A model generated the notes under the pieces. That model did no database searches. It was not told where the DNA came from and worked only from the letters and a program-made list of their open reading frames with translations. The translations under genes were made by a program, and so were the position numbers. From positions 1 to 64,000 of the forward strand of contig CANRJR010000001.1 in NCBI GenBank assembly GCA_947631005.1: 64,000 nucleotides of DNA, given 5' to 3'. This DNA comes from an uncultured Clostridia bacterium. Lineage in GTDB: Bacteria; Bacillota; Clostridia; Christensenellales; Borkfalkiaceae. Numbering within the stretch: position 1 is the first letter of the stretch; each line of letters opens with the position of its first letter. Of the stretch, positions 1-64,000 are shown one piece after another.

Positions 1-851
1 TCGTAATATTCGATGACCGAGGGAAGCCCGTCTTGCAGGCAGAGCACCCCCACTTTCTCCTCGGGCGAAGCCTTGCATACCACCTTTGCGCCGCTCTCCA
101 TGCCGCTTTTTATCGTCGCCCCGACAAAGCACGGGTCGGCGATGCGCTGCAACACGTTGTCGACAGCGAACACGTTGATCCATTCGACGCCGCGCGCTTC
201 GAGCGTCTTGCCGTATCCCGCTTTCAATAAGGAGGAATACCACCCGCCGTTGCCGTTGGGCGAAAGCGCGAGCTTGCCCTTTCCTTCGAGCAAAATTTTT
301 CCGTCGAAGCCGACGCTCGGTGCCATCTCCTGCGTGAAAAAGTAGATCTCCGACTGCGGATAGGAAAAATAATCGTGCGCGCGGAAAAATTCCCGCGTTT
401 CCGCGTCGTTCTTCTCGCTCGTCATGATGAAGAGCGGAAGATACGCCCCGCACGCGTTCACCGTGTCTTTGAGATTGCGGATGAGCTGTTCGAAGATATA
501 CAGCGGTTTGGTGACGCCGACGTCGAACGTCCCTTTCGGTCCATCCCAGCCGAGCCGCGTCCCCTGCCCGCCCGCGAGCAAGACCGCCGCGACCTTGCCC
601 GCGCGGACGGCTTGTACGCCGATCTCGGTAAATTCCGCGCGGCGCGCCTCGATGTCCGAAAGGCGCAACCCCGCGATGGGACGGACGGTTTTGCCGCCGC
701 TCAAATCTTCGGGCTGCCGCCAATGTTCGACGACCTCCCAATCAATGGCGTTGAGCCGCGCGACATATTCCTCCTTTTCGGACGGGGAAAGTCCCCCGAA
801 GTCGAGAAGATGCGCCTGTCCGCGCGCGATAAGTTCCTTTGAAAGATCCAT
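1..851 (-). CDS. UDP-sugar pyrophosphorylase (UDPGP family), partial
   Basis: This is the 5' part (about 283 codons) of a gene that runs off the left edge, so it is missing from the ORF track. The translation carries the nucleotide-binding signature of UDPGP-family uridylyltransferases (VLLAGGQGTRLG, then GPKG) near residue 95, and later a GNGGWY motif. The family joins UTP to a sugar- or N-acetylglucosamine-1-phosphate to make UDP-sugars in the cytoplasm. The ATG at 851 is preceded by a good GGAG Shine-Dalgarno site. It is the last visible gene of the minus-strand arabinose cluster, 38 bp after the GH36 gene, and is probably co-transcribed with it. The exact sugar cannot be told from this part. 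Confidence 0.85.
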   Translation of the reverse strand, partial: MDLSKELIARGQAHLLDFGGLSPSEKEEYVARLNAIDWEVVEHWRQPEDLSGGKTVRPIAGLRLSDIEARRAEFTEIGVQAVRAGKVAAVLLAGGQGTRLGWDGPKGTFDVGVTKPLYIFEQLIRNLKDTVNACGAYLPLFIMTSEKNDAETREFFRAHDYFSYPQSEIYFFTQEMAPSVGFDGKILLEGKGKLALSPNGNGGWYSSLLKAGYGKTLEARGVEWINVFAVDNVLQRIADPCFVGATIKSGMESGAKVVCKASPEEKVGVLCLQDGLPSVIEYY

Positions 852-889
852 GCGATACTCCGAATTGCCGTTGTTTTTTGCTTATGAGG

Positions 890-2938
890 TTATTTTTCGA
901 GCAGGAATGCGCCCGCGCGATAGCTCCCGCCCTCAACGGAAAGCGCGCCGTCTGCCGTATAGGGAAGATCGGTGAAAGCGGCTTTGAGAGAATACCCGTC
1001 GAGCGGGATCTCCACGCCCGTCTCGCAGTCGAGGAAGTGCACGATCACAAGTCTGCGGTTTTTGTAGTCTTTGACGTAAATTTGTCTGCCCTGCGGCTCG
1101 CGGTAGTACTCCACGTTGCAGTCGATCTGCACGATGTCGCCGCGGCGGACAATGTCTTTGACCGACTCGTAAAAGGCGAGCCCCTCTTTGAGAAGCGTCA
1201 TTCTCTCCTTGTTGCGGGGGGAAATGTCGCCCGAGAGGCAGATGCGCCCCATCATCGCCGCGCACAGCGAATAGATCGTGCGGCTCGGCGTCTCGTTCTT
1301 GCGGATAACCGCCCATATCTGCGACTGCCGCGCGGGAACGACGCGCGAGACGTTCGCCGCCACGAGCGGGATCTCGGCGCATTCGTGCGCGTCCGAGAAC
1401 GAGCACATCGAAACCTTGTTCATGCGGAGAGGTTCGATCCTGCTCCCGCCCGAGGAACAGTTCTCGATGACGATGCCCGGGATCTTCTCTTTGAGATGTT
1501 CGAGCCACCAGAGGCTCTCTTCGGTGAGCTGCCGTCCCCCCTCGCCGAGCGAGCCGTCGGGCGCGTCGCACCCGATGCCGATGTTCTCGTTATAGTCGAT
1601 CTTCAAATACTCGAAGCCGTTCTCCCGCAAGGTGCGGACGAGCTTCTCTTCGAGATAACTTTTGACCTGCGGTAGGCGAAGGTCGAGGAAGCGGCGGTTC
1701 TTGCAGGTGAGCGTCTTGCCGTCGCGGCGGACATGCGCCTCTTCAAAGCGGAAGGCGTTGCTGTCCCTGCCCGTGATCTCGAACTCGTACCAAATGCCCG
1801 CCTTCATGCCGTGCGCCTTGATCTTGTCGACGACCCGCTTCATGTCGGGAAAGATCGTGGGATTGATGTCCCAATCGCCGATGGCGTTGCACCAATTTCG
1901 GTCGAGCGGCTTATACCAACCGCTGTCGATGATGAAATACTTCACGCCGAGCGGCGCGACCGCCGCAAGCTGTTTGTCGATCTTTGCCTCGCTCGGATTG
2001 CCCCACGTCGCACAATATTCGTTGTACATCACGGGCATATCTTGCTCGCTCGCGGGGACGGAGAGACGGGCGTCCTGCTCGTGCACGAAGGCGTTGAACA
2101 CGTCTTGAAGCCGCCTTTTTACGGTGAAGCGGGCGCGGTGGGCGGTAAATCTCCCCCCCGCGGGCACGACTTTTCTCCAATGCCCCGATTCATACCCCGC
2201 AAGCCCCGCCGTGATCGAACAGCTCTCCTTTTCCTCGTAGAGCTCCATCTCCCAAGAGTAGGGTGCTTCGGGCATAACCCCCCAAACGACGCCGTTTTCC
2301 GCGTCCTCGATCGCGCCGAACGGGAAATAGCCGCGGTTGGGCATGCTCCCGTTCTGCCCCCACTTTTCGGACTTCACCCCGTAGCGCGCCCAGCTCATGT
2401 CCATGCCGAGGCGGGAGAACGTATCGGTGACGAGGCGGCATTCGCGCGACCACGCGCTCGTCATGCGGTGCAGACGGAAGCCGCACGTCGTGTGCTTGAC
2501 GGGCGAAGCCAGCCCGCTCAACGAGAGCGACGGGAAATATTCGAGCGTCTGCGGCGCGCCCGTGCGGTTTTCATAGGTGATCTCCACGGTGAATACGCCC
2601 GTCTCGCGGTCATACCACAGGCGGTGGATATATTGATTCCCCGCGCCGTCGGTGAGATAGGTGTTGAGATTGCCCTGCGAGAACTCCGTCTGCCGCTCGA
2701 TTTTGAGCAGCGTGGAATTGCGGTTGCGCATGGAGACGCCGGGCGTATAGTCGATGAGCGGTTCGTCGCCCGTAAAGGCGACCTGTACCAAGCTGTCGCA
2801 GTGCAGTTTTTTGGGGTCGACGTCGAACTCCTTGGGATACGCCGTAAACCCGATGACCGTCTTTTTCTCGTGTCCCTCGACGGGCGTTTCGACGTAACTT
2901 ACCACAACGTCGCCGAATTCGTATTTTTTACAGTACAT
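890..2938 (-). CDS. GH36 family alpha-galactosidase-like glycoside hydrolase
   Basis: This 682-residue protein has the clan GH-D fold signatures: an IDSGW-containing strand, a GIWYEFE motif, the nucleophile region YLKIDYN and the acid/base region ENCSSGG, in the order usual for GH36. GH36 enzymes mainly release alpha-galactose from oligosaccharides. No signal peptide is visible, so it probably acts in the cytoplasm on imported sugars. The ORF-track start is a TTG; I prefer the ATG at 2938, which follows an AGGG site. It lies directly after araA in an arabinose operon. The related clan GH-D family GH27 includes beta-L-arabinopyranosidases, so a substrate in that direction is possible, but that is inference. 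Confidence 0.88.
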   Translation of the reverse strand: MYCKKYEFGDVVVSYVETPVEGHEKKTVIGFTAYPKEFDVDPKKLHCDSLVQVAFTGDEPLIDYTPGVSMRNRNSTLLKIERQTEFSQGNLNTYLTDGAGNQYIHRLWYDRETGVFTVEITYENRTGAPQTLEYFPSLSLSGLASPVKHTTCGFRLHRMTSAWSRECRLVTDTFSRLGMDMSWARYGVKSEKWGQNGSMPNRGYFPFGAIEDAENGVVWGVMPEAPYSWEMELYEEKESCSITAGLAGYESGHWRKVVPAGGRFTAHRARFTVKRRLQDVFNAFVHEQDARLSVPASEQDMPVMYNEYCATWGNPSEAKIDKQLAAVAPLGVKYFIIDSGWYKPLDRNWCNAIGDWDINPTIFPDMKRVVDKIKAHGMKAGIWYEFEITGRDSNAFRFEEAHVRRDGKTLTCKNRRFLDLRLPQVKSYLEEKLVRTLRENGFEYLKIDYNENIGIGCDAPDGSLGEGGRQLTEESLWWLEHLKEKIPGIVIENCSSGGSRIEPLRMNKVSMCSFSDAHECAEIPLVAANVSRVVPARQSQIWAVIRKNETPSRTIYSLCAAMMGRICLSGDISPRNKERMTLLKEGLAFYESVKDIVRRGDIVQIDCNVEYYREPQGRQIYVKDYKNRRLVIVHFLDCETGVEIPLDGYSLKAAFTDLPYTADGALSVEGGSYRAGAFLLEK

Positions 2939-2953
2939 GCCGATACCCTGCAA

Positions 2954-2990
2954 AGGGCGGCGATTTCCGCCGCCCTGCCCTCATTGTTTT
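2954..2990 (-). other. Intercistronic hairpin between araA and GH36 gene
   Basis: A GGGCGGCG...CGCCGCCC inverted repeat sits in the 56-bp gap between araA and the GH36 gene. There is no T-run after it on the minus strand. It could be an mRNA-stabilising or attenuating stem within the operon rather than a terminator. Confidence 0.5.
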
Positions 2991-2994
2991 GTTG

Positions 2995-4455
2995 TTATTT
3001 TCTCGTTTTCCAAACTTGGTCCGACCACATGAGGTCTCTCTTGAAGTTGTTGATCTCGGTATTCTCGTCGATGAGCACGACCTCAACGCCCCACATGTTG
3101 CCGAGGTCGACCATCTCCTGCGCCGTAACGACGGACGACACGACGGTGTGATGCGCGCCGCCCGCATAGATCCATGCCGCAACGCCGTCTTTGAAGTTGG
3201 GCTGATATTTCCACATCAGACCGCCGACGGGGAGGTTGGGCATCTTGTGCGGGTATTTCACGAGCTCGATCTTCTGCACGATCAAACGCATTCTGTCGCC
3301 CATGTCGATCATGGAGACGGCGATCGCGTGAGGTGCTTCGATCCCCTCGAATACGAGACGGGCGGGATCGCTCTTGCCGCCGATCCCGAGCGGGTGCACC
3401 TGGATCTCGGGCTTGGTCGCCGCGAACTGCGGGCTGACTTCGAGCATGTGCGCGCCGAGGCAAAGCCCGTCTTTGAGGTCGTAGGTGTAGTCCTCCATGA
3501 GACCCGTGCCCTTTTGATCCGCCATGTATTGCATGGTCGCGCCGAGCGCGGCGATCTTCCAATCGCCCTCCGCGCCGAAGCCGTAGCCCTTGCCTTGCAG
3601 GTCTTGAATGGCGAGCCCGGGAAGCTGGTTCATGCCGTGCAGCGAACCGAAGTGGTCGACGATGCCGATGTAGCCGCCCTTGTCTTTGCAGAATTTCTCC
3701 ATCGCGATCTCGTACTTCGCCTGTTCGCGGACGACCTCGACGCGCTTCGTGCCCATCGTGTACTTCTTCGCATATTCCGCCATGAGCGCGTCCACTTCCT
3801 GTTCGGTGACCATGTCGATATAGTCTACGAGGTCGCCGACGGGATAGTAGTCGACCTGCCAGCCGAGGTTAATGTGCGCGTCCACCTTGTCGCCCTCGGT
3901 GACCGCGACGTCGCGCATGTTGTCGGAGAAGCGGCAAACCTTGACCGTCTTGGAGAAGGCGTAGCCCGCGGCGACCTTGCACCAGCTCGCGAGCTCCGCA
4001 AGCGCGGCGGGATCTTTATAGTAGCCGACGATCACCTTGTTGTCCATGCGCAGACGCGCCACGATGTAGCCGAACTCTCTGTCGCCGTGCGCCGCCTGGT
4101 TCTCGTTCATGAAATCCATGTCGATGGTATCGTAGGGCAGTTTTTCGTTGTACTGCGTCGCGAAGTGGCACATGGGCTTTTGCAGCATTTTGAGCCCCTT
4201 GATCCACATCTTCGCGGGCGAGAACGTATGACACCATGTGATGATGCCGATGCAGTTGTCGTCGGCGTTCACCTTTTTCACGGCTTCCACAACTTCGTCC
4301 GAGCTCTTGCAGGTCGTAAGATATTTCACGGTGACGGGAACGTACTTGTTGACGTATTCCGCCATCTCCTCGGAGTGCGCCGCGACATGCGCGAGCACGT
4401 CGTCCCCGTAGAGCGTCTGCGAACCCGTAAGCCAATACACTACTTTTTCTTTCAT
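2995..4455 (-). CDS. araA: L-arabinose isomerase
   Basis: At 486 residues it has the normal length for AraA. It starts MKEKVVYWLTGSQ like other AraA proteins and retains the glutamate- and histidine-containing active-site segments (LMEDYTYDL, HMLEVSPQ, and the AGGAHH segment near the C terminus). The enzyme interconverts L-arabinose and L-ribulose using a divalent metal ion. The ATG at 4455 has a GGAG site 8-10 nt upstream. It is the fourth gene of the minus-strand operon that begins with the kinase at 7510, so kinase, epimerase and isomerase together complete the route from arabinose to xylulose-5-phosphate. Confidence 0.97.
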   Translation of the reverse strand: MKEKVVYWLTGSQTLYGDDVLAHVAAHSEEMAEYVNKYVPVTVKYLTTCKSSDEVVEAVKKVNADDNCIGIITWCHTFSPAKMWIKGLKMLQKPMCHFATQYNEKLPYDTIDMDFMNENQAAHGDREFGYIVARLRMDNKVIVGYYKDPAALAELASWCKVAAGYAFSKTVKVCRFSDNMRDVAVTEGDKVDAHINLGWQVDYYPVGDLVDYIDMVTEQEVDALMAEYAKKYTMGTKRVEVVREQAKYEIAMEKFCKDKGGYIGIVDHFGSLHGMNQLPGLAIQDLQGKGYGFGAEGDWKIAALGATMQYMADQKGTGLMEDYTYDLKDGLCLGAHMLEVSPQFAATKPEIQVHPLGIGGKSDPARLVFEGIEAPHAIAVSMIDMGDRMRLIVQKIELVKYPHKMPNLPVGGLMWKYQPNFKDGVAAWIYAGGAHHTVVSSVVTAQEMVDLGNMWGVEVVLIDENTEINNFKRDLMWSDQVWKTRK

Positions 4456-4488
4456 TATGATGATCTCCTTAATTTGATTTTTCTTTCT

Positions 4489-5196
4489 TTATTCGCCCGA
4501 GACGAGCTTGTTGCGCGCTTCGACGACCGCGCTTGCGAGCTCTCCGTCGGTGACGAGGTAGAGCGGGCGCGGGTGTTCCCCCGTCCCCCAGCGGAACACG
4601 AGCGCGCCGTTTTCGGGCAAGCCGAGCGACGCCGCAAGTTCCTCTTCCAATGTGACCAGAAGATAGAGCGCGCCGCGGTATGCGATCGAGCCGAGCACGC
4701 CGAAAGGAACTTCGTCCCCGTTTGGATTTCTCAAAATGATGACGCCGTCTTTCCCGTCGTTGGGTTCGTCGACATATTCGAATTTGATCTCTTGCGGATC
4801 GTGTTCGAAATAGTGTTCCAAGACGGTGAGCGCGTTGTCGGCGTACGGCGCGGGATAGGTCGTGCGGTATTTCGCGAATACCGCTTCCGCGAGCGTATTG
4901 TCGAAGACGCGTTCGTAGTCTAACCCGTCCCCGACGAGCCGATAGAGGAACGCGGCGTTCTCGGGCAACACGATCTGTCCGTTGGCGAACGCCTCCCTGT
5001 CGAGCGGAAGCAGAATGATATAATTCTCTCCCGAATAGGTGACGCGCGCGACCGACTTCAAGACATGCTCGACGTATCCCTCATCCGTCTCATAGCGCAG
5101 AACGTGGTGATAGTCGTATTTGCCGTCGGCGCGGCGTACCTTGTCGATCCGCGTGAGGTGAAAGACGGGATTTTTCAAAAAATCCATGTAATCCAT
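4489..5196 (-). CDS. Two-lobed DUF1292-like protein in the arabinose operon
   Basis: This 235-residue cytoplasmic protein is not a known arabinose enzyme. It seems to have two copies of a short beta-rich unit: residues about 20-90 (YSGENYIILLPLD) and about 150-235 (IAYRGALYLLVTLEEE). Each resembles the DUF1292 pattern of a hydrophobic strand, a Y-x-G-x-x-Y turn and an acidic end. DUF1292 proteins are widespread in Bacillota and have no defined function. The gene is 10 bp after araD and about 30 bp before araA, so it is clearly in the operon. The family call is by eye and moderately uncertain; the gene itself is certain. Confidence 0.72.
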   Translation of the reverse strand: MDYMDFLKNPVFHLTRIDKVRRADGKYDYHHVLRYETDEGYVEHVLKSVARVTYSGENYIILLPLDREAFANGQIVLPENAAFLYRLVGDGLDYERVFDNTLAEAVFAKYRTTYPAPYADNALTVLEHYFEHDPQEIKFEYVDEPNDGKDGVIILRNPNGDEVPFGVLGSIAYRGALYLLVTLEEELAASLGLPENGALVFRWGTGEHPRPLYLVTDGELASAVVEARNKLVSGE

Positions 5197-5206
5197 CGCG
5201 CGCCTC

Positions 5207-5905
5207 TCACTTCTTCTGTCCGTAATAGGCGTTTTTGCCGTGCTTGCGCTGGTAATGCTTCTCCATCATGAAGCGGTCGGCGCGGGTGACGTCGGGATTG
5301 ACCGCCTCGGTGATCGTCGCCATTTTGGCGACCTCTTCGATGACCGTTGCGTTATACACCGAAGCGTCGGCGTCCTTCCCGAACGCGAACACGCCGTGGC
5401 TCTTGATGAGCACGCCCGGAACTTCGAGCGGCTTCAACCCGTCGGCGCGGAACTTCTCGATGATGGCAAGCCCCGTGTTCTTCTCGTATTCCCCCTCGAT
5501 CTCCGCTTGGGTGAGCGAGCGCGCGCAGGGAATGTCGCCGTAGAAGTAGTCGGCGTGCGTCGTGCCGTAGAACGGAATGGCGCGCCCCGCCTGCGCCCAC
5601 GCCGTGGCATAGGTGGAATGGGTGTGCGTTACGCCGCCCACGTCGGGGAACGCCTTATAAAACTCGATGTGCGTCGGCGTGTCGGACGAGGGACGCAGAT
5701 CCCCCTCCACGACCTTTCCGTTGAGGTCGACGACGACCATATCGCTCGCCTTCATCACGTCGTACTCGACGCCCGAAGGCTTGATGACGATGAGCCCGCT
5801 CGCGCGGTCGATCTCCGAAACGTTCCCCCAAGTGAAGAGCACGAGATGGTGCTTCACGAGATCGAGATTGGCTTTGAGTACCTTTTCTTTCAATGCTTCC
5901 AACAT
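5207..5905 (-). CDS. araD: L-ribulose-5-phosphate 4-epimerase
   Basis: At 232 residues this is the size of AraD. It shows the class II aldolase/epimerase signatures: GNVS near residue 28, KPSGV, and the zinc-binding cluster [13 protein letters not shown] followed by [10 protein letters not shown]. The enzyme converts L-ribulose-5-phosphate to D-xylulose-5-phosphate, which enters the pentose phosphate pathway. The ATG at 5905 follows a GGGGG-type site. It lies 15 bp downstream of the kinase gene and belongs to the same operon. Confidence 0.96.
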
Positions 5906-5920
5906 GGTTTGTTTCCCCCT

Positions 5921-7510
5921 TTATTTGAGCGAATGGACGGCTTCCCGCACGATGGGCAGACCCGCGACGTAGCGGTCGCCGAACGCTTCGAATCCCGCAA
6001 CGTCGGCGGGATCGGGCGCGAGCGTGACCCCCTCCTGTCCCGCGAATACGCTCTCGTCGAGATAAGTTTCGAGGCTCTCGTCCTTTTTCTTGCGGATGAG
6101 GTAGTTTGCGAGGATCGCCATGCCCCACGCGCCGCCCTCGCCCGCCGTTTTCATGACGGTGACGGGCGCGTTGATCGCCGCCGCCAAATAGCTTTGCCCG
6201 ACGCGCTCGGTTTTGAAGAGCCCGCCGTGACCCGTGATCCTGTCGAGCTTTACGCCCTCCTCTTTGAGCATGATGTCGCACCCGACTTTGAGCGCGCCGA
6301 ACGCCGAATACAGATGCGTGCGCATGAAGTTGGCGAGGTTGAAATTGCCGTTCGCCGTGCGCACGAAGAGCGGTCTGCCGTGCTCCACGTTGGTGACGTG
6401 CTCGTTGGAGACGTAGTTATAGGCGAGCAAGCCGCCGCAGTCTTTGTCTCCCTTTTCGGATTCGAAATACAGGGTGTCGTACAGCTTCCAGCGGGGAATG
6501 TCGACGCCGAGAAGTTTGGCAAATTCGCCGAACATGCCGACCCATGCGTTAAGGTCGGACGTGCAGTTGTTGCAGTGCACCATGCCCACGAGGTCGCCGA
6601 CGGGCGTGGTGACGAGGTCGATCTCGGGATAGGGCTTGGAAAGCTCCTTTTCGAGGACGATCATCGCGAACACCGACGTGCCCGCAGACACGTTCCCCGT
6701 GCGCTTTTTAATGGAATTGGTGGCTACCATGCCCGTGCCAGCGTCCCCCTCGGGCGGGCAGAGCGGAATGCCGTATTTGAGGTTTCCCGTGGGATCGAGG
6801 ATCTTCGCCCCCTGTTCGGTGAGCCGACCCGCGTCCTCGCCCGCAACGAGGATCTCGGGAAGCACGCTTTCCACCTTGAACGGGATCTTCCCCTTGACGA
6901 GATCGTTGAACTTTTCGAGCATTTCCTTGTCGTACTGTTTGGTAACGGGGTCGACGGGGAACATGCCCGAGGCTTCGCCGATGCCGATGACTTTCTTGCC
7001 CGTGAGAAGCCAATGGACGTAGCCCTCGAGGGTGGTTTGGAAAGTGATGTCTTTCACGTGCTCCTCGCCGTCGAGGATCGCCTGATAGAGGTGTGCGATC
7101 GACCAGCGGGCGGGAATGTGGTAGTGGAAGAGTTCGGTGAGACGGTCGCCCGCGTAAGCCGCCGTATTGTTGCGCCAGGTGCGGAAAGGCACGAGCAGCT
7201 TGTCGTTCTTGTCAAAGACCATATAGCCGTGCATCATTGCGGAAATGCCGATCGCGCCGACCGTCGTAAGCGTTACGCCGTATTTTTCCTTGACGTCCCG
7301 CGCCATGTCGGCATAGCTGCCCTGCAATCCCGTGATGATATCTTCAAGCGTGTACGACCAAATGTGTCCGATGTGGCGGTTCTCCCATTCGTGGCTTCCC
7401 GAAGCAATGGGCTTATTCGTTTCGTCGACAAGCACCGCCTTGATACGGGTCGAACCGAATTCGATGCCGAGCGCGGTCCTGCCGAGCTCGATGAGCTGCT
7501 TGGTTTCCAT
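5921..7510 (-). CDS. araB: FGGY-family carbohydrate kinase, probable L-ribulokinase
   Basis: The 529-residue kinase has the N-terminal FGGY/ATPase phosphate loop [17 protein letters not shown], a second-domain [12 protein letters not shown] segment and a C-terminal TGHGGLFKT segment. Its place directly before araD and araA points to L-ribulose as substrate, although it is not the long E. coli AraB type. The ORF track begins 42 codons too early: that extension crosses the -35, -10 and operator of the promoter. The ATG at 7510 has an AAGGGGG site. It is the first gene of the arabinose operon. Xylulokinase activity is the main alternative. Confidence 0.9.
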
Positions 7511-7529
7511 AGTATCCCCCTTGCGTATT

Positions 7530-7547
7530 ATCGTACATTCGTACGAT
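7530..7547 (-). promoter_or_regulatory. AraR-like operator
   Basis: An inverted repeat ATCGTAC-N4-GTACGAT with perfect 7-bp arms sits just downstream of the -10 box, over the predicted transcription start of the araB operon. AraR, the GntR/LacI-type arabinose repressor of Bacillota, binds palindromes built on TTGTAC/GTACAA halves, so this is a plausible AraR site. No araR gene is in the window. Confidence 0.65.
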
Positions 7548-7550
7548 CCT

Positions 7551-7579
7551 ATTATAGAATAAACGGGCGCAAATTTCAA
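7551..7579 (-). promoter_or_regulatory. Promoter of the arabinose operon
   Basis: On the minus strand, TTGAAA (7574-7579) and a perfect TATAAT (7551-7556) are separated by 17 bp. The predicted start is near 7544, inside the AraR-like palindrome, as expected for simple repression. Confidence 0.85.
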
Positions 7580-7620
7580 TAGCTGCGCCGAAAAATGTTT
7601 GGAAATTTTTTGACGGACAT

Positions 7621-7649
7621 ACGCCGCCCGCCGCATTTTGCGGCGGGCG
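7621..7649. terminator. GC-rich hairpin after mscS
   Basis: A GCCGCCCGCCGC stem with a short A/T loop lies between the end of mscS and the arabinose promoter. It has no strong T-run on the minus strand, so it may be a weak terminator or an insulating stem. Confidence 0.5.
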
Positions 7650-7663
7650 GCGGGATAAATCGC

Positions 7664-8629
7664 TTATTTCGTTTGGGGCTTTTCCTCTTGGTCGGGATAG
7701 TGCACGTCCACCTGCGGGAACGGAATGTGCACGTTCTCCTCCGCGAAGAGCAGCCTGATCTCGCGGTTCATGTCGCGCTGGACTTGGAAGAAATCTTCCT
7801 CCTTGCATTTCGCGCCGAATTGCAAGATCACGCTCGAATCGGCGAGCGCGTTCACGCCGAGATAGTCGGGTCCTTCGACCACGCGGGGCAGACGCTCTTT
7901 GAGGCAGTCTTTGTTGTCCGAAAGGATCTTCTCCACCCGTTCGAGATCTTCGTCGTAGGCGATCCCGATATACACGATGGGATAGGAGAGCTCCCTACTC
8001 TGGTTGATGAACACCTTGATGGTGCTGTTGTTCGCGATACGGATGTCGCCGCTGTAATTGATGAGCTTGGTGTTGCGGATGCCGATCTCCTGCACCGTGC
8101 CGCGCCAGCCGTCGATGGTTACGATGTCGCCCACCTGCAACGTTCCGTCGCACACGATGAAGATCCCCGCAACGACGTCGGCGATGAGGCTCTGCATGCC
8201 GAGCCCGATGACGAGGGTGAGAACGCCTGCGCCCGCAACGAGCGCGGTAACGTTGATCCCCCATACGGCGAGAATGCAGATGACCGCGACCACCCATATC
8301 ACCACCTTGATGATGCTGTTTACGAGCTTGCCGATCGTGACGCGGCGGGGCGTGCCGCGGAAGATCTTGTCGATGACCGTACATACGACGTACAGCACGA
8401 CGAGCGCGATAAACAGAACCTGAATACAGCGCACGAGCGGAGGAATGAGTGAGATGAGTTTGTTGACGAGATCGCCGCGGTTGGGGTCGGCATCGCACCA
8501 GCCGCCCTCGCCGTACAGTTCGCCGTAAAACACAAATCCGAGTACGGAGATCGCCGCAAAAACGGCGAGAAGCACGAGCCCTGTTTTGTAGCTCGCGCCG
8601 TACTTCTTTTTCAAAGTGGAATTGTCCAT
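7664..8629 (-). CDS. Small-conductance mechanosensitive channel (MscS family)
   Basis: This 321-residue membrane protein has three hydrophobic stretches in its first 180 residues. The last is the glycine/alanine-rich pore helix (VTALVAGAGVLTLVIGLGMQSL), followed by the MscS beta domain (GDIVTIDGWRGTVQEIGIRNT). These channels open on membrane tension and release solutes during osmotic downshock. The ORF track starts 28 codons upstream, before the predicted transcription start. I chose ATG 8629 because GAGGAG lies 6 nt upstream. It is a single-gene unit with its own consensus promoter. Confidence 0.92.
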   Translation of the reverse strand: MDNSTLKKKYGASYKTGLVLLAVFAAISVLGFVFYGELYGEGGWCDADPNRGDLVNKLISLIPPLVRCIQVLFIALVVLYVVCTVIDKIFRGTPRRVTIGKLVNSIIKVVIWVVAVICILAVWGINVTALVAGAGVLTLVIGLGMQSLIADVVAGIFIVCDGTLQVGDIVTIDGWRGTVQEIGIRNTKLINYSGDIRIANNSTIKVFINQSRELSYPIVYIGIAYDEDLERVEKILSDNKDCLKERLPRVVEGPDYLGVNALADSSVILQFGAKCKEEDFFQVQRDMNREIRLLFAEENVHIPFPQVDVHYPDQEEKPQTK

Positions 8630-8684
8630 TGTCTGCTCCTCGGGAAGTTGTTCGGTTTTCGATGCTCTTCCCATGTTTGCCCCT

Positions 8685-8713
8685 ATTATACTTCGCCGCG
8701 TTTGCCTTGTCAA
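8685..8713 (-). promoter_or_regulatory. Promoter of mscS-like gene
   Basis: Perfect TTGACA (8708-8713) and TATAAT (8685-8690) boxes on the minus strand are 17 bp apart. This gives a leader of about 49 nt to ATG 8629. Confidence 0.9.
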
Positions 8714-8841
8714 GAACGTCGTTTTTATTTTTTTTGTTTTTCGGAAAGTTTTTCCGCCGAACCTTTTCTCCCGCCGCTTCTGCCGCCGTTTCTGTCCGCC
8801 GAAACTCCCGCCGCTTCTGCCCGCCGCGGGCGGAAAGCGCG

Positions 8842-8881
8842 AAGAGCCGCCGAAGGCAACGCCTTCGGCGGCTCTTTTTTT
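8842..8881 (+). terminator. Perfect hairpin with T-run, first copy of a repeated terminator
   Basis: A perfect 16-bp stem built on GAGCCGCCGAAGGC with loop AAC is followed on the plus strand by a T-run. The minus-strand gene at 8894 ends just beside it, and on that strand only TCTT follows. The same stem recurs at 12988-13026. Confidence 0.75.
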
Positions 8882-8893
8882 GTGCGGTGAAGT

Positions 8894-11800
8894 TTATTCG
8901 GCGGGGTTCTTACCGAGCCCCCATGCGCCTGCGTTTTCGGTGAACGTCCAGCCCTCGGGCGCGTTCGACGCGGTGATCTCGGTATGTTCTTCGATGGAAC
9001 TTCCCATATAGATCTTATCGGGCGTTCCGTCGTAGTCCTGTCCGTTGTACTTCTCGCTCGTCCGTTCCGAGTACATCGTTGCCTGCCGTGCGCCGCTTGC
9101 ATTGCAATACGTCCCGTTGAAGTCGCAGGTAGCAAAGTCGACCGTCAATTCGCAGTGCGTGCCGTATGTGTCCGCTTGATTGGCATTACACATAAATCCG
9201 ATCTCCGCCCACGACGCGTTGTGCTGTGCGGGATCTTCGGGTTGCCCCGTTGTGAAGTGTACGCCCGTGAGAAGCACGTTCGTTGCCTTGGCGAGCGAAA
9301 TGCCGCATTTTGCGTAATTGCGGATGGCGACGTTTTTGATTGTCGCCCTATCGACGCCGTGCAGGTTGATCGCGTGTCCCTTGTACCCGTAGACGATGCA
9401 ATTCTCCATGAGGAAATCTTCGATGATGTTGACGTTGTTATCGACCTCGGTGACTTTGATCGCGGACACTTGGGCATTCTCGCTCGTCGTCTCAAAGACG
9501 AGATTTTGCAAGGTAACATGGTCTGCCGAAACTTCGAACGCCGCCTGTCCCGCCTCGCTGTATTCGCCCGCGTCGATGATGGTATAGGTCGTGGGGTCGG
9601 TATCCGTCTCCTTGTTGCCGAACGAGGTGTCGATATTCGGCGTGCCCGAACCGATGATCGTGACGTTCGGAACGAGAATTTTGAACTGCTCGAGCGCAGT
9701 CGCAACGTATCTGCCGGGGGCGAGATAAATCGTCGCAGCTTTCAACCCGTCTGTATCGTTGAGGTCGTTGATCTCGGGAAGCGCGGTCGCAAAGGGAACA
9801 TATTCGGTATGCCCGCTGTCATGAACGAGGTGAAGAATCAGCGTAATTTGTTTATATGTATTGCCCGTATAAGTGAGGTTGGGCTCTCCTGTGGTAGCCG
9901 TGCGGGAACCGCCGACGATGACCGTCTTGGCGTTTACGTTCTTCAAAGTGTGAAGCTCCACTTCGTCGATTGTCACATTTTCAATCGAGCAATCCTGAAT
10001 AGTGTTGTTCGTGTTGGCTTCGCCTGCAATGCCGCCCACAAACAGTTTGCCGTGATTGGCCTTCTGATACGCTACGTCGGCATTGCATTTCACCGTGCCG
10101 TTCTTGAACGTGCACTGTTTGAGGTCGTTATGGTTATGCAGATAGCCCATGACGCCGCCGACCTTTCTCGTCCCCTCGACGGTGACGTTTTCGACGGAGA
10201 GCCCCGTGTACACCTTGGTTTCGGCGTGGGCTTCCGAGAAGCCCATAATGCCGCCGATGTTGTCGCCTTCGAGGTTGGCTTCCTTATAAATTCCCGTAAT
10301 GGTGCAGGTCGCCGCGCTCTCGCCGTTCACCGTGCAAAATTGCACCGTGCCGTTGCTCTCGCCGATAATTCCGCCGATCTTGTAATGTCCTTTAACGGTG
10401 ATCTTGCCTGTGAGATGGCAGTTCCCGATCCCGCCGTTGCCGCCGAGTTTGCCGACGAACGCGCCAACCGAAGATTTTCCCTCGATGTAGCAGTTCTCGA
10501 TCGTGAGACCCTTGATGGTCGCCTTTTCGATCGAGCCGAACAGCCCGACGCCCAGCGACCCGTTCTCGCCGTCCTCATGCGAGTCGTTGACGTACAAATT
10601 GGAGATCTTCTTGCCATCGCCGTCGAACGTGCCCTTGAACGTGTGCGTGTCTACGCCGATGGGTGCGAACGGTTGCGCCTCCTCTTTGGGCTGTCCGTCG
10701 CCGTCTAAGAGGTCGAGGTTGACATCGACGGTGAGTTTGACCGTTTTATTCTCGAACTCGTTGCGGTCTTTGTTGCTCTCGCTCTGGAAGGCATAGAGCC
10801 CGTTCTTCCCCCGAATTTCGAAAACTTCTTCGATGTTCTCGATCTTGCCTTCGGGGTCGTACGTTACGACGTGCACGAACTCCTCGCTCTCGACCGCGAT
10901 CTCCACGGTAACGTTTTTGATCTTGGTGTAGTCGGTAACGCCCTTGAAGATCCCCGCGCTCTCGCCGTTTGCGTCCACTTTATAGTTGGAAATGGTGTGA
11001 CCCTGCCCGTCGAATGTGCCGTTGAAATGCTCCATGGGCGTCCAATTCTCGATGTTTGTTACGTCGACGTCTTGGTCGAGATACACCGTTTTTCCGCTGA
11101 AATCGCCGAGCCCTTCGCCCGTCGCCTGCCGCAAAAGTTCCAACAATTCGTTGGGCTCGGTGATGTGGAATTCCGCCCTCTCCTCCACCGTCTCCTGCGT
11201 GGAATTGTTGACGAGGATGGTCCAGCCGCTCTCCTCCAAAACAAAGATGCGGTAACCCGTGTAGTCGTCGAATGCGTCGAAATAGCGGAAATAGAAGTCG
11301 CCCACTTTGGCGTCCGCCAATTCCTCGTTGAGCCGCGGCGAAACCTTACCGTAGAACCACGTTGCGCCACGCTCGCCTTGTTCGCCCTGTACGCCCTGCG
11401 GACCTTGCGGACCTGTCGCGCCTGTTTCGCCCTGCAGACCTTGTTCGCCTTGTTCGCCCTGCGGACCTTGCGGACCTGTCGCACCCGTTTCGCCTTGCGG
11501 ACCTTGCGCGCCTGTTGCACCCGTCGCACCCGTCGCACCCGTCGCGCCCTGTGCGCCTGCAGGACCTTGTTCTCCCTGTGCGCCCGCAGGACCAGTTGCA
11601 CCCGTCGCGCCCTGTGCGCCCGCAGGACCAGTTGCACCCGTCGCGCCCTGCGCGCCCGCAGGACCCGTCGCGCCCGTGTCGCCTTTGTCGCCCTTGTCGC
11701 CTTTCAGGCTTTCGAGCCACTCCTCTTCCGTGCCGACGAAACCGTTTTTCACGGCGACGTCGTACGCCGACTGACCCGATCCGCCGACGGCGAGCACCAA

Positions 11801-11899
11801 AGAGGCGGTGAGGCATGCCACGAGCAATACCACGCAGACGATCAAAAGTACGGTCAACGTCTTTCCGAGCGTCTTGACATTTGTGTTCTTCCCCTTCAT
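8894..11899 (-). CDS. Large surface protein: membrane anchor, collagen-like stalk, beta-helix head
   Basis: The protein has 1001 residues. Residues 12-40 form a hydrophobic segment acting as a signal anchor. Residues 45-66 match the short motif ([23 protein letters not shown]) often found before bacterial collagen-like stalks. Residues 67-180 are 38 uninterrupted Gly-X-Y triplets, mostly GAT, GPA, GAQ and GPQ. The rest (about 820 residues) is rich in short beta-repeats with isoleucine/valine/asparagine ladders (for example [28 protein letters not shown]), typical of GLUG or pectate-lyase-like right-handed beta-helices. It is probably an extracellular fibre with an adhesive or glycan-binding head. 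No sortase motif is seen at the C terminus. Confidence 0.88.
11360..11701 (-). repeat. Collagen-like Gly-X-Y coding repeat
   Basis: This segment encodes 38 consecutive Gly-X-Y triplets and at DNA level is a tandem array of 9-bp-based units with repeated blocks such as GCAGGACCAGTTGCACCCGT. It can expand or contract by slippage, so stalk length may vary between strains. Confidence 0.9.
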
Positions 11900-11928
11900 G
11901 ATTGTTTCCTCCTCAAAATCGTTGTTGT

Positions 11929-12684
11929 TTACGCCCGTTTCGCAGGCGTCGGACGGAAAGAGCCCGTCTTGGGTTTGATGAGCCCTTTCGAAAGAAGCGT
12001 CTCGTCGTTTTCATAGGGCGGCGCGTAGTTGCTCTGCTCGCGCTCCTGTTTCTGCGCGTTCCGCTCGGCGAGCATGCTGTCGATGAGCGCGGCGGCGCGC
12101 TTTGCCCGCGTTTCGTTCTTTAAGCGGATCATCGACGGCGTGTCTTTGCCTGCCGCCCCCTTTACGGGTTCGAGCCTGTATTTGCCCTCGCCGTACTCCG
12201 CGGGAACGGCAAAATACAGACAGAGCGTTTTTCCCTTGAAACGGAACGCCGCCACCGTCGCCCTCCCCAAACGAAACGTCTCTTTCTTACGGCTGACGCG
12301 CGCCCTCACCCCCGCGTACGCGAGCAAGGCGTTCTTCATGCGGGAATACCGCGCCTTGACCTCTTCGTCCGACTGAATGAGCCGCGCAAGATACGTGCGG
12401 TCGTAATACGTCTGCGTCTGTCCGTCCGCAACCGCCGTAACTGCCAAGGTCGCCGCCGCTTCCGCGTCTTGCGCACCGTTCTCGGGCGCAAGCGTCGCCA
12501 CGTTCGCGGCGGGCTCGGGTTCGGCAGACTGCTCGGGCGCGGCGGGCTCTTCGGCTTCTTCGCCGTACAGGGCGAAGAACTTTCTCATCGAAAGGATCAC
12601 CGCGACCAAGACCGCCGCGATCGCCACCGACGCCGCAAACGGAAGCCACGCAAGCCCCGACGCAATGCAAACCATCGTTGCCAT
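11929..12684 (-). CDS. Membrane-anchored protein of unknown function
   Basis: This 251-residue protein starts with one hydrophobic helix (residues about 5-33) followed by a charged turn, then an alanine/glutamate/proline-rich linker to about residue 90. A conserved-looking folded part (residues about 92-200) contains [21 protein letters not shown] and a strand pair around [15 protein letters not shown]. The C-terminal 50 residues are polar. I do not recognise a named family with confidence. ATG 12684 follows AAGGAGG. It lies upstream of the collagen-like gene on the same strand with a 29-bp gap, so the two probably form an operon and may share an envelope role. Confidence 0.75.
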
Positions 12685-12780
12685 TCCTCTTCCTCCTTAT
12701 TTTCTCCCGTGTTCTTTTGCGGATCTGTGTTCCGCACGCCGAAGCGCGCGGAACATCCACAAACCGCAATCCCTCTTTTC

Positions 12781-12856
12781 CCGTCTCCCCGCAGAGACGG
12801 TTTCCCCCGATGGGAAGAGAGATGTTTTCATTTTAACAGGCGACCCCCCCTGTCAA
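12781..12856 (-). promoter_or_regulatory. Possible promoter and structured leader of the collagen-like operon
   Basis: On the minus strand TTGACA (12851-12856) is followed after 15 bp by TAAAAT (12830-12835). The spacing is short, so the promoter is tentative. The following leader holds a CCGTCTC...GAGACGG hairpin at 12781-12800. Confidence 0.4.
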
Positions 12857-12987
12857 CCGTTTGAAGAAAATTTTTTGAAATTTTTTTTCAATATGCTAAA
12901 ATTTCATCGGAATGTTCGGAAATGTTATCCACAACATTCGGGATATCCGAAAATGCGACCTACAACATGGGGTCAAAAAGACATGAG

Positions 12988-13026
12988 AAAAGAGCCGCCG
13001 AAGGCGTTGCCTTCGGCGGCTCTTTT
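12988..13026. terminator. Bidirectional terminator, second copy of the repeated stem
   Basis: A perfect 18-bp stem with a GTT loop carries A-run and T-run on either side, so it can act in both directions. It sits downstream of spoIVA. The stem is the same sequence as at 8842-8876, with the loop complemented. Confidence 0.85.
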
Positions 13027-13045
13027 CTGTAAGTTTCGTTCATTT

Positions 13046-14512
13046 TTACAGCAGGATACAGATGACGCCGCCCTTGCCCTCGTTGACGATGCGCGTTACC
13101 GTCTTTCTCATCTTGCGGCGCACCGTTTCGCCCATCGAGCGGTTCTTTACCGAGAGTTCCTCGCCGAGCATCTCTTTGAGCGTCTTTCCGAACATGTTGG
13201 TGTTCCATGCGCGTTCGGGCTCGGTTGCCATATTCTCGGCGATCTGTTTGACGAACGCTTCGCTCTGTTCCGCCGTGCCGAGCGCGGGACGTACTTCGCC
13301 GCTCACGTCGACGCGGATGATGTGATAGCTCGGCGCGTCCGCATGCAGATTCACCCCCACCCTGCCGCTCTTTTTTACCACCTTGGGTTCGGATAAACTC
13401 ATTTCGACGGGCTCTGGCGGCACGATGCCGTAGCCGTACTCCTGCGCGTCGGCAAACGCCTGACCCACCCGCTCGAATACCTTTTTGGCTTCGGCGAGCT
13501 CGCTGATGTAGCTCATGAGCGCGAAGTCGTTTTCGATCTTTTCGCCGCACGCCTCGCCGATCACCTCGTAGAACACGCCCTCCTTGGGCGAGATTGCGCA
13601 ATGCGCCGTGCCCGTGGCGGCGTCGATCTGCAACGACGCGGGCGGGTTCAGCCGCTCGCTGTCCGCAAAGAGGGTGTCAAGCAGGGCGCAGTCGCTCATC
13701 TTCGCGATCTTAGGAGCGACGGCGCGGATGCCCGCAAGGATCTCTTCGATGACGGGTGCGTCGGCGTCGAGCACCCGCAGCCAATCGGGAAGATCGACGT
13801 CGATGGAGACCACGGGGAACTCGTAGAGCACCCGTTCGAGGATCGCCGAAAGCGCGTCCGCGTCGAGCGTTTCGCAGTTGACGGCGAGCACGGGCGTTTG
13901 ATAGCTCTCCTCCATGGCGGCGCGAAGTTCCTGCGCCGCGCTCGGGTCTTTGCAGTTGAGCAAAATGACGAACGGCTTTCCGATCTCTTTCAGTTCGTCG
14001 TACGCCTGCCGTTCCGCTTTCTCGTACGCCGCGCGGGGAAGATCGGCGATACTGCCGTCGGTGGTGACGAGCACGCCGATGGTGGAATGGTCGCGCACGA
14101 CCCGCCGCGTGCCCTCCTCCGCCGCCGCCCCGAACGGCACGGGGGCGTCGTTCCACGGCGTTTTGACGAGGCGCGGACTGCCGTCCTCCTCGAATCCCCC
14201 CGCCCCCTCGACGGGGAAGCCTACGCAGTCGATGAGGCGCACCTTGGCGACCGCGTCTTTCACCTTGATCTCCGCGCCCTCTTCGGGGACGAATTTGGGC
14301 TCGGTCGTCATGACCGTCTTGCCCGCCGCCGCCTGCGGAAGTTCGTCGGTAAACCGCTTCTTTTTCGCGCCCGCGACCCCCGGCAGGACGAGCTCCTGCA
14401 TGAATTTCTTGATGAACGTCGATTTGCCCGTGCGGACGGGTCCGACCACTCCGATAAAGATATCCCCGCCCGTCCGCGTCGCCACGTCCTCGTACACGCT
14501 GAAAGTTTTCAT
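13046..14512 (-). CDS. spoIVA: Stage IV sporulation protein A
   Basis: The 488-residue protein matches SpoIVA in length and opening (FSVYEDVATRTGGDIFIGVVGPVRTGKST). The Walker A loop is GPVRTGKS at about residue 24, followed by a Walker B-type segment LIDCVGFPV. SpoIVA is an ATP-hydrolysing scaffold that polymerises on the forespore surface and carries the spore coat. The C-terminal half keeps the conserved alpha/beta region (ISPKEGVFYEVIGEACGEKI). It is monocistronic with a terminator on its 3' side. A SigE-type promoter is expected, but I could not assign one with confidence. Its presence marks the host as a spore-former. Confidence 0.97.
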   Translation of the reverse strand: MKTFSVYEDVATRTGGDIFIGVVGPVRTGKSTFIKKFMQELVLPGVAGAKKKRFTDELPQAAAGKTVMTTEPKFVPEEGAEIKVKDAVAKVRLIDCVGFPVEGAGGFEEDGSPRLVKTPWNDAPVPFGAAAEEGTRRVVRDHSTIGVLVTTDGSIADLPRAAYEKAERQAYDELKEIGKPFVILLNCKDPSAAQELRAAMEESYQTPVLAVNCETLDADALSAILERVLYEFPVVSIDVDLPDWLRVLDADAPVIEEILAGIRAVAPKIAKMSDCALLDTLFADSERLNPPASLQIDAATGTAHCAISPKEGVFYEVIGEACGEKIENDFALMSYISELAEAKKVFERVGQAFADAQEYGYGIVPPEPVEMSLSEPKVVKKSGRVGVNLHADAPSYHIIRVDVSGEVRPALGTAEQSEAFVKQIAENMATEPERAWNTNMFGKTLKEMLGEELSVKNRSMGETVRRKMRKTVTRIVNEGKGGVICILL

Positions 14513-14573
14513 AAACGCCTCCGCCGAATTTCTTGCTATGTTACCATATGACGGCGGCGCGGAAAATATGCAA

Positions 14574-14594
14574 ACGCCCCCGCATTGGGGGCGT
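14574..14594 (-). terminator. Terminator of the yesL-like to HEAT-like operon
   Basis: An ACGCCCCC...GGGGGCGT stem lies 31 bp past the stop of the last gene of the five-gene operon; on the minus strand it leads into a T-rich stretch (TTTGCATATTTT). It separates that operon from spoIVA. Confidence 0.7.
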
Positions 14595-14624
14595 CTATGC
14601 TCGTTTTTCGTCTTTCGGGCGCGC

Positions 14625-15467
14625 TTATGCGTCTGTCTTTTTCGGCTTCATCAGATCGACCGCGTCCGCTTGCTGGGACATGATCTCGCGGTAGTAGGGG
14701 TCGTCGCTGAAATCGCGCAGGCGGGTGTACTCCCCGCCGAGTGCCTCGATGGCGTATTTGAGTTCCTGATATTCGATGAAGCCGATGTCGTCGCGGTCGA
14801 TGGTTTCGAGCAGAACGTCGAGCGCGCGCGGATCGCCGTAGGCGGCGAGGTAGCTCGCGCGCATGGGCATCTCCTCCCCGCTCCCGCGGAAGGCGGCAAG
14901 GAGGATCTCGAAAACGGCGTCGTCCTTTTGCTTGACGCGGGACAGAATTTCGAGCATGAGCTCGGGGCGCACCCCTCTCTTATAGAGGTCGAGCGCGCGC
15001 GGTTTCGCCGCGTCCGCCCCGTTTTTGAGCTGTTCGCAGACGGCTTCCACGACGTTTTCGCTCGAATCCTTCTCCTCGAGAATGGAAAAGTAGCCGTCGA
15101 ATCCCACGGGATCTGCCCCGATGATGTTGACGGCGAGGGTGACGAGCTCCTCGTCTTTCTCTCCCAAAAGCGGGACGAGCGACGCCGCGCAACCGCGGCT
15201 TTCAAGCTCGTTGCAGAGGAAGTCGGAAGCGGGAACGCCCTCCCGCACATGCCGCACGAGCGTTTCCACGAGCTCCCCGTCCGTCATCCCGCCGTAGTAG
15301 CCCTTGGGCGTGTTCTTCACCTTGGGGATATAGGTGTCGCCGAACTGCTTGTAGAGCTTGGGAATGACGCTCTCCCACTGCTTTTCGGTGTATTTCCCCG
15401 CGTTGCGTTGCATGTATTCGGCGAGCTTTTCGTCGAAAAGACCGTCGAAATCAATGAGTTCTTTCAT
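14625..15467 (-). CDS. Alpha-helical HEAT-like repeat protein, function unknown
   Basis: This 280-residue soluble protein appears all-helical. Repeated helical pairs (for example SLVPLLGEKDEELVTLAVNIIG, PELMLEILSRVKQKDDAVFEILLAAFRG, PRALDVLLETIDRDDIGFIEYQEL) look like degenerate HEAT repeats. No catalytic motif is seen. It is the last gene of the operon, 9 bp after the TPR gene, so the two may act together as protein-binding scaffolds. The gene is certain; the repeat class is judged by eye. Confidence 0.7.
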   Translation of the reverse strand: MKELIDFDGLFDEKLAEYMQRNAGKYTEKQWESVIPKLYKQFGDTYIPKVKNTPKGYYGGMTDGELVETLVRHVREGVPASDFLCNELESRGCAASLVPLLGEKDEELVTLAVNIIGADPVGFDGYFSILEEKDSSENVVEAVCEQLKNGADAAKPRALDLYKRGVRPELMLEILSRVKQKDDAVFEILLAAFRGSGEEMPMRASYLAAYGDPRALDVLLETIDRDDIGFIEYQELKYAIEALGGEYTRLRDFSDDPYYREIMSQQADAVDLMKPKKTDA

Positions 15468-15476
15468 ACGTTTCCC

Positions 15477-17132
15477 TCACATTAAATAGTTCAAGATCCT
15501 CTTTGCCGAGGACGGATCGGCGTCGAAGAGTTTGCAAATGTCGCCGATGGGGCGCACGCCGCCCGAGAGCCGCGCCTCGCGGTAGATCGCCGCCGCCAGC
15601 GCGCTCCTGTCCTCGAAGAGCTCCCACGCGCCGCCCTCGGCGAGCGCGTCGTACACCTCCTCCGCCGCCGCGCACAGCTTGCCCTCGTGCTCCTCGCTGA
15701 ACAGCGCGTACTTGGAATACACGTCCGCAAACGCCTGCAACAGCGCGCCGCTCTTCCGCCGCCCGAGTTCGAGCTCGTGAATGAAAAATTCCCGATAGAG
15801 ATTGCATACCACGATCCCGAACGAATTGTCCTCGTTACGGGCGATGAGGTCGTGAAGCACCGAAATTTTGATCCCCTCGTTGCCGTTGAAGTCGAGCAGA
15901 ACGGCGCGGAGCAGGGCGTCGGCATGGCATTTGACTGCCACTTTCGCCGCCAAAAGCTGCAATTTTTCGTCCCGCCCCTCCATCTCGTCGAACGCCAAGC
16001 GGAATTTCTCTTTGAACTCCTCCGACGCGGCGACGATCTCGGCGGTCTGCCCGTCTTTGGCGTTGAGCGCGAGGAAGAACGCGGCGATCTCGCGGTATTC
16101 GGTTTCGGGCAGACGGTAGTAGTAGTTCATCTTGACGGGTTCGCCCCCGTCGAGCATCAGGCGCAGATGTTCGAGATACCACTGCGCGACCGCCTTGCGC
16201 GGGTAGATGAGCGTTAAAAATTCGAGAGCCTCCACCGCCTGTTCGCTCCTGCCCGTACGGTGGGCGGCGACGGCGTAAAACCACAGCACGTTCGCGTCGT
16301 ACGGAAGCCGCTCTTTGAGGACGGAGAGCTTGTCGTACGCCTCCGCGTCCAGCCCCGTTTCGCAGAGCGCGGTGGCAATGCGGTAGAGATCTTCCGTGCT
16401 CTCGGCGTCGAGCGCGTAGAGCCGCCGCGCGACCTCTTTCGCCCCCGCCCTGTCGTCGCGCGCGCCGAGTACGGCGCAATAGGAAGTGAGAAGCTGAATG
16501 TTGTCGGGATAGGATTTGAGCAGCGCGGTGCACTCCCGCTCCGCTTCGTCCTCCTCCCCCATCATGAGACTGCACATCGCCGCGATGCCGCATGCCGAGG
16601 GATAGTCGGCACTCTCCTCGTCGACGCTGTGCAGGGTGGCGCGCGCCTTTTCGAGTTCGCCGCTTTTGAGTTGGGCGAGCCCCTCCGCGAGCGTTTCGCT
16701 GTCGGGAAGAGGCGTCCCCTTGGCGTACACCAGCCGCAGTTTGGGACGGTCCGCCGCCGCGGCGAGCTCTTCGAACTCCTCCGCCGACACCGAAAACCCG
16801 TCCTCCCCGCACGAAAGTTTATAATAATAGGAGGACTGAAATTCGTTGCCGAGGTGCATGAACGCGACGGCAAGTCCCTCGTACCCCTCCGAAAAATCCG
16901 CTTCGTTGCAGGTGTCGAGGAAGCGATACCACGCGTCGGCGGCGTTCTCCCAAACGCCGAGCTCTTCATACACGTCGGCGGCGAGGGCGTACGCGTCCGC
17001 AAGCGGGTCGTGCATCGCCTCCCGCTTGTTGAGTACGGTGAGCGCGCCGAGATAGTCGCCGTCCGAAAAACGCCGCTCCGCGCTTTCGAGCAAAAAATCG
17101 TCGTCAAGCTGAAATTTTGCGGTCTCTTTCAT
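15477..17132 (-). CDS. Tetratricopeptide-repeat protein
   Basis: The 551-residue protein consists largely of TPR-like helix pairs: DDDFLLESAERRFSDGDYLGALTVLNK, DAYALAADVYEELGVWENAADAWYRFLD and NVLWFYAVAAHRTGRSEQAVEALEFL fit the 34-residue TPR pattern. No signal peptide or membrane segment is present. Its start overlaps the end of hslO by 4 nt, which suggests translational coupling. In this context it may assist protein folding or assembly with Hsp33, but no partner can be named from the sequence. Confidence 0.82.
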   Translation of the reverse strand: MKETAKFQLDDDFLLESAERRFSDGDYLGALTVLNKREAMHDPLADAYALAADVYEELGVWENAADAWYRFLDTCNEADFSEGYEGLAVAFMHLGNEFQSSYYYKLSCGEDGFSVSAEEFEELAAAADRPKLRLVYAKGTPLPDSETLAEGLAQLKSGELEKARATLHSVDEESADYPSACGIAAMCSLMMGEEDEAERECTALLKSYPDNIQLLTSYCAVLGARDDRAGAKEVARRLYALDAESTEDLYRIATALCETGLDAEAYDKLSVLKERLPYDANVLWFYAVAAHRTGRSEQAVEALEFLTLIYPRKAVAQWYLEHLRLMLDGGEPVKMNYYYRLPETEYREIAAFFLALNAKDGQTAEIVAASEEFKEKFRLAFDEMEGRDEKLQLLAAKVAVKCHADALLRAVLLDFNGNEGIKISVLHDLIARNEDNSFGIVVCNLYREFFIHELELGRRKSGALLQAFADVYSKYALFSEEHEGKLCAAAEEVYDALAEGGAWELFEDRSALAAAIYREARLSGGVRPIGDICKLFDADPSSAKRILNYLM

Positions 17133-17995
17133 ACATCGTCTCCGAATAGCGCGCCGAGTGCCGCGCCGTCAAAGGAATAGTCGGTATTGCAATAGTGGCA
17201 GTACACCGAGACGACCCCGCGCTCTTTCAGAAGCGCGAACGCCTCCTCCCGCCCCATCGAACGGATGAGCCCCGCCGCCCGCTCCCGCGAACAGTGGCAA
17301 CGGAAAGCGATCGGACGGGACGACACTTCCCCGTGCCCGTACGAGGCAACGATCTCCGCTGCCCCCCTTTCACGGATCTGCGCCGAGATATTCCCGTACT
17401 TTGCGATCTCCTCCTCCGTGCGCCGCAGAAGTTCGTCGCCCGCGCCGGGCAGGGGCTGGAAAAAGACGCCGCCCGCGCCGACGCACCTGCCGCCCTGTAC
17501 CCGCACGCCGAGCGCGACGGCGGTGGGACGCTGTTCGCTCGTGAGAAAATACGCCGAAAGATCTTCGGCGATCTCCCCCGAAACGAGGGCGCACGTCCCC
17601 ACAAAGGGAATGCCCTCGCCGTCGTCGCGGACGACCGAGAGCGTCCCGTTTCTGCCGACGAACCCGCCCACGTCGAGCTTGCCGTCCGCACGCGGGGGAA
17701 GTTCGGCTTGCGGATGTTCCGCAAAGCCGCGCAGACCGAGCGCGCCGTCGCCCGCCGTACAGATCTTGCCGCCCGCGCCGCCGCCCCGAATCGTAACGGA
17801 GAGGCTGCTCGACGGGTCTTTGAGCCAACTGCAAAGGTACGCCGTTGCCGTGAGCGCGCGCCCGAGTGCCGCCGCGGCGACCGCGGAGAGATGATGGTGC
17901 GAAATCGCCGCGTTGACGAGCTCGGTCGTATCGAGGACGGCAAGGGAAACTGCGTCCCCCCAGATCAAAGTTTTTCGGATCACGCTTTCCGACAT
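17129..17995 (-). CDS. hslO: Redox-regulated chaperone Hsp33
   Basis: The 288-residue protein has the Hsp33 fold markers: an N-terminal ISHHHLSAVAAAALGRALTA segment, a GGGAGGKI turn, and the C-terminal zinc site made of a CxC (FRCHCS) and a CxxC (YCHYC). Hsp33 is inactive while reduced and zinc-bound. Oxidation releases the zinc and turns it into a holdase chaperone. It overlaps the methyltransferase gene upstream by 16 nt and the TPR gene downstream by 4 nt, placing it in the middle of a coupled operon. Confidence 0.96.
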   Translation of the reverse strand: MSESVIRKTLIWGDAVSLAVLDTTELVNAAISHHHLSAVAAAALGRALTATAYLCSWLKDPSSSLSVTIRGGGAGGKICTAGDGALGLRGFAEHPQAELPPRADGKLDVGGFVGRNGTLSVVRDDGEGIPFVGTCALVSGEIAEDLSAYFLTSEQRPTAVALGVRVQGGRCVGAGGVFFQPLPGAGDELLRRTEEEIAKYGNISAQIRERGAAEIVASYGHGEVSSRPIAFRCHCSRERAAGLIRSMGREEAFALLKERGVVSVYCHYCNTDYSFDGAALGALFGDDV

Positions 17996-18708
17996 AGAAA
18001 ATTGAGCCTGTCGCTCCCCTCTTTTTGTTCGCCGAGATGTCCCTCGACCCGTGTGTGAAATCCCGCCGCTTCCAGCGCGCGCACGACTTCCTCCTCCTCG
18101 TGGATATACTGCGTATGCCGCTCGTCGAAGCGGCGGAATCGCCCGTCCTTTTCGCGCACGAAGAGGGTGACGTCGGTCTCCACGCGGTCTCCGTACAGGC
18201 GGTTGAACGAGAGGTAGGTCACCTCGTCCCTGTCGTCGGCAAACATATTATTTGCAACTTTTTCGCGCAGTTTGCATGCCGAACTGATGTCGAACAGGAA
18301 CAGCCCGCCCGCGCGCAGACACGCCGCCGCACTCTTGAACGCCGCAGGCAGACCCGCGGTGGGGATATAGTTGTAGCAATCGTTGGGCGAAAGGAGAAAG
18401 TCGTACGTTTCGGGGGCTTTGAGCCGAGCGGCGTCGGCGCGGAAAAAGGAGACGTCGAGCCCCTCCCGCCCCGCGAGATACGCCGCCTTTTCGAGCATGG
18501 GGACGGAGATGTCCGCGCCCGACATTTTATAACCCGCGCGCGTAAGAAGCCGCGAGAACGCGCCGCTTCCGCAGCCCACTTCGAGCCCGCGCCGCCCCGC
18601 GCCGTTTTCTTCGAGCTTGCGAATAAAATACTGCGACCAAAGGGCATAGTCGCAGTCGTCGTTGAGAAATTCGAACCAATCGGCAAGTGCTTCGTATGCC
18701 ATGGTCAA
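17980..18708 (-). CDS. Class I SAM-dependent methyltransferase
   Basis: This 242-residue protein has motif I LEVGCGSGAFSRLL, the acidic ribose-binding turn GADIS, and a motif IV-like LLSPNDCYNYI. This is a typical small-molecule or unassigned class I methyltransferase. The substrate is unknown. It overlaps the YesL-like gene by 4 nt upstream and hslO by 16 nt downstream. An internal ATG two codons in (18702) is an equally possible start. Confidence 0.88.
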   Translation of the reverse strand: MTMAYEALADWFEFLNDDCDYALWSQYFIRKLEENGAGRRGLEVGCGSGAFSRLLTRAGYKMSGADISVPMLEKAAYLAGREGLDVSFFRADAARLKAPETYDFLLSPNDCYNYIPTAGLPAAFKSAAACLRAGGLFLFDISSACKLREKVANNMFADDRDEVTYLSFNRLYGDRVETDVTLFVREKDGRFRRFDERHTQYIHEEEEVVRALEAAGFHTRVEGHLGEQKEGSDRLNFLCRKA

Positions 18709-20009
18709 CGCTTGTTGAGCATTTTGGGGGGACGGGGCGACTTTTTCTTTTTCTTTTTTCCCTCGTCCTCGTCGCGGATGGCGCGCTCGCGCTCGTCGAA
18801 TTCGCGGTTATACTCCACATACTGCGCGTCGTTCTTGTGCTCCTCGGCGTACGCCTTCACGTCCTCCTCCATCGACTGCTTGCTCTCTTTGAGCTTTTGG
18901 AGATCTTCGCGGGAGAACGCTTCGGGAAGCTGATAGAGTTCCACGCCGTCGTCGATGGGCTTGATGGGGCGGGACACGAGCATCGACCTGCCCTGCGCCA
19001 CGATCATGCGCTGGTATTCCTTTGCCGCCGCGCTCGTCGGGGCGGGCTGTTCCGTCTTTGCGCCCGCGGGCTTGTCTTTGTTGTAAAGTCCCCTGCCCGT
19101 CTGCACGCCGATGTTCGGGTTGACGAATTTATCGAACGCCCATTGGCAATAGTCGAGCCAGAGCAGGAAGAGGTAGGAAAATCCGAAGAGCAAGAGCAGA
19201 ATGAGCGCGATGATGAGGATCACGCCCTTCGAAAAGATGGCGAGGAACACGGGCCACGTTGCGAGCGCGGCGAAGAGCACCGTCTGCGGGAACGTGCCGA
19301 TCGTCATAACGACGGCGTTGCGGAAGAGTGCCCACGGACCTTGCCGATAGCTGATGCCGAGCGCGATCATCCACATCGAAACGAGCAGGAAGAAGGCGAC
19401 GAAGATGTAACCGACCACCTTGGACGCGACCATGAGCCCCGCATACTGCGCCCCCGTCGCCACATAAAAGTCGGCGAGGTTGCCCGTAAAGCGCGCGAGG
19501 AAGAGTACGACGCTGAACAATAACGCCGCTTCGAGCACGTTGAGGAAGTTGCGCTTGATGCCGCGCAAAAAGTCGTTCGCGACGAAGATGCCCTCCGTCC
19601 AGATGAGGTTGCGGATGATGTACGCGCCGCCCGAGATCCCGACCGCCGCGATGACCGCCGCGGGGATCATGAGGGCGAAGAACACGAGGTCGCTCTGCAA
19701 AATGGTGATCTCCGCAATGCCCACGATGTCGGGAATGGCGGGATAGCCGAAGGCGAGCCCCGCGCCGTAAGGTCCCGTTATTCCGTTCGAGCCGATGGAG
19801 AGATATCTCCAAAAGATGAGGAAGCCCACGGGAAGAAAGGTGAGAAGCATTAAAAGATTCACGAGCATGAGCCGCCCGAATCTTCCTTTCAAAATATCCC
19901 AAAAGAGTGCCGTGCGGCTGGTGGGAAGCGTACTGCGCGCGTAGTCCTCGTCGCGCTCCTTTCCCTCGAGCCAGCGGGCGACAATGCCTTTATGTTCTCT
20001 ATCTGCCAT
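18705..20009 (-). CDS. YesL/DUF624-like polytopic membrane protein
   Basis: The 434-residue protein has an N-terminal amphipathic region, then about six membrane helices between residues 45 and 305 (LMLVNLLMLLTFLPVGFLIFWRYL is the first). The opening, with WDILKGRFGRLMLVNLLMLLTFLPV, resembles YesL/DUF624 proteins, which are often found near sugar transporters in Bacillota. The last 130 residues are highly charged and end in a lysine-rich tail (KKKKKKSPRPPK). It is the promoter-proximal gene of the five-gene operon. Function is unknown. Confidence 0.78.
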   Translation of the reverse strand: MADREHKGIVARWLEGKERDEDYARSTLPTSRTALFWDILKGRFGRLMLVNLLMLLTFLPVGFLIFWRYLSIGSNGITGPYGAGLAFGYPAIPDIVGIAEITILQSDLVFFALMIPAAVIAAVGISGGAYIIRNLIWTEGIFVANDFLRGIKRNFLNVLEAALLFSVVLFLARFTGNLADFYVATGAQYAGLMVASKVVGYIFVAFFLLVSMWMIALGISYRQGPWALFRNAVVMTIGTFPQTVLFAALATWPVFLAIFSKGVILIIALILLLLFGFSYLFLLWLDYCQWAFDKFVNPNIGVQTGRGLYNKDKPAGAKTEQPAPTSAAAKEYQRMIVAQGRSMLVSRPIKPIDDGVELYQLPEAFSREDLQKLKESKQSMEEDVKAYAEEHKNDAQYVEYNREFDERERAIRDEDEGKKKKKKSPRPPKMLNKR

Positions 20010-20062
20010 ATTTCACCCCGAATTTGTCCGCTTTTGCGCCGAAAAAATTTCCGTCGGATGTT

Positions 20063-20091
20063 ATTGTACTACAAATCAAAAAATATTTCAA
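20063..20091 (-). promoter_or_regulatory. Promoter of the yesL-like operon
   Basis: TTGAAA (20086-20091) and TACAAT (20063-20068) on the minus strand are 17 bp apart, upstream of the gene starting at 20009. Confidence 0.8.
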
Positions 20092-20111
20092 TTAAAACAA
20101 GGGTAAATTCC

Positions 20112-20140
20112 TTGATTTTTCACACGGCGTATGATAAAAT
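20112..20140 (+). promoter_or_regulatory. Promoter of the lysine-regulated asd-dapA-dapB operon
   Basis: TTGATT (20112-20117) and TAAAAT (20135-20140) are separated by 17 bp. The predicted start (about 20147) falls directly before the riboswitch P1 stem. Confidence 0.8.
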
Positions 20141-20149
20141 TATTTCGCT

Positions 20150-20320
20150 GAAAAAGAGGAGCGGCAGAACATGAGTACCGCGCGCGGAGGGATCGCAGGA
20201 AATTCCGCCGAACGCGCACGGGAAAGGGTATCGCCGCCGAAACGCGGCGTCCCTGCCCGCCGCCGTTGGAAGTACGGGTCAATACCCGTGGTTCTGTCAC
20301 TGCGGTGGCGCGCTTTTTCG
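20150..20320 (+). ncRNA. Lysine riboswitch (L box)
   Basis: The leader carries the conserved L-box blocks in order: GAGGAGCGG...CATGAGTA near 20155-20176, GGAAAGGGTATCGCCGCCGAA at 20221-20241, and GTTCTGTCACTGCGG at 20291-20305. A P1 stem closes the domain, with GAAAAAG (20150-20156) pairing with CTTTTTC (20313-20319). The hairpin ACGGGT-caat-ACCCGT sits in the expected late position. Lysine binding should stabilise P1 and favour the downstream terminator, lowering asd-dapA-dapB expression. The long ORF-track start at 20171 lies inside this RNA and is not used. Confidence 0.92.
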
Positions 20321-20345
20321 AATGTCCGGGGAAATGCTCGGATCG

Positions 20346-20380
20346 GGACGGCGGGCGCGCGCGTCCTTTTTTCTTTCCTT
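20346..20380 (+). terminator. Riboswitch-controlled terminator
   Basis: GGACG (20346-20350) pairs with CGTCC (20362-20366), followed by TTTTTTCTTTCC. It is placed between the lysine aptamer and the asd Shine-Dalgarno site, as an intrinsic terminator expression platform. Confidence 0.8.
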
Positions 20381-20398
20381 TGTTTTTCGGAGGTCGGT

Positions 20399-21478
20399 AT
20401 GCAACAAAAATTCCGCGTCGGCGTCGTCGGCGCGACGGGCATGGTCGGACAGAGGTTCGTATCCCTGCTCGAACATCACCCTTGGTTCGAGGTGAAATTT
20501 CTGCTCGCAAGCGCGCGAAGCGCGGGCAAAACCTATGAAAACGCCGTGGGGGGGCGTTGGGCATTGGAGACACCCATGCCCGCGTATGCCCGCGACATGG
20601 TAGTCCTCGACGCCGCCGACCCCTCCCCCCTCCGAGGGCATGCCGACTTCGTGTTCTGCGCCGTCAATATGAAGAAAGAGGAGATCCGCGCGCTCGAAGA
20701 AACGTACGCCCGCGCCGAGATCCCCGTCGTCTCCAACAACTCCGCGCACAGGGGCACGCCCGACGTTCCCATGGTGATCCCCGAGATCAATCCCGAGCAC
20801 CTCGGCGCGATCCCCGCCCAGCGCAAACGCCTCGGCACAAAGCGCGGGTTCATCGCCGTAAAGAGCAACTGCTCTCTGCAATCGTACGTCCCCCTCCTGC
20901 ACCCCCTGCGCCCGTTCGGGATCGAGCGGGTGGCGGTATGCACCTATCAGGCGATCTCGGGGGCGGGAAAGACGTTTTCGACGATGCCCGAGATCTGCGA
21001 CAACGTGATCCCCTACATCGCGGGCGAGGAGGAAAAGAGCGAAAAAGAGCCCCTCAAAATTTGGGGGACGCTGCAAAACGGCGCAATCGAGGCGGCGAGC
21101 TCTCCCGCCATCACGGCACAATGTCTGCGCGTGCCCGTGTCGGACGGACACACCGCGGCGGTGTTCGTCTCCTTTTCCGAGCGTCCCGCAAGAGAGGACA
21201 TTGTATCGGCGTGGGAGAATTTCGAGGGCGAGCCGCAGCGGCTTGGTCTCCCCTCCGCGCCCCGTAAATTCTTGCACTATCTTCCCGAGGACGACCGTCC
21301 GCAGCCCAAGCTCGACCGCATGTGCGAAAACGGCATGGCGGTCACGGCGGGCAGACTGCGCGAGGATACGCTCTTCGATTGGAAATTTATCGGCTGTTCG
21401 CACAACACGCTGCGCGGCGCGGCGGGCGGGGCGGTGTTGCTCGCCGAACTTCTCGCCAAAAAGGGCTATTTCGCCTGA
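20399..21478 (+). CDS. asd: Aspartate-semialdehyde dehydrogenase
   Basis: The 359-residue enzyme has the NADP-binding loop VGVVGATGMVGQRF at its start and the active-site cysteine segment KSNCSLQSYVP, of the archaeal/fungal subtype rather than the E. coli type. It reduces aspartyl phosphate to aspartate semialdehyde, the branch point to lysine, diaminopimelate and threonine/methionine. The true start is ATG 20399, preceded by GGAGG; the ORF track adds 76 spurious codons from the riboswitch. It is the first gene of asd-dapA-dapB. Confidence 0.95.
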   Translation: MQQKFRVGVVGATGMVGQRFVSLLEHHPWFEVKFLLASARSAGKTYENAVGGRWALETPMPAYARDMVVLDAADPSPLRGHADFVFCAVNMKKEEIRALEETYARAEIPVVSNNSAHRGTPDVPMVIPEINPEHLGAIPAQRKRLGTKRGFIAVKSNCSLQSYVPLLHPLRPFGIERVAVCTYQAISGAGKTFSTMPEICDNVIPYIAGEEEKSEKEPLKIWGTLQNGAIEAASSPAITAQCLRVPVSDGHTAAVFVSFSERPAREDIVSAWENFEGEPQRLGLPSAPRKFLHYLPEDDRPQPKLDRMCENGMAVTAGRLREDTLFDWKFIGCSHNTLRGAAGGAVLLAELLAKKGYFA

Positions 21479-21508
21479 ACCGCGCATACATCACAAGGGA
21501 GGAATTTT

Positions 21509-22399
21509 ATGACGGGATTTTTGAAAGGAAGCGCGACGGCGATGATCACGCCGTTCTGCGAAGGCGGCGTAGCCCTCGACAGCTTCCGCGAAATGATCGA
21601 ATATCAGATCGCGGGCGGGACGGACGCCATCGTCGTCCTCGGTACGACGGGAGAACCCTCCGTCATGACCGAAGCCGAACGCGACGCGGCGATCGCTTGC
21701 GCCGTGAAAACCGCCGCGGGCAGGATCGCGGTCATCGTCGGGGCGGGAAGCAACTGCACGGCGACCGCCGTAGAACATGCGAAGCGGGCGGAAACGCTCG
21801 GCGCGGACGGCATTCTCGCCGTCACGCCTTACTATAATAAGTGCACCAAACGCGGGGTCGTCGAATACTACCGCACGGTGTGCGCGGCGGTGCGTATCCC
21901 CGTGATCGCGTACAATGTCCCCTCGCGGACGGGCTTCAACCTCACTCCCGACGCCGCCGCCGAGATCGCCGAGATCCCCAATCTCGCGGGCATCAAAGAC
22001 GCGTGCGGCAACATGGAACAGACGCTCGACACGGCGCGCCGCATCCGCGGAAAGTGCGACCTCTATTCGGGCGAGGACGCGCTCAACCTGCCCATCCTCT
22101 GCGCGGGCGGGACGGCGCTCGTCTCCGTCCTCTCCAACCTCGCGCCGCGGGCGGTAAAGGAGCTCACCGAACGCGTATTCGCGGGCGACCTCGCTTCCGC
22201 AAACGCGCTCGCCGACCGCCTATTCCCCCTCGCCAAGGCTTGCTTTGCAGAGGTCAACCCCATCCCCGTAAAGGCGGGCATGAATTTGCTCGGCTTCCGC
22301 GCGGGCGTGCCGCGCGCCCCGCTCACCGAGATCGAACCGCAAAACCTCGCGGCCCTCAAAACCGCCATGCAAGCATTCGGCTTGGAGGTGAAAGCATGA
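21509..22399 (+). CDS. dapA: 4-hydroxy-tetrahydrodipicolinate synthase
   Basis: The 296-residue aldolase-type enzyme has the family signatures GTTGEPSVMT near residue 48, VTPYYNK with the conserved tyrosine, and the Schiff-base lysine in GIKDACGN. It condenses pyruvate with aspartate semialdehyde in the lysine/diaminopimelate pathway. GGGAGGA precedes the ATG. Its stop overlaps the dapB start in an ATGA, so the two are translationally coupled. Confidence 0.97.
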   Translation: MTGFLKGSATAMITPFCEGGVALDSFREMIEYQIAGGTDAIVVLGTTGEPSVMTEAERDAAIACAVKTAAGRIAVIVGAGSNCTATAVEHAKRAETLGADGILAVTPYYNKCTKRGVVEYYRTVCAAVRIPVIAYNVPSRTGFNLTPDAAAEIAEIPNLAGIKDACGNMEQTLDTARRIRGKCDLYSGEDALNLPILCAGGTALVSVLSNLAPRAVKELTERVFAGDLASANALADRLFPLAKACFAEVNPIPVKAGMNLLGFRAGVPRAPLTEIEPQNLAALKTAMQAFGLEVKA

Positions 22400-23145
22400 A
22401 CATCCTCTTGTGCGGCGCGTGCGGGAAAATGGGTCGGATGGTGGCGGAACTCGCCGCCGCCCATGGCGACGTTGTGGTGTGCGGCGTAGACATCTCGCCC
22501 GCGCCCATGCCCTTCCCCGTCGTTCCCTCCCTCACAGAAGCCTGCGACGGCGCGGAGGTCCTCATCGACTTCTCCTCCCCCGCCGCCCTTTCGGACGTGC
22601 TCTCGTACGCAACGGCGCATCGTCTCCCCGTCCTTCTCGCCGCGACGGGGTACGGCGCGGAAGATCAAACGAAGATCGAAGAGGCGGCAAGGCGCGTTCC
22701 CGTCTTTCGCACGGGGAATTTGTCGCTCGGCGTGAACGTGCTGCAACGGCTCGTAAAAACGGCGGCGCAGGCTCTCGGCGGGTTCGACGCGGAGATCGTC
22801 GAACGGCATCACCGCGACAAAAAGGACGCGCCCTCGGGCACGGCGTTGATGCTCGCGGACAGCGTGCGGGAGGGCGCAGACCGCGCGCTTACCCCCGTCT
22901 ACGGACGGGCGGGAATGACGGGCGCGCGTTCCAAACAGGAGATCGGCATTCACGCCGTACGCGGCGGGACGATCGTCGGGGAACACGAGGTGATGTTTGC
23001 GGGCGAGGATGAGATCGTCACCCTCTCCCATTCGGCGCGCAGCCGCAAAGTGTTCGCCGCGGGCGCGCTCCGCGCGGGCGCGTGGCTCATCGGTCGCCCC
23101 GCGGGGCTCTACAATATGGACGATCTGCTTTCCGAAATTCTTTGA
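22396..23145 (+). CDS. dapB: 4-hydroxy-tetrahydrodipicolinate reductase
   Basis: The 249-residue enzyme begins MNILLCGACGKMGRMV (dinucleotide-binding loop) and has the active-site EIVERHHRDKKDAPSGTA segment. It reduces the DapA product with NAD(P)H. The correct start is ATG 22396, overlapping the dapA stop by 4 nt with GGAGG upstream; the ORF-track version starts 185 codons too early inside dapA. Diaminopimelate supports both peptidoglycan and, through dipicolinate, spores. Confidence 0.97.
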   Translation: MNILLCGACGKMGRMVAELAAAHGDVVVCGVDISPAPMPFPVVPSLTEACDGAEVLIDFSSPAALSDVLSYATAHRLPVLLAATGYGAEDQTKIEEAARRVPVFRTGNLSLGVNVLQRLVKTAAQALGGFDAEIVERHHRDKKDAPSGTALMLADSVREGADRALTPVYGRAGMTGARSKQEIGIHAVRGGTIVGEHEVMFAGEDEIVTLSHSARSRKVFAAGALRAGAWLIGRPAGLYNMDDLLSEIL

Positions 23146-23176
23146 CGGAAATTTTGCAAATGCCGCCCATTATCGC

Positions 23177-23205
23177 TTGACGAATCGTCCGCTTTTTTAT
23201 ATACT
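23177..23205 (+). promoter_or_regulatory. Promoter of tRNA-Thr
   Basis: TTGACG (23177-23182) and TATACT (23200-23205) are 17 bp apart, about 31 bp before the tRNA. Confidence 0.85.
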
Positions 23206-23236
23206 ATTAACCGTTGCGGGGAAAACCCGCGATCGC

Positions 23237-23312
<76 letters not shown>

Positions 23313-23313
23313 T

Positions 23314-23349
23314 AAAAAGAGAGAAACGCACAAGCGTTTCTCTCTTTTT
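23314..23349 (+). terminator. Terminator of tRNA-Thr
   Basis: AAAAAGAGAGAAACGC, loop ACAA, GCGTTTCTCTCTTTTT: a perfect stem with a T-run, 2 nt after the CCA. It is duplicated exactly at 23517-23552. Confidence 0.93.
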
Positions 23350-23368
23350 ATGTGATTAGAGGTTTTGG

Positions 23369-23584
23369 CTCGGACCGCCGACCCAAAGGGCTCCCGAAAA
23401 AAGACGAAGTATTTTTTCGGGAAAAGGAGCCGCCGAGGGCAAACAGAGCTTTTCGCAAGAAAAGCGTAAAAAGCACTCGTGCGGCGACGAGGTCCGAGTC
23501 CGCTCATCAGCTCCATAAAAAGAGAGAAACGCACAAGCGTTTCTCTCTTTTTATGCGATTAGAGGTGGGCTCGGACCGCCGACC
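23369..23584 (+). repeat. tRNA-Thr-associated duplicated element
   Basis: After the terminator comes an inverted copy of the tRNA T-arm (CTCGGACCGCCGACC, 23369-23383), then a roughly 100-bp core (23388-23485) with two hairpins (CCCGAAAAAA...TTTTTTCGGG; GCTTTTCGCAAGAAAAGC). A direct copy of the tRNA 3' end including CCA follows (23486-23515), then a second identical terminator (23517-23552) and a second inverted T-arm copy (23570-23584). About 100 bp are directly repeated with a period near 202 bp. The core recurs beside tRNA-Pro(AGG) at 41784-41884. Confidence 0.85.
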
Positions 23585-23624
23585 CAAAGGGATTCCTCTT
23601 CCCTTATCCGCTCCAAACTGAAAT

Positions 23625-23921
23625 TCAAGCGTTTGCGTCCTTTAAGATCTGCCGAACGGAATCTAAATTTTGGTATCGGACATAGAGCAGATAGTTTTCC
23701 AGCGGCAAAGCGAATTGAGACTTCACGCCTGTTCCGTACGGCATAAGCACACATTCTATCTTTTCGCGTTCCAGATAATCTTTTAAGTTGTCGCCGAAGA
23801 TCCGATCCACTTGCGCGACCAAACAAAAATCATCCTCTTTTACGGCGCGCACCTTTTTTCTTCCGCACTTGGGACATCTCTCGCCTTGAAAAGCAAGATT
23901 GCACCCCTCGCAAAAATTCAT
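23625..23921 (-). CDS. Zinc-ribbon plus DUF2007-like small protein
   Basis: The 98-residue protein begins with a four-cysteine zinc ribbon (CEGCNLAF...CPKCGRKK). The remainder (DFCLVAQVDRIFGDNLKDYLEREKIECVLMPYG) fits the DUF2007 pattern of a small alpha/beta domain seen in putative signal-transducing proteins. An AGGAGG site precedes ATG 23921. It follows the ASCH gene by 10 bp on the same strand, so the two form a small operon. Function is unknown. Confidence 0.8.
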   Translation of the reverse strand: MNFCEGCNLAFQGERCPKCGRKKVRAVKEDDFCLVAQVDRIFGDNLKDYLEREKIECVLMPYGTGVKSQFALPLENYLLYVRYQNLDSVRQILKDANA

Positions 23922-23931
23922 ACCGCACCTC

Positions 23932-24276
23932 CTAACGCACCCTTATCACTTGGATTTCGATTGCCAATACGCCGTACTTTTCGATCTGTTCGGGGGAATA
24001 ATACGCGTTCATATCCGCCGCGTCGGGGATTTCGTCCGCGCGATATCCGATGGCGGTTTTATCGCAGTCCGAATACAATTCGTAAAAATCCCGATAACGG
24101 GTAAGGGCTACGACAACGCACCCGATGGTTTGACGGGTAACCGTATTCTCAAATACAATTTGGTCGCCGACCTTGATTTTTGCGCGCTTTTCGTCGTAGA
24201 GGCGCATCTCGATCGTCTTTTTGCCCGACCTGACCGATTCGAACGGCGCAGGGGCTAACTTCATGGAATGCGTCAA
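23932..24276 (-). CDS. ASCH-domain protein
   Basis: The 114-residue protein matches the ASCH/PUA-like pattern: an early [20 protein letters not shown] segment and a central KVGDQIVF strand. ASCH proteins are small beta-barrels thought to bind RNA or modified nucleosides. The start in the ORF track is a TTG (24276) with GAGGAGG about 6 nt upstream. The in-frame ATG at 24264 is 18 nt from that site, so the TTG is better supported. The gene starts just beyond the remnant of galE. Confidence 0.85.
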
Positions 24277-24385
24277 ATTCCCCCTCCTCTCACGTTTGTC
24301 ATCGCGCGATCACGCAGAACATTCGAGCGGGCGCGGCTTGCGAATGTGATTTGCGAATGCGGCTTTCGGGCGCGGATTTCAGCGC

Positions 24386-24512
24386 GGCGAAGCGATTCTC
24401 TGCTCGCGTTGCAGAGGTTATCCTCGACGACGACGTCGTATCCGTTGCTTAAAAGTTCGAGGACGGTGTGTGAGCCGATGAATCCCGCGCCGCCCGTTAC
24501 AAGTACTGTCAT
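24386..24512 (-). pseudogene. Truncated UDP-glucose 4-epimerase (galE remnant)
   Basis: From an ATG at 24512 with a good AAGGAG site, about 42 codons match the N terminus of GalE ([20 protein letters not shown], then [21 protein letters not shown]). After that the similarity stops abruptly and the frame runs into the DNA preceding the ASCH gene. A complete GalE is about 330-340 residues, so only the start of the NAD-binding domain is left. The intact ribosome-binding site suggests a recent deletion or rearrangement next to the duplicated tRNA-Thr region. Confidence 0.8.
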
Positions 24513-24669
24513 AGCGTTCTCCTTTGCCCTATCGTAACACATTTCCCGCAGGAAGTCAACTCCCCGCGCGGGTGCGCCGCGTTTTTTTGGTGGCGCGGGG
24601 AGGCGGGCGGCGCATATTCTGCCATAGAGGGCGGGCGAATGACCGCAAAAGTTCAACCGGAGGCGGGAA

Positions 24670-25704
24670 ATGCTGTCGCTTTGCATGATCGTGCGGGACG
24701 AAGCGGAGGTGCTTGCGCGCTGTCTTGACAGCGTGAAAGAATATGCGGAACAGATCGTGATCGTCGATACGGGCTCGACGGACGGCACGCCGCAGATCGC
24801 GCAACAATATGGGGCGAAACTGCTCTTCACCCAATGGGAGGACGACTTTTCCAAGGCACGCAACCTCTCCTTTTCGGCGGCGGAGGAGGACTATATTCTA
24901 TGGTTAGACGCCGACGACGCGCTCTCCCCGCAGGACGGGGAAAAGCTCCGTCTGCTCAAAGAGCGGCTCGAAAAGACGCCTGCCGATATGGTCATGTGCC
25001 CCTATCAAACGTCGTCCGTCGTGTTCTACCGCGAGCGCGTTTTGCGGCGGGCGGCGCAGTTTGTTTGGAAAGGGCGGGTGCACGAGTGTATTCCCCCGCG
25101 CGGCACGGTCGCGTACGCCGACATGACCGTCCGTCACCTCGGAAGCAACAAAGACCGCGGGACGCGCAACCTGCGCATCTACCGCCGCTGGGCGCAGGAA
25201 GAGCCGCTCTTCGGGCGGGATCTCTTCTACTACGGGCGGGAACTCATGTACCATAAATTTTACCGCGAAGCGGCGGAAAAGCTCGAAGAGATGCTTGCGG
25301 GCGAGGGGTGGTACGTCAACAAGATCGAGGCGTGCAAGACGCTTTCGGAATGCTATCTCGCCATGGGGCGAAGAGACGACGCGCTCCGCGCGCTCTTCGG
25401 AAGTTTTCTCTACGGCGAGCCGCGCGCTTCGGTGCTCTGCGCCGCCGCCGACGTCTTTTTCTCCGAACGGCGTTACCGCGACGCCGCGCTCTGGTACGAA
25501 GCCGCCCTCTCCTGCCGCGACCATAGCGCGGAGGGAGATTTCGAATCGCCGAACTGCCGCGGGCTCTTCCCCGTCCTGCAACTCGTCGTGTGTTACGACC
25601 GCCTCGGCGATCGCGAAAAAGCGTTGTTTTATCATAAAAAAACAGAGGAGATCGCGCCTGCGAACCCCTCCGTTCTCTTCAACCGACAATATTTCGGACT
25701 TTGA
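24670..25704 (+). CDS. Family 2 glycosyltransferase with TPR-like C terminus
   Basis: The 344-residue protein starts with a GT-A domain typical of the SunS/WaaE-like branch of family 2: [28 protein letters not shown], and the metal-binding DxD in WLDADDAL. The C-terminal half (from about residue 190) is helical with TPR-like units ([28 protein letters not shown]). Such enzymes add a sugar to a protein, peptide or glycan. No target gene is beside it. ATG 24670 follows GGAGG. Confidence 0.88.
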
Positions 25705-27240
25705 TCATTCCCACTCGATGGTTGCGGGCGGTTTGGACGTGATGTCGTACACGACGCGGTTGGCGTGCTTGACCTCCCCCGTGATGCGGCAGGACGTACG
25801 CTCCAACACCTCGAACGGAATGCGCGCCCAATCGGCGGTCATGGCGTCGACGCTGGTGACCGCGCGCAGGGCGATGACGTTTTCATAGGTGCGGAAATCC
25901 CCCTGAACGCCGACCGTCTTGCTGTCGGTGATGACGGCAAAATACTGCCATATCTCCCGATCCAAGCCCGCGCGGGCGATCTCTTCGCGGAAAATGGCGT
26001 CGGCGTCGCGCAACGTTTGCAACTTTTTGCGCGTCACCTCGCCCATGATGCGGATGGCGAGCGCAGGTCCGGGGCAGGGTTGCCGCCATACGACGCCGTC
26101 GGGCAAGCCGAGCTCCGCGCCGACCCGCCGCACCTCGTCTTTGAACAGGTCGCGAAGCGGCTCGACGATCTCTTTGAAATCGACGACGTCGGGCAGTCCC
26201 CCCACGTTGTGGTGCGATTTGATGGTCGCGCTCTTGCCCGAACCGCTCTCGATGACGTCGGGATAGATCGTACCCTGTACCAAAAAATCGACCGCGCCGA
26301 TCTTCTTCGCCTCCTCTTCGAATACCTTGATGAACTCCGCGCCGATGATCTTGCGCTTTTGCTCGGGGTCGCTCACTCCTCGGAGCGCGGCGAGAAAACG
26401 GTCGGCGGCGTCCGCCTTGACGAGCTTCATGCCGAGCCCGTCGCGGAACACCCGCATGACTTCCTCGACTTCCCCCTTGCGGTGCAGACCGTGATCGACG
26501 AACACGCAGGTGAGGTTGTCGCCCACGGCGCGGTGAACGAGGGTCGCCGCGACCGCCGAATCGACCCCGCCCGACATCGCGCACAAAACCCGCTTCGACC
26601 CGACGCGCTCTTTGAGCCGCGCGATTTGCGCGGAGACGAAGTTCGACATCGTCCAATCCCCTTTCGCCCCGCACACCGCATAGAGAAAGTTTTCGAGCAG
26701 GCGGTTTCCGTATTCCGAATGGACGACTTCGGGATGAAATTGTACGCCGTAGATCTTCCGCACGGGATCGCCGTACGCCGCAACGGGACAATGCTCGGTG
26801 GCGGCGAGCGTTTGGAATCCCGCAGGCAGGCGGGCGATGAGGTCGGTATGGCTCATCCAGCACGCGCTCGTTTGCGGAATGCCGCGAAAGAGCGGGCTCT
26901 CACCCACGCGGGTGACGGCGCGCTTGCCGTATTCGCCGCGGGGCGCGGAGACCACTTCCCCGCCGAGCGTATGGGCGATAAGCTGCGCTCCGTAGCAGAT
27001 CCCGAGCACGGGGACGCCGAGCGAGAATATTTCGGTCGGCACGCGGGGCGCGTCCGCTTCATACACGCTTTCGGGTCCGCCCGTGAAGATGATGCCGATG
27101 GGATCGTACGAAGCGATCTGCTCCACGGTCATGCCGCAGGGTTTCAGATCGCAATACACGTTGAGGTCGCGCACGCGGCGCGCAATGAGTTGATTGTACT
27201 GCCCGCCGAAGTCGAGCACCAAAATTTTCTGATGTTCCAT
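25705..27240 (-). CDS. guaA: GMP synthase (glutamine-hydrolysing)
   Basis: The 511-residue protein has the class I glutaminase domain (nucleophile cysteine in [15 protein letters not shown]; catalytic HPE in [12 protein letters not shown]), the PP-loop ATP domain ([14 protein letters not shown]) and the C-terminal dimerisation domain ending in TIEWE. It converts XMP to GMP. It lies 84 bp after guaB on the same strand, so the two complete the IMP-to-GMP branch; a hairpin lies between them. Confidence 0.98.
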
Positions 27241-27297
27241 AGTTTGTCCGCCTTATTCTGCATGCCCGATGTTTCGCGGCGATCTTTCCGAAATGCA

Positions 27298-27320
27298 AAC
27301 GCCCGTCGGATACGGGCGTT
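27298..27320 (-). terminator. Hairpin between guaB and guaA
   Basis: AACGCCCGT-CGGAT-ACGGGCGTT lies just after the guaB stop. The following T-run on the minus strand is short, so it may be a partial terminator setting the guaB:guaA ratio. Confidence 0.6.
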
Positions 27321-27324
27321 TCGT

Positions 27325-29389
<2,065 letters not shown>

Positions 29390-29515
29390 GGTTGTATCCG
29401 CGGCGGAACATACCGTCCCGTTGCATTTTTCCTATTGTACCACAATGCGCAGAAAAAATCAACCGAATCGCGACAATTCGTCATGAAGAAATGCGCATTT
29501 TCATAGAAATAGGGC

Positions 29516-30178
29516 ATGAGAAAAGCATTCTTCGTTCTTTTGCTTCCCCTCCTTGCCGTCCTCCTCGCTGCCTGCGGCGGCAAGAGCTACGACTATACCG
29601 CGCACCTCTCCGAAATCAGAAGCGACATCTTCCGCGCCGAATCCGAAGAGTTTTCGCTCACCCTCACCGTCGGCGCGCGCGAATATCCCTACGCCTCGGA
29701 CGGCGTCGCCTGCCCCTTACAGAACGTCGCCGAGATCTCCCTCACCGCCAAAAACGGCGTCTCGTACGACTATGAGATCTACGTTACTGCGGGCGGCGCG
29801 GAATGGGGCGGCGAGATGTCGTACCGCAACGTCAAGGGGGATTACTACTATTCCCGCGGGATCGAAGTCTTTCCCGAGGGACAGGTCGAAATGCGGGTGG
29901 CGTTCGACGGGCAGACGCGGGAATTTGTCGCAACGTCCGTAAAGACCCCGTCTACCATCTCCCCCGAGCGCGCGCTTGCCGTCGCCGTCGAGCATGAAAA
30001 GGAGACGGTTGCGCGGCTCACGCAGAACGGGGTGTTTGGCGGGGAATTCCGCGTACGGCTGTTGCGGCGGGACGCGAACTACTATTATGTCGGCATCGTC
30101 GACCCGTCGGGCGGGACGCTCTCCCTACTCCTCGACGCGGAAACGGGCGAGGTGCTCGCGCGGCGGGAAAATCCCTGA
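29516..30178 (+). CDS. Secreted lipoprotein with PepSY-like C terminus
   Basis: The 220-residue protein has a type II signal peptide with lipobox LLAAC (lipidated cysteine at about residue 20). Residues 40-145 form a beta-rich domain. The C-terminal part (ISPERALAVAVEHEK... to YYVGIVDPSGGTLSLLLDAETGEVLARR) resembles the PepSY pattern, ending with the typical DAETGEVL strand. PepSY-type domains are often inhibitory or substrate-binding. It probably sits on the outer face of the membrane. Confidence 0.78.
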   Translation: MRKAFFVLLLPLLAVLLAACGGKSYDYTAHLSEIRSDIFRAESEEFSLTLTVGAREYPYASDGVACPLQNVAEISLTAKNGVSYDYEIYVTAGGAEWGGEMSYRNVKGDYYYSRGIEVFPEGQVEMRVAFDGQTREFVATSVKTPSTISPERALAVAVEHEKETVARLTQNGVFGGEFRVRLLRRDANYYYVGIVDPSGGTLSLLLDAETGEVLARRENP

Positions 30179-30228
30179 ATTTCCCAATCGAGGGAATCCC
30201 CCGCGTTGCGGAAAAATCCGCGAATGGA

Positions 30229-30257
30229 TTGACAATCCGTCCCCGTCATGCTATAAT
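30229..30257 (+). promoter_or_regulatory. Promoter of the YiiX-like hydrolase gene
   Basis: Perfect TTGACA (30229-30234) and TATAAT (30252-30257) boxes are 17 bp apart; the gene's AAGGAG site and ATG follow. Confidence 0.92.
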
Positions 30258-30283
30258 GAAAGACGTTCCGAAAGGAGCGTGGC

Positions 30284-31159
30284 ATGATGAAGCATTCCCG
30301 TCGACGGTTCAGAATTCTTGCGGTATGTTTGGCGATATGCGTCTTTTTGGGCGCATGCGTCTCCTTTCTCGCGGTCGCCGAAGCCCTCGTCGACCGCACC
30401 GCCCGCGTCCTCCCCTCCTATGCGCGGGAGGATCTTTCCGCGATCCTGCAAAAGGATCGGGACGATTGGACGGACGACGACTATGAAACCTTGCAACGGC
30501 AGACGGGGATTCTCTCCCGCGAGACGCTCGGCGAAATCGACCCCGCCGTTCTTACCTCCTATCAGGACGCGCTCTTTTTCGAGGGCGAAGTGCGGCACGA
30601 ACTCGTCTCTTTCACCACCCCGCACGACGTGCTCTACGACCCCGTAAAGGACGCGCCGTACAAAGCACCCATCGTCCCCATGCAAGCGGGCGACATCGTG
30701 CTCACTTCCACCTGCCATACGTTCGGTTGGCGGAACGGGCACGCCGTGCTCGTCCTCCCCGACCACCGCATCCTCTGCTCGGTCGCCCCAGGAGAATTGA
30801 GCGAGATCATGCGCTTTACAAACGACGCGGCGATCCCGTGGTTTTGCACTGCCGCGAACTTTATGGTGCTGCGGCTCAAAGGCGTCGACGGGCAGTCCCG
30901 CCGCGCCCTCGCCGAACAAGCCGAAAGCGAGCTCGTCGGCATTCCGTATTCGCTCGCCGTCGGGATCTTCATGAAAAAGGATCAGGGCAAGTCCAAAAAA
31001 GGCACGAACTGTTCCCACCTCGTTTGGCAGGCGTATTACAACGCGGGCTACGACATCGACACGGACGGCGGTCCCGTGTGCACCTCCCGCGACATCTCCA
31101 TGAGCGACCTCTTGGAAGTCGTGCAGGTTTACGGTTTCGACCCCGTTTCGCTCTGGTAA
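30284..31159 (+). CDS. YiiX-like permuted NlpC/P60 cysteine hydrolase
   Basis: The 291-residue protein has an N-terminal hydrophobic segment (RILAVCLAICVFLGACVSFLAV) that could be a signal anchor or lipoprotein signal. The catalytic part follows the circularly permuted papain-like order: a GHAVLVLP histidine motif around residue 152, then TNCSHLVWQAYYNAG with the candidate cysteine near residue 242. This family includes peptidoglycan or amide hydrolases. It is probably an envelope enzyme; the substrate is unknown. Confidence 0.8.
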   Translation: MMKHSRRRFRILAVCLAICVFLGACVSFLAVAEALVDRTARVLPSYAREDLSAILQKDRDDWTDDDYETLQRQTGILSRETLGEIDPAVLTSYQDALFFEGEVRHELVSFTTPHDVLYDPVKDAPYKAPIVPMQAGDIVLTSTCHTFGWRNGHAVLVLPDHRILCSVAPGELSEIMRFTNDAAIPWFCTAANFMVLRLKGVDGQSRRALAEQAESELVGIPYSLAVGIFMKKDQGKSKKGTNCSHLVWQAYYNAGYDIDTDGGPVCTSRDISMSDLLEVVQVYGFDPVSLW

Positions 31160-31277
31160 AACAGCCGAAAACGCGATATATGTGCACAAAACGCGCGGCG
31201 AAAATGCGATATAAGTGCGAAAAACGGCGGCGTGCGCACGGAAATATCAAGCTATGAATATCCGAAAACATCGGCGC

Positions 31278-31315
31278 AAAAGCGGCGCGGCGGGGAGACC
31301 CGCCGCGCCGCTTTT
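31278..31315. terminator. Bidirectional terminator
   Basis: AAAAGCGGCGCGGCGGG...CCCGCCGCGCCGCTTTT forms a 17-bp stem with a GAGA loop between convergent genes (hydrolase and hemW). A- and T-runs allow use on both strands. Confidence 0.9.
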
Positions 31316-31351
31316 CCCTGTCCGCGAGAATTTTTCAACCGTTCTTGCGGG

Positions 31352-32461
31352 TCAGGTCATGTATTCCGTGAGAATGCGGTTCTGGACGTAGAGATATTCG
31401 TCTTTGATCCGCGTGACGTCGCCGCTCTCGTCGAGATAGGCGCGCGTCTTTTCGTACGCCGTGCGGAAGTCCTCCTTCCAATCGCTCCCGAACTGCTTTT
31501 TGTATTCCTTTGCCGAAATGCCGAACACCGTGCGGAGGGCGAGCATAACAAATTCGAACTTCGCGTCCGCCTCCCCCACCTCTTCGCTCTCGACGACGGG
31601 GAAATGTCCCGAAAGTATGCACTTGATGTACTCGTCGAGGTCGAACGTATTCGTGAACCGCTTGCCGTAGAAAAAGGAACTCGCCGACACGCCGAGCCCG
31701 ATGTACTGTCCGCGTTTCCAATAGTTGAGATTGTGACGGCTGCCGTAGCCCGCCTTGGTGAAATTGCTCACCTCATACCGCAGAAATCCGCGTTCGTTTA
31801 ATAGCGTTTTGCCATATTCGTAGAGTTCGGCAACCTCGTCCCCGTCGGGAAGTTCGCCGTTGAGGTAGTCGGTATAGATGGGCGTGCCGTCCTCGGGCGT
31901 GAGCGCGTACATGGAAATATGGCTCGCGCCGCAGTCCGCCGCCAGCGCGATCGTGTCGCGCACGTCCTCCTTGGTTTGCCCTTTGAGCCCGAGCATGACG
32001 TCCGCCGAAAAGTTCTCCCCGCGGAGCAGACGGGCGCACGCCTCGAAGTCGGCGCGGGTGTGGATGCGCCCGAGGTCGGCGAGCAACGCGTCGTTCGCCG
32101 TCTGCAATCCGACCGAAAAGCGGTTGATCCCCGCGCGCTTATAGATGGCGATCTTTTGGGCGTCCACCGTCCCCGGGTTCATTTCGATGGTAACCTCGGG
32201 GTCTTTGGAAAGATGAAAGGTGCGCGCGAGCTGTTTCATGAGCCCGTAAATATAGTTCGGGTCGATGACGGAGGGCGTACCGCCGCCGATGTACACCGTT
32301 TCGAACGTCTCCTTTTGCAGTTCTTTCCCCCGCATTTCGGCTTCTTTGTAGACGCACGCCATGTACGCCTCGGCAAACCCGAGACGGTTGGGAAAGGACG
32401 TAAAGTCGCAATAGGTGCATTTTTGTTTGCAGAACGGAATATGAACGTAGATCCCCGCCAT
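31352..32461 (-). CDS. hemW: HemW-type radical SAM protein
   Basis: The 369-residue protein has the cluster motif CKQKCTYC near residue 11, the GGGTPS motif, and the HemW/HemN-family segments MNPGTVD, RFSVGLQ and the NYWKRGQYIGLG block. HemW is related to the oxygen-independent coproporphyrinogen oxidase HemN but is thought to handle haem insertion rather than oxidise coproporphyrinogen. It lies 4 bp after the MGMT-like gene and downstream of lepA, a common order in Bacillota. Confidence 0.94.
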   Translation of the reverse strand: MAGIYVHIPFCKQKCTYCDFTSFPNRLGFAEAYMACVYKEAEMRGKELQKETFETVYIGGGTPSVIDPNYIYGLMKQLARTFHLSKDPEVTIEMNPGTVDAQKIAIYKRAGINRFSVGLQTANDALLADLGRIHTRADFEACARLLRGENFSADVMLGLKGQTKEDVRDTIALAADCGASHISMYALTPEDGTPIYTDYLNGELPDGDEVAELYEYGKTLLNERGFLRYEVSNFTKAGYGSRHNLNYWKRGQYIGLGVSASSFFYGKRFTNTFDLDEYIKCILSGHFPVVESEEVGEADAKFEFVMLALRTVFGISAKEYKKQFGSDWKEDFRTAYEKTRAYLDESGDVTRIKDEYLYVQNRILTEYMT

Positions 32462-32465
32462 GGTG

Positions 32466-32768
32466 TTACTCCCGCCAAAGATATTGTGTTAGGTCGACTG
32501 CCCCGCCGCGCACTTCCACGCCCTCCGCGCGCAGCAGTGCCTCCTGCACGCCCATCCCGCCGAACGCAAAGGCGGGCGCGAGCCGTCCCTCGCGGTTGAC
32601 GACCCTGTGACAGGGCACGACGACGGGCGTCGGGTTGCGGTGAAGCGCGTTCCCCACCTGCCGCGCCGCCCGCGGCCGCCCGATGGCGTGGGCGATCATG
32701 CCGTAGGTGACCACCCTCCCCCGCGGCACGGTCTTTACATATTCGTACACCGATTCGTCGAACGTCAT
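32466..32768 (-). CDS. MGMT-like DNA-binding protein (alkyltransferase-like)
   Basis: The 100-residue protein corresponds to only the C-terminal DNA-binding half of O6-methylguanine-DNA methyltransferase. It keeps PCHR with the reactive cysteine (PVVVPCHRVV), preceded by helix-turn-helix residues (GRVVTYGMIAHAIG). It may repair or flag alkylated bases. The cysteine is present, so methyl transfer cannot be excluded, unlike in true ATL proteins where it is replaced. It lies between lepA and hemW. Confidence 0.92.
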   Translation of the reverse strand: MTFDESVYEYVKTVPRGRVVTYGMIAHAIGRPRAARQVGNALHRNPTPVVVPCHRVVNREGRLAPAFAFGGMGVQEALLRAEGVEVRGGAVDLTQYLWRE

Positions 32769-32837
32769 CCGTCAAACCTGCCTTTGTTTTATGGTGCTGT
32801 GATCAAGCGGTCTTTGCCGCTTTCCCCGCGCCGCGGC

Positions 32838-34649
32838 TCACTTATCTTTATTGGTCTTTAAGATCTGCATGAACACTTCGGAGGGAACTTCCACGCTGCC
32901 CACTTTCCGCATGCGCTTTTTGCCCTCTTTTTGTTTTTCGAGCAACTTTTTCTTGCGCGTGATGTCGCCGCCGTAGCACTTGGCGAGGACATCTTTCCGC
33001 ACCGCTTTCACCGTTTCGCGGGCGATGATCTTTCCCCCGACCGCCGCCTGTACGGGCACTTCGAAGAGTTGGCGCGGAATGGCGTCTTTGAGGTTTTCGC
33101 AGAGCGTTCTGCCCCGCGAATAGGCGTGATCTTCGTGCACGATGACCGAGAGCGCGTCGCAGATCTCCCCGTTGAGCAGGATGTCGAGCTTGACGAGCTT
33201 GCTTCTTTCGTAGCCCGCGAGTTCGTAGTCGAAGCTCGCATATCCCTTGGTGCGCGATTTGAGTTCGTCGAAAAAGTCGTACACGATCTCGTTGAGCGGC
33301 AGACGGTAGTCGAGCTTGACGCGGCGGGCGTCGAGATAGCTCATGTCTTTGAACACCCCCCGCTTGTCGCGGCAGAGGTCCATGATCGCCCCGAGATAAT
33401 CGGGCGGGGTGAAGATCTCCGCGCGCACGATGGGCTCTTCCATATAGTCGATGTCGGACGGTGCGGGCAGGTGGGACGGGTTGTCCACGAAAAATTCTTC
33501 GCCGTTCGTCTTGTGCACGAGATAGGAGACGGAGGGCGCGGTCGTGATGATGTCGAGATTGAACTCCCGCTCGATGCGTTCCTGCACGATCTCCATGTGA
33601 AGAAGTCCCAAAAAGCCGCAACGGAAGCCGAACCCGAGCGCGACCGAATTGTCGGGCTCGAACACGAGCGACGCGTCGTTGAGCTTCAATTTGAGAATGG
33701 CTTCGCGCAGGTCGAGAAACTTACTTCCGTCGAGCGGATAGATCCCGCAGAACACCACGGGACGCACCTGCTTGTACCCGGGAAGCGGCTCTTCGGCGGG
33801 TGAAATCGCGTCGGTCACCGTGTCGCCCACGGCGACGTCCTCGATGGATTTGATGCTCGCCGCGATGTAGCCGACCTCCCCCGCCGCCAACCGTTCCTTG
33901 GGTTGGAGCGCGGGCGCGAACGCCCCCACCTCGGTCACCTCATACGTCTTTTCGGATCGGAACGTCTTTACGGTGTCGCCCACTTTCACCGCGCCGTCTT
34001 TGATACGGACGAACAAAATGACGCCCTTGTAGTTGTCGTAATAGCTGTCGAAGATGAGGGCGCGCAGGGGCGCGTCGCCGTCGCCTTCGGGGGGCGGAAC
34101 GCGCTTGACCACCGCTTCGAGGATGTCGCGGATGTTCAAGCCCTCCTTTGCCGAAACGCAAGGCGCGTCCTCCGCGTCCAGCCCGATCACGTCCTCAATC
34201 TCCCGCTTGGTCTCCTCGATCCGCGCCGAGGCGAGGTCGATCTTGTTGACGACGGGGACGATCTCGAGGTTGTTGTCGAGCGCGAGATAGACGTTGGCGA
34301 GCGTCTGCGCCTCCACGCCCTGCGTCGCGTCGACGACGAGCACCGCCCCCTCGCACGCCGCAAGAGAACGGCTCACCTCGTAGGTAAAGTCGACGTGCCC
34401 CGGGGTGTCGATGAGGTTGAGCTCGTACTCTTCCCCGTCGAGGGCGGTATAATACATGCGGACGGGCGCGAGCTTGATGGTGATCCCGCGCTCCCTCTCG
34501 ATGTCCATGCTGTCGAGAAGTTGCTCCTCCATGTCCCGCTTGCTCACCTGACCCGTGAGTTCGATGAGGCGGTCGGCAATGGTGCTTTTCCCGTGGTCGA
34601 TGTGCGCGATGATACAAAAATTGCGCAATTTTGGATTGGGTCGTTGCAT
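32838..34649 (-). CDS. lepA: Elongation factor 4 (LepA GTPase)
   Basis: The 603-residue GTPase has G1 [10 protein letters not shown]3 DTPGHVDF and G4 NKID, followed by domain II, EF-G-like domains and the C-terminal LepA-specific domain ([29 protein letters not shown]). It acts on stalled ribosomes and affects initiation efficiency. I use ATG 34649 ([11 protein letters not shown]); the ORF track adds 16 codons. It is divergent from the GDPD gene with about 90 bp between. Confidence 0.97.
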
Positions 34650-34703
34650 GATGTTACCTGTTGGAAGTATTATACAAAATTTTCGGAAATTTGGCAACCG
34701 CTA

Positions 34704-34732
34704 TTGCAAAATTTATGGCGATTTGCTACAAT
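34704..34732 (+). promoter_or_regulatory. Promoter of GDPD gene, apparently leaderless
   Basis: TTGCAA (34704-34709) and TACAAT (34727-34732) are 17 bp apart. Only 6 nt separate the -10 box from ATG 34739, so the transcript would start at or next to the start codon. No Shine-Dalgarno site is present. Confidence 0.75.
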
Positions 34733-34738
34733 ATTCGC

Positions 34739-35503
34739 ATGGAATCCTTTTTGAAGTTTTTGCCCGTGGCGCACCGCGGGCTGCACGACGCCCAATTTCC
34801 CGAAAACTCTCTCGCCGCCTTCCGCACCGCCGCCGAGGCGGGCTACGCCATCGAAACGGACGTGCGCTTCACCAAAGACCGCGCCCTCGTCCTCTTCCAC
34901 GACGATACCCTCCTGCGCATGACGGGCGATCGGCGCGCCGTATCCGATTGCACGCTGGAAGAGCTCTCCGCGCTCCGCCTCGGCGGGACGGACGAGCGCG
35001 TCCCCGTCTTTTCGGAACTGCTCTCGCTCGCAGACGGGAAAGTCCCCCTGCTCATCGAAATCAAAAATATGGCGGGCATAAAGGGCGACGAGATCGCGCG
35101 CGCCATGCTCGCCGAGATTCAAGCAAGCGGCTTCCGCGGCGAATACGCCGTGCAATCCTTTCAGCCCATGTATGTGAAAGCGTACAAAAAACTTTGCCCG
35201 AACGTACCCTGCGGCGTACTCGGGACGGCGGACAGCAAGAAAGCGGACTTCGGCGGGTCTATGCTTTGGAGGATCAAAGCCGCCGTCATCCGCAACCTTT
35301 TGTTGAATTTTACGGTGAAGCCCGATTTCGTGAGCTACCGCCTCCAAGACTTTCCCCGCAAATGCGTCACCCGCTTTCGCGGCATACGCCTCGCGTGGGT
35401 CGTCTCCTCCGAGGAACAGGAATCGCAGGCGCGGAAGATGGTCGACAACATCATTTTCGAAGGCTACCGCCCCGCTCGCCCGTCGCGACACGACGCGCCC
35501 TGA
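34739..35503 (+). CDS. Glycerophosphodiester phosphodiesterase family protein
   Basis: The 254-residue protein has the GDPD signatures: AHRGLHDAQFPENSLAAF (with the catalytic HR and EN), the acidic ETDVRFTKDRALVLFHDD block, and IEIK. These enzymes hydrolyse glycerophosphodiesters to glycerol-3-phosphate and an alcohol. There is no signal peptide, so it is cytoplasmic. ATG 34739 is chosen because the ORF-track extension would include the promoter. Its start appears leaderless. Confidence 0.92.
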   Translation: MESFLKFLPVAHRGLHDAQFPENSLAAFRTAAEAGYAIETDVRFTKDRALVLFHDDTLLRMTGDRRAVSDCTLEELSALRLGGTDERVPVFSELLSLADGKVPLLIEIKNMAGIKGDEIARAMLAEIQASGFRGEYAVQSFQPMYVKAYKKLCPNVPCGVLGTADSKKADFGGSMLWRIKAAVIRNLLLNFTVKPDFVSYRLQDFPRKCVTRFRGIRLAWVVSSEEQESQARKMVDNIIFEGYRPARPSRHDAP

Positions 35504-35533
35504 CGGCGAAAAACAAGGGAAATGTTTCGACAC

Positions 35534-35564
35534 GTGCGCCCGCGTCATTTCGACGCGGGCGCAC
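35534..35564 (+). terminator. Terminator of GDPD gene
   Basis: GTGCGCCCGCGTC, loop ATTTC, GACGCGGGCGCAC: a perfect 13-bp stem followed by GGTTTGTCTT, 30 bp after the stop codon. Confidence 0.8.
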
Positions 35565-35581
35565 GGTTTGTCTTGATATAT

Positions 35582-35766
35582 TAGGAATGCTTGGCGCGTG
35601 GGTTGCAATGGCGCGAACGGAAATTCCGATTTGTCATTCATGGTGAAACGAACGGGCATTTCAATTTGTCATTCAGAACGAAGTGAGCGGAGCGAACGCA
35701 GTGAAGAATCTCCCGCAGTTTTATGTCAACAAAATACGCGCCCCTGCGCCGAATCGGCGCAGGGGC
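35582..35766. repeat. Dispersed 185-bp intergenic repeat, copy A
   Basis: This block begins TAGGAATGCTTGGCGCG and ends with a palindrome CCCCTGCGCCGAATCGGCGCAGGGG. A nearly identical 185-bp copy is at 39849-40033. Short blocks such as GAACGGGCATTTCAATTTGTCATT also occur in the tandem repeats at 37692-38258. No coding function is apparent. It fills most of the 300-bp gap before the BspA-like gene. Confidence 0.85.
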
Positions 35767-35807
35767 TTTGTCGGTTGTTTCAATCGCCGCATAAGGGCGA
35801 AATCCCA

Positions 35808-37442
35808 TCAATAGACCGTGGGAACGCCGTCAACATAATGCCAATAGTTGCCCTCTGATTGCGGTTGTTCCTCGCTGAAAAAGTAAACATTTTCCGCGCT
35901 CACTTCATTGTCCTCATCAACGACTACATCTTCCCATTGTTCCTTTGTCCCCGCGTAATAGATCTTCGTCTCCATCGTGAGCATCGCTCTGATCGCACCA
36001 AATCCGATTTTTTTCACCGTAACGGGCACAACAAGCCTTATGATTAACGAATGAAAAAATGTCCGATCCGCGATTTCGGTCAATCCATCGGGCATAATGA
36101 CTTCTTCAAGCGACTGACAATTCGAAAATGCACTATATCCAATCGTCCTGACGCCATCGGGAATTTGGATCTGAAGCAGCTTGTAGCAATTGCTGAACGT
36201 GCTATCCGGAATCTCCGTCAGATCGGACGGAAGTCTTACTCTCTCCAAATTCTCACAATGCGAAAAAATAGATCCACCGATCAATTTCACACCGTCGGGA
36301 AGCGTGATCCCAACCAAATTTCTTTGATCGGAAAACGCCATAGATGCAATATATTTGATGTCGGACGGAAAATCGTCAATCACCGTTCCCGCCTCCATTT
36401 CGCCCTTATATTGATAGAGCACGTTGCCGAGTGTGACATAACCGTCCGATTGGGCATTCAGCCAGGCTGTATCTCGAAAGACATATCCCCCCATCTCTTC
36501 GAGCGCGTTGGGCATTTTGATCTTCCTCAACTGCCAACACCCATCAAACGCAAAATCCTCGATCCGTTTCACCGAATTGGGGATAGAGATCTCCGCAAAA
36601 TTTTGCGAGTGCACGATATCCGTAGATGCAGGGAAGCTGTAAGCAAATGCCGACGCCTCGATTTCTTCCAGCCCGTCGGGCAAAGAGAGCTCCGAAAGAG
36701 AGCAATCTTCAAAACAACGTTTTGAAATGACTTTCAAATTTTTGGAAAACGTGACGCGAGCCAGGTTTCTGCAACTGTAAAATGCCGACGCCCCAAGCTT
36801 CGTAACCGAATCGGGAATCTTGATCGCTGTAAGATTGTTTGTATAAGCAAAGGCGTACGAGCCGATCTCCTCGAGCGTTTCGGGAAGTATGATCGACGTC
36901 GTCTCGGTGTTGCAGTGTTCCCCCGTTTGTCGATTGGGCATTTCGTTTCCGACATGCCATATGAACCCCATGTTCGCTATCTTTTTGACGGGCAACCACT
37001 TAAAATAAGCGGGAATTTTGATCCTGTTCTCAAAAGTGGTCCTGCCCATAGAAACTTCGTAACCCTTTCCATCCTCCATTAAGGTGTATTCAAATCCGTC
37101 TTTGTCGAACCCATGCTCGACAGGTTGGTCAACAGTGAATGAAAACGACGCTTTTTCGGAATCCGCATAGGTGCGCCCGTCCCCTCTCGCAAATACCTCT
37201 ATTTGATGCTCGCCGTATCCTACCTCCTCGGGAACAACAACGCTCGGCGTATCCGTCTCTTGCTCCCCCTCTCCGAATGAAACTGTGTACCCCGACGCGC
37301 CCTCCACCTCGCTCCACGATATCGTTCTCCCGTTTACCTGAAAACCGGTCGGAGCGGATAATTTTTTCCCTGCGCACGCCGTTATCCCAAAGCACAGCGT
37401 CAGAGCAAACAAAGCACTCAACCAACATATCGCTTTTTTCAT
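35808..37442 (-). CDS. BspA-like leucine-rich-repeat lipoprotein
   Basis: The 544-residue protein begins with a lipoprotein signal (FGITACAGK, lipidated cysteine near residue 23), then a fibronectin-III-like domain (APTGFQVNGRTISWSEVEGASGYTVSF) and a long run of type-5 leucine-rich repeats about 23 residues each (for example IPDSVTKLGASAFYSCRNLARVTF). BspA-like proteins in gut bacteria act in adhesion or binding of host or plant polymers. The region is less GC-rich than its neighbours and is surrounded by dispersed repeats, which suggests acquired DNA. An AGGAGGG site precedes the ATG. Confidence 0.92.
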   Translation of the reverse strand: MKKAICWLSALFALTLCFGITACAGKKLSAPTGFQVNGRTISWSEVEGASGYTVSFGEGEQETDTPSVVVPEEVGYGEHQIEVFARGDGRTYADSEKASFSFTVDQPVEHGFDKDGFEYTLMEDGKGYEVSMGRTTFENRIKIPAYFKWLPVKKIANMGFIWHVGNEMPNRQTGEHCNTETTSIILPETLEEIGSYAFAYTNNLTAIKIPDSVTKLGASAFYSCRNLARVTFSKNLKVISKRCFEDCSLSELSLPDGLEEIEASAFAYSFPASTDIVHSQNFAEISIPNSVKRIEDFAFDGCWQLRKIKMPNALEEMGGYVFRDTAWLNAQSDGYVTLGNVLYQYKGEMEAGTVIDDFPSDIKYIASMAFSDQRNLVGITLPDGVKLIGGSIFSHCENLERVRLPSDLTEIPDSTFSNCYKLLQIQIPDGVRTIGYSAFSNCQSLEEVIMPDGLTEIADRTFFHSLIIRLVVPVTVKKIGFGAIRAMLTMETKIYYAGTKEQWEDVVVDEDNEVSAENVYFFSEEQPQSEGNYWHYVDGVPTVY

Positions 37443-37691
37443 CCAATCATCCCTCCTTGTTGTTTGTTAGAGCGTTCATACAAAATATATGAATTTATTA
37501 TTTTTATCATAACATAATTGGATAACGATGTCAAAAGAAAAAGCGGGAGATTTTGGAAATATTTCCAAATTTTTTTAACTTTTCGCAACAAATTTAATAA
37601 CATTCCGACATCTCCCTCTTTTTTGATGAATATATTATATGTTTTTTGCCCCCACGCTCTGTTATTTCGATTTGATTCTATTATATCATTC

Positions 37692-38258
37692 GTGGTGACG
37701 CGAACGGGCGTTACAATTTGTCATTTCGACCAAGCCGCGATAGCGGCGCGTGGAGAAATCTCCCTTATTCTTATTTCATTTTATACCGCAATGTCATTTT
37801 GAGCGGAGGCGAGCGTAAGCGAGCCGCAGTCGAAAAATCCCCTCGGTCGTTACATATGCTTATATTACAATGCGGGAGATTTCTCCACGCGCTCACTGCG
37901 TTCGCTTGGTCGAAATGACAATAAAAAATAAGGCGAAATGACATTTTAGAAACTACGGGGCGAAATGACAAAATAGAAGCGGCTTGATACTTCGCCCCAC
38001 GGCGTTCCGATTTGTCATTAATGGTGAAACGAACGGGCGTTACAATTTGTCATTCAGAGCGAAGCGAAGAATCTCCCTTATTCTTATTTCATTTTATACT
38101 ACAATGTCATTTTGAGCGGAGGCGAGCGTAAGCGAGCCGCAGTCGAAAAATCCCCTTGATCGTTGCATATGCTTATATGATAATGCGGGAGATTTCTCCA
38201 CTTCGCGGGCTTCGCCCGCTTCGGTCGAAATGACAATAAAAAATAAGGCGAAATGACA
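37692..38258. repeat. Tandem pair of about 250-bp intergenic repeats
   Basis: Two direct copies (37692-37943 and 38021-38258, period about 329 bp) share blocks GAACGGGCGTTACAATTTGTC, TTGAGCGGAGGCGAGCGTAAG and AAATAAGGCGAAATGACA. Inside each, GGAGAAATCTCCC and GGGAGATTTCTCC are inverted. They resemble the non-coding palindromic repeats common in gut Clostridia. A related partial copy lies at 39690-39840. The remaining gap (37443-37691) is AT-rich and holds nothing else I can support. Confidence 0.8.
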
Positions 38259-38277
38259 ACGAGAATAAAACATACTG

Positions 38278-38308
38278 CGCTCCTGCGCCGAATCGGCGCA
38301 GGAGCGCA
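38278..38308. repeat. Palindrome related to the 185-bp repeat end
   Basis: GCTCCTGCGCCGAATCGGCGCAGGAGC is a variant of the palindrome that ends the 185-bp repeats (35766, 40033). It could act as a bidirectional terminator downstream of the XRE gene. Confidence 0.6.
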
Positions 38309-38393
38309 GTAAAATCTCTGAAAAATCTCCACGCTTCCACGGCGGCTTAAAACCGTCGCCATGGGGAAATATTCTCCATTCGTATCGCTTTTG

Positions 38394-38636
38394 CTACTCT
38401 ATGATGAGTTCGGGGTCGGTAAAAAGCGGGTCGTCGAAAAACGCTGCGGGCGAAACTTCAAGCCCTTTCATGATTAGCATGAGCGTCGTTAAGTTAACGC
38501 TCTTATTTCTTTCGCCCATCAACGATTTTAATGTGCTGTGCGGCATGGCAATTTTCCTTTCAAGCCGATACTGCGACATTCCTTTCTCTTGCAAAATTTT
38601 GCTGATCCGCAACGCGACCGCCGTACTCAACTTCAT
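38394..38636 (-). CDS. XRE-family helix-turn-helix regulator
   Basis: The 80-residue protein is a single Cro/C1-type HTH domain (ALRISKILQEKGMSQYRLERKIAMPHSTLKSLMG, helix-turn-helix at about residues 20-45). A GGAG site precedes the ATG. It is divergent from a gene of unknown function, and the 150-bp space between them contains a strong palindrome and duplicated motif overlapping both promoters, so autoregulation and control of the neighbour are likely. Confidence 0.88.
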   Translation of the reverse strand: MKLSTAVALRISKILQEKGMSQYRLERKIAMPHSTLKSLMGERNKSVNLTTLMLIMKGLEVSPAAFFDDPLFTDPELIIE

Positions 38637-38699
38637 AGTTTCTCCAAAATAGGGTTGTTTTTACGACACTATTTTATCAAAGCCCACTCTTGCGAATAC

Positions 38700-38773
38700 G
38701 GCGTAATTATATCCCTATTCTCTTGCCAAACGCTACGCCCTATGCTATAATTAGGGCGTAATTATGCCCCTAT
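38700..38773. promoter_or_regulatory. Divergent promoter and operator region of the XRE pair
   Basis: For the plus-strand gene, TTGCCA (38723-38728) and TATAAT (38746-38751) are 17 bp apart. The -10 box is exactly bracketed by the inverted repeat TACGCCCTA (38734-38742) and TAGGGCGTA (38752-38760). A 19-bp motif GGCGTAATTATNNCCCTAT occurs at 38700-38718 and again at 38755-38773; the first copy overlaps a minus-strand TATAAT (38706-38711) suited to the XRE gene. Confidence 0.8.
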
Positions 38774-38788
38774 CGCAGGAGAAACGCC

Positions 38789-39559
38789 ATGAGCAACGAA
38801 AAAATGACGGCAGAAGAACGAAAGGCACTTATAAGGATTTTGAAGGCATTTTTTGCTATGGATGCAAGCGCGCTGTTCAATGCCTACGCGATCGAAAGTG
38901 TCGCTTTCGGCGATTTGAAGCCGCGGGATGAAATCCCGTTTGATAAGTTCATAGAGGACTTGGGGCTGACCGCTTGGCAAGTTTACAGCGTTCGCAACTG
39001 TATCGGAGGCGTAGCCATTGCGGAAAACGAAACGATCGCGGACAAGGATATCGGCTTCTTTGAGAAAGAGTGTTTTATCTTCCACATGAACGACGTCTTT
39101 GATACTGCGCCTTATAGCAAGCGAAAAGACGATGATGAAAACGGTCTGCGCCCGTTTAACAAGGAGGGGCTGAACGGTTATATCATGCGTCTGTTTCCAC
39201 TCTTTCATAAGATTCTTGCGACCGAAACGGAACATGATTTTTTTGAAATCGCCTCGCCATTTTTAGACCGCGCCGCGCAAACGGCGTGCTATGAAAAAAT
39301 CGCCAAATTTTTGGTGGCGATCATAACGCGGGGATTGCGGCAAGGCAGCTGTGTTGACCGCTACTTGAAAGGCTTGCCGTATTTGCCGTACTATGTGAAA
39401 CGGCTCTTAAAAGTAAAAAACGGTCACTTCCTGCTTGCGAACAGCGACGCGGAGAACCTTGATTTTCGGCTTGCCGTCCTTTCCGCAATCCACTTCATGA
39501 ACGCGGAACACACCCAGCTCTTTGAACTCAAAGCGCGGAAATGGGCGGGAGACAAATAA
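38789..39559 (+). CDS. Protein of unknown function, partner of XRE regulator
   Basis: This 256-residue soluble protein shows no motif I recognise. It appears mainly helical, with aromatic-rich segments (FFEKECFIFHMNDVFD, YLKGLPYLPYYVKRLL) and a C-terminal AEHTQLFELKARKW. An AGGAG site precedes ATG 38789. It is transcribed from a promoter whose -10 box lies within the putative XRE operator. The arrangement (small HTH repressor, divergent larger unknown gene) resembles mobile-element or stress-response modules, but no function can be assigned. Confidence 0.75.
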   Translation: MSNEKMTAEERKALIRILKAFFAMDASALFNAYAIESVAFGDLKPRDEIPFDKFIEDLGLTAWQVYSVRNCIGGVAIAENETIADKDIGFFEKECFIFHMNDVFDTAPYSKRKDDDENGLRPFNKEGLNGYIMRLFPLFHKILATETEHDFFEIASPFLDRAAQTACYEKIAKFLVAIITRGLRQGSCVDRYLKGLPYLPYYVKRLLKVKNGHFLLANSDAENLDFRLAVLSAIHFMNAEHTQLFELKARKWAGDK

Positions 39560-39848
39560 AAAACGATAGAAACGCATTCTACCTTTTCGGATTCGCGCTT
39601 TTCGATCGCACCGATTTCGCTTTCGTTTTCGCGACTGTCCGTTTTTCTGTTGTTTCCGTGCGAAATATGAAATAGTTTTGCGGTATTCCAATTCGTCATT
39701 CAAAGCGGAGGCGTAGCCGCGCAGTCGAAAAATCCCCTTGGTCGTTGATTAGGCTTATGATACAATAAGGGAGATTTCTCGATTCCGCGGGCTTCGCCCG
39801 CTTCACTCGAAATGACATTTTAGAATCTTCGGGGCGAAATGATAGAAG

Positions 39849-40033
39849 TAGGAATGCTTGGCGCGTGGGTTGCAATGGCGCGAACGGACATTCCGATTTG
39901 TCATTCGTGGGGAAACGAACGGGCATTTCAATTTGTCATTCAGAACGAAGTGAGCGAAGCGAACGCAGGGAAGAATCTCCCGCAGTTATATGTCAACAAA
40001 ATACGCGCCCCTGCGCCGAATCGGCGCAGGGGC
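39849..40033. repeat. Dispersed 185-bp intergenic repeat, copy B
   Basis: This is the second copy of the repeat at 35582-35766, same length with only scattered substitutions, ending in the same CCCCTGCGCCGAATCGGCGCAGGGG palindrome. Together with a degenerate block at 39690-39840 it fills the gap between the XRE partner gene and the metallophosphoesterase. Confidence 0.88.
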
Positions 40034-40090
40034 GCGCAGTAAAATTTTCGACAAAATTTAGAAATCGCGCAAAAGACAAATGAGCGTCCG

Positions 40091-40849
40091 TTATACAAAC
40101 TTCGGCGTGAGCGTGAGGAGGGCGAGCTCGGGCGGGTTGTTGATCCGAAGCGCGCACGCGCTGTTTCCGATGCCGCGGCTCACATACATCTGCGTTTTGC
40201 TGTCCGTATAGACGCCCGCCGTATAGCGCGGAAACACCCCCTGTCCGGGCGCGTACAGCCCCATCGGCAACCGCCATTGCCCGCCGTGCGCGTGTCCCGC
40301 CAGCACGAGGGAAGCCCCCGCCGCGCAGTAGGACGCAAAATATTCGGGATGATGGGAGAGCACGACGGAGACCTCTCCCTCCTCAATCAACGTTCCGAGC
40401 TTCTTTCGGGTGAGCGCGAGACGATCTTCGAGCGGCAAATTCCGTTGGGTGAAGTTGGGATCGTCCAGACCTACGATCTTGATCCCCTCCCCCTCCCGCA
40501 AAATATGCGCCGCTTTGTCGCGGAGGAGGATCACCCCTGCCGCCGCCAATTCCCGTTCGAGCGCGGGAAATTCGGGGGTCAGGCTCTCGTGGTTGCCCGT
40601 CACATAATATACGGGCGCGACCGCCGTGAGCGCGCGGATCAACTTGACGGCGCGGTCCATCCCCTGTCGCCGCCGGTCGATGAGGTCGCCCGTCACCGCG
40701 ATCATGTGCGGCGCGCCCGCCTCGACGGCTTGCGCGACCCGCTCCCACCGCTTGTCGTTGTGAAAATCCGAAATGTGGGCGATCCGAAAACCGTCGAACT
40801 GCCGCGGAAGTCCCGCAATGGGTATTTCTACTCGGGTGATCTTCAACAT
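40091..40849 (-). CDS. YaeI-like metallophosphoesterase
   Basis: The 252-residue protein has the calcineurin-like metal motifs: ISDFHN near residue 31, VTGDLIDRR, VTGNHES and GHAHGGQW. The layout matches the YaeI/YkuE-type phosphoesterases that act on lipid or nucleotide phosphates at the membrane face. No signal peptide or TM helix is present. GGGGAGG precedes ATG 40849. Confidence 0.92.
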   Translation of the reverse strand: MLKITRVEIPIAGLPRQFDGFRIAHISDFHNDKRWERVAQAVEAGAPHMIAVTGDLIDRRRQGMDRAVKLIRALTAVAPVYYVTGNHESLTPEFPALERELAAAGVILLRDKAAHILREGEGIKIVGLDDPNFTQRNLPLEDRLALTRKKLGTLIEEGEVSVVLSHHPEYFASYCAAGASLVLAGHAHGGQWRLPMGLYAPGQGVFPRYTAGVYTDSKTQMYVSRGIGNSACALRINNPPELALLTLTPKFV

Positions 40850-41030
40850 AACGCCTCCCCCACTATTCTATGACGGCTTCCCTCGACGCGTTCCTGTTCC
40901 TCTCAATCATCAAGGATTTTCTCTTGACGACGGCGCGCGGATTCATCATCTATATTATACACTATTATACCACCCCGACCCCGCCGTGGCAACCGCTTCC
41001 GCAAAAATTCTCGGAATGTGATAAAAACGC

Positions 41031-41059
41031 TTGCCAACCCGCCCCGCTTTTGCTATAAT
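41031..41059 (+). promoter_or_regulatory. Promoter of tRNA-Pro(CGG)
   Basis: TTGCCA (41031-41036) and TATAAT (41054-41059) are 17 bp apart and end 11 bp before the tRNA. Confidence 0.88.
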
Positions 41060-41070
41060 AGACCATGCGT

Positions 41071-41147
41071 CGAGGAGTAGCGCAGTTTGGTAGCGCGCTT
41101 GGTTCGGGACCAAGAGGTCGTGGGTTCAAATCCCGTCTCCTCGACCA
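41071..41147 (+). tRNA. tRNA-Pro (CGG)
   Basis: Acceptor CGAGGAG/CTCCTCG, D arm GCGC...GCGC with TTTGGTA, anticodon stem CTTGG/CCAAG with loop TTCGGGA (anticodon CGG), T arm GTGGG/CCCGT with loop TTCAAAT, discriminator A and encoded CCA. It reads the proline codon CCG. Confidence 0.96.
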
Positions 41148-41460
41148 TGAAAAACCGCCTAATGTATTTGGCGGTTTTTATTTGCCGAGGTCGTGGTTCT
41201 GCCGTCTCCTCGACCATGCCGTTCTATCTGATTTAGGTAGAACGGTTTTTATTTGCCGAGGTCGTGGTTCTGCCGTCTCCCCGACCATGAAAAGACCGCC
41301 TGTTATGTCGGGCGGTTTTTATTTGCCGAGGTCGTGGTTCTGCCGTCTCCCCGACCATGCCGTTCTATCTGATTTAGGTAGAACGGTTTTTATTTGCCGA
41401 GGTCGTGGTTCTGCCGTCTCCCCGACCATGCCGCACGGATTTTTGAACGGACGGCTTTTT
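41148..41460 (+). repeat. Tandem array of degenerate tRNA-Pro 3' ends with terminators
   Basis: After the tRNA's own hairpin terminator come four direct copies of a tRNA 3' end (GCCGAGGTCGTGGTTCTGCC...) at 41184-41218, 41255-41289, 41325-41359 and 41396-41430, with periods of 71, 70 and 71 bp. Each has the same deletion collapsing the T loop but keeps the acceptor strand and CCA. Each copy is followed by a hairpin; those after copies 1 and 3 are identical (CCGTTCTATCTGATTTAGGTAGAACGG), those after the tRNA and copy 2 are similar CCGCC/GGCGG stems, and each ends TTTTTATTTG. A weaker hairpin ends the array at 41431-41460. Confidence 0.92.
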
Positions 41461-41584
41461 TACGTCCCCCATCTCCTGATGTCACGGGATCGTCGTTCGA
41501 GGTTTCCCGCGATGGGAATGCGGGGCGCAATCGGACGCGCAAAAAATCCGTACAAGAAAAATTTACGAAAGCAAACAAAATTGC

Positions 41585-41612
41585 TTGACACTTCCCGTTT
41601 TTTTTATATAAT
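41585..41612 (+). promoter_or_regulatory. Promoter of tRNA-Pro(AGG)
   Basis: TTGACA (41585-41590) and TATAAT (41607-41612) are 16 bp apart, 15 bp before the tRNA. Confidence 0.88.
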
Positions 41613-41627
41613 TAGATATGCTTTCAA

Positions 41628-41704
41628 TGAGGTGTAGCGCAGTTTGGTAGCGCGCTTGGTTAGGGACCAAGAGGTCGCGTGTTCAAGTCACGTCACCTCA
41701 ACCA
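41628..41704 (+). tRNA. tRNA-Pro (AGG)
   Basis: Acceptor TGAGGTG/CACCTCA, D arm as in the CGG tRNA, anticodon stem CTTGG/CCAAG with loop TTAGGGA (anticodon AGG), T arm GCGTG/CACGT with loop TTCAAGT, discriminator A, encoded CCA. An A34 anticodon for proline is uncommon in bacteria; it would read CCU, and CCC only if deaminated to inosine. Confidence 0.94.
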
Positions 41705-41741
41705 CCAAAATCGCACGGATTTCTGTCCGTGCGATTTTGGT
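41705..41741 (+). terminator. Terminator of tRNA-Pro(AGG)
   Basis: CCAAAATCGCACGGA...TCCGTGCGATTTTGG: a stem of about 15 bp directly after the tRNA CCA, with the T-run inside the 3' arm. Confidence 0.85.
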
Positions 41742-41757
41742 GTTATGCAATTTGATT

Positions 41758-41957
41758 CTCGCGACCTCTTGGTCTATTTTGATAGGACTCCCATAAAAAG
41801 GCGAAGCATTTTTACGGGAAAAGGAGACATCGCCCGCAAAAGGAGCTTTTCGCAAGAAAAGCGTGAAAAGCGGGCTACGGCGACGCGGTCGCGTGTTCAA
41901 GTCTCCCCCTCAACCACGAAGAGCCTAATTGAACGCGTAAGTGTTTGATTGAGGCTC
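41758..41957 (+). repeat. tRNA-Pro(AGG)-associated element
   Basis: An inverted copy of the tRNA anticodon-to-T-stem region (CTCGCGACCTCTTGGTC, 41758-41774) is followed by a core (41784-41884) related to that beside tRNA-Thr: CTCCC, then AAAAAGGCGAAGCATTTTTACGGGAAAAGGAG split over a hairpin, then GCTTTTCGCAAGAAAAGCGT. A direct degenerate tRNA 3' end including CCA (41885-41917) and a second terminator (AAGAGCCT...AGGCTCTT, to 41957) complete the element. Confidence 0.85.
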
Positions 41958-42037
41958 TTTCGTTATATTTTGCGGTGCGCTCGGTAAAGCCAACGTACCC
42001 GCCCGATGTCATTCCTATTTTTTGCTGTGCAATATAC

Positions 42038-42066
42038 TTGAAATAATTCCCCTTTTTTGATATACT
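42038..42066 (+). promoter_or_regulatory. Promoter of the TIR-LRR gene
   Basis: TTGAAA (42038-42043) and TATACT (42061-42066) are 17 bp apart, 20 bp before ATG 42086. Confidence 0.85.
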
Positions 42067-42085
42067 TGATTTCGGGGAGGCGTCC

Positions 42086-43534
42086 ATGAAAGAGCTTACC
42101 GTAGAAGAAAAAATTGCGGCGATCAAAAATACCGCAGGCTATCAAGACGTGAAAAACGCTTGGTTTCCGCCTTATCATGAAAAAAAGTATTATTTTGTAA
42201 GCTATTCGCACAAGGACTATAAATTGGTCTACGAAAGTTTGCACAGACTGCAAAACGGCGAAACGCAGCTCAATTTATGGTACGACCACAGTCTTGTCCC
42301 GGGCAGGGATTGGGAAATCGAAGCCCGCCGTTATATCGGCGACTTCAAATGCAAGGGCGTCATCTTTTTTTTGAGCGAAAATGCGGTGCTTTCGCAGTCC
42401 ATCCATAAAGAGATTGAATTCGTAAAAAACTGCGGGAAATCGTATCTTTCGATCAATCTACCTTGCGAAACGATCGAGGGGCATATCGGCGAATATTTAT
42501 CCGCCGCGCAAATGCTCAAATTATTAAAGCGACAAGGGCGGGAAATTGAAAATTACGACGAAAAAATGGCTGTTTTAAGGGAGACATTTAACGATAAGAT
42601 AACTTTCCTGCCGTTCAATGAAGATATCGACTCGCAGATCGAGAAAATTCTCTCCTTATGGCGCGAGCCTTTATTGGCGTTCCGTTCCGACGTCGCGGTT
42701 TCCGTAAACGATCTTCAAGTGGAAGTTGTGAAAGCGAATGAATTCGAATATTTGAATGAAGATTGGGAATCCGTCGTTGCCGACGAACTCGGTGACTGTG
42801 CATTCGCGAATTGCCGATGGCTGAAAGAAATCGAGCTGCCCGAGCATATCGCACGGATGGGCAATTATGTATTTTGCAATTGCACAAGCCTTGAAAACAT
42901 CGTCATCCCCGAAAAAGTACATTATATCGCCCGCGGAGTGTTTTCGGGTTGCACAAGTCTGAAAAGCGTAACCTTATCCGAAAAAACAACTACGATCGAC
43001 GCCGCGGCGTTTGAGAATTGCAGCAGTCTGAAAAGCATCACCATGCCAAACAGTGTAACTTCGCTGCGCGAATGGGCGTTCCGCGGTTGCAAAAGGCTGG
43101 AACACATCACTCTGTCCGAGAATATCCCTACGATCGCTATGGACGCGTTCTCTTTTTGCCGCAGTCTGAAAGACATTGTGCTACCCGATCGTTTGACCAA
43201 AATCGAGTCGGGCGCGTTCTTTCGTTGCGAAAGCCTTGAAACCGTATCGATCCCCGACGGCGTAACTTCGATCGGCGGAATCGTGTTCTACGGTTGCACA
43301 CGCCTGAAAAGCATAACGATACCTGCGAGCGTCACGTCGATCGGGAAGAAAACGTTCGGACTTTGCAACAGTTTGAAAGACATTTTTTATCGAGGGACAA
43401 AACAGCAATGGAGAGCCCTCGGCACGAACCTGCTGTGGGACGTCATTGCGCATGACGCTCGGGAGAACGTTATTCACGATTGCACGATCCATTGCGCAGA
43501 CGGGGATTGGAAGAAAGACGAGTTGACCGAATAG
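42086..43534 (+). CDS. TIR domain fused to BspA-type leucine-rich repeats
   Basis: The 482-residue protein carries a TIR domain at residues about 33-175: YYFVSYSHKDYKLVYESL, the LWYDHSLVPGRDW loop, GVIFFLSENAVLSQSIHKEIEF with the candidate catalytic glutamate E109. Residues about 230-460 form eight or more LRR_5 repeats (FANCRWLKEIELPEHIARMG, and similar). No signal peptide is present, so it is cytoplasmic. Bacterial TIR domains often cleave NAD to kill or arrest infected cells, and an LRR could act as sensor. It is AT-rich relative to the chromosome and lies directly before a restriction-modification pair, which supports a defence role. That function is inference. Confidence 0.9.
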   Translation: MKELTVEEKIAAIKNTAGYQDVKNAWFPPYHEKKYYFVSYSHKDYKLVYESLHRLQNGETQLNLWYDHSLVPGRDWEIEARRYIGDFKCKGVIFFLSENAVLSQSIHKEIEFVKNCGKSYLSINLPCETIEGHIGEYLSAAQMLKLLKRQGREIENYDEKMAVLRETFNDKITFLPFNEDIDSQIEKILSLWREPLLAFRSDVAVSVNDLQVEVVKANEFEYLNEDWESVVADELGDCAFANCRWLKEIELPEHIARMGNYVFCNCTSLENIVIPEKVHYIARGVFSGCTSLKSVTLSEKTTTIDAAAFENCSSLKSITMPNSVTSLREWAFRGCKRLEHITLSENIPTIAMDAFSFCRSLKDIVLPDRLTKIESGAFFRCESLETVSIPDGVTSIGGIVFYGCTRLKSITIPASVTSIGKKTFGLCNSLKDIFYRGTKQQWRALGTNLLWDVIAHDARENVIHDCTIHCADGDWKKDELTE

Positions 43535-43585
43535 GTGCGTTTATTCCCCCCGAAAAAGATAATTTTTCTTATCGGGTTTTGTCTC

Positions 43586-43614
43586 TTGATTATTTTACAA
43601 TTTTGTGATATAAT
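43586..43614 (+). promoter_or_regulatory. Promoter of the HaeIII-type R-M operon
   Basis: TTGATT (43586-43591) and TATAAT (43609-43614) are 17 bp apart. The predicted start (about 43621) lies after the ORF-track start codon, so translation must begin at 43642. Confidence 0.85.
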
Positions 43615-43641
43615 GTGGCTACAAAAGAGAAAAGGAAATCT

Positions 43642-44646
43642 ATGCAAGTCATAAGTCTATTTAGCGGGTGCGGAGGTCTTGATTTAGGATTTGAACGTGC
43701 TGGATTTGAGATTCCGATTGCCAATGAGTACGACGCTTCCATTTGGGATACTTATTGCCTCAACCACCCATGCACCGATTTAATTAAAAGTGATATCCGC
43801 GTGCTTGACGAGAATATGTTCCCGCGCAACGTGGACGGCATGATAGGCGGTCCTCCTTGTCAGTCATGGTCGGAGGCTGGTTCGTTGCGCGGCATAAACG
43901 ATGCGCGCGGAAGATTATTTTACGAATATATTCGAATTTTAAGAACAATTCGACCTAAATTTTTTCTCGCGGAAAATGTAAGCGGCATGCTTGCACAACG
44001 TCATTCGAGTGCGGTTCAACAAATTATTAACACTTTTCAGAGTTGCGGCTATAACGTAACCCTCTCCTTGGTCAATGCGAAAAATTATGGCGTAGCGCAA
44101 GAACGTCGTCGCGTTTTTTATATTGGTTTTCGTGAGGATCTTAATATACAATTCGCATTTCCGCAAGGCTCTACACAAAACGACGATCTGAAATTGACAT
44201 TGCGAGATGTAATCTGGGACTTACAAGACACGGCCGTCCCCGCAGGACCGCGCAACTATCATAATCCCGACGCGATCAATAACAATGAGTATTTTACAGG
44301 TACATTCTCCCCCATTTTTATGAGCCGCAATCGTGTGAAATCTTGGGACGAGCAAGCGTTTACGGTACAGGCGTCGGGACGACAATGTCAACTTCACCCG
44401 CAAGCCCCGAAAATGGTGTTAATTTCACAAAACAAGCGAGAGTTTGTCAAAGGGCAAGAACACTTATACCGAAGAATGACGATTCGTGAAATTGCAAGAA
44501 TCCAAGGTTTCCCCGATTCCTTCCGATTCCTTTATGAGAATACGGATGACGCCTATAAAATGATAGGGAATGCCGTTCCCGTGAATCTTGCATATGAAGT
44601 TGCAATCGCAATAAAAAATGTTTTATGTACATTGGGAGTAAAGTAA
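43642..44646 (+). CDS. C5-cytosine DNA methyltransferase, HaeIII-like (GGCC)
   Basis: The 334-residue enzyme has all C5-methyltransferase motifs in order: [13 protein letters not shown] (I), [16 protein letters not shown] with catalytic C73 (IV), AENVSG (VI), [11 protein letters not shown] (VIII), and [13 protein letters not shown] (X). From memory it is very close to M.HaeIII along its length, including [25 protein letters not shown] in the target-recognition area. It should methylate the inner cytosine of GGCC. ATG 43642 follows AAAGGAAA. It lies 2 bp before the cognate nuclease gene. Confidence 0.95.
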
Positions 44647-44648
44647 AA

Positions 44649-45602
44649 ATGAGCGAACAGAGCAACAATTTGGGACGCGCTTATGAATATATTTGTTTGA
44701 TAACTTTGTCGGAAGAAATCAAACGTTTCCGAGACGTTGATATAGAACAAAACAGCGCATATCACGCTGCGCGTCGCGCTTGGTCTACAATAAGCATAGC
44801 TTCGCAAGAAATTTTGCGGGGTAGCGCAAAAGCCACTGTTGCAACGGTGTTTGACATGGAGCCCACGATCATAGATCAAAATGGCGATGTGCTTTTACTT
44901 CAAATCCAACCAGACCAAAAAGGAAAAGATGGGGATGTCCGCGATATTGTCATTACCCGTAAAGATCTTGAATGGGAAATCGGATTAAGCATTAAGCACA
45001 ATCATTTTGCAGTAAAACACAACCGCCTCGCAAAAAATCTCGATTTTGGTGCAAAGTGGTATGCAATACCATGTTCGAAAAGTTATTGGGAAAGCGTCAC
45101 GCCGATTTTTCAACGTTTGGAGCAAGAACAACAGCTTGCGCATGTTTGGCGTGATTTGAAAGATAAAGATACGAATGTCTATATCCCGTTACTCAATGCC
45201 TTCATGAAAGAAGTCAAAAATAGCAATGCGATTGATCCCGCCGTCCCGAAAAAAATGGTCGAATATCTCCTCGGCGAGTTCGACTTTTACAAAATTATAA
45301 GTATAGATTCAAAGCGGCTTACGCAAATCCAAACCTATAATATGCACGGACAACTCAATCATTCGACGCACAAAATAGCACCTAAAATCTTCGTTCCGCT
45401 CGCGGCTCTTCCGACAAGGATCGTTTCGATGGAGTTTAAGCCGAATAGCACAACTACCGTAGAACTCTATATGGATGGCGGTTGGCAATTCAGTTTTCGG
45501 ATTCACAATGCGTCAACGATAGTTGAGCCGAGTTTGAAATTTGATATTCAAATGATTGGAATGCCAACAGCGATTATTTCCATTGATTGTAAATGGAATT
45601 AA
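44649..45602 (+). CDS. HaeIII-family type II restriction endonuclease
   Basis: The 317-residue protein matches the HaeIII nuclease family in size and in its N-terminal GRAYEYICLITLSEEI, the GDVRDIVITR strand and the EIGLSIKHNHFAVKHNRL segment, which would supply the acidic and lysine residues of the PD-(D/E)xK-type centre. It should cut unmethylated GGCC. It follows the methyltransferase by 2 bp, and its Shine-Dalgarno lies in the end of that gene. The ORF-track start at 44625 is upstream of the preferred ATG. Base composition is AT-rich like its partner, consistent with transfer. Confidence 0.92.
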   Translation: MSEQSNNLGRAYEYICLITLSEEIKRFRDVDIEQNSAYHAARRAWSTISIASQEILRGSAKATVATVFDMEPTIIDQNGDVLLLQIQPDQKGKDGDVRDIVITRKDLEWEIGLSIKHNHFAVKHNRLAKNLDFGAKWYAIPCSKSYWESVTPIFQRLEQEQQLAHVWRDLKDKDTNVYIPLLNAFMKEVKNSNAIDPAVPKKMVEYLLGEFDFYKIISIDSKRLTQIQTYNMHGQLNHSTHKIAPKIFVPLAALPTRIVSMEFKPNSTTTVELYMDGGWQFSFRIHNASTIVEPSLKFDIQMIGMPTAIISIDCKWN

Positions 45603-45674
45603 AAACTTGTAGTCTGTATTCAAATTGGCGATCCCTCTTTTTATTGACGGTTTCGCCTGTGTACAAAATATCCG

Positions 45675-45708
45675 ACATAAGACGCGGGCGGTCGTCCGCG
45701 TCTTATGT
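45675..45708. terminator. Terminator between the R-M operon and the LysR gene
   Basis: ACATAAGACGCGG...CCGCGTCTTATGT, a 13-bp stem followed by TGTATTTC, in the 150-bp gap between convergent genes. Confidence 0.85.
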
Positions 45709-45753
45709 TGTATTTCTTGACGGAATCGGAGAACGAGGCGCGGGGTTGCTCCC

Positions 45754-46638
45754 CTACTTTGCTTGAAGAAAAGCGCGGAGGCGGGATAAAAAGAGCTCGG
45801 CGCATTTCGGGAACACCTGATGTTTTTTCCATGCGATGTCGAGGTGCGAGGTGAGGGCGGGATAGAGCGGCTTGAAACAGAGCGCGCTGTCGCCCGCGGT
45901 ATTGATGATGTGTTCGAGCCCGACGGCGTAGCCGACCCCCTCTTCCACGAGAAGAGACGCGTTGTACAACAAGTCGTATGTGGCGACGATATTCAGCTCT
46001 TCCTGCCGCCTATGAAACCACTCGCCGATCGGGCTCTTCCCGAGCGAATGGCGGGAACGGATGAGCGGGACGCGCCAAAGATCTTCGGGGCAAATGTGCT
46101 CCTTTTCCGCGAGCGGGCTGTCTTTCCGCATGAGGACGCCCCATGTATCGACGAGCGGCAGGCGCAAATATTCGTAATCTCCGAGGTCGGACGGCTCGAT
46201 GAAGATGCCGAAGTCAATGAGCCCCTTGTCGAGCTTTTCGGCGATCGAACGCATATCCCCGCTGTACAAATGAAATTTGACGTCGGGGTGGTCGTGCTGC
46301 ATGTCGCGCGCCGCCCCCGCGATGAGCTTCAACGCATAGCTCTCCCCGCCGCCGATGCGGATGTCGCCGCTCACCCTGCCCGCAGGCGTTTTCAGTTCGC
46401 CCTCCGCCTGACGGTAGAGTTCCAAGATCTCCTCGGCGCGCTGGTACAACAGCCGCCCCGCTTCGGTGAGCGCGATCTTCCTGCTCCCCCGCTCGAACAG
46501 CCTCTGCCCGAGCTCCTCTTCGAGCTGTTGCATCTGGCGGGACAGGCTCGGCTGGGACAAAAACAAACTGTTCGCCGCGCGCGAAATGCTCTGTTCCCGC
46601 GCGACCGCGACGAAATATCGCAAGACCCGTATCTCCAT
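45754..46638 (-). CDS. LysR-family transcriptional regulator
   Basis: The 294-residue protein begins with the LysR winged HTH (RVLRYFVAVAREQSISRAANSLFLSQPSLSRQMQQLEEELGQRLFERG) and continues with a substrate-binding domain. ATG 46638 follows GGAGG; the ORF track adds nine codons. It is divergent from the acetyltransferase-alcohol dehydrogenase-flavodoxin genes and is their likely regulator, as LysR proteins usually control a divergent neighbour. The inducer is unknown. Confidence 0.94.
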   Translation of the reverse strand: MEIRVLRYFVAVAREQSISRAANSLFLSQPSLSRQMQQLEEELGQRLFERGSRKIALTEAGRLLYQRAEEILELYRQAEGELKTPAGRVSGDIRIGGGESYALKLIAGAARDMQHDHPDVKFHLYSGDMRSIAEKLDKGLIDFGIFIEPSDLGDYEYLRLPLVDTWGVLMRKDSPLAEKEHICPEDLWRVPLIRSRHSLGKSPIGEWFHRRQEELNIVATYDLLYNASLLVEEGVGYAVGLEHIINTAGDSALCFKPLYPALTSHLDIAWKKHQVFPKCAELFLSRLRAFLQAK

Positions 46639-46711
46639 CCTTTTCCTCCGCGGACAGCATACCACGGTTTTCCATGCTTGTCAAGCATATCATTCTATAA
46701 AATATAGGTAT

Positions 46712-46740
46712 TTGACATATCTTTACAGCGGGATTATAAT
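46712..46740 (+). promoter_or_regulatory. Promoter of the acetyltransferase gene, apparently leaderless
   Basis: TTGACA (46712-46717) and TATAAT (46735-46740) are 17 bp apart. Only 6 nt separate the -10 box from ATG 46747, so the message would begin at the start codon. Confidence 0.85.
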
Positions 46741-46746
46741 GAAAAT

Positions 46747-47316
46747 ATGGATACGGAACAATTCAAGGCGGCGATGAAACGGCAGGACTACATTGGGGGA
46801 AGTTCCGAAATGCACCTGCACATGTTCGAAATGGCAGACCGTGCGCGCAGGATCACGGCAAAGATCAACGGCGGCTATCATACGGCGGACGAACTGCGCC
46901 AGCTCTTCTCCGAGCTCATCGGGCAAGAGGTGGACGAGAAATTCGGACTGTTTCCCCCCTTTTACACCGACTACGGGCAGAATATCAAGCTCGGGAAAGG
47001 GGTATTTCTCAATGCGGGCTGTTGCTTTCAGGATCAAGGCGGGATCGAGATCGGCGACGGCGCGCTCATCGGACATCAAGTTGTGATCGCGACGCTCAAC
47101 CACGATCCCGACCCGAGCAAGCGGCAGAACATGCGTCCCGCGCCCGTCAAGATCGGGAACGGGGTATGGATCGGGGCGCACGCCACCATTCTTCCCGGGG
47201 TGACGGTGGGCGACGGCGCGGTGATCGGGGCGGGCGCGGTGGTGACCAAAGACGTCCCCCAAAACGCGGTCGCCGTCGGCGTCCCCGCAAAAATCGTAAA
47301 ACAAATCCAATCATAA
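46747..47316 (+). CDS. Maltose/galactoside O-acetyltransferase-like enzyme
   Basis: The 189-residue protein has the N-terminal helical domain of sugar O-acetyltransferases followed by hexapeptide repeats of a left-handed beta helix ([24 protein letters not shown] with the catalytic histidine, then [38 protein letters not shown]). Members transfer acetyl from acetyl-CoA to sugars. It is the first gene of a plus-strand cluster with an alcohol dehydrogenase and flavodoxins, divergent from the LysR gene. It seems to be translated from a leaderless mRNA. Confidence 0.92.
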
Positions 47317-47334
47317 AAATAAGGAGGATCGGAT

Positions 47335-48510
47335 ATGATCGGAAACTTCACTTACTGCAACCCGACCAAGCTCTACTTCGGCAAAGGCGCGCTGGCGGGG
47401 CTCGACGAAGAGCTCCCGAAATACGGCAAGAACGTTTTGCTCGTGTACGGCGGCGGGTCGATCAAGCGAAACGGCGTCTACGAAAAGGTGCTCGCCCGTC
47501 TCAAAGCGAACGGCAAGACGGTTTTCGAGGACGGCGGCGTGATGCCAAATCCCACCATCGACAAGGTGAAAGAGGGCGTGGCGCGGGCGAAAGCGGCGAA
47601 CGCCGACCTCATTTTGGCGGTCGGCGGCGGGTCGGTCTGCGACTACGCCAAGGCAGTTTCGGTCTCCGTCCATTGCGACGAGGACATTTGGGAGAAGTAC
47701 TTCATCCGCTTCGACGACGTGAGTTGCGAGGTCGTTCCCGTCGGGTGCGTGCTCACCATGGTGGGGACGGGCAGCGAGATGAACGGCGGGTCGGTCATCA
47801 CCAATCCCGCGCAGAAGCTCAAAATCGGACACGTATTCGGGGAAAACGTCTTTCCCAAGTTCTCCGTGCTCGATCCCGAGTTCACGTTTACCCTCCCCAA
47901 ATATCAAATGGTCTCTGGCATATACGACATCATGTCGCACATCCTCGAACAGTACTTTTCGGGGACGGACGACAACACGAGCGACTACATCGCCGAGGGG
48001 CTGTTGCGGTCGCTCATCCATAGCGCGGACATCGCCGTGGAAAACCCGCTCGACTACGAGGCGCGGAGCAACATCATGTGGACGGCGACGTGGGCTCTCA
48101 ACACCCTCATCGCCAAAGGCAAGACGACCGATTGGATGGTGCACATGCTCGGTCAGGCGGTGGGCGCGCATACGAACGCCACGCACGGCATGACCCTCTC
48201 CGCCGTGAGTATGCCCTATTACAGACACATCCTCCCCTACGGCGTTGAAAAATTCGCGCGGTATGCGCAAAACGTTTGGGGCGTTCCCGCAGGCGATCCC
48301 GAGACGACCGCCCGCGCGGGGCTCGCCCGCATGGAGGCGTGGATGAGGAAGTTGGGGCTCGCGATGGATCTCACCGAACTCGGCGCGACGCGGGAGATGC
48401 TCGACGGCATGGTGCAAAGTACGCTCATCATGGACGGCGGCTATAAAATTCTCGAAAAAGCGGAGATCCGCGCGATCTTCGAAGAGAGCTTCGGGGAGGC
48501 GCGGGCATGA
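47335..48510 (+). CDS. Iron-containing alcohol dehydrogenase (butanol dehydrogenase type)
   Basis: The 391-residue protein has the group III alcohol dehydrogenase motifs: the GGGS segments LVYGGGSIKRNG and LAVGGGSVCDYAK, GTGSEMN, and metal ligands around HMLGQAVGAHTNATHG. Similar NADPH-dependent BdhA/YqhD-type enzymes reduce aldehydes to alcohols in fermentation or detoxification. An AAGGAGG site precedes the ATG. It overlaps the next gene by 4 nt. Confidence 0.95.
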   Translation: MIGNFTYCNPTKLYFGKGALAGLDEELPKYGKNVLLVYGGGSIKRNGVYEKVLARLKANGKTVFEDGGVMPNPTIDKVKEGVARAKAANADLILAVGGGSVCDYAKAVSVSVHCDEDIWEKYFIRFDDVSCEVVPVGCVLTMVGTGSEMNGGSVITNPAQKLKIGHVFGENVFPKFSVLDPEFTFTLPKYQMVSGIYDIMSHILEQYFSGTDDNTSDYIAEGLLRSLIHSADIAVENPLDYEARSNIMWTATWALNTLIAKGKTTDWMVHMLGQAVGAHTNATHGMTLSAVSMPYYRHILPYGVEKFARYAQNVWGVPAGDPETTARAGLARMEAWMRKLGLAMDLTELGATREMLDGMVQSTLIMDGGYKILEKAEIRAIFEESFGEARA

Positions 48511-49127
48511 AAGTTCTGCTCCTCAACGGAAGTCCGAGAAAGGACGGCTGTACCTTTACCGCGCTCTCGGAAGTCGCGTGCGGACTGCAAGCGGAGGGCG
48601 TCCAAACGGAACTGTTGCAGATCGGCAACAAGCCCGTGCAGGACTGCGTCGCGTGCGGCGGGTGCGAGCAGACGGGCAGATGCGTATTCGACGACTGCGT
48701 GAACGAATGGCTCGAAAAAGCCGAGACCGCGGACGGGTTCGTGTTCGGGACGCCCGTCTACTATGCGCACCCCTCGGGGCGCGTCCTCTCCGTCCTCGAC
48801 CGAATGTTCTATGCGGGCGGGGCGGCGTTTGCGCACAAGCCCGCCGCCGTGGTCGCCTCCGCCCGTCGGGCAGGCACGACCGCATCGCTCGACGTCCTCA
48901 TGAAATATCTCGGGATCTCCGAGATGCCCGTGGTCTCCTCCACCTATTGGAACATGGTGCACGGAAATTCCCCCGAAGAAGTGCGGCGCGACCTCGAAGG
49001 CATGCAGACCATGCGAAACATCGCAAAGAACATGGCTTGGCTGCTACGTTGCATCGAGGCGGGAAGGCGCGCGGGGATCGACGCGCCCCCCACCGCCCGC
49101 GCCGTATGGACGAACTTTATCCGTTGA
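48507..49127 (+). CDS. NADPH-dependent FMN reductase/flavodoxin-like protein
   Basis: The 206-residue protein has the flavodoxin-like FMN loop LLNGSPRKDGCTFTAL, a CGGCEQTGRC cysteine pair region near residue 51 and the TPVYYAHPSG flavin-binding segment. These iron-sulfur-flavoprotein-like reductases carry out NAD(P)H-dependent reductions. The gene is coupled to the alcohol dehydrogenase by a 4-nt overlap and is followed 8 bp later by a flavodoxin lipoprotein, so this looks like a redox operon. Confidence 0.9.
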   Translation: MKVLLLNGSPRKDGCTFTALSEVACGLQAEGVQTELLQIGNKPVQDCVACGGCEQTGRCVFDDCVNEWLEKAETADGFVFGTPVYYAHPSGRVLSVLDRMFYAGGAAFAHKPAAVVASARRAGTTASLDVLMKYLGISEMPVVSSTYWNMVHGNSPEEVRRDLEGMQTMRNIAKNMAWLLRCIEAGRRAGIDAPPTARAVWTNFIR

Positions 49128-49134
49128 GGCAAGC

Positions 49135-50088
49135 ATGAAAAAGCAGATCGCGCTTCTTATGGGAGCGTTTTTGGCATGTTGTTTGTTGACGGCTTGCGAC
49201 CGTAAAACGCAAAATACGGACGGCGCGCCCGCGGACGGCGTGCTCGTCGCCTACTTCTCGTGCACGGGGACGACCGAGGACGTTGCGGAGAAGATCGCAT
49301 CCAAAACGGGCGGGACGCTCTTTGAGATCGTCCCCGCCGTCCCCTACACCGCCGCCGACCTCGACTACAACTCGGATTGCCGCGCCAACCGCGAACAAAA
49401 CGACCCCGCCGCCCGTCCCGCGCTTGCGCAAACCGCCGACACAGACGGGTACGACGTCGTGTTTTTGGGCTACCCTATCTGGTGGGCGCAAGCCCCGAAG
49501 ATCATCTACACCTTTCTCGAAAGTGGCGATTTTTCGGGCAAGACGATCGTGCCGTTCTGCACGTCGGGTTCGAGCGGCGTCGGGTCGAGCGCGACCAATT
49601 TACATCCGCTTGCGAAGAACGCAAATTGGCTCGACGGCAAGCGATTCCCCGCGGGCGCGCCCTCTTCCGCAGTCGATACATGGGTCGATTCGCTCGGGCT
49701 GGATTTCAAGACGGACGAAAGCGGGCAGACCGAGCAAATTTTTCTGACCGTCGGCGGGCGGAAGATCGCCGTAAAACTCGAACACAACGTTGCGACCGAC
49801 GCGCTCGTCGGGCTTCTGAAAGAGGGCGACGTCACCTATACCGCGCACGAGTACGGCGGGTTCGAAATGGTGGGCAGTTTGGGGCGTTCCCTCCCCCGCG
49901 ACGACGCGCAGACGACGACCGGGGCGGGCGACGTCGTGCTCTACGAGGGGGATCGGATCGTCCTCTTTTACGGAAGCAACGCGTGGAGCTATACGCGGAT
50001 CGGGAAAGTGCAGGGCGTATCCGAAGCGGAATGGAGGGAGATCCTCACCCAAGCCGCCTCGCTCACGGTGACGGTCGGCTTACAATGA
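49135..50088 (+). CDS. Flavodoxin-cyclophilin-like fusion lipoprotein
   Basis: The 317-residue protein starts with a lipoprotein signal (CLLTACDR, cysteine at about residue 21). Residues about 38-200 form a flavodoxin-like domain (VLVAYFSCTGTTEDVAEKIA, YDVVFLGYPIWWAQAPKIIYTFLES). Residues about 205-315 resemble the bacterial cyclophilin-like domain (ALVGLLKEGDVTYTAHEYGGFEMVGSLGRSLPRDD). It is probably an extracytoplasmic flavoprotein of unknown substrate. It ends the redox cluster. Confidence 0.9.
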   Translation: MKKQIALLMGAFLACCLLTACDRKTQNTDGAPADGVLVAYFSCTGTTEDVAEKIASKTGGTLFEIVPAVPYTAADLDYNSDCRANREQNDPAARPALAQTADTDGYDVVFLGYPIWWAQAPKIIYTFLESGDFSGKTIVPFCTSGSSGVGSSATNLHPLAKNANWLDGKRFPAGAPSSAVDTWVDSLGLDFKTDESGQTEQIFLTVGGRKIAVKLEHNVATDALVGLLKEGDVTYTAHEYGGFEMVGSLGRSLPRDDAQTTTGAGDVVLYEGDRIVLFYGSNAWSYTRIGKVQGVSEAEWREILTQAASLTVTVGLQ

Positions 50089-50121
50089 CGGTCGTTGCGG
50101 GAGGATCTTTGCGAAAATATC

Positions 50122-50150
50122 TTGAAATCCGCGCGGCGATATGCTATAAT
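50122..50150 (+). promoter_or_regulatory. Promoter of the TIR-methyltransferase gene
   Basis: TTGAAA (50122-50127) and a perfect TATAAT (50145-50150) are 17 bp apart. A GAGG site and ATG 50168 follow, giving a very short leader of about 10 nt. Confidence 0.88.
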
Positions 50151-50167
50151 ACAGCCGAGGTATAGCT

Positions 50168-51448
50168 ATGTCGGAAAAGAAAGATATCTTTATATCCTAT
50201 TCCAATGTCGACCGCGACGGGGTGGAACAGATCGTAAATACCATCAAGTACTACGGCGTTTCGTGTTGGTTTCAGTTGCGGGACAGCAAACAGCATTACA
50301 TCGAGGAGATCAATCAGGCGATCAACAACTCGCGCGACTTCGTCATCTTCTTGTCGAACGCAAGCGTCTCCTCGCTCATGGTGCGCAACGAAATCTCCCG
50401 CGCCATCTTCCAGCAGAAAAAGGACGCCTCGTACGACATCGTTCCCGTCGTCATCGGCGACCTTTCCGAAGAAAATCTCGAGATCATCAACCTCTATCTC
50501 GGCAGTCTGAATTGGCTCTACGCCGATAAATACGCCGACCCCGAAAGCCTCGCGCTCGCCATCTTCGAACAGGCGGGCATCGAGCCCGTGCGGACGGAAG
50601 AGCATACCCAGAGTGCCTATTCCACCGAAAAAGAGGCGGAAAAGATCCGTCTCAAAGAGCAAAACAAATATTTCAACGTCTATGCCGAAAAGTATCTCGA
50701 CGAGGTGTTTTTGAAATACGACGACCCCGCGGTGCTCGACGTGGGTTGCGACACGGGCGACAACATCCTGTTGCGCTTGCAGGGGCGCAAATACCGCTTC
50801 CTCGTGGGCGTCGACCGCAACCCCGCCGCCGTAGAAGAAGCCGCCGCCTCCGCGCCCGAAAACGCCGCGTTCCTCTGTTGCGACGTGACTTCGGACGACT
50901 TCGTGCGCACCCTCTTCGGGCAGATGCAACGGCTTCGGATCATCGGCTTCGACGTCATCCATATCTCCGCCGTCCTCCTGCACCTCGCCAAGGTGGACGA
51001 GCTGTTGAAAAACCTGTATATGCTGCTCAACCCCGGCGGGACGATCTTCATCCAGGACGAGGACGACGGCGTGAATCTCGCCTATCCCAATTCCACCTAC
51101 TTCGACGATTGCTTTTACATATGGGAACATTCCAAGGAATCGGGCGACAGGAGCACGGGGCGCAAGCTCCCCTCCATGCTGCAAGAGGCGGGCTTCCGAA
51201 ACATCGCGCTGCATTCCTCGGCGATCTCCTCCGTCGACTTCGGCGGCAAATTCAAGGAGGAGCTGTGGGATCTTTACTTCAATCCCGAACTGTGGTCGGC
51301 GGACAGCGCGGCGTATTTCGACAACTACGAGGCGTTCGACCGCCTCGGCAAGGTACAGGCGCGGCACGCGCAAATGAAAGCCGATTACATGAGCGGAAAA
51401 TACTTCATCATGCTCGGCATTTTCTTCCTTACGGCGACCAAAGAATAG
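50168..51448 (+). CDS. TIR domain fused to a SAM-dependent methyltransferase
   Basis: The 426-residue protein has an N-terminal TIR domain (residues about 5-140): DIFISYSNVDRDGVEQIVNTI, SCWFQLRDSKQHYIEEINQAI, DFVIFLSNASVSSLMVRNEI with the candidate catalytic glutamate E75. A class I methyltransferase follows (residues about 180-420): motif I VLDVGCDTGDNILLRL, VDRNPAAVEEAA, and IHISAVLLHLAKVDELLKNLYMLLNPGGTIFIQDEDDG. It is cytoplasmic and monocistronic with its own consensus promoter and terminator. TIR domains commonly hydrolyse NAD. What the methyltransferase modifies is unknown. The GC content matches the chromosome, unlike the TIR-LRR gene. Confidence 0.93.
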   Translation: MSEKKDIFISYSNVDRDGVEQIVNTIKYYGVSCWFQLRDSKQHYIEEINQAINNSRDFVIFLSNASVSSLMVRNEISRAIFQQKKDASYDIVPVVIGDLSEENLEIINLYLGSLNWLYADKYADPESLALAIFEQAGIEPVRTEEHTQSAYSTEKEAEKIRLKEQNKYFNVYAEKYLDEVFLKYDDPAVLDVGCDTGDNILLRLQGRKYRFLVGVDRNPAAVEEAAASAPENAAFLCCDVTSDDFVRTLFGQMQRLRIIGFDVIHISAVLLHLAKVDELLKNLYMLLNPGGTIFIQDEDDGVNLAYPNSTYFDDCFYIWEHSKESGDRSTGRKLPSMLQEAGFRNIALHSSAISSVDFGGKFKEELWDLYFNPELWSADSAAYFDNYEAFDRLGKVQARHAQMKADYMSGKYFIMLGIFFLTATKE

Positions 51449-51490
51449 CCCTCTTTCCGCAAAAAACGCACAAACGCTATCAAACGAACG

Positions 51491-51524
51491 AAAAAGCGAC
51501 CCCGCTTTCGCGGGGTCGCTTTTT
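51491..51524. terminator. Bidirectional terminator after the TIR-methyltransferase gene
   Basis: AAAAAGCGACCCCGC, loop TTTC, GCGGGGTCGCTTTTT: a perfect 15-bp stem with flanking A- and T-runs between convergent genes. Confidence 0.93.
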
Positions 51525-51532
51525 CGTATTTG

Positions 51533-51730
51533 TTATTCCACGCCTTCGTTGAGTTTTGCCAAAAGCGCGTCGAGGTCCTCGCCGTGTACGGCGACCGCCT
51601 CCGCGATCGTTTCGCCGTGCGCCATTGCGCAGCCGATGCAATGCATGCCCGTCGAAAGCAAGATCTCCGCCGCGTCGGGATTGAGTTCGAGGCAGTCGGA
51701 AATCAACGTATCCGCAGTAATTTTAGCCAT
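51533..51730 (-). CDS. DUF1858 small redox-type protein
   Basis: The 65-residue protein fits DUF1858 (hybrid-cluster-protein-associated redox disulfide domain): ITADTLISDCLELNPDAAEILLSTGMHCIGCAMAHGETIAEAVAVHG, with the CIGC cysteine pair. Such proteins are small and often accompany redox enzymes. It is transcribed on the same strand as spoVAC, 85 bp downstream, and ends at a bidirectional terminator. Confidence 0.93.
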   Translation of the reverse strand: MAKITADTLISDCLELNPDAAEILLSTGMHCIGCAMAHGETIAEAVAVHGEDLDALLAKLNEGVE

Positions 51731-51815
51731 ATCAATACACTCCTTGGTTTTGTTCTCGTATATTCTATCACACTTTTTCTTTCATTTCAACCGTTTTGCG
51801 CAAAATTTTTTTGAT

Positions 51816-52271
51816 TTATAGGGTGAACAGCCAATAGATGAGCCCGACCGCCGCCCCCGCCGATACGCCGAATACGATGATGGGTCCCGCAACGATGAAC
51901 ATCTTCGCCGCCATGCCGTACACAAACCCCTCCGTTTTGAACTCGATGGCAGGCGAGGCGACCGAGTTTGCGAACCCCGTGATGGGCACGATGCTCCCCG
52001 CGCCCGCGTTCTTCCCGATGCGGTCGTACACGCCGAGCCCCGTTAAAAGACAGCCCAAAAAGATGAGCAAAACCGACACCGTTCCCGCGAGCATGTCCCC
52101 CGAAAGTCCCGCAAATTCGAGCATATACCGAAAAAACTGCCCGATACAGCAGATGAAGCCGCCGACGGCGAACGCCCTGCCGCACGTTTTGAAGTGCTGG
52201 GTGGGCGGGTCGAACGCGTTCACATAGCGAAGATAGTTGCGGTTGAGATTTTCCCGCGATTGACCCGTCAC
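51816..52271 (-). CDS. spoVAC: Stage V sporulation protein AC
   Basis: The 151-residue membrane protein has the SpoVAC signatures CGRAFAVGGFICCIGQFF, LLTGLGVYDRIGKNAGAGSIVPITGFANSVASPAIEFK and EGFVYGMAAKMFIVAGPIIVFG. SpoVAC helps move dipicolinic acid across the inner forespore membrane during spore formation and germination. The start is a GTG (52271) with GGAGG 7 nt upstream. The usual partners spoVAD and spoVAE are not beside it. Confidence 0.95.
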   Translation of the reverse strand: MTGQSRENLNRNYLRYVNAFDPPTQHFKTCGRAFAVGGFICCIGQFFRYMLEFAGLSGDMLAGTVSVLLIFLGCLLTGLGVYDRIGKNAGAGSIVPITGFANSVASPAIEFKTEGFVYGMAAKMFIVAGPIIVFGVSAGAAVGLIYWLFTL

Positions 52272-52360
52272 GGGCGAACCTCCGTATCCCGCGGTTCGGG
52301 GAAGCAGGTCTCGTGCTCCCCGCGCGGTCTGCCGAGCTCGTTTCTCTTGATCTTTTTCAT
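52268..52360 (-). CDS. Possible 30-residue ORF coupled to spoVAC
   Basis: An ATG at 52360 opens a 30-codon frame (MKKIKRNELGRPRGEHETCF...) whose stop overlaps the spoVAC GTG as GTGA. The residues are basic and polar. No convincing Shine-Dalgarno precedes it, so it may not be translated. The rest of the gap up to 52545 holds a GCCTT/AAGGC inverted repeat near 52480 and nothing else I can support. Confidence 0.25.
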   Translation of the reverse strand: MKKIKRNELGRPRGEHETCFPEPRDTEVRP

Positions 52361-52545
52361 GTCCCTAATGTGGGATTTTTGTCTGATTTTTATACCGTTT
52401 TGCCGTTTTTTTCCGAAACCGACCTTTCGGCACAAACCGCCTGCCCGCCAAAAAAACGCGAAAATACGCAAAATAAGCCTTCCCCGAACGGGAAAGGCTT
52501 ACCTTGTTTTTCATCGCTTTATCCTTGCGCGAACGCGCCGCGGCG

Positions 52546-53037
52546 TCAGCAATAGGATGCGAGCATGTCGTACAGCGTCTGATAAAATTCCCCGAGATAG
52601 GCGCGGGCGAGCGTGTCCATGCCGTACGCCTCCAAACGCGCCTGCGGGTTGGTCGTCACGTCCATATAGTACTTGCGTACGACGAGAAACCGTTGCGAAT
52701 AGGCGAGCGAATAGTTGGGATTTTCGGGATAGCGGTACGGACCGTTTTCGTTCCCCTCCGAGCCGATGCTCTCGTAGGCGAGCTGGTAGAGAAGATCTTC
52801 GCGCACGGCGTCGACGTCGTTGTCCGCCTTGCTTTGCAGAACGGAGGTCTCCCGCTCGTAGGCGGAGGAGCGTCCGTTCCAATTCGCGAGCAAGAGCTCG
52901 TACATGCCGTTCACCGCCGTATTCAGCTCCTCGACGATCTTGTCTTTTTTGCTCTGCGCCGCGCGCACCATGGAGAGCTGGACAGGCGAAAGGTCGGCGT
53001 ATTTGGGATCGGTGAGGTCGATGATGTCGATCTTCAT
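52546..53037 (-). CDS. Phage neck or tail-associated protein, unknown
   Basis: The 163-residue protein is helical and polar with a conserved-looking N terminus (MKIDIIDLTDPKYADLSPVQLSMVRAAQSKKDKIVEELN). It is the last gene of the phage head module and overlaps the gp10-like gene by 4 nt. By its position after gp4- and gp10-like genes it would correspond to the P22 gp26 or gp14 slot, but no sequence link is visible. Its function is inferred only from context. Confidence 0.65.
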   Translation of the reverse strand: MKIDIIDLTDPKYADLSPVQLSMVRAAQSKKDKIVEELNTAVNGMYELLLANWNGRSSAYERETSVLQSKADNDVDAVREDLLYQLAYESIGSEGNENGPYRYPENPNYSLAYSQRFLVVRKYYMDVTTNPQARLEAYGMDTLARAYLGEFYQTLYDMLASYC

Positions 53038-54323
53038 TTGCGCGCCCTCCTCACTCCCAAGATTACGGCGCGGTATTCGGTTTTACTCGCCGCGCTGCAA
53101 ATGCCGATGACGGCTTCCTTGCAACACACGCTCCGCGGGAAATACCTGCGCTTGTTGAGGGGGAAGTAGAACATCTCTTCGCGGTCTTTCGTGGTGACTT
53201 CGAGGGTGAACGACCCCCTTGTCGCGTCCGACTCCACGCTGTCGAGCCAGACGGGCGCGCCCCCGTCGGCGGCGAAATTCATATGGATCTCCACCTTGCA
53301 TTCGTACGTCCCGGTCGGGAATCCCAGCGGCGTCATGTACATGAGACGGTTGGAGACGATGTATGCGACGTGGTCGCCGCTCGCCGCAAGAAACACGGCG
53401 TTGGTGCAGACGAAGTACCGCTCCCCCGTGTCGGGATCGAATACCATGATCGTGTTCCCGTACGACGCGTGCGTGGTGAGTGCGTAATACTTGCCCGCCG
53501 AGACGCACGATTGGGTGGTTTCGCGAAAGGTGACGGCAGAGTCGGGGGCAAAGGCGATGCGCTCGGACGCGCCGTTGAACACGATCACCCCCTTGTCGGC
53601 GTAAAACACGATGTCCTTCCCCGTACACTGCACGCTCCCCGCCTTGATGAACCCCGTCGAATGCACGAGCGGATCGACCTTGAAGTTGAGGTCGCTCGCG
53701 TCGGCGCGGATGCGGTAGATGGCGTTCTCGCACACGACGAAGAGCATGCGCTTCATGGAGAATACCCCGAGGATGTTGCCGCCCATGCCCGACAGGGATA
53801 TCGTCCCCGCGTCCTCCCCGTCCAAGCGGTCGGGATCGCGGGAGGACGAATAGTGCAGGTGCACGCCGTCGGCGATGAACAGCCGCTCGTTGTGAAAGAC
53901 GGCGCACGTCCCGCCGAAGCTGCCCGTGAGCGCGTTCGCCCGCTCCACGTCGAGTTTGTAGACCGCGCTCTCCGTGAGACAGACGGTGCGCTGCGTCCCG
54001 TCGGCGAGAAAGTAGCTGTACACACAGGTCGGCGTGCCGCGGAAGCCCGAAAAGAACGTCGTCCCGGGGGAGATGAACAGCTTGTCCTCCGTCGTATAGG
54101 AATACTCCGTGCCGCCCGCCGAAAAGAGGCTCAACGTTCCCATGTACGCCGCGCGGATCTGCCTTGTCCCGTCGGCGGGGACGATCTTCCCGTCCGATTC
54201 GCGGCACTGCAAATAGTAATACTTTTGAACGAGCGGCGACGTTTTCAGAAATTCGGGCGTGATGCGGATCTCATAGCGTTCCTTTTCGGGAACGGCGAGC
54301 TTTTTGGGGAGGATCATAACCAC
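53034..54323 (-). CDS. P22 gp10-like tail hub / DNA stabilisation protein candidate
   Basis: The 429-residue protein is all-beta, with repeated blades containing FHNERLFIADGVHLHYSS, MKRMLFVVCENAIYRI and KYYALTTHASYGNTIMVFDPDTGE, suggesting a beta-propeller. In podoviruses of the P22 type the packaged-DNA stabilisation protein gp10 (about 470 residues) occupies this position, directly after gp4. The length and fold fit. It overlaps its upstream neighbour by 10 nt and the next gene by 4 nt. The assignment is by context and fold. Confidence 0.68.
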   Translation of the reverse strand: MVMILPKKLAVPEKERYEIRITPEFLKTSPLVQKYYYLQCRESDGKIVPADGTRQIRAAYMGTLSLFSAGGTEYSYTTEDKLFISPGTTFFSGFRGTPTCVYSYFLADGTQRTVCLTESAVYKLDVERANALTGSFGGTCAVFHNERLFIADGVHLHYSSSRDPDRLDGEDAGTISLSGMGGNILGVFSMKRMLFVVCENAIYRIRADASDLNFKVDPLVHSTGFIKAGSVQCTGKDIVFYADKGVIVFNGASERIAFAPDSAVTFRETTQSCVSAGKYYALTTHASYGNTIMVFDPDTGERYFVCTNAVFLAASGDHVAYIVSNRLMYMTPLGFPTGTYECKVEIHMNFAADGGAPVWLDSVESDATRGSFTLEVTTKDREEMFYFPLNKRRYFPRSVCCKEAVIGICSAASKTEYRAVILGVRRARK

Positions 54324-54868
54324 CTCCTCGACGGGATGCTCAACTTTCTCCGCAGAATGCCCGCGGCGCGGAGCGCGTCGCGAAAGCGCGTTTCGAACAT
54401 CGCCGCCTCTTCATACAGACCGCGGACGAGGCAATACTCCGACGCCGTTCCGAGTGCCAACAGCCGTCCCGAGATGCGTCCCGAAAAGGACGGTTCGTCG
54501 TCGAGCCCCTTGTTTTCGGGCGCGTACGCATAGGTCACCTCCACCTCCCCCGTCCCCTCGGGGAGGACGAGGCGGGTGGGTAAGATCTCGAAACGGACGT
54601 CTTTCCCCCATTCGTCCTTGACGGCGTGCACGTCGACGGGCGCATGCGCAAGCTGCATGAACAGCACGCCGTTTTTGGTGGGAGTGACGCGCTCGCGGGC
54701 GATGAGCGGGAAATAGTCGAACGCGATCTCGTTTTCGACGAGGTTGTAGCTACGGAGGAGGAGGTCGATCTGGTCGTCCATCGTGGGCTCTTCGTCCACG
54801 ATGTCGTCCGCGACCTCCGTGCGCCCCGCCTCGAAGGCGGCAAGCGCAAGGATCTCTTTGACCAGCAT
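54314..54868 (-). CDS. Phage head-tail connector (P22 gp4-like)
   Basis: The 184-residue protein begins MLVKEILALAAFEAGR and has the helical bundle plus beta pattern of head-tail adaptors: a SYNLVENEIAFDYFPLIARER segment, a central beta domain and a C-terminal helix (MFETRFRDALRAAG). In P22-like modules gp4 (166 residues) completes the portal vertex and follows the coat gene, as here. It lies 13 bp after the capsid gene and overlaps the gp10-like gene. Confidence 0.75.
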   Translation of the reverse strand: MLVKEILALAAFEAGRTEVADDIVDEEPTMDDQIDLLLRSYNLVENEIAFDYFPLIARERVTPTKNGVLFMQLAHAPVDVHAVKDEWGKDVRFEILPTRLVLPEGTGEVEVTYAYAPENKGLDDEPSFSGRISGRLLALGTASEYCLVRGLYEEAAMFETRFRDALRAAGILRRKLSIPSRRWL

Positions 54869-54881
54869 CTTCCCCTCCTTA

Positions 54882-56054
54882 TCAGCCCTGCGTGATCCCC
54901 GAGATCATCGCCTGCCCCGCGGGGCGGTAGCAGAGAAGTTCGGCGTACTTCACGAGCGTTGCCGTATAGACGGGCTTCCCCGCGATCTGTTTGAGGATCT
55001 TGCCGTCCTCGCCCTCGAGCCACTGCCAATCGCAGAGCTGGTGCAGGGCAAAGTCGTCGGTGTTGAGCAAATACATCGTGCCGTCGGGGCAGAAGCGGTC
55101 GGCGACGACGGGAATGCCGTTGAAAGAGAGCGCGCGGAATCCCCCCTCGAGGTCGATGGTCTCGCGCTGGCGGCTCTTGGAGAGCTCGGCAAGCAGGGCG
55201 CGGCGCACGTCCGCCGAACAGACGATGAAGTTCACGCTCCCGCCCGCGGCGGCTTCGAGCTCGTCGATGACCTCTTGCAGTTTGATCTCCGTGATCGCGC
55301 CGAACTCCGTCTTTTTCACGGGTTCGAGCCACGGGTTGGCGGCGCGGGACAAGCCGTACAGATCGCCCGTGCCGAAGATTGCGCCGAGCCCCGTAATTTC
55401 GAGGTCTTTCGACCCTTGCAACACGACGGTGAACGGCGTTACGCCGTCGCTGTCGGGCGCGGGATAGGCGATCGCGTCCCCCGAGAGGGTGATCGTTTTG
55501 CCCGCCCTGTCCACGGCGACGACGGTGCGTTTGGTCGCGACGGACGCCCCCTTGGCGTTGTAGATATCGACGACCATGCCCTCGGCGAGGTTGCGCACGG
55601 TGTCGACGGTGTACGTCGTAGACGATGCGGCGGAGACGGTGGCGAGCTTGCCCGAGCCGTCGCCGAACAGCATTCTGCCGAAGTTGAACGAAGAACTCTT
55701 CACGAGCCCGTCCATTTCGTCGTTGAGCAGGTCGACGAACGCGCCCTCGCCCGAAGCGGACGCGCGGATCGCCTTATCGGAGATCTCGATCACGCCGTAG
55801 AGGTTTTTGAGGGGGACGACGAACTGCGCGTAGCTGTTGCCGCCCGCGGCGGGAAGATCGCCCGTCTCCGTGCCCGCGCCCACGCCGCCGTTCACGCCGT
55901 AGCGCACCGCCTTTCTCACGTCTCTGCCCCATACGTCCGAGGTCGTCCGCTTGATGGCGGCAAGGAGCGGGTTGACCGACTTATTGAGCTGGTCGCACAC
56001 CGCGGGGAGATAGTACGATTTGAGAACGCTGTCTGCCGATTGAGTTGTTACCAT
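54882..56054 (-). CDS. Phage major capsid protein (HK97/P22-like fold)
   Basis: The 390-residue protein starts with an N-arm and helix (DSVLKSYYLPAVCDQLNKSVNPLLAAIKR), then a GGGN-type loop region and a P-domain/A-domain arrangement including VPLKNLYGVIEISDKAIRAS and NFIVCSADVRRALLAELSKS. This matches the HK97-fold major capsid proteins found in many phages of Clostridia. It is preceded by a scaffold-like gene and followed by the connector gene. All reading frames are intact. Confidence 0.87.
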   Translation of the reverse strand: MVTTQSADSVLKSYYLPAVCDQLNKSVNPLLAAIKRTTSDVWGRDVRKAVRYGVNGGVGAGTETGDLPAAGGNSYAQFVVPLKNLYGVIEISDKAIRASASGEGAFVDLLNDEMDGLVKSSSFNFGRMLFGDGSGKLATVSAASSTTYTVDTVRNLAEGMVVDIYNAKGASVATKRTVVAVDRAGKTITLSGDAIAYPAPDSDGVTPFTVVLQGSKDLEITGLGAIFGTGDLYGLSRAANPWLEPVKKTEFGAITEIKLQEVIDELEAAAGGSVNFIVCSADVRRALLAELSKSRQRETIDLEGGFRALSFNGIPVVADRFCPDGTMYLLNTDDFALHQLCDWQWLEGEDGKILKQIAGKPVYTATLVKYAELLCYRPAGQAMISGITQG

Positions 56055-56069
56055 AAAAAATTCCTCCTG

Positions 56070-56441
56070 TTATTTGCGATTGCGCAGATATGCGAGCGCA
56101 AGTTTTCCCGCTTCTCCGATGGAGGCGGGCTTGGGGGGCGGCGCGGCGACGCCCGCGCCGCCTCCCGTCATCAGGGGCGCGCCTTTGAGGGATTCGAGAT
56201 AGTCTCCCACGATGCGGGCGCGCACCGCTTCATCCGCCGTGACCGCGCGGTACAGCTCGTCGCCGCACGGTGCGCACGCTTCCGCGGGCTGCGCGGCGAG
56301 CTGTTCTTCGAGAGCTTTGAGCCGTTGACTGCGGCGGGTAAATTCGGCTTCGAGCTCCCCGTACGCATGCGCGAGGGCGTCGACGCTCTTGAATTTCCCC
56401 AAAATCGTTTCGGGATTCGCGTTGGTGTTTTCCTCTTCCAC
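56070..56441 (-). CDS. Phage scaffolding-like protein
   Basis: This 123-residue gene is hidden in the ORF track inside a longer wrong-start frame. The real start is a GTG at 56441 with AAGGAG 7 nt upstream. The protein has an amphipathic, coiled-coil-like stretch (LAHAYGELEAEFTRRSQRLKALEEQ), a CAPC pair and an alanine/proline-rich C terminus ending in AYLRNRK. Position between portal and capsid, small size and coiled coil suggest a short scaffold. No sequence similarity to P22 scaffold is visible. Confidence 0.75.
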   Translation of the reverse strand: MEEENTNANPETILGKFKSVDALAHAYGELEAEFTRRSQRLKALEEQLAAQPAEACAPCGDELYRAVTADEAVRARIVGDYLESLKGAPLMTGGGAGVAAPPPKPASIGEAGKLALAYLRNRK

Positions 56442-56443
56442 GT

Positions 56444-58285
56444 TTATACTCCTTTGCGGCGGTGGGCTTCGAGGTGGCGCATGATCCTCGCCTTTGTCGC
56501 CGCGTCGTTTTCCCCGCCCGAGAGCAGGTAGCGGAGGTGCTCGGTGATATGCAGAGCGTGATCGTCGTACTCGTCTGCATCGACGTCCTCCCGCGCCAGC
56601 CGCGCGTTCTCCCATTCCGCCTTGGAGATGTGGAGACGGGAGATGTCGCGCGCGTTCTCGAACGAACCGTAGCCGAGCGCGTCGAGCACGCGGTTGCGGG
56701 TGTCGTCCGAAAGCGTTCCGTCTGCGTTTTTCAGAAGCCCGAGGGAAAGGAGTTGCAAGAGATCCTCCTTGGCTTGCTCGGGCGTGCGATCGTACGCCGT
56801 GTCGAACGTAACGTCGTCCGCGGAAATGTCGCTCGCGTTGAAATAGCAGAGTTCGGTATCCCCGCCCGTCCCCGTCATGCGCAGCAGCCGCTTGGACGCG
56901 GCGAACTGTTTGTAGAGGTGCAAAATTTGTTTGCCCGTCTCTTTGATTGCGCGTTCCACGCTCTCCACGCTCATGCGCATGCGGTTGGTGTCTTGGTCGA
57001 TGAGCAGTTGCAGCCCCGTCGCGCTCGTCACATGGGTGGGGTTGGCGGAATTGCGCGAGATCTCGCTCATTCCCGAGACGAGGATAAACTCGTTCGCGAT
57101 CCGTTCCTCCTCCTGTTCGAACTCGGCGGGCAGCTTGCCGCAATCGAGAAATCCCGGCATGGGCGACCCTTGGCGGTAGACGAGCACCTTCCCGGGATAC
57201 AGCCCGTCCGCCGCAAGTTCCTCTTCGTCGACCGAGCCCTCCTCGACCGCGATGACCCCCATGGAAAGGCGGTTCAAAAACTCGTGTTTTCTGTTTCTCA
57301 CCGCGTTATATGCCCGCTGCAAGGGGATCATACGGTCGACGACGGACGTTCCGAAGAACGCGCCCGCGAGCCCGATGCACGTCTGCCGTACAAAGGGAAG
57401 CGCGCGTTCGCCGCGGTCGCCGTTTTTGTAGGGAAGCGGTCCTTCGAAGAGGAGGACGTCCCCCGCCACGATTTCAAGCCGACCGTCGGGGTGCGCCCCG
57501 TCCGGACGGGAATACCGTTCGATGACGATCTCGCAGTTTTCGGCGGCGGGACGGAAGTTGCCGTCTGCGGGGCGTTTCCAGCCCCCCGCCGAGGAATAGG
57601 GCGCGAGCGAAAACTCGTCGACGCGCCTGCCTGCGAGCTCCACGCCGAACTTGTCTTTGATCTCCGAGACGGGGATCGCCTTGGCGTGGATAATGCTTTT
57701 CACTTCACTCATGCTTTCCGCGGAGAGCGAATCGGGATAAATTTCAAAGGGCGAGAGGGCAACGACGTTCACATCCCCCTCTTTGAGGGAATGTCCCTCG
57801 GCGTCCGTTCCGATGACGTTGCCGTCGTCGAAATTCCAAACGATCTTGTAAAACGCCGTGCCGCACGTCTCCGACCAGAGGGTGGCGCGGGAGACGATCT
57901 TGTCGAAGTCCAGCCTGCTCTTCACCGAGCGCAGGATGTTCGAGGCGAGCCGCGCCGTTTTCACGTCGCTCTCCTGATCGGAAAAGGGACGCACGGTGAG
58001 CGCGGGGCGCACCTTGGCAAGCCGCGCGAGGCGGGTGTCGACGGTGGGCGCGATGTGGTTGAAACAGCGGCGGGATTGCCAATAGAACGCGGGGTCCTCT
58101 TCCTCGATCTCCCCCGACGGCGACAGGTCGCAGTACTGATTCCCGCTGACGAAGTTCATGTTGAGCTCCCAGCCCCGTTCGAGATGCCGCCGCATTTCCC
58201 TGCGCGAAGCGAAATCTTCCTGCACCTCGTGCACGAGATCTTGCTTGCGGCGGGCTTCGGCTTCCTTCTCGATGTCATGTTTCAT
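56444..58285 (-). CDS. Phage portal protein (P22-like)
   Basis: The 613-residue protein shows the features of P22-type portals: an N-terminal helix with QEDFASRREMRRHLERGWELNMNFVSGNQY, a SRRCFNHIAPTVDTRLARLAKVRP segment, and a long helical stem and C-terminal part. It forms the ring through which DNA is packaged. ATG 58285 follows AGGAGG; the ORF track adds 27 codons. It lies 2 bp before the scaffold-like gene and overlaps the small upstream gene by 4 nt. Confidence 0.9.
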   Translation of the reverse strand: MKHDIEKEAEARRKQDLVHEVQEDFASRREMRRHLERGWELNMNFVSGNQYCDLSPSGEIEEEDPAFYWQSRRCFNHIAPTVDTRLARLAKVRPALTVRPFSDQESDVKTARLASNILRSVKSRLDFDKIVSRATLWSETCGTAFYKIVWNFDDGNVIGTDAEGHSLKEGDVNVVALSPFEIYPDSLSAESMSEVKSIIHAKAIPVSEIKDKFGVELAGRRVDEFSLAPYSSAGGWKRPADGNFRPAAENCEIVIERYSRPDGAHPDGRLEIVAGDVLLFEGPLPYKNGDRGERALPFVRQTCIGLAGAFFGTSVVDRMIPLQRAYNAVRNRKHEFLNRLSMGVIAVEEGSVDEEELAADGLYPGKVLVYRQGSPMPGFLDCGKLPAEFEQEEERIANEFILVSGMSEISRNSANPTHVTSATGLQLLIDQDTNRMRMSVESVERAIKETGKQILHLYKQFAASKRLLRMTGTGGDTELCYFNASDISADDVTFDTAYDRTPEQAKEDLLQLLSLGLLKNADGTLSDDTRNRVLDALGYGSFENARDISRLHISKAEWENARLAREDVDADEYDDHALHITEHLRYLLSGGENDAATKARIMRHLEAHRRKGV

Positions 58286-58545
58286 TCGTTTTCCTCCTTT
58301 AATTGCCTCAACAGGCGTTGTTTTTCGGCTTCCAGCTCCTCGTCCGAGAGGGAGCTTCCGTCCCAATCTCCGAGGAGAAGTTTTACGGCTTTGAGGTCGG
58401 GCGGGACGTCTTTATGCGTCTCCCGCCGCTTGACGAGTTTGAGCTCGCCGTCCTTTGCGTCGTATTCCTCCGTCACCTCCTCGACGCGATAGCCGAGGGC
58501 GACTTTCATGATTGCGTCGCGTACGCGGTCTTGTTTGTCGTTCAT
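58282..58545 (-). CDS. Small phage protein between terminase and portal
   Basis: This 87-residue acidic protein (MNDKQDRVRDAIMKVALGYRVEEVTEEYDAKDGELKLVKRR) is hidden in the ORF track within a long false frame. Similar small proteins with a GYRVEEV-type helix and VPPDLKAVKLLL segment occur next to terminase genes in phages of Clostridia; some are annotated as small terminase-like, but the evidence is thin. It overlaps TerL and portal genes by 4 nt at each side. Confidence 0.75.
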   Translation of the reverse strand: MNDKQDRVRDAIMKVALGYRVEEVTEEYDAKDGELKLVKRRETHKDVPPDLKAVKLLLGDWDGSSLSDEELEAEKQRLLRQLKEENE

Positions 58546-59975
58546 CGTCTCCTCCGAAGCTGCCGCATCTTGCGTTCCTTGTCCTTTACGATCTCGTTCG
58601 TCACCTGTTCGGGGCGGGGCGGGCGGGGGCGGCTCATGAGATAGTAGCGCAGCTCGTCCATGGCGTGGTCGTCCCGCTTCACGGGCGCGTCGCCGCTCCC
58701 CCAAAAGTACCCCTTGAATTCGCGGATCATGTTCACGCAGTTGCGGAAGATATAGAGATCGGGCAGTCCGTTTTTGCGCGAGAGATAGCTCTTTACCTGC
58801 GCGATCCCGCTGAACAGGTCTTTGTTGACGCGGGGATTGACGAGGATGCCACGCTCCGCGAACAGTTCGGAGACGCTTTTGAGCCCCGCGAGCGTGCGGC
58901 TCTCCGCAGCCGAATCGATGAGCGCGGAGAGCCGCCCCTTGCCGTCCGTTTTCCACCCGATCCGCCCGCTGACGGCGCGGATGGCGTCGGCGTGAAAATC
59001 GACGCTCTCCCCCGCGCGGTAATGTTCGGCGACGACGTAGACGTTCCCGTCGTAGTCGACGGCGTACCAATGCGCGGACAGCGGATTTTTGAGCCCGGGG
59101 TCGATGGAGATGGTATCCTGCCATTCGGGCGGGACGGGGAAGGGGTCGATGACGTGGACGCTCTCGTCGAACTCGGGATAGACGAGCCCCTCGCGGGTGC
59201 AGAACTTTCCGTACCGCCGCGACTGCAAGGTGGTTTCGTCGAGCGTGCTTTCGAGCAGGGCGATCTCCCGTTTGGAAAGATAGGGGTTGTCTGCCCACTC
59301 CATGAACTCGTACCAGATCTCGGGGTCGTTTTTGGGATTGAGGTAGATGTCCTCATAGACAAAGGTGAGCCCTTTGAGGGGGGTCATCGTGCCGAAGATA
59401 TCCCCCTCCCTGTCGAGCACGCGCATGCGGCATTCGAGATAGATGTCCTCGGACGGCTCCTCGTCGAACCAAACGAAGTCGAGCGAACTGCCCTGAAATT
59501 TTTCCCTGCCCTGATCGCAGCTCTTGAACCCGATGACCGAAACGCCGCCGAACACGTTCTTTACCATAATTTGGTCGATGACCCCCGAAGCGGGCGCGTC
59601 CTTTCTGCCGCTCGTCATCACGATATCCTCGATCCAATCGGGGCGCAAATAGGAGAGGATCTTGCGCTGGGCAACGTCGCGCTGGACCTGCGCCGTCGGC
59701 GAGACCACCCAGCCGAACACGTCCTTTTTGTTGGGACGGTAGGGATGGATTCCGCGGGCGAGGTAGACGGTCTCCGCCGCCCCGCACTCCGTCTTTCCCG
59801 AGCGATTCCCGCCGAACACCCAGCGGTTGCGCTTTTTACAGCGGTGAAAGGCGAGCTGTTTTTTATGTTTTTTTCTGCCCGTGTTGTAGCGGGCGAGGGC
59901 GTCTGCTTCGGCGCGTTTTTTCTGTTCGAGCTCGATTGCGCGGATTTTCAACAGTAATTCGTCCGTATTCGTCAA
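58542..59975 (-). CDS. Phage terminase large subunit
   Basis: The 477-residue protein has the packaging ATPase Walker A GGNRSGKTE, Walker B FVWFDEEP and the coupling motif GTMTPLKG, followed by an RNase H-like nuclease domain (ISIDPGLKNPLSAHW, ALIDSAAESRT, KRDDHAMDELRY). It packages DNA into the prohead. The start is TTG 59975, which has GGAGGGGGG 4-6 nt upstream; the TTG at 59999 used in the ORF track lies upstream of that site. A small terminase gene is not seen. Confidence 0.92.
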   Translation of the reverse strand: MTNTDELLLKIRAIELEQKKRAEADALARYNTGRKKHKKQLAFHRCKKRNRWVFGGNRSGKTECGAAETVYLARGIHPYRPNKKDVFGWVVSPTAQVQRDVAQRKILSYLRPDWIEDIVMTSGRKDAPASGVIDQIMVKNVFGGVSVIGFKSCDQGREKFQGSSLDFVWFDEEPSEDIYLECRMRVLDREGDIFGTMTPLKGLTFVYEDIYLNPKNDPEIWYEFMEWADNPYLSKREIALLESTLDETTLQSRRYGKFCTREGLVYPEFDESVHVIDPFPVPPEWQDTISIDPGLKNPLSAHWYAVDYDGNVYVVAEHYRAGESVDFHADAIRAVSGRIGWKTDGKGRLSALIDSAAESRTLAGLKSVSELFAERGILVNPRVNKDLFSGIAQVKSYLSRKNGLPDLYIFRNCVNMIREFKGYFWGSGDAPVKRDDHAMDELRYYLMSRPRPPRPEQVTNEIVKDKERKMRQLRRRR

Positions 59976-60010
59976 AATCCCCCCTCCTGCGCGGGACAAA
60001 ACGCGCTATC

Positions 60011-60718
60011 ATGGCGCGTATGAAACGATTTATCCCTATCCTTGTGTGTATTCTCGCGTTCGCCGCCATCCTCCCTCCCCGCCCGCGGACGGAGGCGCGC
60101 GCCGACGTTTTGCGCTATGCGGTCGCCGCCGATTCCAACGTCTGGTTTTACGGCGCGGAGAGCGAAGCGGAAAAGCTCTTTCTCATCCCCGAATCGTACT
60201 ATGTCCGCGTCCTGTACGAGGGCGACACATACTCCGCGGTAGAATATCTCGTCAACGATCCCCCCTACCGCAAGGTGATGGGCTATTGCCGCACGGGCGC
60301 GCTCACGTTCGTCAACTTCATTCCCGCCCGCCCCTTTTTGCGCCGCGAGATCACGGTGAGTTACACCCTGCCGCTCGGCAACCCGTTCGACGACACGTTC
60401 GGCGACATCGAGCGCACCTTTGTGTACTACGGCGCGCGGTACGAGAGCGGTCAGCTCTACTACTACGTCCTCTCGGGCGACACCTTCGGCTACATCCCCG
60501 CCGCCGAGGAACTCGTCTTTGAACACAACGACGACTATCTCAACGTGCCGTCCGAACCCGTTGCGGGGGAGACGGACGGCGACGGGACGAGCGACGATAG
60601 CAAGTCGCCCGACGTATTGCAGATCGTGCTCATCTGTCTCGCCTGCGCGGCGGCGGTATTCGTGGCGGTGCTCGTGCTCAAAGGGAAACGGCGGTCGCCC
60701 GATTCCGAAGAGCTCTGA
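60011..60718 (+). CDS. Secreted membrane-anchored protein, SH3-like
   Basis: The 235-residue protein has a signal peptide (MKRFIPILVCILAFAAILPP) followed by a beta-rich domain (LFLIPESYYVRVLYEGDTYSAVEYLVND, a bacterial SH3-like pattern). A C-terminal membrane helix (VLQIVLICLACAAAVFVAVLVLK) and basic tail follow. The architecture parallels the gene at 61348. It starts 36 bp from the divergent TerL gene and its 3' end overlaps the convergent gene at 60535 by 184 bp. The ORF-track start at 59936 is too early. ATG 60011 or 60020 is likely. Confidence 0.72.
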   Translation: MARMKRFIPILVCILAFAAILPPRPRTEARADVLRYAVAADSNVWFYGAESEAEKLFLIPESYYVRVLYEGDTYSAVEYLVNDPPYRKVMGYCRTGALTFVNFIPARPFLRREITVSYTLPLGNPFDDTFGDIERTFVYYGARYESGQLYYYVLSGDTFGYIPAAEELVFEHNDDYLNVPSEPVAGETDGDGTSDDSKSPDVLQIVLICLACAAAVFVAVLVLKGKRRSPDSEEL

Positions 60719-61203
60719 AAGACGAGCTCCTTGCGCATGCGGCGGACGGCGATCGTCCTCTCCCGCCCCGAGCGGATGGCGAAGAGGGCGCGGCGAAAGG
60801 GCGCGTACCCGCGAAAGGCGGCGCGGAAGCGGCTGTCCGTCCAGCCGTACCCCGTAAGACGGGAGGCGACGCGGCACAAAAGCGCGCTCTGCCTGCGGAA
60901 ATAACTGCGCTCCGAACAGGGCAACACGTTCCCCGCCTGCGTATTGCGAAAATATTTGTAGCCGAGCAAAAACCGCTCTTCGTCCGTGAGCGTAAGCAAA
61001 AGTTCGTCGACGGCGGCTTTCAGGGCATAGAGCTCCTCCGCGACCGCGAACTCGTCAAAGACGTCCCGCGCCGCGCGGTAGCCGTCGCGGCGGTCGAGAA
61101 AGGAGAGCGCGGCTTTGTTCTGCGCCGCCTGCGCGGACGCCTCCCCCAACGCTTCCAGCCTCGGATATGCGTACAAAACAATTTTCGTAAAATCCCGCTT
61201 CAT
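60535..61203 (-). CDS. Phage-type transcription regulator candidate (ArpU/sigma-like)
   Basis: The 222-residue frame has a helical core (residues about 1-165) including LLTLTDEERFLLGYKYFRN and CSERSYFRRQSALLCRVASRL, which resembles the region-4-like helix-turn-helix of phage late regulators (ArpU/DUF1492-type). Such genes commonly lie just upstream of terminase genes. The last 60 codons are low-complexity and overlap the convergent gene at 60011, so the true end may be functionally earlier, but no stop is seen before 60535. A TATAAT at 61239-61244 may be its promoter. Confidence 0.6.
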   Translation of the reverse strand: MKRDFTKIVLYAYPRLEALGEASAQAAQNKAALSFLDRRDGYRAARDVFDEFAVAEELYALKAAVDELLLTLTDEERFLLGYKYFRNTQAGNVLPCSERSYFRRQSALLCRVASRLTGYGWTDSRFRAAFRGYAPFRRALFAIRSGRERTIAVRRMRKELVFQSSSESGDRRFPLSTSTATNTAAAQARQMSTICNTSGDLLSSLVPSPSVSPATGSDGTLR

Positions 61204-61311
61204 GTCACACCAATTTCCGAACGTTTGTTCGTGTTTTTATTATAGCACACCCGTGCGGGAAAAGTCTATTCAACTGCCGAAAATTTTCGGAAAATATTTT
61301 TGGGAAGCCGT

Positions 61312-61339
61312 TGCGTTTCTCTCGCGCGCGTGGTATAAT
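61312..61339 (+). promoter_or_regulatory. Promoter of the 876-residue membrane protein gene
   Basis: TTGCGT (61312-61317) and TATAAT (61334-61339) are 16 bp apart. ATG 61348 begins 9 nt after the -10 box, so the leader is absent or only 1-2 nt. Confidence 0.75.
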
Positions 61340-61347
61340 GTGTATAT

Positions 61348-63978
61348 ATGAGAGTTCAGGCGCGCGTAAAAATCATTTTCGCGGCGGCGGCTTTGTTTGC
61401 CGTCCTTTTGGCATGCGCGCTGTTCTTGCCGCACACGAGGGCGAACGCCGCCGAAACTTCGGACGACGCATCCCTCATGCTGCCCGAAACATACGAACAG
61501 TATTTAGACCTGCAACAGCCGTCCTCCGTCGCCGTGAGCGCGGCGCACACCGTGATCGCCGACGGGAGCAAGCTCTATATCTACGACCGCGCGCGGAACA
61601 GATATTTCGAGTACGAACACCACGGCTACGGCACGCAGGAGGCGAGCGACGTCTCCAAGGTGCAGATCTACACCAAAGACGGCAAAGACAGGATCTTTTT
61701 CTCGGACGGGGACGCCCGTCTCTTCGAATATTTGGGCGACGACGAAAAGATCGTCGACAACATCCCCTGCCCCACCTTCCTCATCGACTCCGAGCGGGGC
61801 TACCTGTTTACGGCGAACGCCTCGGCGGAGACGGGGAAGATCTCCATCAACCGCTACCTGCTCGACGCCGAGAACATCGCGCAGACCAATTTCGCGGCGA
61901 AGAAGTCGGCGGAGGGACGCTCTTCCAACCTCGCCATCGAGGGGGACAAGCTCTACTGTTCCATCGACAACGGCGATTACGTCGTCTACCGCGCCGACAC
62001 GCTCGAACCGTACGGCAACCCCAACGAGCTCGAACTCATCCGCATCGACGAAACCAAGCGCATCATCGGCGACTTAAAGGGCATTTGCGTGCTCGGCGGC
62101 GAACTGTATTACACCGTAAACGGCGCGATCTCCGACCCCGACTATCCCAACGGTCTGTATAAGAGCGTCGGCGAACTGTCCACCCTCCTCATCGGGGACG
62201 ACGGATTTTCCGCGCTCGCCGTGCAGAAGGGCGAGATCTATTGCGTCAAGGGAAAATCCGTGCGCAAACTCACCGTCGGGGAGGACGGCGTGCAGTACGG
62301 CTCTTACGAGATCGCCGCCGCCTCGAATTCCGAGAACCGCCTCTCGGGCGCGGTCGACGTCGCGCGGGCGGGAAATCTCATCGTCTCGGCGGACGCGGGC
62401 AACGGGCGCATTTCGGTGATCTCGTTCGAGAGACGGCAGAACGTCAACGCCGTCGTGTCCTATCAAACCGTCCCCTGCGTCTATGAGGAGATCCCCTACA
62501 CCCCCACGCTCGTCGCAACGGACGGCAACGTGATCGCCGTCGCCGACGCCGTGGGCTACGTCTATTTATACCGCTACGGCGAACTGACGCCCTATTACCG
62601 TCACAGCCTCGGCGGCACTCCCGCCACGGGGCTCGCCTGCGTCTACGGCAACACCTACTTTGTCACCGAACACGCCTACGGCAAGGCGGAAGAGGGCGTA
62701 GCGTCCGTCGAGCGGAGCGGGCACGGAACGAACATCTCCCTCGCCTCCGACCTCTACGGCGACCTCTATGTGCTCTACAACGACGGCTCGGTCGGGAAAT
62801 TTTCCGAGACCGACTTCCTCAACAACGCCGTTTCCGCGGAAAAATGTCCTTTCACGATTTCCGAAACGGGCAAGATCCGCGCCGACTTCGAGGGCAACGT
62901 CTATCATATACAGGGCAACGCGCTCTACAAAAACGGCACGAAGATCTACACGCTGCCCGAAACGGCGTTCGTGTTCGGCGGCGCGGGCGACGTTCCCCTC
63001 TCGGTTGCGATCGGCTTTGAGGACGACGTCTGCTATTTCCTCTACGGGAATTACATCGTACAGACCGAGAACGACGCGGTGGATATCCCCACGCTCAACG
63101 AGATCTCGGCGGCGGGCGTGCACGGTTCGGTGTTCCGCGTGCACCAAAACGGCGAAGGACTGCTCGTCGACATCCCCGCGGGGACGATCGGCATCCGCAC
63201 CGACTTGCAGACGTTGCGCGACGAAGATCCCGCTTTCTTCCCCTACATCTCCTACTATCGCACAAACGAGGATCTGCGCGGCATTCTGCTCACGCAGTCG
63301 GAGAGCGGCTATTCGCTCGTCGTGCTCTATGAAATGAACGCCGACGGCAAGGGGCGCACCTTTACGACGACGCTGTTCCGCACGCATACGCCCGTCCCCT
63401 TGGAGGAATATTGGACGGCGCAGACCGACGTGAAATATCTCACCAACGACGTAAATTCCTATTATTATCCCTGTCTGCATCCCGCGCTCGGCGATCTCCG
63501 CATCAAGCGGGGCACGGAAGTCCGCATCCGCGGCGTCCTCTCCGCGCCCGAACGCGACTATGCCCTCGTCGACTTTATGACGCAGGACAACACCGCGCGG
63601 GCGGGCTTTGTCCCCGTCGCCTACCTCACGATCGTCAACCCCTACCCCGAAGAGGCGGCGCGCTATGAATACGGCTATCTCAAAGAGAACGCCGATGGGC
63701 TCGCCTTTGTCTCGTCGGACGGCGACCGCATCGTCGTCACCGAGCGCACCCTCGTGCGGCTTGTCGGGGAGAACGACGACGGGACGTACGCCGCCGTCCT
63801 CACGCGTGACGGAAAGCTGTACGCCGCAACCGTGCAGAGCGGCATGATCGAGCGGGGCGAATCGGACGCGCTCCGCATCAGCCTCATCGTCGTTCTGTCG
63901 GTCTTGGCGGTGATCATTATCGGCGTCTACGCCGCGCTCGTCCCCGCGAAGTACTTCGGCGACCGCAGAAGAAAATAG
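61348..63978 (+). CDS. Large secreted beta-propeller protein with C-terminal membrane anchor
   Basis: The 876-residue protein has a signal peptide (residues 8-34, ending in RANAAE) and a long series of beta-propeller-like blades (SSVAVSAAHTVIADGSKLYIYDRARNRYFEYE, IYCVKGKSVRKLTVG). An SH3-like region follows (residues about 690-760; GTEVRIRGVLSAPERDYALVDFM). It ends in one membrane helix (LRISLIVVLSVLAVIIIGVYAAL) and a basic tail. It is probably anchored with its propeller outside the cell. The function is unknown; the neighbour at 60011 shares the SH3-like plus C-terminal anchor plan. Confidence 0.85.
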   Translation: MRVQARVKIIFAAAALFAVLLACALFLPHTRANAAETSDDASLMLPETYEQYLDLQQPSSVAVSAAHTVIADGSKLYIYDRARNRYFEYEHHGYGTQEASDVSKVQIYTKDGKDRIFFSDGDARLFEYLGDDEKIVDNIPCPTFLIDSERGYLFTANASAETGKISINRYLLDAENIAQTNFAAKKSAEGRSSNLAIEGDKLYCSIDNGDYVVYRADTLEPYGNPNELELIRIDETKRIIGDLKGICVLGGELYYTVNGAISDPDYPNGLYKSVGELSTLLIGDDGFSALAVQKGEIYCVKGKSVRKLTVGEDGVQYGSYEIAAASNSENRLSGAVDVARAGNLIVSADAGNGRISVISFERRQNVNAVVSYQTVPCVYEEIPYTPTLVATDGNVIAVADAVGYVYLYRYGELTPYYRHSLGGTPATGLACVYGNTYFVTEHAYGKAEEGVASVERSGHGTNISLASDLYGDLYVLYNDGSVGKFSETDFLNNAVSAEKCPFTISETGKIRADFEGNVYHIQGNALYKNGTKIYTLPETAFVFGGAGDVPLSVAIGFEDDVCYFLYGNYIVQTENDAVDIPTLNEISAAGVHGSVFRVHQNGEGLLVDIPAGTIGIRTDLQTLRDEDPAFFPYISYYRTNEDLRGILLTQSESGYSLVVLYEMNADGKGRTFTTTLFRTHTPVPLEEYWTAQTDVKYLTNDVNSYYYPCLHPALGDLRIKRGTEVRIRGVLSAPERDYALVDFMTQDNTARAGFVPVAYLTIVNPYPEEAARYEYGYLKENADGLAFVSSDGDRIVVTERTLVRLVGENDDGTYAAVLTRDGKLYAATVQSGMIERGESDALRISLIVVLSVLAVIIIGVYAALVPAKYFGDRRRK

Positions 63979-64000
63979 GCGGAAAACGCGCGCTTTTGTT

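Follow-up and report, generated by a model that had tools for sequence, protein, structure and literature searches.

Analysis of a 64,000-nucleotide stretch of DNA from an uncultured Clostridia bacterium (the window) revealed a gene for a single protein, here called TIR-LRR_5, in which a TIR domain precedes an array of LRR_5 repeats (Table 1). Both parts are predicted to adopt the corresponding folds, and the TIR glutamate E109 is invariant. Among relatives the TIR is nearly frozen while the LRR array varies, the gene is sporadically distributed, and a promoter-like site lies upstream of it. The protein resembles the immune receptors of plants and animals and may be their bacterial equivalent, with a putative role in defence.

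Table 1. Features of the TIR-LRR_5 gene and its surroundings, in window coordinates
Feature	Position	Strand	Evidence
Truncated copy of tRNA-Pro 3' end (possible scar of integration), 170 bp upstream of the TIR-LRR gene	41887..41915	+	GGTCGCGTGTTCAAGTC, 17/17 match to tRNA-Pro 41628-41704
Promoter-like TTGAAA-17-TATACT, extended TG before -10	42038..42066	+	Consensus scan, 10/12 matches; by itself no proof of function
Shine-Dalgarno-like GGGGAGG, just 5' of ATG	42077..42083	+	Direct reading of the sequence
TIR-LRR_5 protein, 482 aa	42086..43534	+	ORF with ATG start; Pfam TIR_2 and LRR_5; AlphaFold2 mean pLDDT 92.4; at least 36 homologous loci in gut Firmicutes
N-terminal helical extension, residues 1-33, family consensus EEKI..I..S......LP	42086..42184	+	Three family alignments; helix 6-14 in model
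TIR domain, residues about 34-190	42185..42655	+	TIR_2 match; model pLDDT 91.5; Foldseek; profile matches
E109 codon, candidate catalytic glutamate	42410..42412	+	Invariant in 49 TIR modules; aligns with conserved ThsB/Cat1 Glu
Nine LRR_5 (BspA-type) repeats, 23 residues each, residues 236-442	42791..43411	+	Pfam; repeat register; model; Foldseek
C-terminal cap, residues 443-482, kept in close relatives	43412..43531	+	Comparison of L041-L046 and L148 tails
Weak terminator-like hairpin, then TTTT, between TIR-LRR gene and R-M	43549..43576	+	MFE -9.6 kcal/mol, z -0.98
Promoter-like TTGATT-17-TATAAT of the R-M operon	43586..43614	+	Consensus scan, 10/12; outside the TIR-LRR unit
R-M pair: C5 cytosine methylase (43615-44646), HaeIII-type endonuclease (44625-45602)	43615..45602	+	PF00145, PF09556; context

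The Pfam profile TIR_2 matched residues 37-127 with 29.5 bits (cut-off 28), and LRR_5 (PF13306) covered the C-terminal half with 195 bits (E 3.9e-58), confirming the reading frame and the domains of the original prediction. Structure prediction, which had been proposed as a check, gave a TIR fold and a BspA-type solenoid in AlphaFold2 models built from family alignments, with pLDDT values of 91.5 for the TIR (225 aa) and 92.4 for the whole protein. Foldseek placed plant NLR TIRs (RPP1, RPS4, L6 and RUN1) at the top for the TIR model and also retrieved TLR2, SPARTA, SpbK and SARM1, the probability being 1.00 for many TIRs. The whole-protein model matched the BspA-type LRR structures 4gt6 and 4fs7. 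The TM-scores were moderate, about 0.5 of target, and therefore the fold class is secure and the sub-class is not. Sequence profiles matched the TIRs of ThsB, Cat1 and TLR6, with a ThsB as the best solved relative (9uv0, E 4e-4). The profile score above the cut-off and the modelled fold place the protein in the TIR domain superfamily. The predicted LRR part is a BspA-type LRR_5 solenoid of 23-residue units. Its repeats, claimed to number at least eight, proved to be nine, each exactly 23 residues long (starts at 236, 259, ... 420), and the parallel strands of the model showed the same spacing of 23 residues. Pfam gave no NTPase match (NB-ARC, NACHT or STAND) in the protein, in which residues 131-235 form the TIR-LRR junction.

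The strict conservation of E109 upheld its choice as the candidate catalytic residue. The residue was invariant in three alignments of 9, 28 and 49 related sequences, and in the profile alignment it coincided with the conserved Glu of the ThsB and Cat1 TIRs. S103, D67, W76, C89 and G91 were likewise unchanged across the 49 TIR modules, which came from gut Clostridia and Bacilli. This invariance makes catalysis by the TIR likely, not proven. The conserved Glu is present in more than 70% of all TIRs, and activity is not always associated with it (PMC7075850).

Inspection found no signal peptide or lipobox in the protein, and the N-terminus (MKELTVEEKIAAIKNT) had no hydrophobic segment, in agreement with the cytoplasmic location originally assigned to it. 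The LRR_5 protein at 35808-37442(-) in the same window is a lipoprotein, unlike TIR-LRR_5; the contrast drawn earlier between the two was thus supported by its N-terminal lipoprotein signal (..LCFGITACAGKK). The majority of LRR_5 proteins are located on the cell surface or secreted, and TIR effectors are known from pathogens. These facts, together with the surface/secreted type of the protein at 35808-37442(-), raise the idea that TIR-LRR_5 is exported against a host or a competing bacterium. We consider this very improbable, in view of the missing signal peptide and lipobox, the lack of any recognised secretion gene nearby, and the intracellular signalling-type cassettes in which relatives sit. 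The secreted BspA-like LRR_5 proteins (4gt6, 4fs7 and TpLRR 6mlx) share the repeat family and the solenoid, but they are extracellular or surface proteins without a TIR, whereas TIR-LRR_5 has neither a signal peptide nor a surface anchor.

The AT-rich character claimed for the gene was evident, with a GC content of about 44% in this stretch against about 60% around it, and the promoter of its own that had been proposed corresponds to the promoter-like site with the extended TG in Table 1. The downstream hairpin was graded weak because of its z value, and it was absent from the terminator scan output. Upstream of the TIR-LRR gene are two tRNA-Pro genes together with truncated copies of their 3' ends, an arrangement like that of an integration hotspot. 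Ten relatives share the adjacent LysR-acetyltransferase-ADH block and have neither the TIR-LRR gene nor the R-M pair. No integrase was seen. We also noted tandem units at 41139-41430, behind the tRNA-Pro gene at 41071-41147, each consisting of a degenerate 3' end of tRNA-Pro and, after it, a terminator-like hairpin. They look like serial integration scars. An ORF at 45820-46707(+) (295 aa) was tried as a synteny anchor and rejected as spurious, as its apparent homologues contained stops; the true gene, on the opposite strand at 45754-46665(-), encodes a LysR regulator.

The adjoining R-M pair was verified as a C5 methylase with a HaeIII-type endonuclease. Because it has a promoter-like site of its own, it and the TIR-LRR gene are probably separate transcription units. 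The remaining neighbours in the window are the tRNA-Pro genes, a metallophosphoesterase, the LysR regulator and metabolic genes. Homologues of either R-M gene occurred near none of the TIR relatives (0/53), and the genes surrounding the 36 TIR-LRR_5 homologues were mostly housekeeping ones (rpoA/rplQ, ruvABC, tig/clpP, def/fmt/rsmB, msrA). PADLOC families (E 1e-15) made up 18 of 131 TIR-LRR_5 neighbours, mostly in the L042/L043 cassette, as against 60 of 128 proteins from arbitrary regions. There was thus no PADLOC excess beside the 36 homologues, relative to a small and noisy control that happened to include R-M and Ssp genes. With R-M genes absent beside the homologues and no PADLOC excess, the proximity of the R-M pair is no argument for function, and the defence island originally proposed shrinks to this one pair. 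Non-defence contexts of the homologues had been named as evidence against the original reading. They are what the family at large shows, whereas the nearest relatives escape them with a conflict-type cassette.

TIR relatives were detected in 67 of the 396 genomes of the order. An alignment-based scan of named genomes collected 53 TIR loci, nearly all from gut Clostridia and Bacilli MAGs; LRR_5 repeats follow the TIR in most of them, and MORN repeats in one group. The closest kin of the window protein came from rabbit-gut Clostridia MAGs (L041-L043). Within the genus, a close TIR-LRR_5 was present in one of 103 genomes, namely the window genome, and the next best TIR was 39% identical. This moderately close TIR (G545:C20:17426-19218) belongs to a tandem of two TIR genes. 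Searches of plasmid and viral collections returned no TIR relatives; phage matches that had been listed as such were rejected since they matched the LRR half. Present in one of 103 genomes of the genus, the TIR-LRR_5 gene is accessory and sporadically distributed, and it is recently acquired.

Eight TIR-LRR_5 members formed one supported clade (L060, L066, L068, L069, L078, L081, L084 and L089), and in all eight a second TIR-LRR_5-like protein is encoded one or two ORFs downstream. In the second protein, box 1 (SYSHKD -> YYP..LY) and the catalytic Glu are both gone, the loss of the Glu in L089 depending on the alignment. As judged from these motifs, the pairs are catalytic/pseudo-catalytic tandems, and the loss of Glu and box 1 from the partner suggests a functional role for the Glu of the first protein.

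Distant TIR relatives are fused to nitroreductase and LRR_5, or to methyltransferase. Nitroreductase-TIR proteins of the same order were seen at L024, L026, L033 and L038, three of them with LRR_5 repeats. Such fusions would suit a protein outside biological conflict, in which the TIR would serve as a scaffold or regulator and the LRR would recognise a partner from the cell itself, as part of a stress or metabolic response. Homologues standing mostly single among housekeeping genes with no PADLOC excess also point this way, as does the caution that a conserved Glu is no proof of catalysis (PMC7075850). We nevertheless regard this role as improbable. It accords poorly with the sporadic distribution and horizontal transfer of the gene, with a frozen TIR that keeps its Glu strictly while the tandem partners lost Glu and box 1, and with the conflict-type cassettes of the nearest relatives.

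The two halves of the protein differed greatly in their variation. Compared with L041-L043, the three closest full-length relatives, the TIR core (residues 30-130) was 88-89% identical with dN of 0.055-0.060, and the LRR region was 46-51% identical with dN of 0.43-0.48. Because repeat numbers were unequal and no unambiguous alignment could be made, both dN and dS of the LRR region are inflated. Among L041, L042 and L043 themselves, the TIR cores were 97-99% identical and the LRR regions 53-56%. The repeat number ranged from 9 to 14 among relatives, with the first repeat (CAFANC) and the C-terminal cap conserved. Within the L042-L044 cassette, identities were 94-96% for the TIR (residues 1-130), 90-95% for the vWA protein, 83-85% for the kinase, 67-70% for the PP2C-like protein and 87% for the SLOG/DUF4231 protein, so that the TIR core was at least as conserved as the neighbouring genes. 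A near-frozen TIR with a variable LRR array fits what would be expected of a constant effector and a variable sensor, and the original assignment of LRR as sensor and TIR as effector is consistent with this pattern. The LRR variation was measured within TIR-LRR_5 proteins only. LRR_5 arrays in general may change repeat number fast, and misregistered repeats inflate the LRR values, both of which count against a sensor-specific explanation.

Of the four nearest relatives, three (L042, L043 and G323, the last being L044/L107/L148) encode TIR-LRR_5 immediately upstream of a SLOG-like/DUF4231 membrane protein. The gene order is vWA, kinase, PP2C-like, zincin-like (with HELGH in L042), TIR-LRR_5 and SLOG-like/DUF4231, and an AAA/M41 protein is common to the L043 and G323 cassettes. 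We take DUF4231 to be a SLATT domain; this identity and the labels SLOG and PP2C-like are putative and derive from motif reading. The fourth relative, L041, adjoins HD-RyR-SLOG-like and TrkA-RyR-like proteins and a TIR-methyltransferase. A SLOG/SLATT-like or RyR neighbour is present at L041-L043 and G323, and RyR occurs in the wider TIR family as well. RyR (PF02026) was found in 61 of the 396 genomes of the order, together with a TIR in 34 (odds ratio 11.5, p 1e-14). Across the 396 genomes, 16 TIR-RyR pairs lay within 10 kb as against 0.58 expected by chance; they came from 13 genomes of about 9 genera, uncorrected for shared ancestry. Co-location far above chance was noted at L041, L076, L083, L118-L147, L149, L150 and L151, where the RyR proteins are HD-RyR-SLOG-like and TrkA-RyR-like membrane proteins. 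Their TIR partners were diverse, including LRR_5, MORN, nitroreductase-TIR-LRR_5 and TIR-TM-LRR architectures. Phages are known to carry TIR and SLATT genes side by side, in some cases along with a gene for a zincin-like peptidase, and SLATT is predicted to respond to ADPr derivatives (PMC9503650).

The adjacency of the TIR to a putative SLOG/SLATT effector in the nearest relatives favours signalling over depletion. As in Thoeris, the product of the TIR would then be a messenger, a cyclic or linear form of ADP-ribose, by which a separate SLOG/SLATT or RyR-sensor effector is activated. This effector would be the adjacent SLOG/DUF4231 protein in the closest relatives and an unrecognised one acting in trans in the window genome. 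The vWA, kinase, PP2C-like and HELGH-zincin genes upstream, the recorded TIR-SLATT neighbourhood, the excess of TIR-RyR pairs, and a ThsB as the best solved match of the TIR are in keeping with such a role. We rate it a serious but unlikely alternative, because the window genome, in which PF14015 and PF02026 were tried, yielded no SLOG/DUF4231 or RyR protein. At a completeness of 99.9%, that genome gave no match to these two profiles, which represented the SLATT/SLOG/RyR families in the profile search, and none to the L042 SLOG/DUF4231 protein. The PF14015 search over the order gave one match, in G323, and a family-level search, on a sample without a positive control, did not find the SLOG/DUF4231 protein.

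As the search of the window genome turned up no partner of the DUF4231 (SLATT-like) or RyR type, TIR-LRR_5 probably acts alone there, and a stand-alone, LRR-triggered depletion of NAD+ is therefore favoured. SARM1 and plant TIRs with the conserved Glu deplete NAD+. A catalytic TIR with this Glu does the same in TIR-STING (PMC13142454). We propose that TIR-LRR_5 is a sensor-effector protein of the cytoplasm that was acquired horizontally. Its LRR_5 solenoid would bind a molecule that appears at times of conflict, a protein of a phage or mobile element being the most plausible candidate. This contact may bring the TIR domains together as oligomers, whereupon the TIR would degrade NAD+ through E109, and the loss of NAD+ would halt or kill the cell. 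We hold this explanation tentatively, at slightly less than an even chance; the location of the homologues mostly away from known defence genes speaks against it.

Comparison with known systems places the protein apart from each of them. It shares with Thoeris ThsB a bacterial TIR with the conserved Glu, and its nearest relatives adjoin a SLOG/DUF4231 protein. It differs in the large LRR_5 sensor fused to the TIR, and no ThsA or SLATT gene was recognised in the window genome. The PADLOC ThsB match was only E 0.0024. With no ThsA, and with tRNA-Pro and R-M as neighbours, TIR-LRR_5 is not a member of Thoeris, though it may work alike. Stand-alone NAD-depleting TIRs and TIR-STING likewise combine an effector TIR and a sensing module in a single polypeptide; the sensor here is an LRR_5 solenoid, not STING, and the NADase activity is putative. 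Plant TIR-NLRs (RPP1, RPS4, L6 and RUN1) and animal Toll also have a TIR with LRRs, the LRR variable and the TIR constant. TIR-LRR_5 has no NB-ARC/NACHT switch and no transmembrane segment, and its LRRs are of the bacterial BspA class. Without an NTPase it is not an NLR, though it may work alike, and the likeness in layout to plant TIR-NLRs and Toll is probably convergent.

Bacterial TIR-LRR proteins have been noted before in Chloroherpeton and Rhodopirellula (PMC7145615). These also carry TIR and LRR in one protein; they belong to other phyla, and their LRR class and function are undescribed in that paper (PMC7145615). This general mention (PMC7145615) was all that the open literature searched offered on the subject; TIR-LRR_5, the pattern of a constant TIR and a variable LRR, the tandem pairs with a pseudo-TIR and the link to RyR were not described in that literature. 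On a broader scale, gut Clostridia and Bacilli may possess a large family of NTPase-less NLR-like receptors, in which a near-invariant TIR is joined to an LRR_5 (or MORN) array reshuffled between conserved caps. One clade would always form a catalytic/pseudo-catalytic pair, and others would be linked with SLOG/SLATT or RyR-domain effectors responding to messengers derived from NAD. We consider this generalization possible, though more doubtful than probable. If it holds, bacteria own a direct TIR and LRR receptor with a constant effector and a changing recognition array, as in plant NLRs but without their NTPase switch. It would offer a simple single-gene system for studying how an LRR sensor switches on its TIR, and would supply numerous natural recognition arrays of the LRR_5 type. 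The TIR-RyR linkage further suggests that bacterial RyR-like domains may sense messengers of the ADP-ribose type.

Several additional genes were noted. A first clustering suggested a reverse transcriptase beside 12 TIR-LRR loci, a candidate that we rejected; only L055 has one, and the rest are mostly second TIR-LRR proteins. The L055 gene (9223-14484, minus strand) encodes a 1753-aa protein in which a reverse transcriptase (RVT_1) is joined to a very long LRR_5 array, and it converges on a TIR-LRR_5 gene. The window also contains, at 38762-39235(-), a 157-aa ORF without a family match, probably a gene, with a 47% relative in L096 near flavodoxin genes. A second TIR protein of the window, encoded at 50168-51448(+) where a flavodoxin/ADH operon ends, combines a TIR (TIR_2, 68 bits) with a methyltransferase, and the same architecture is found at L041:2231-3538, beside the RyR proteins.
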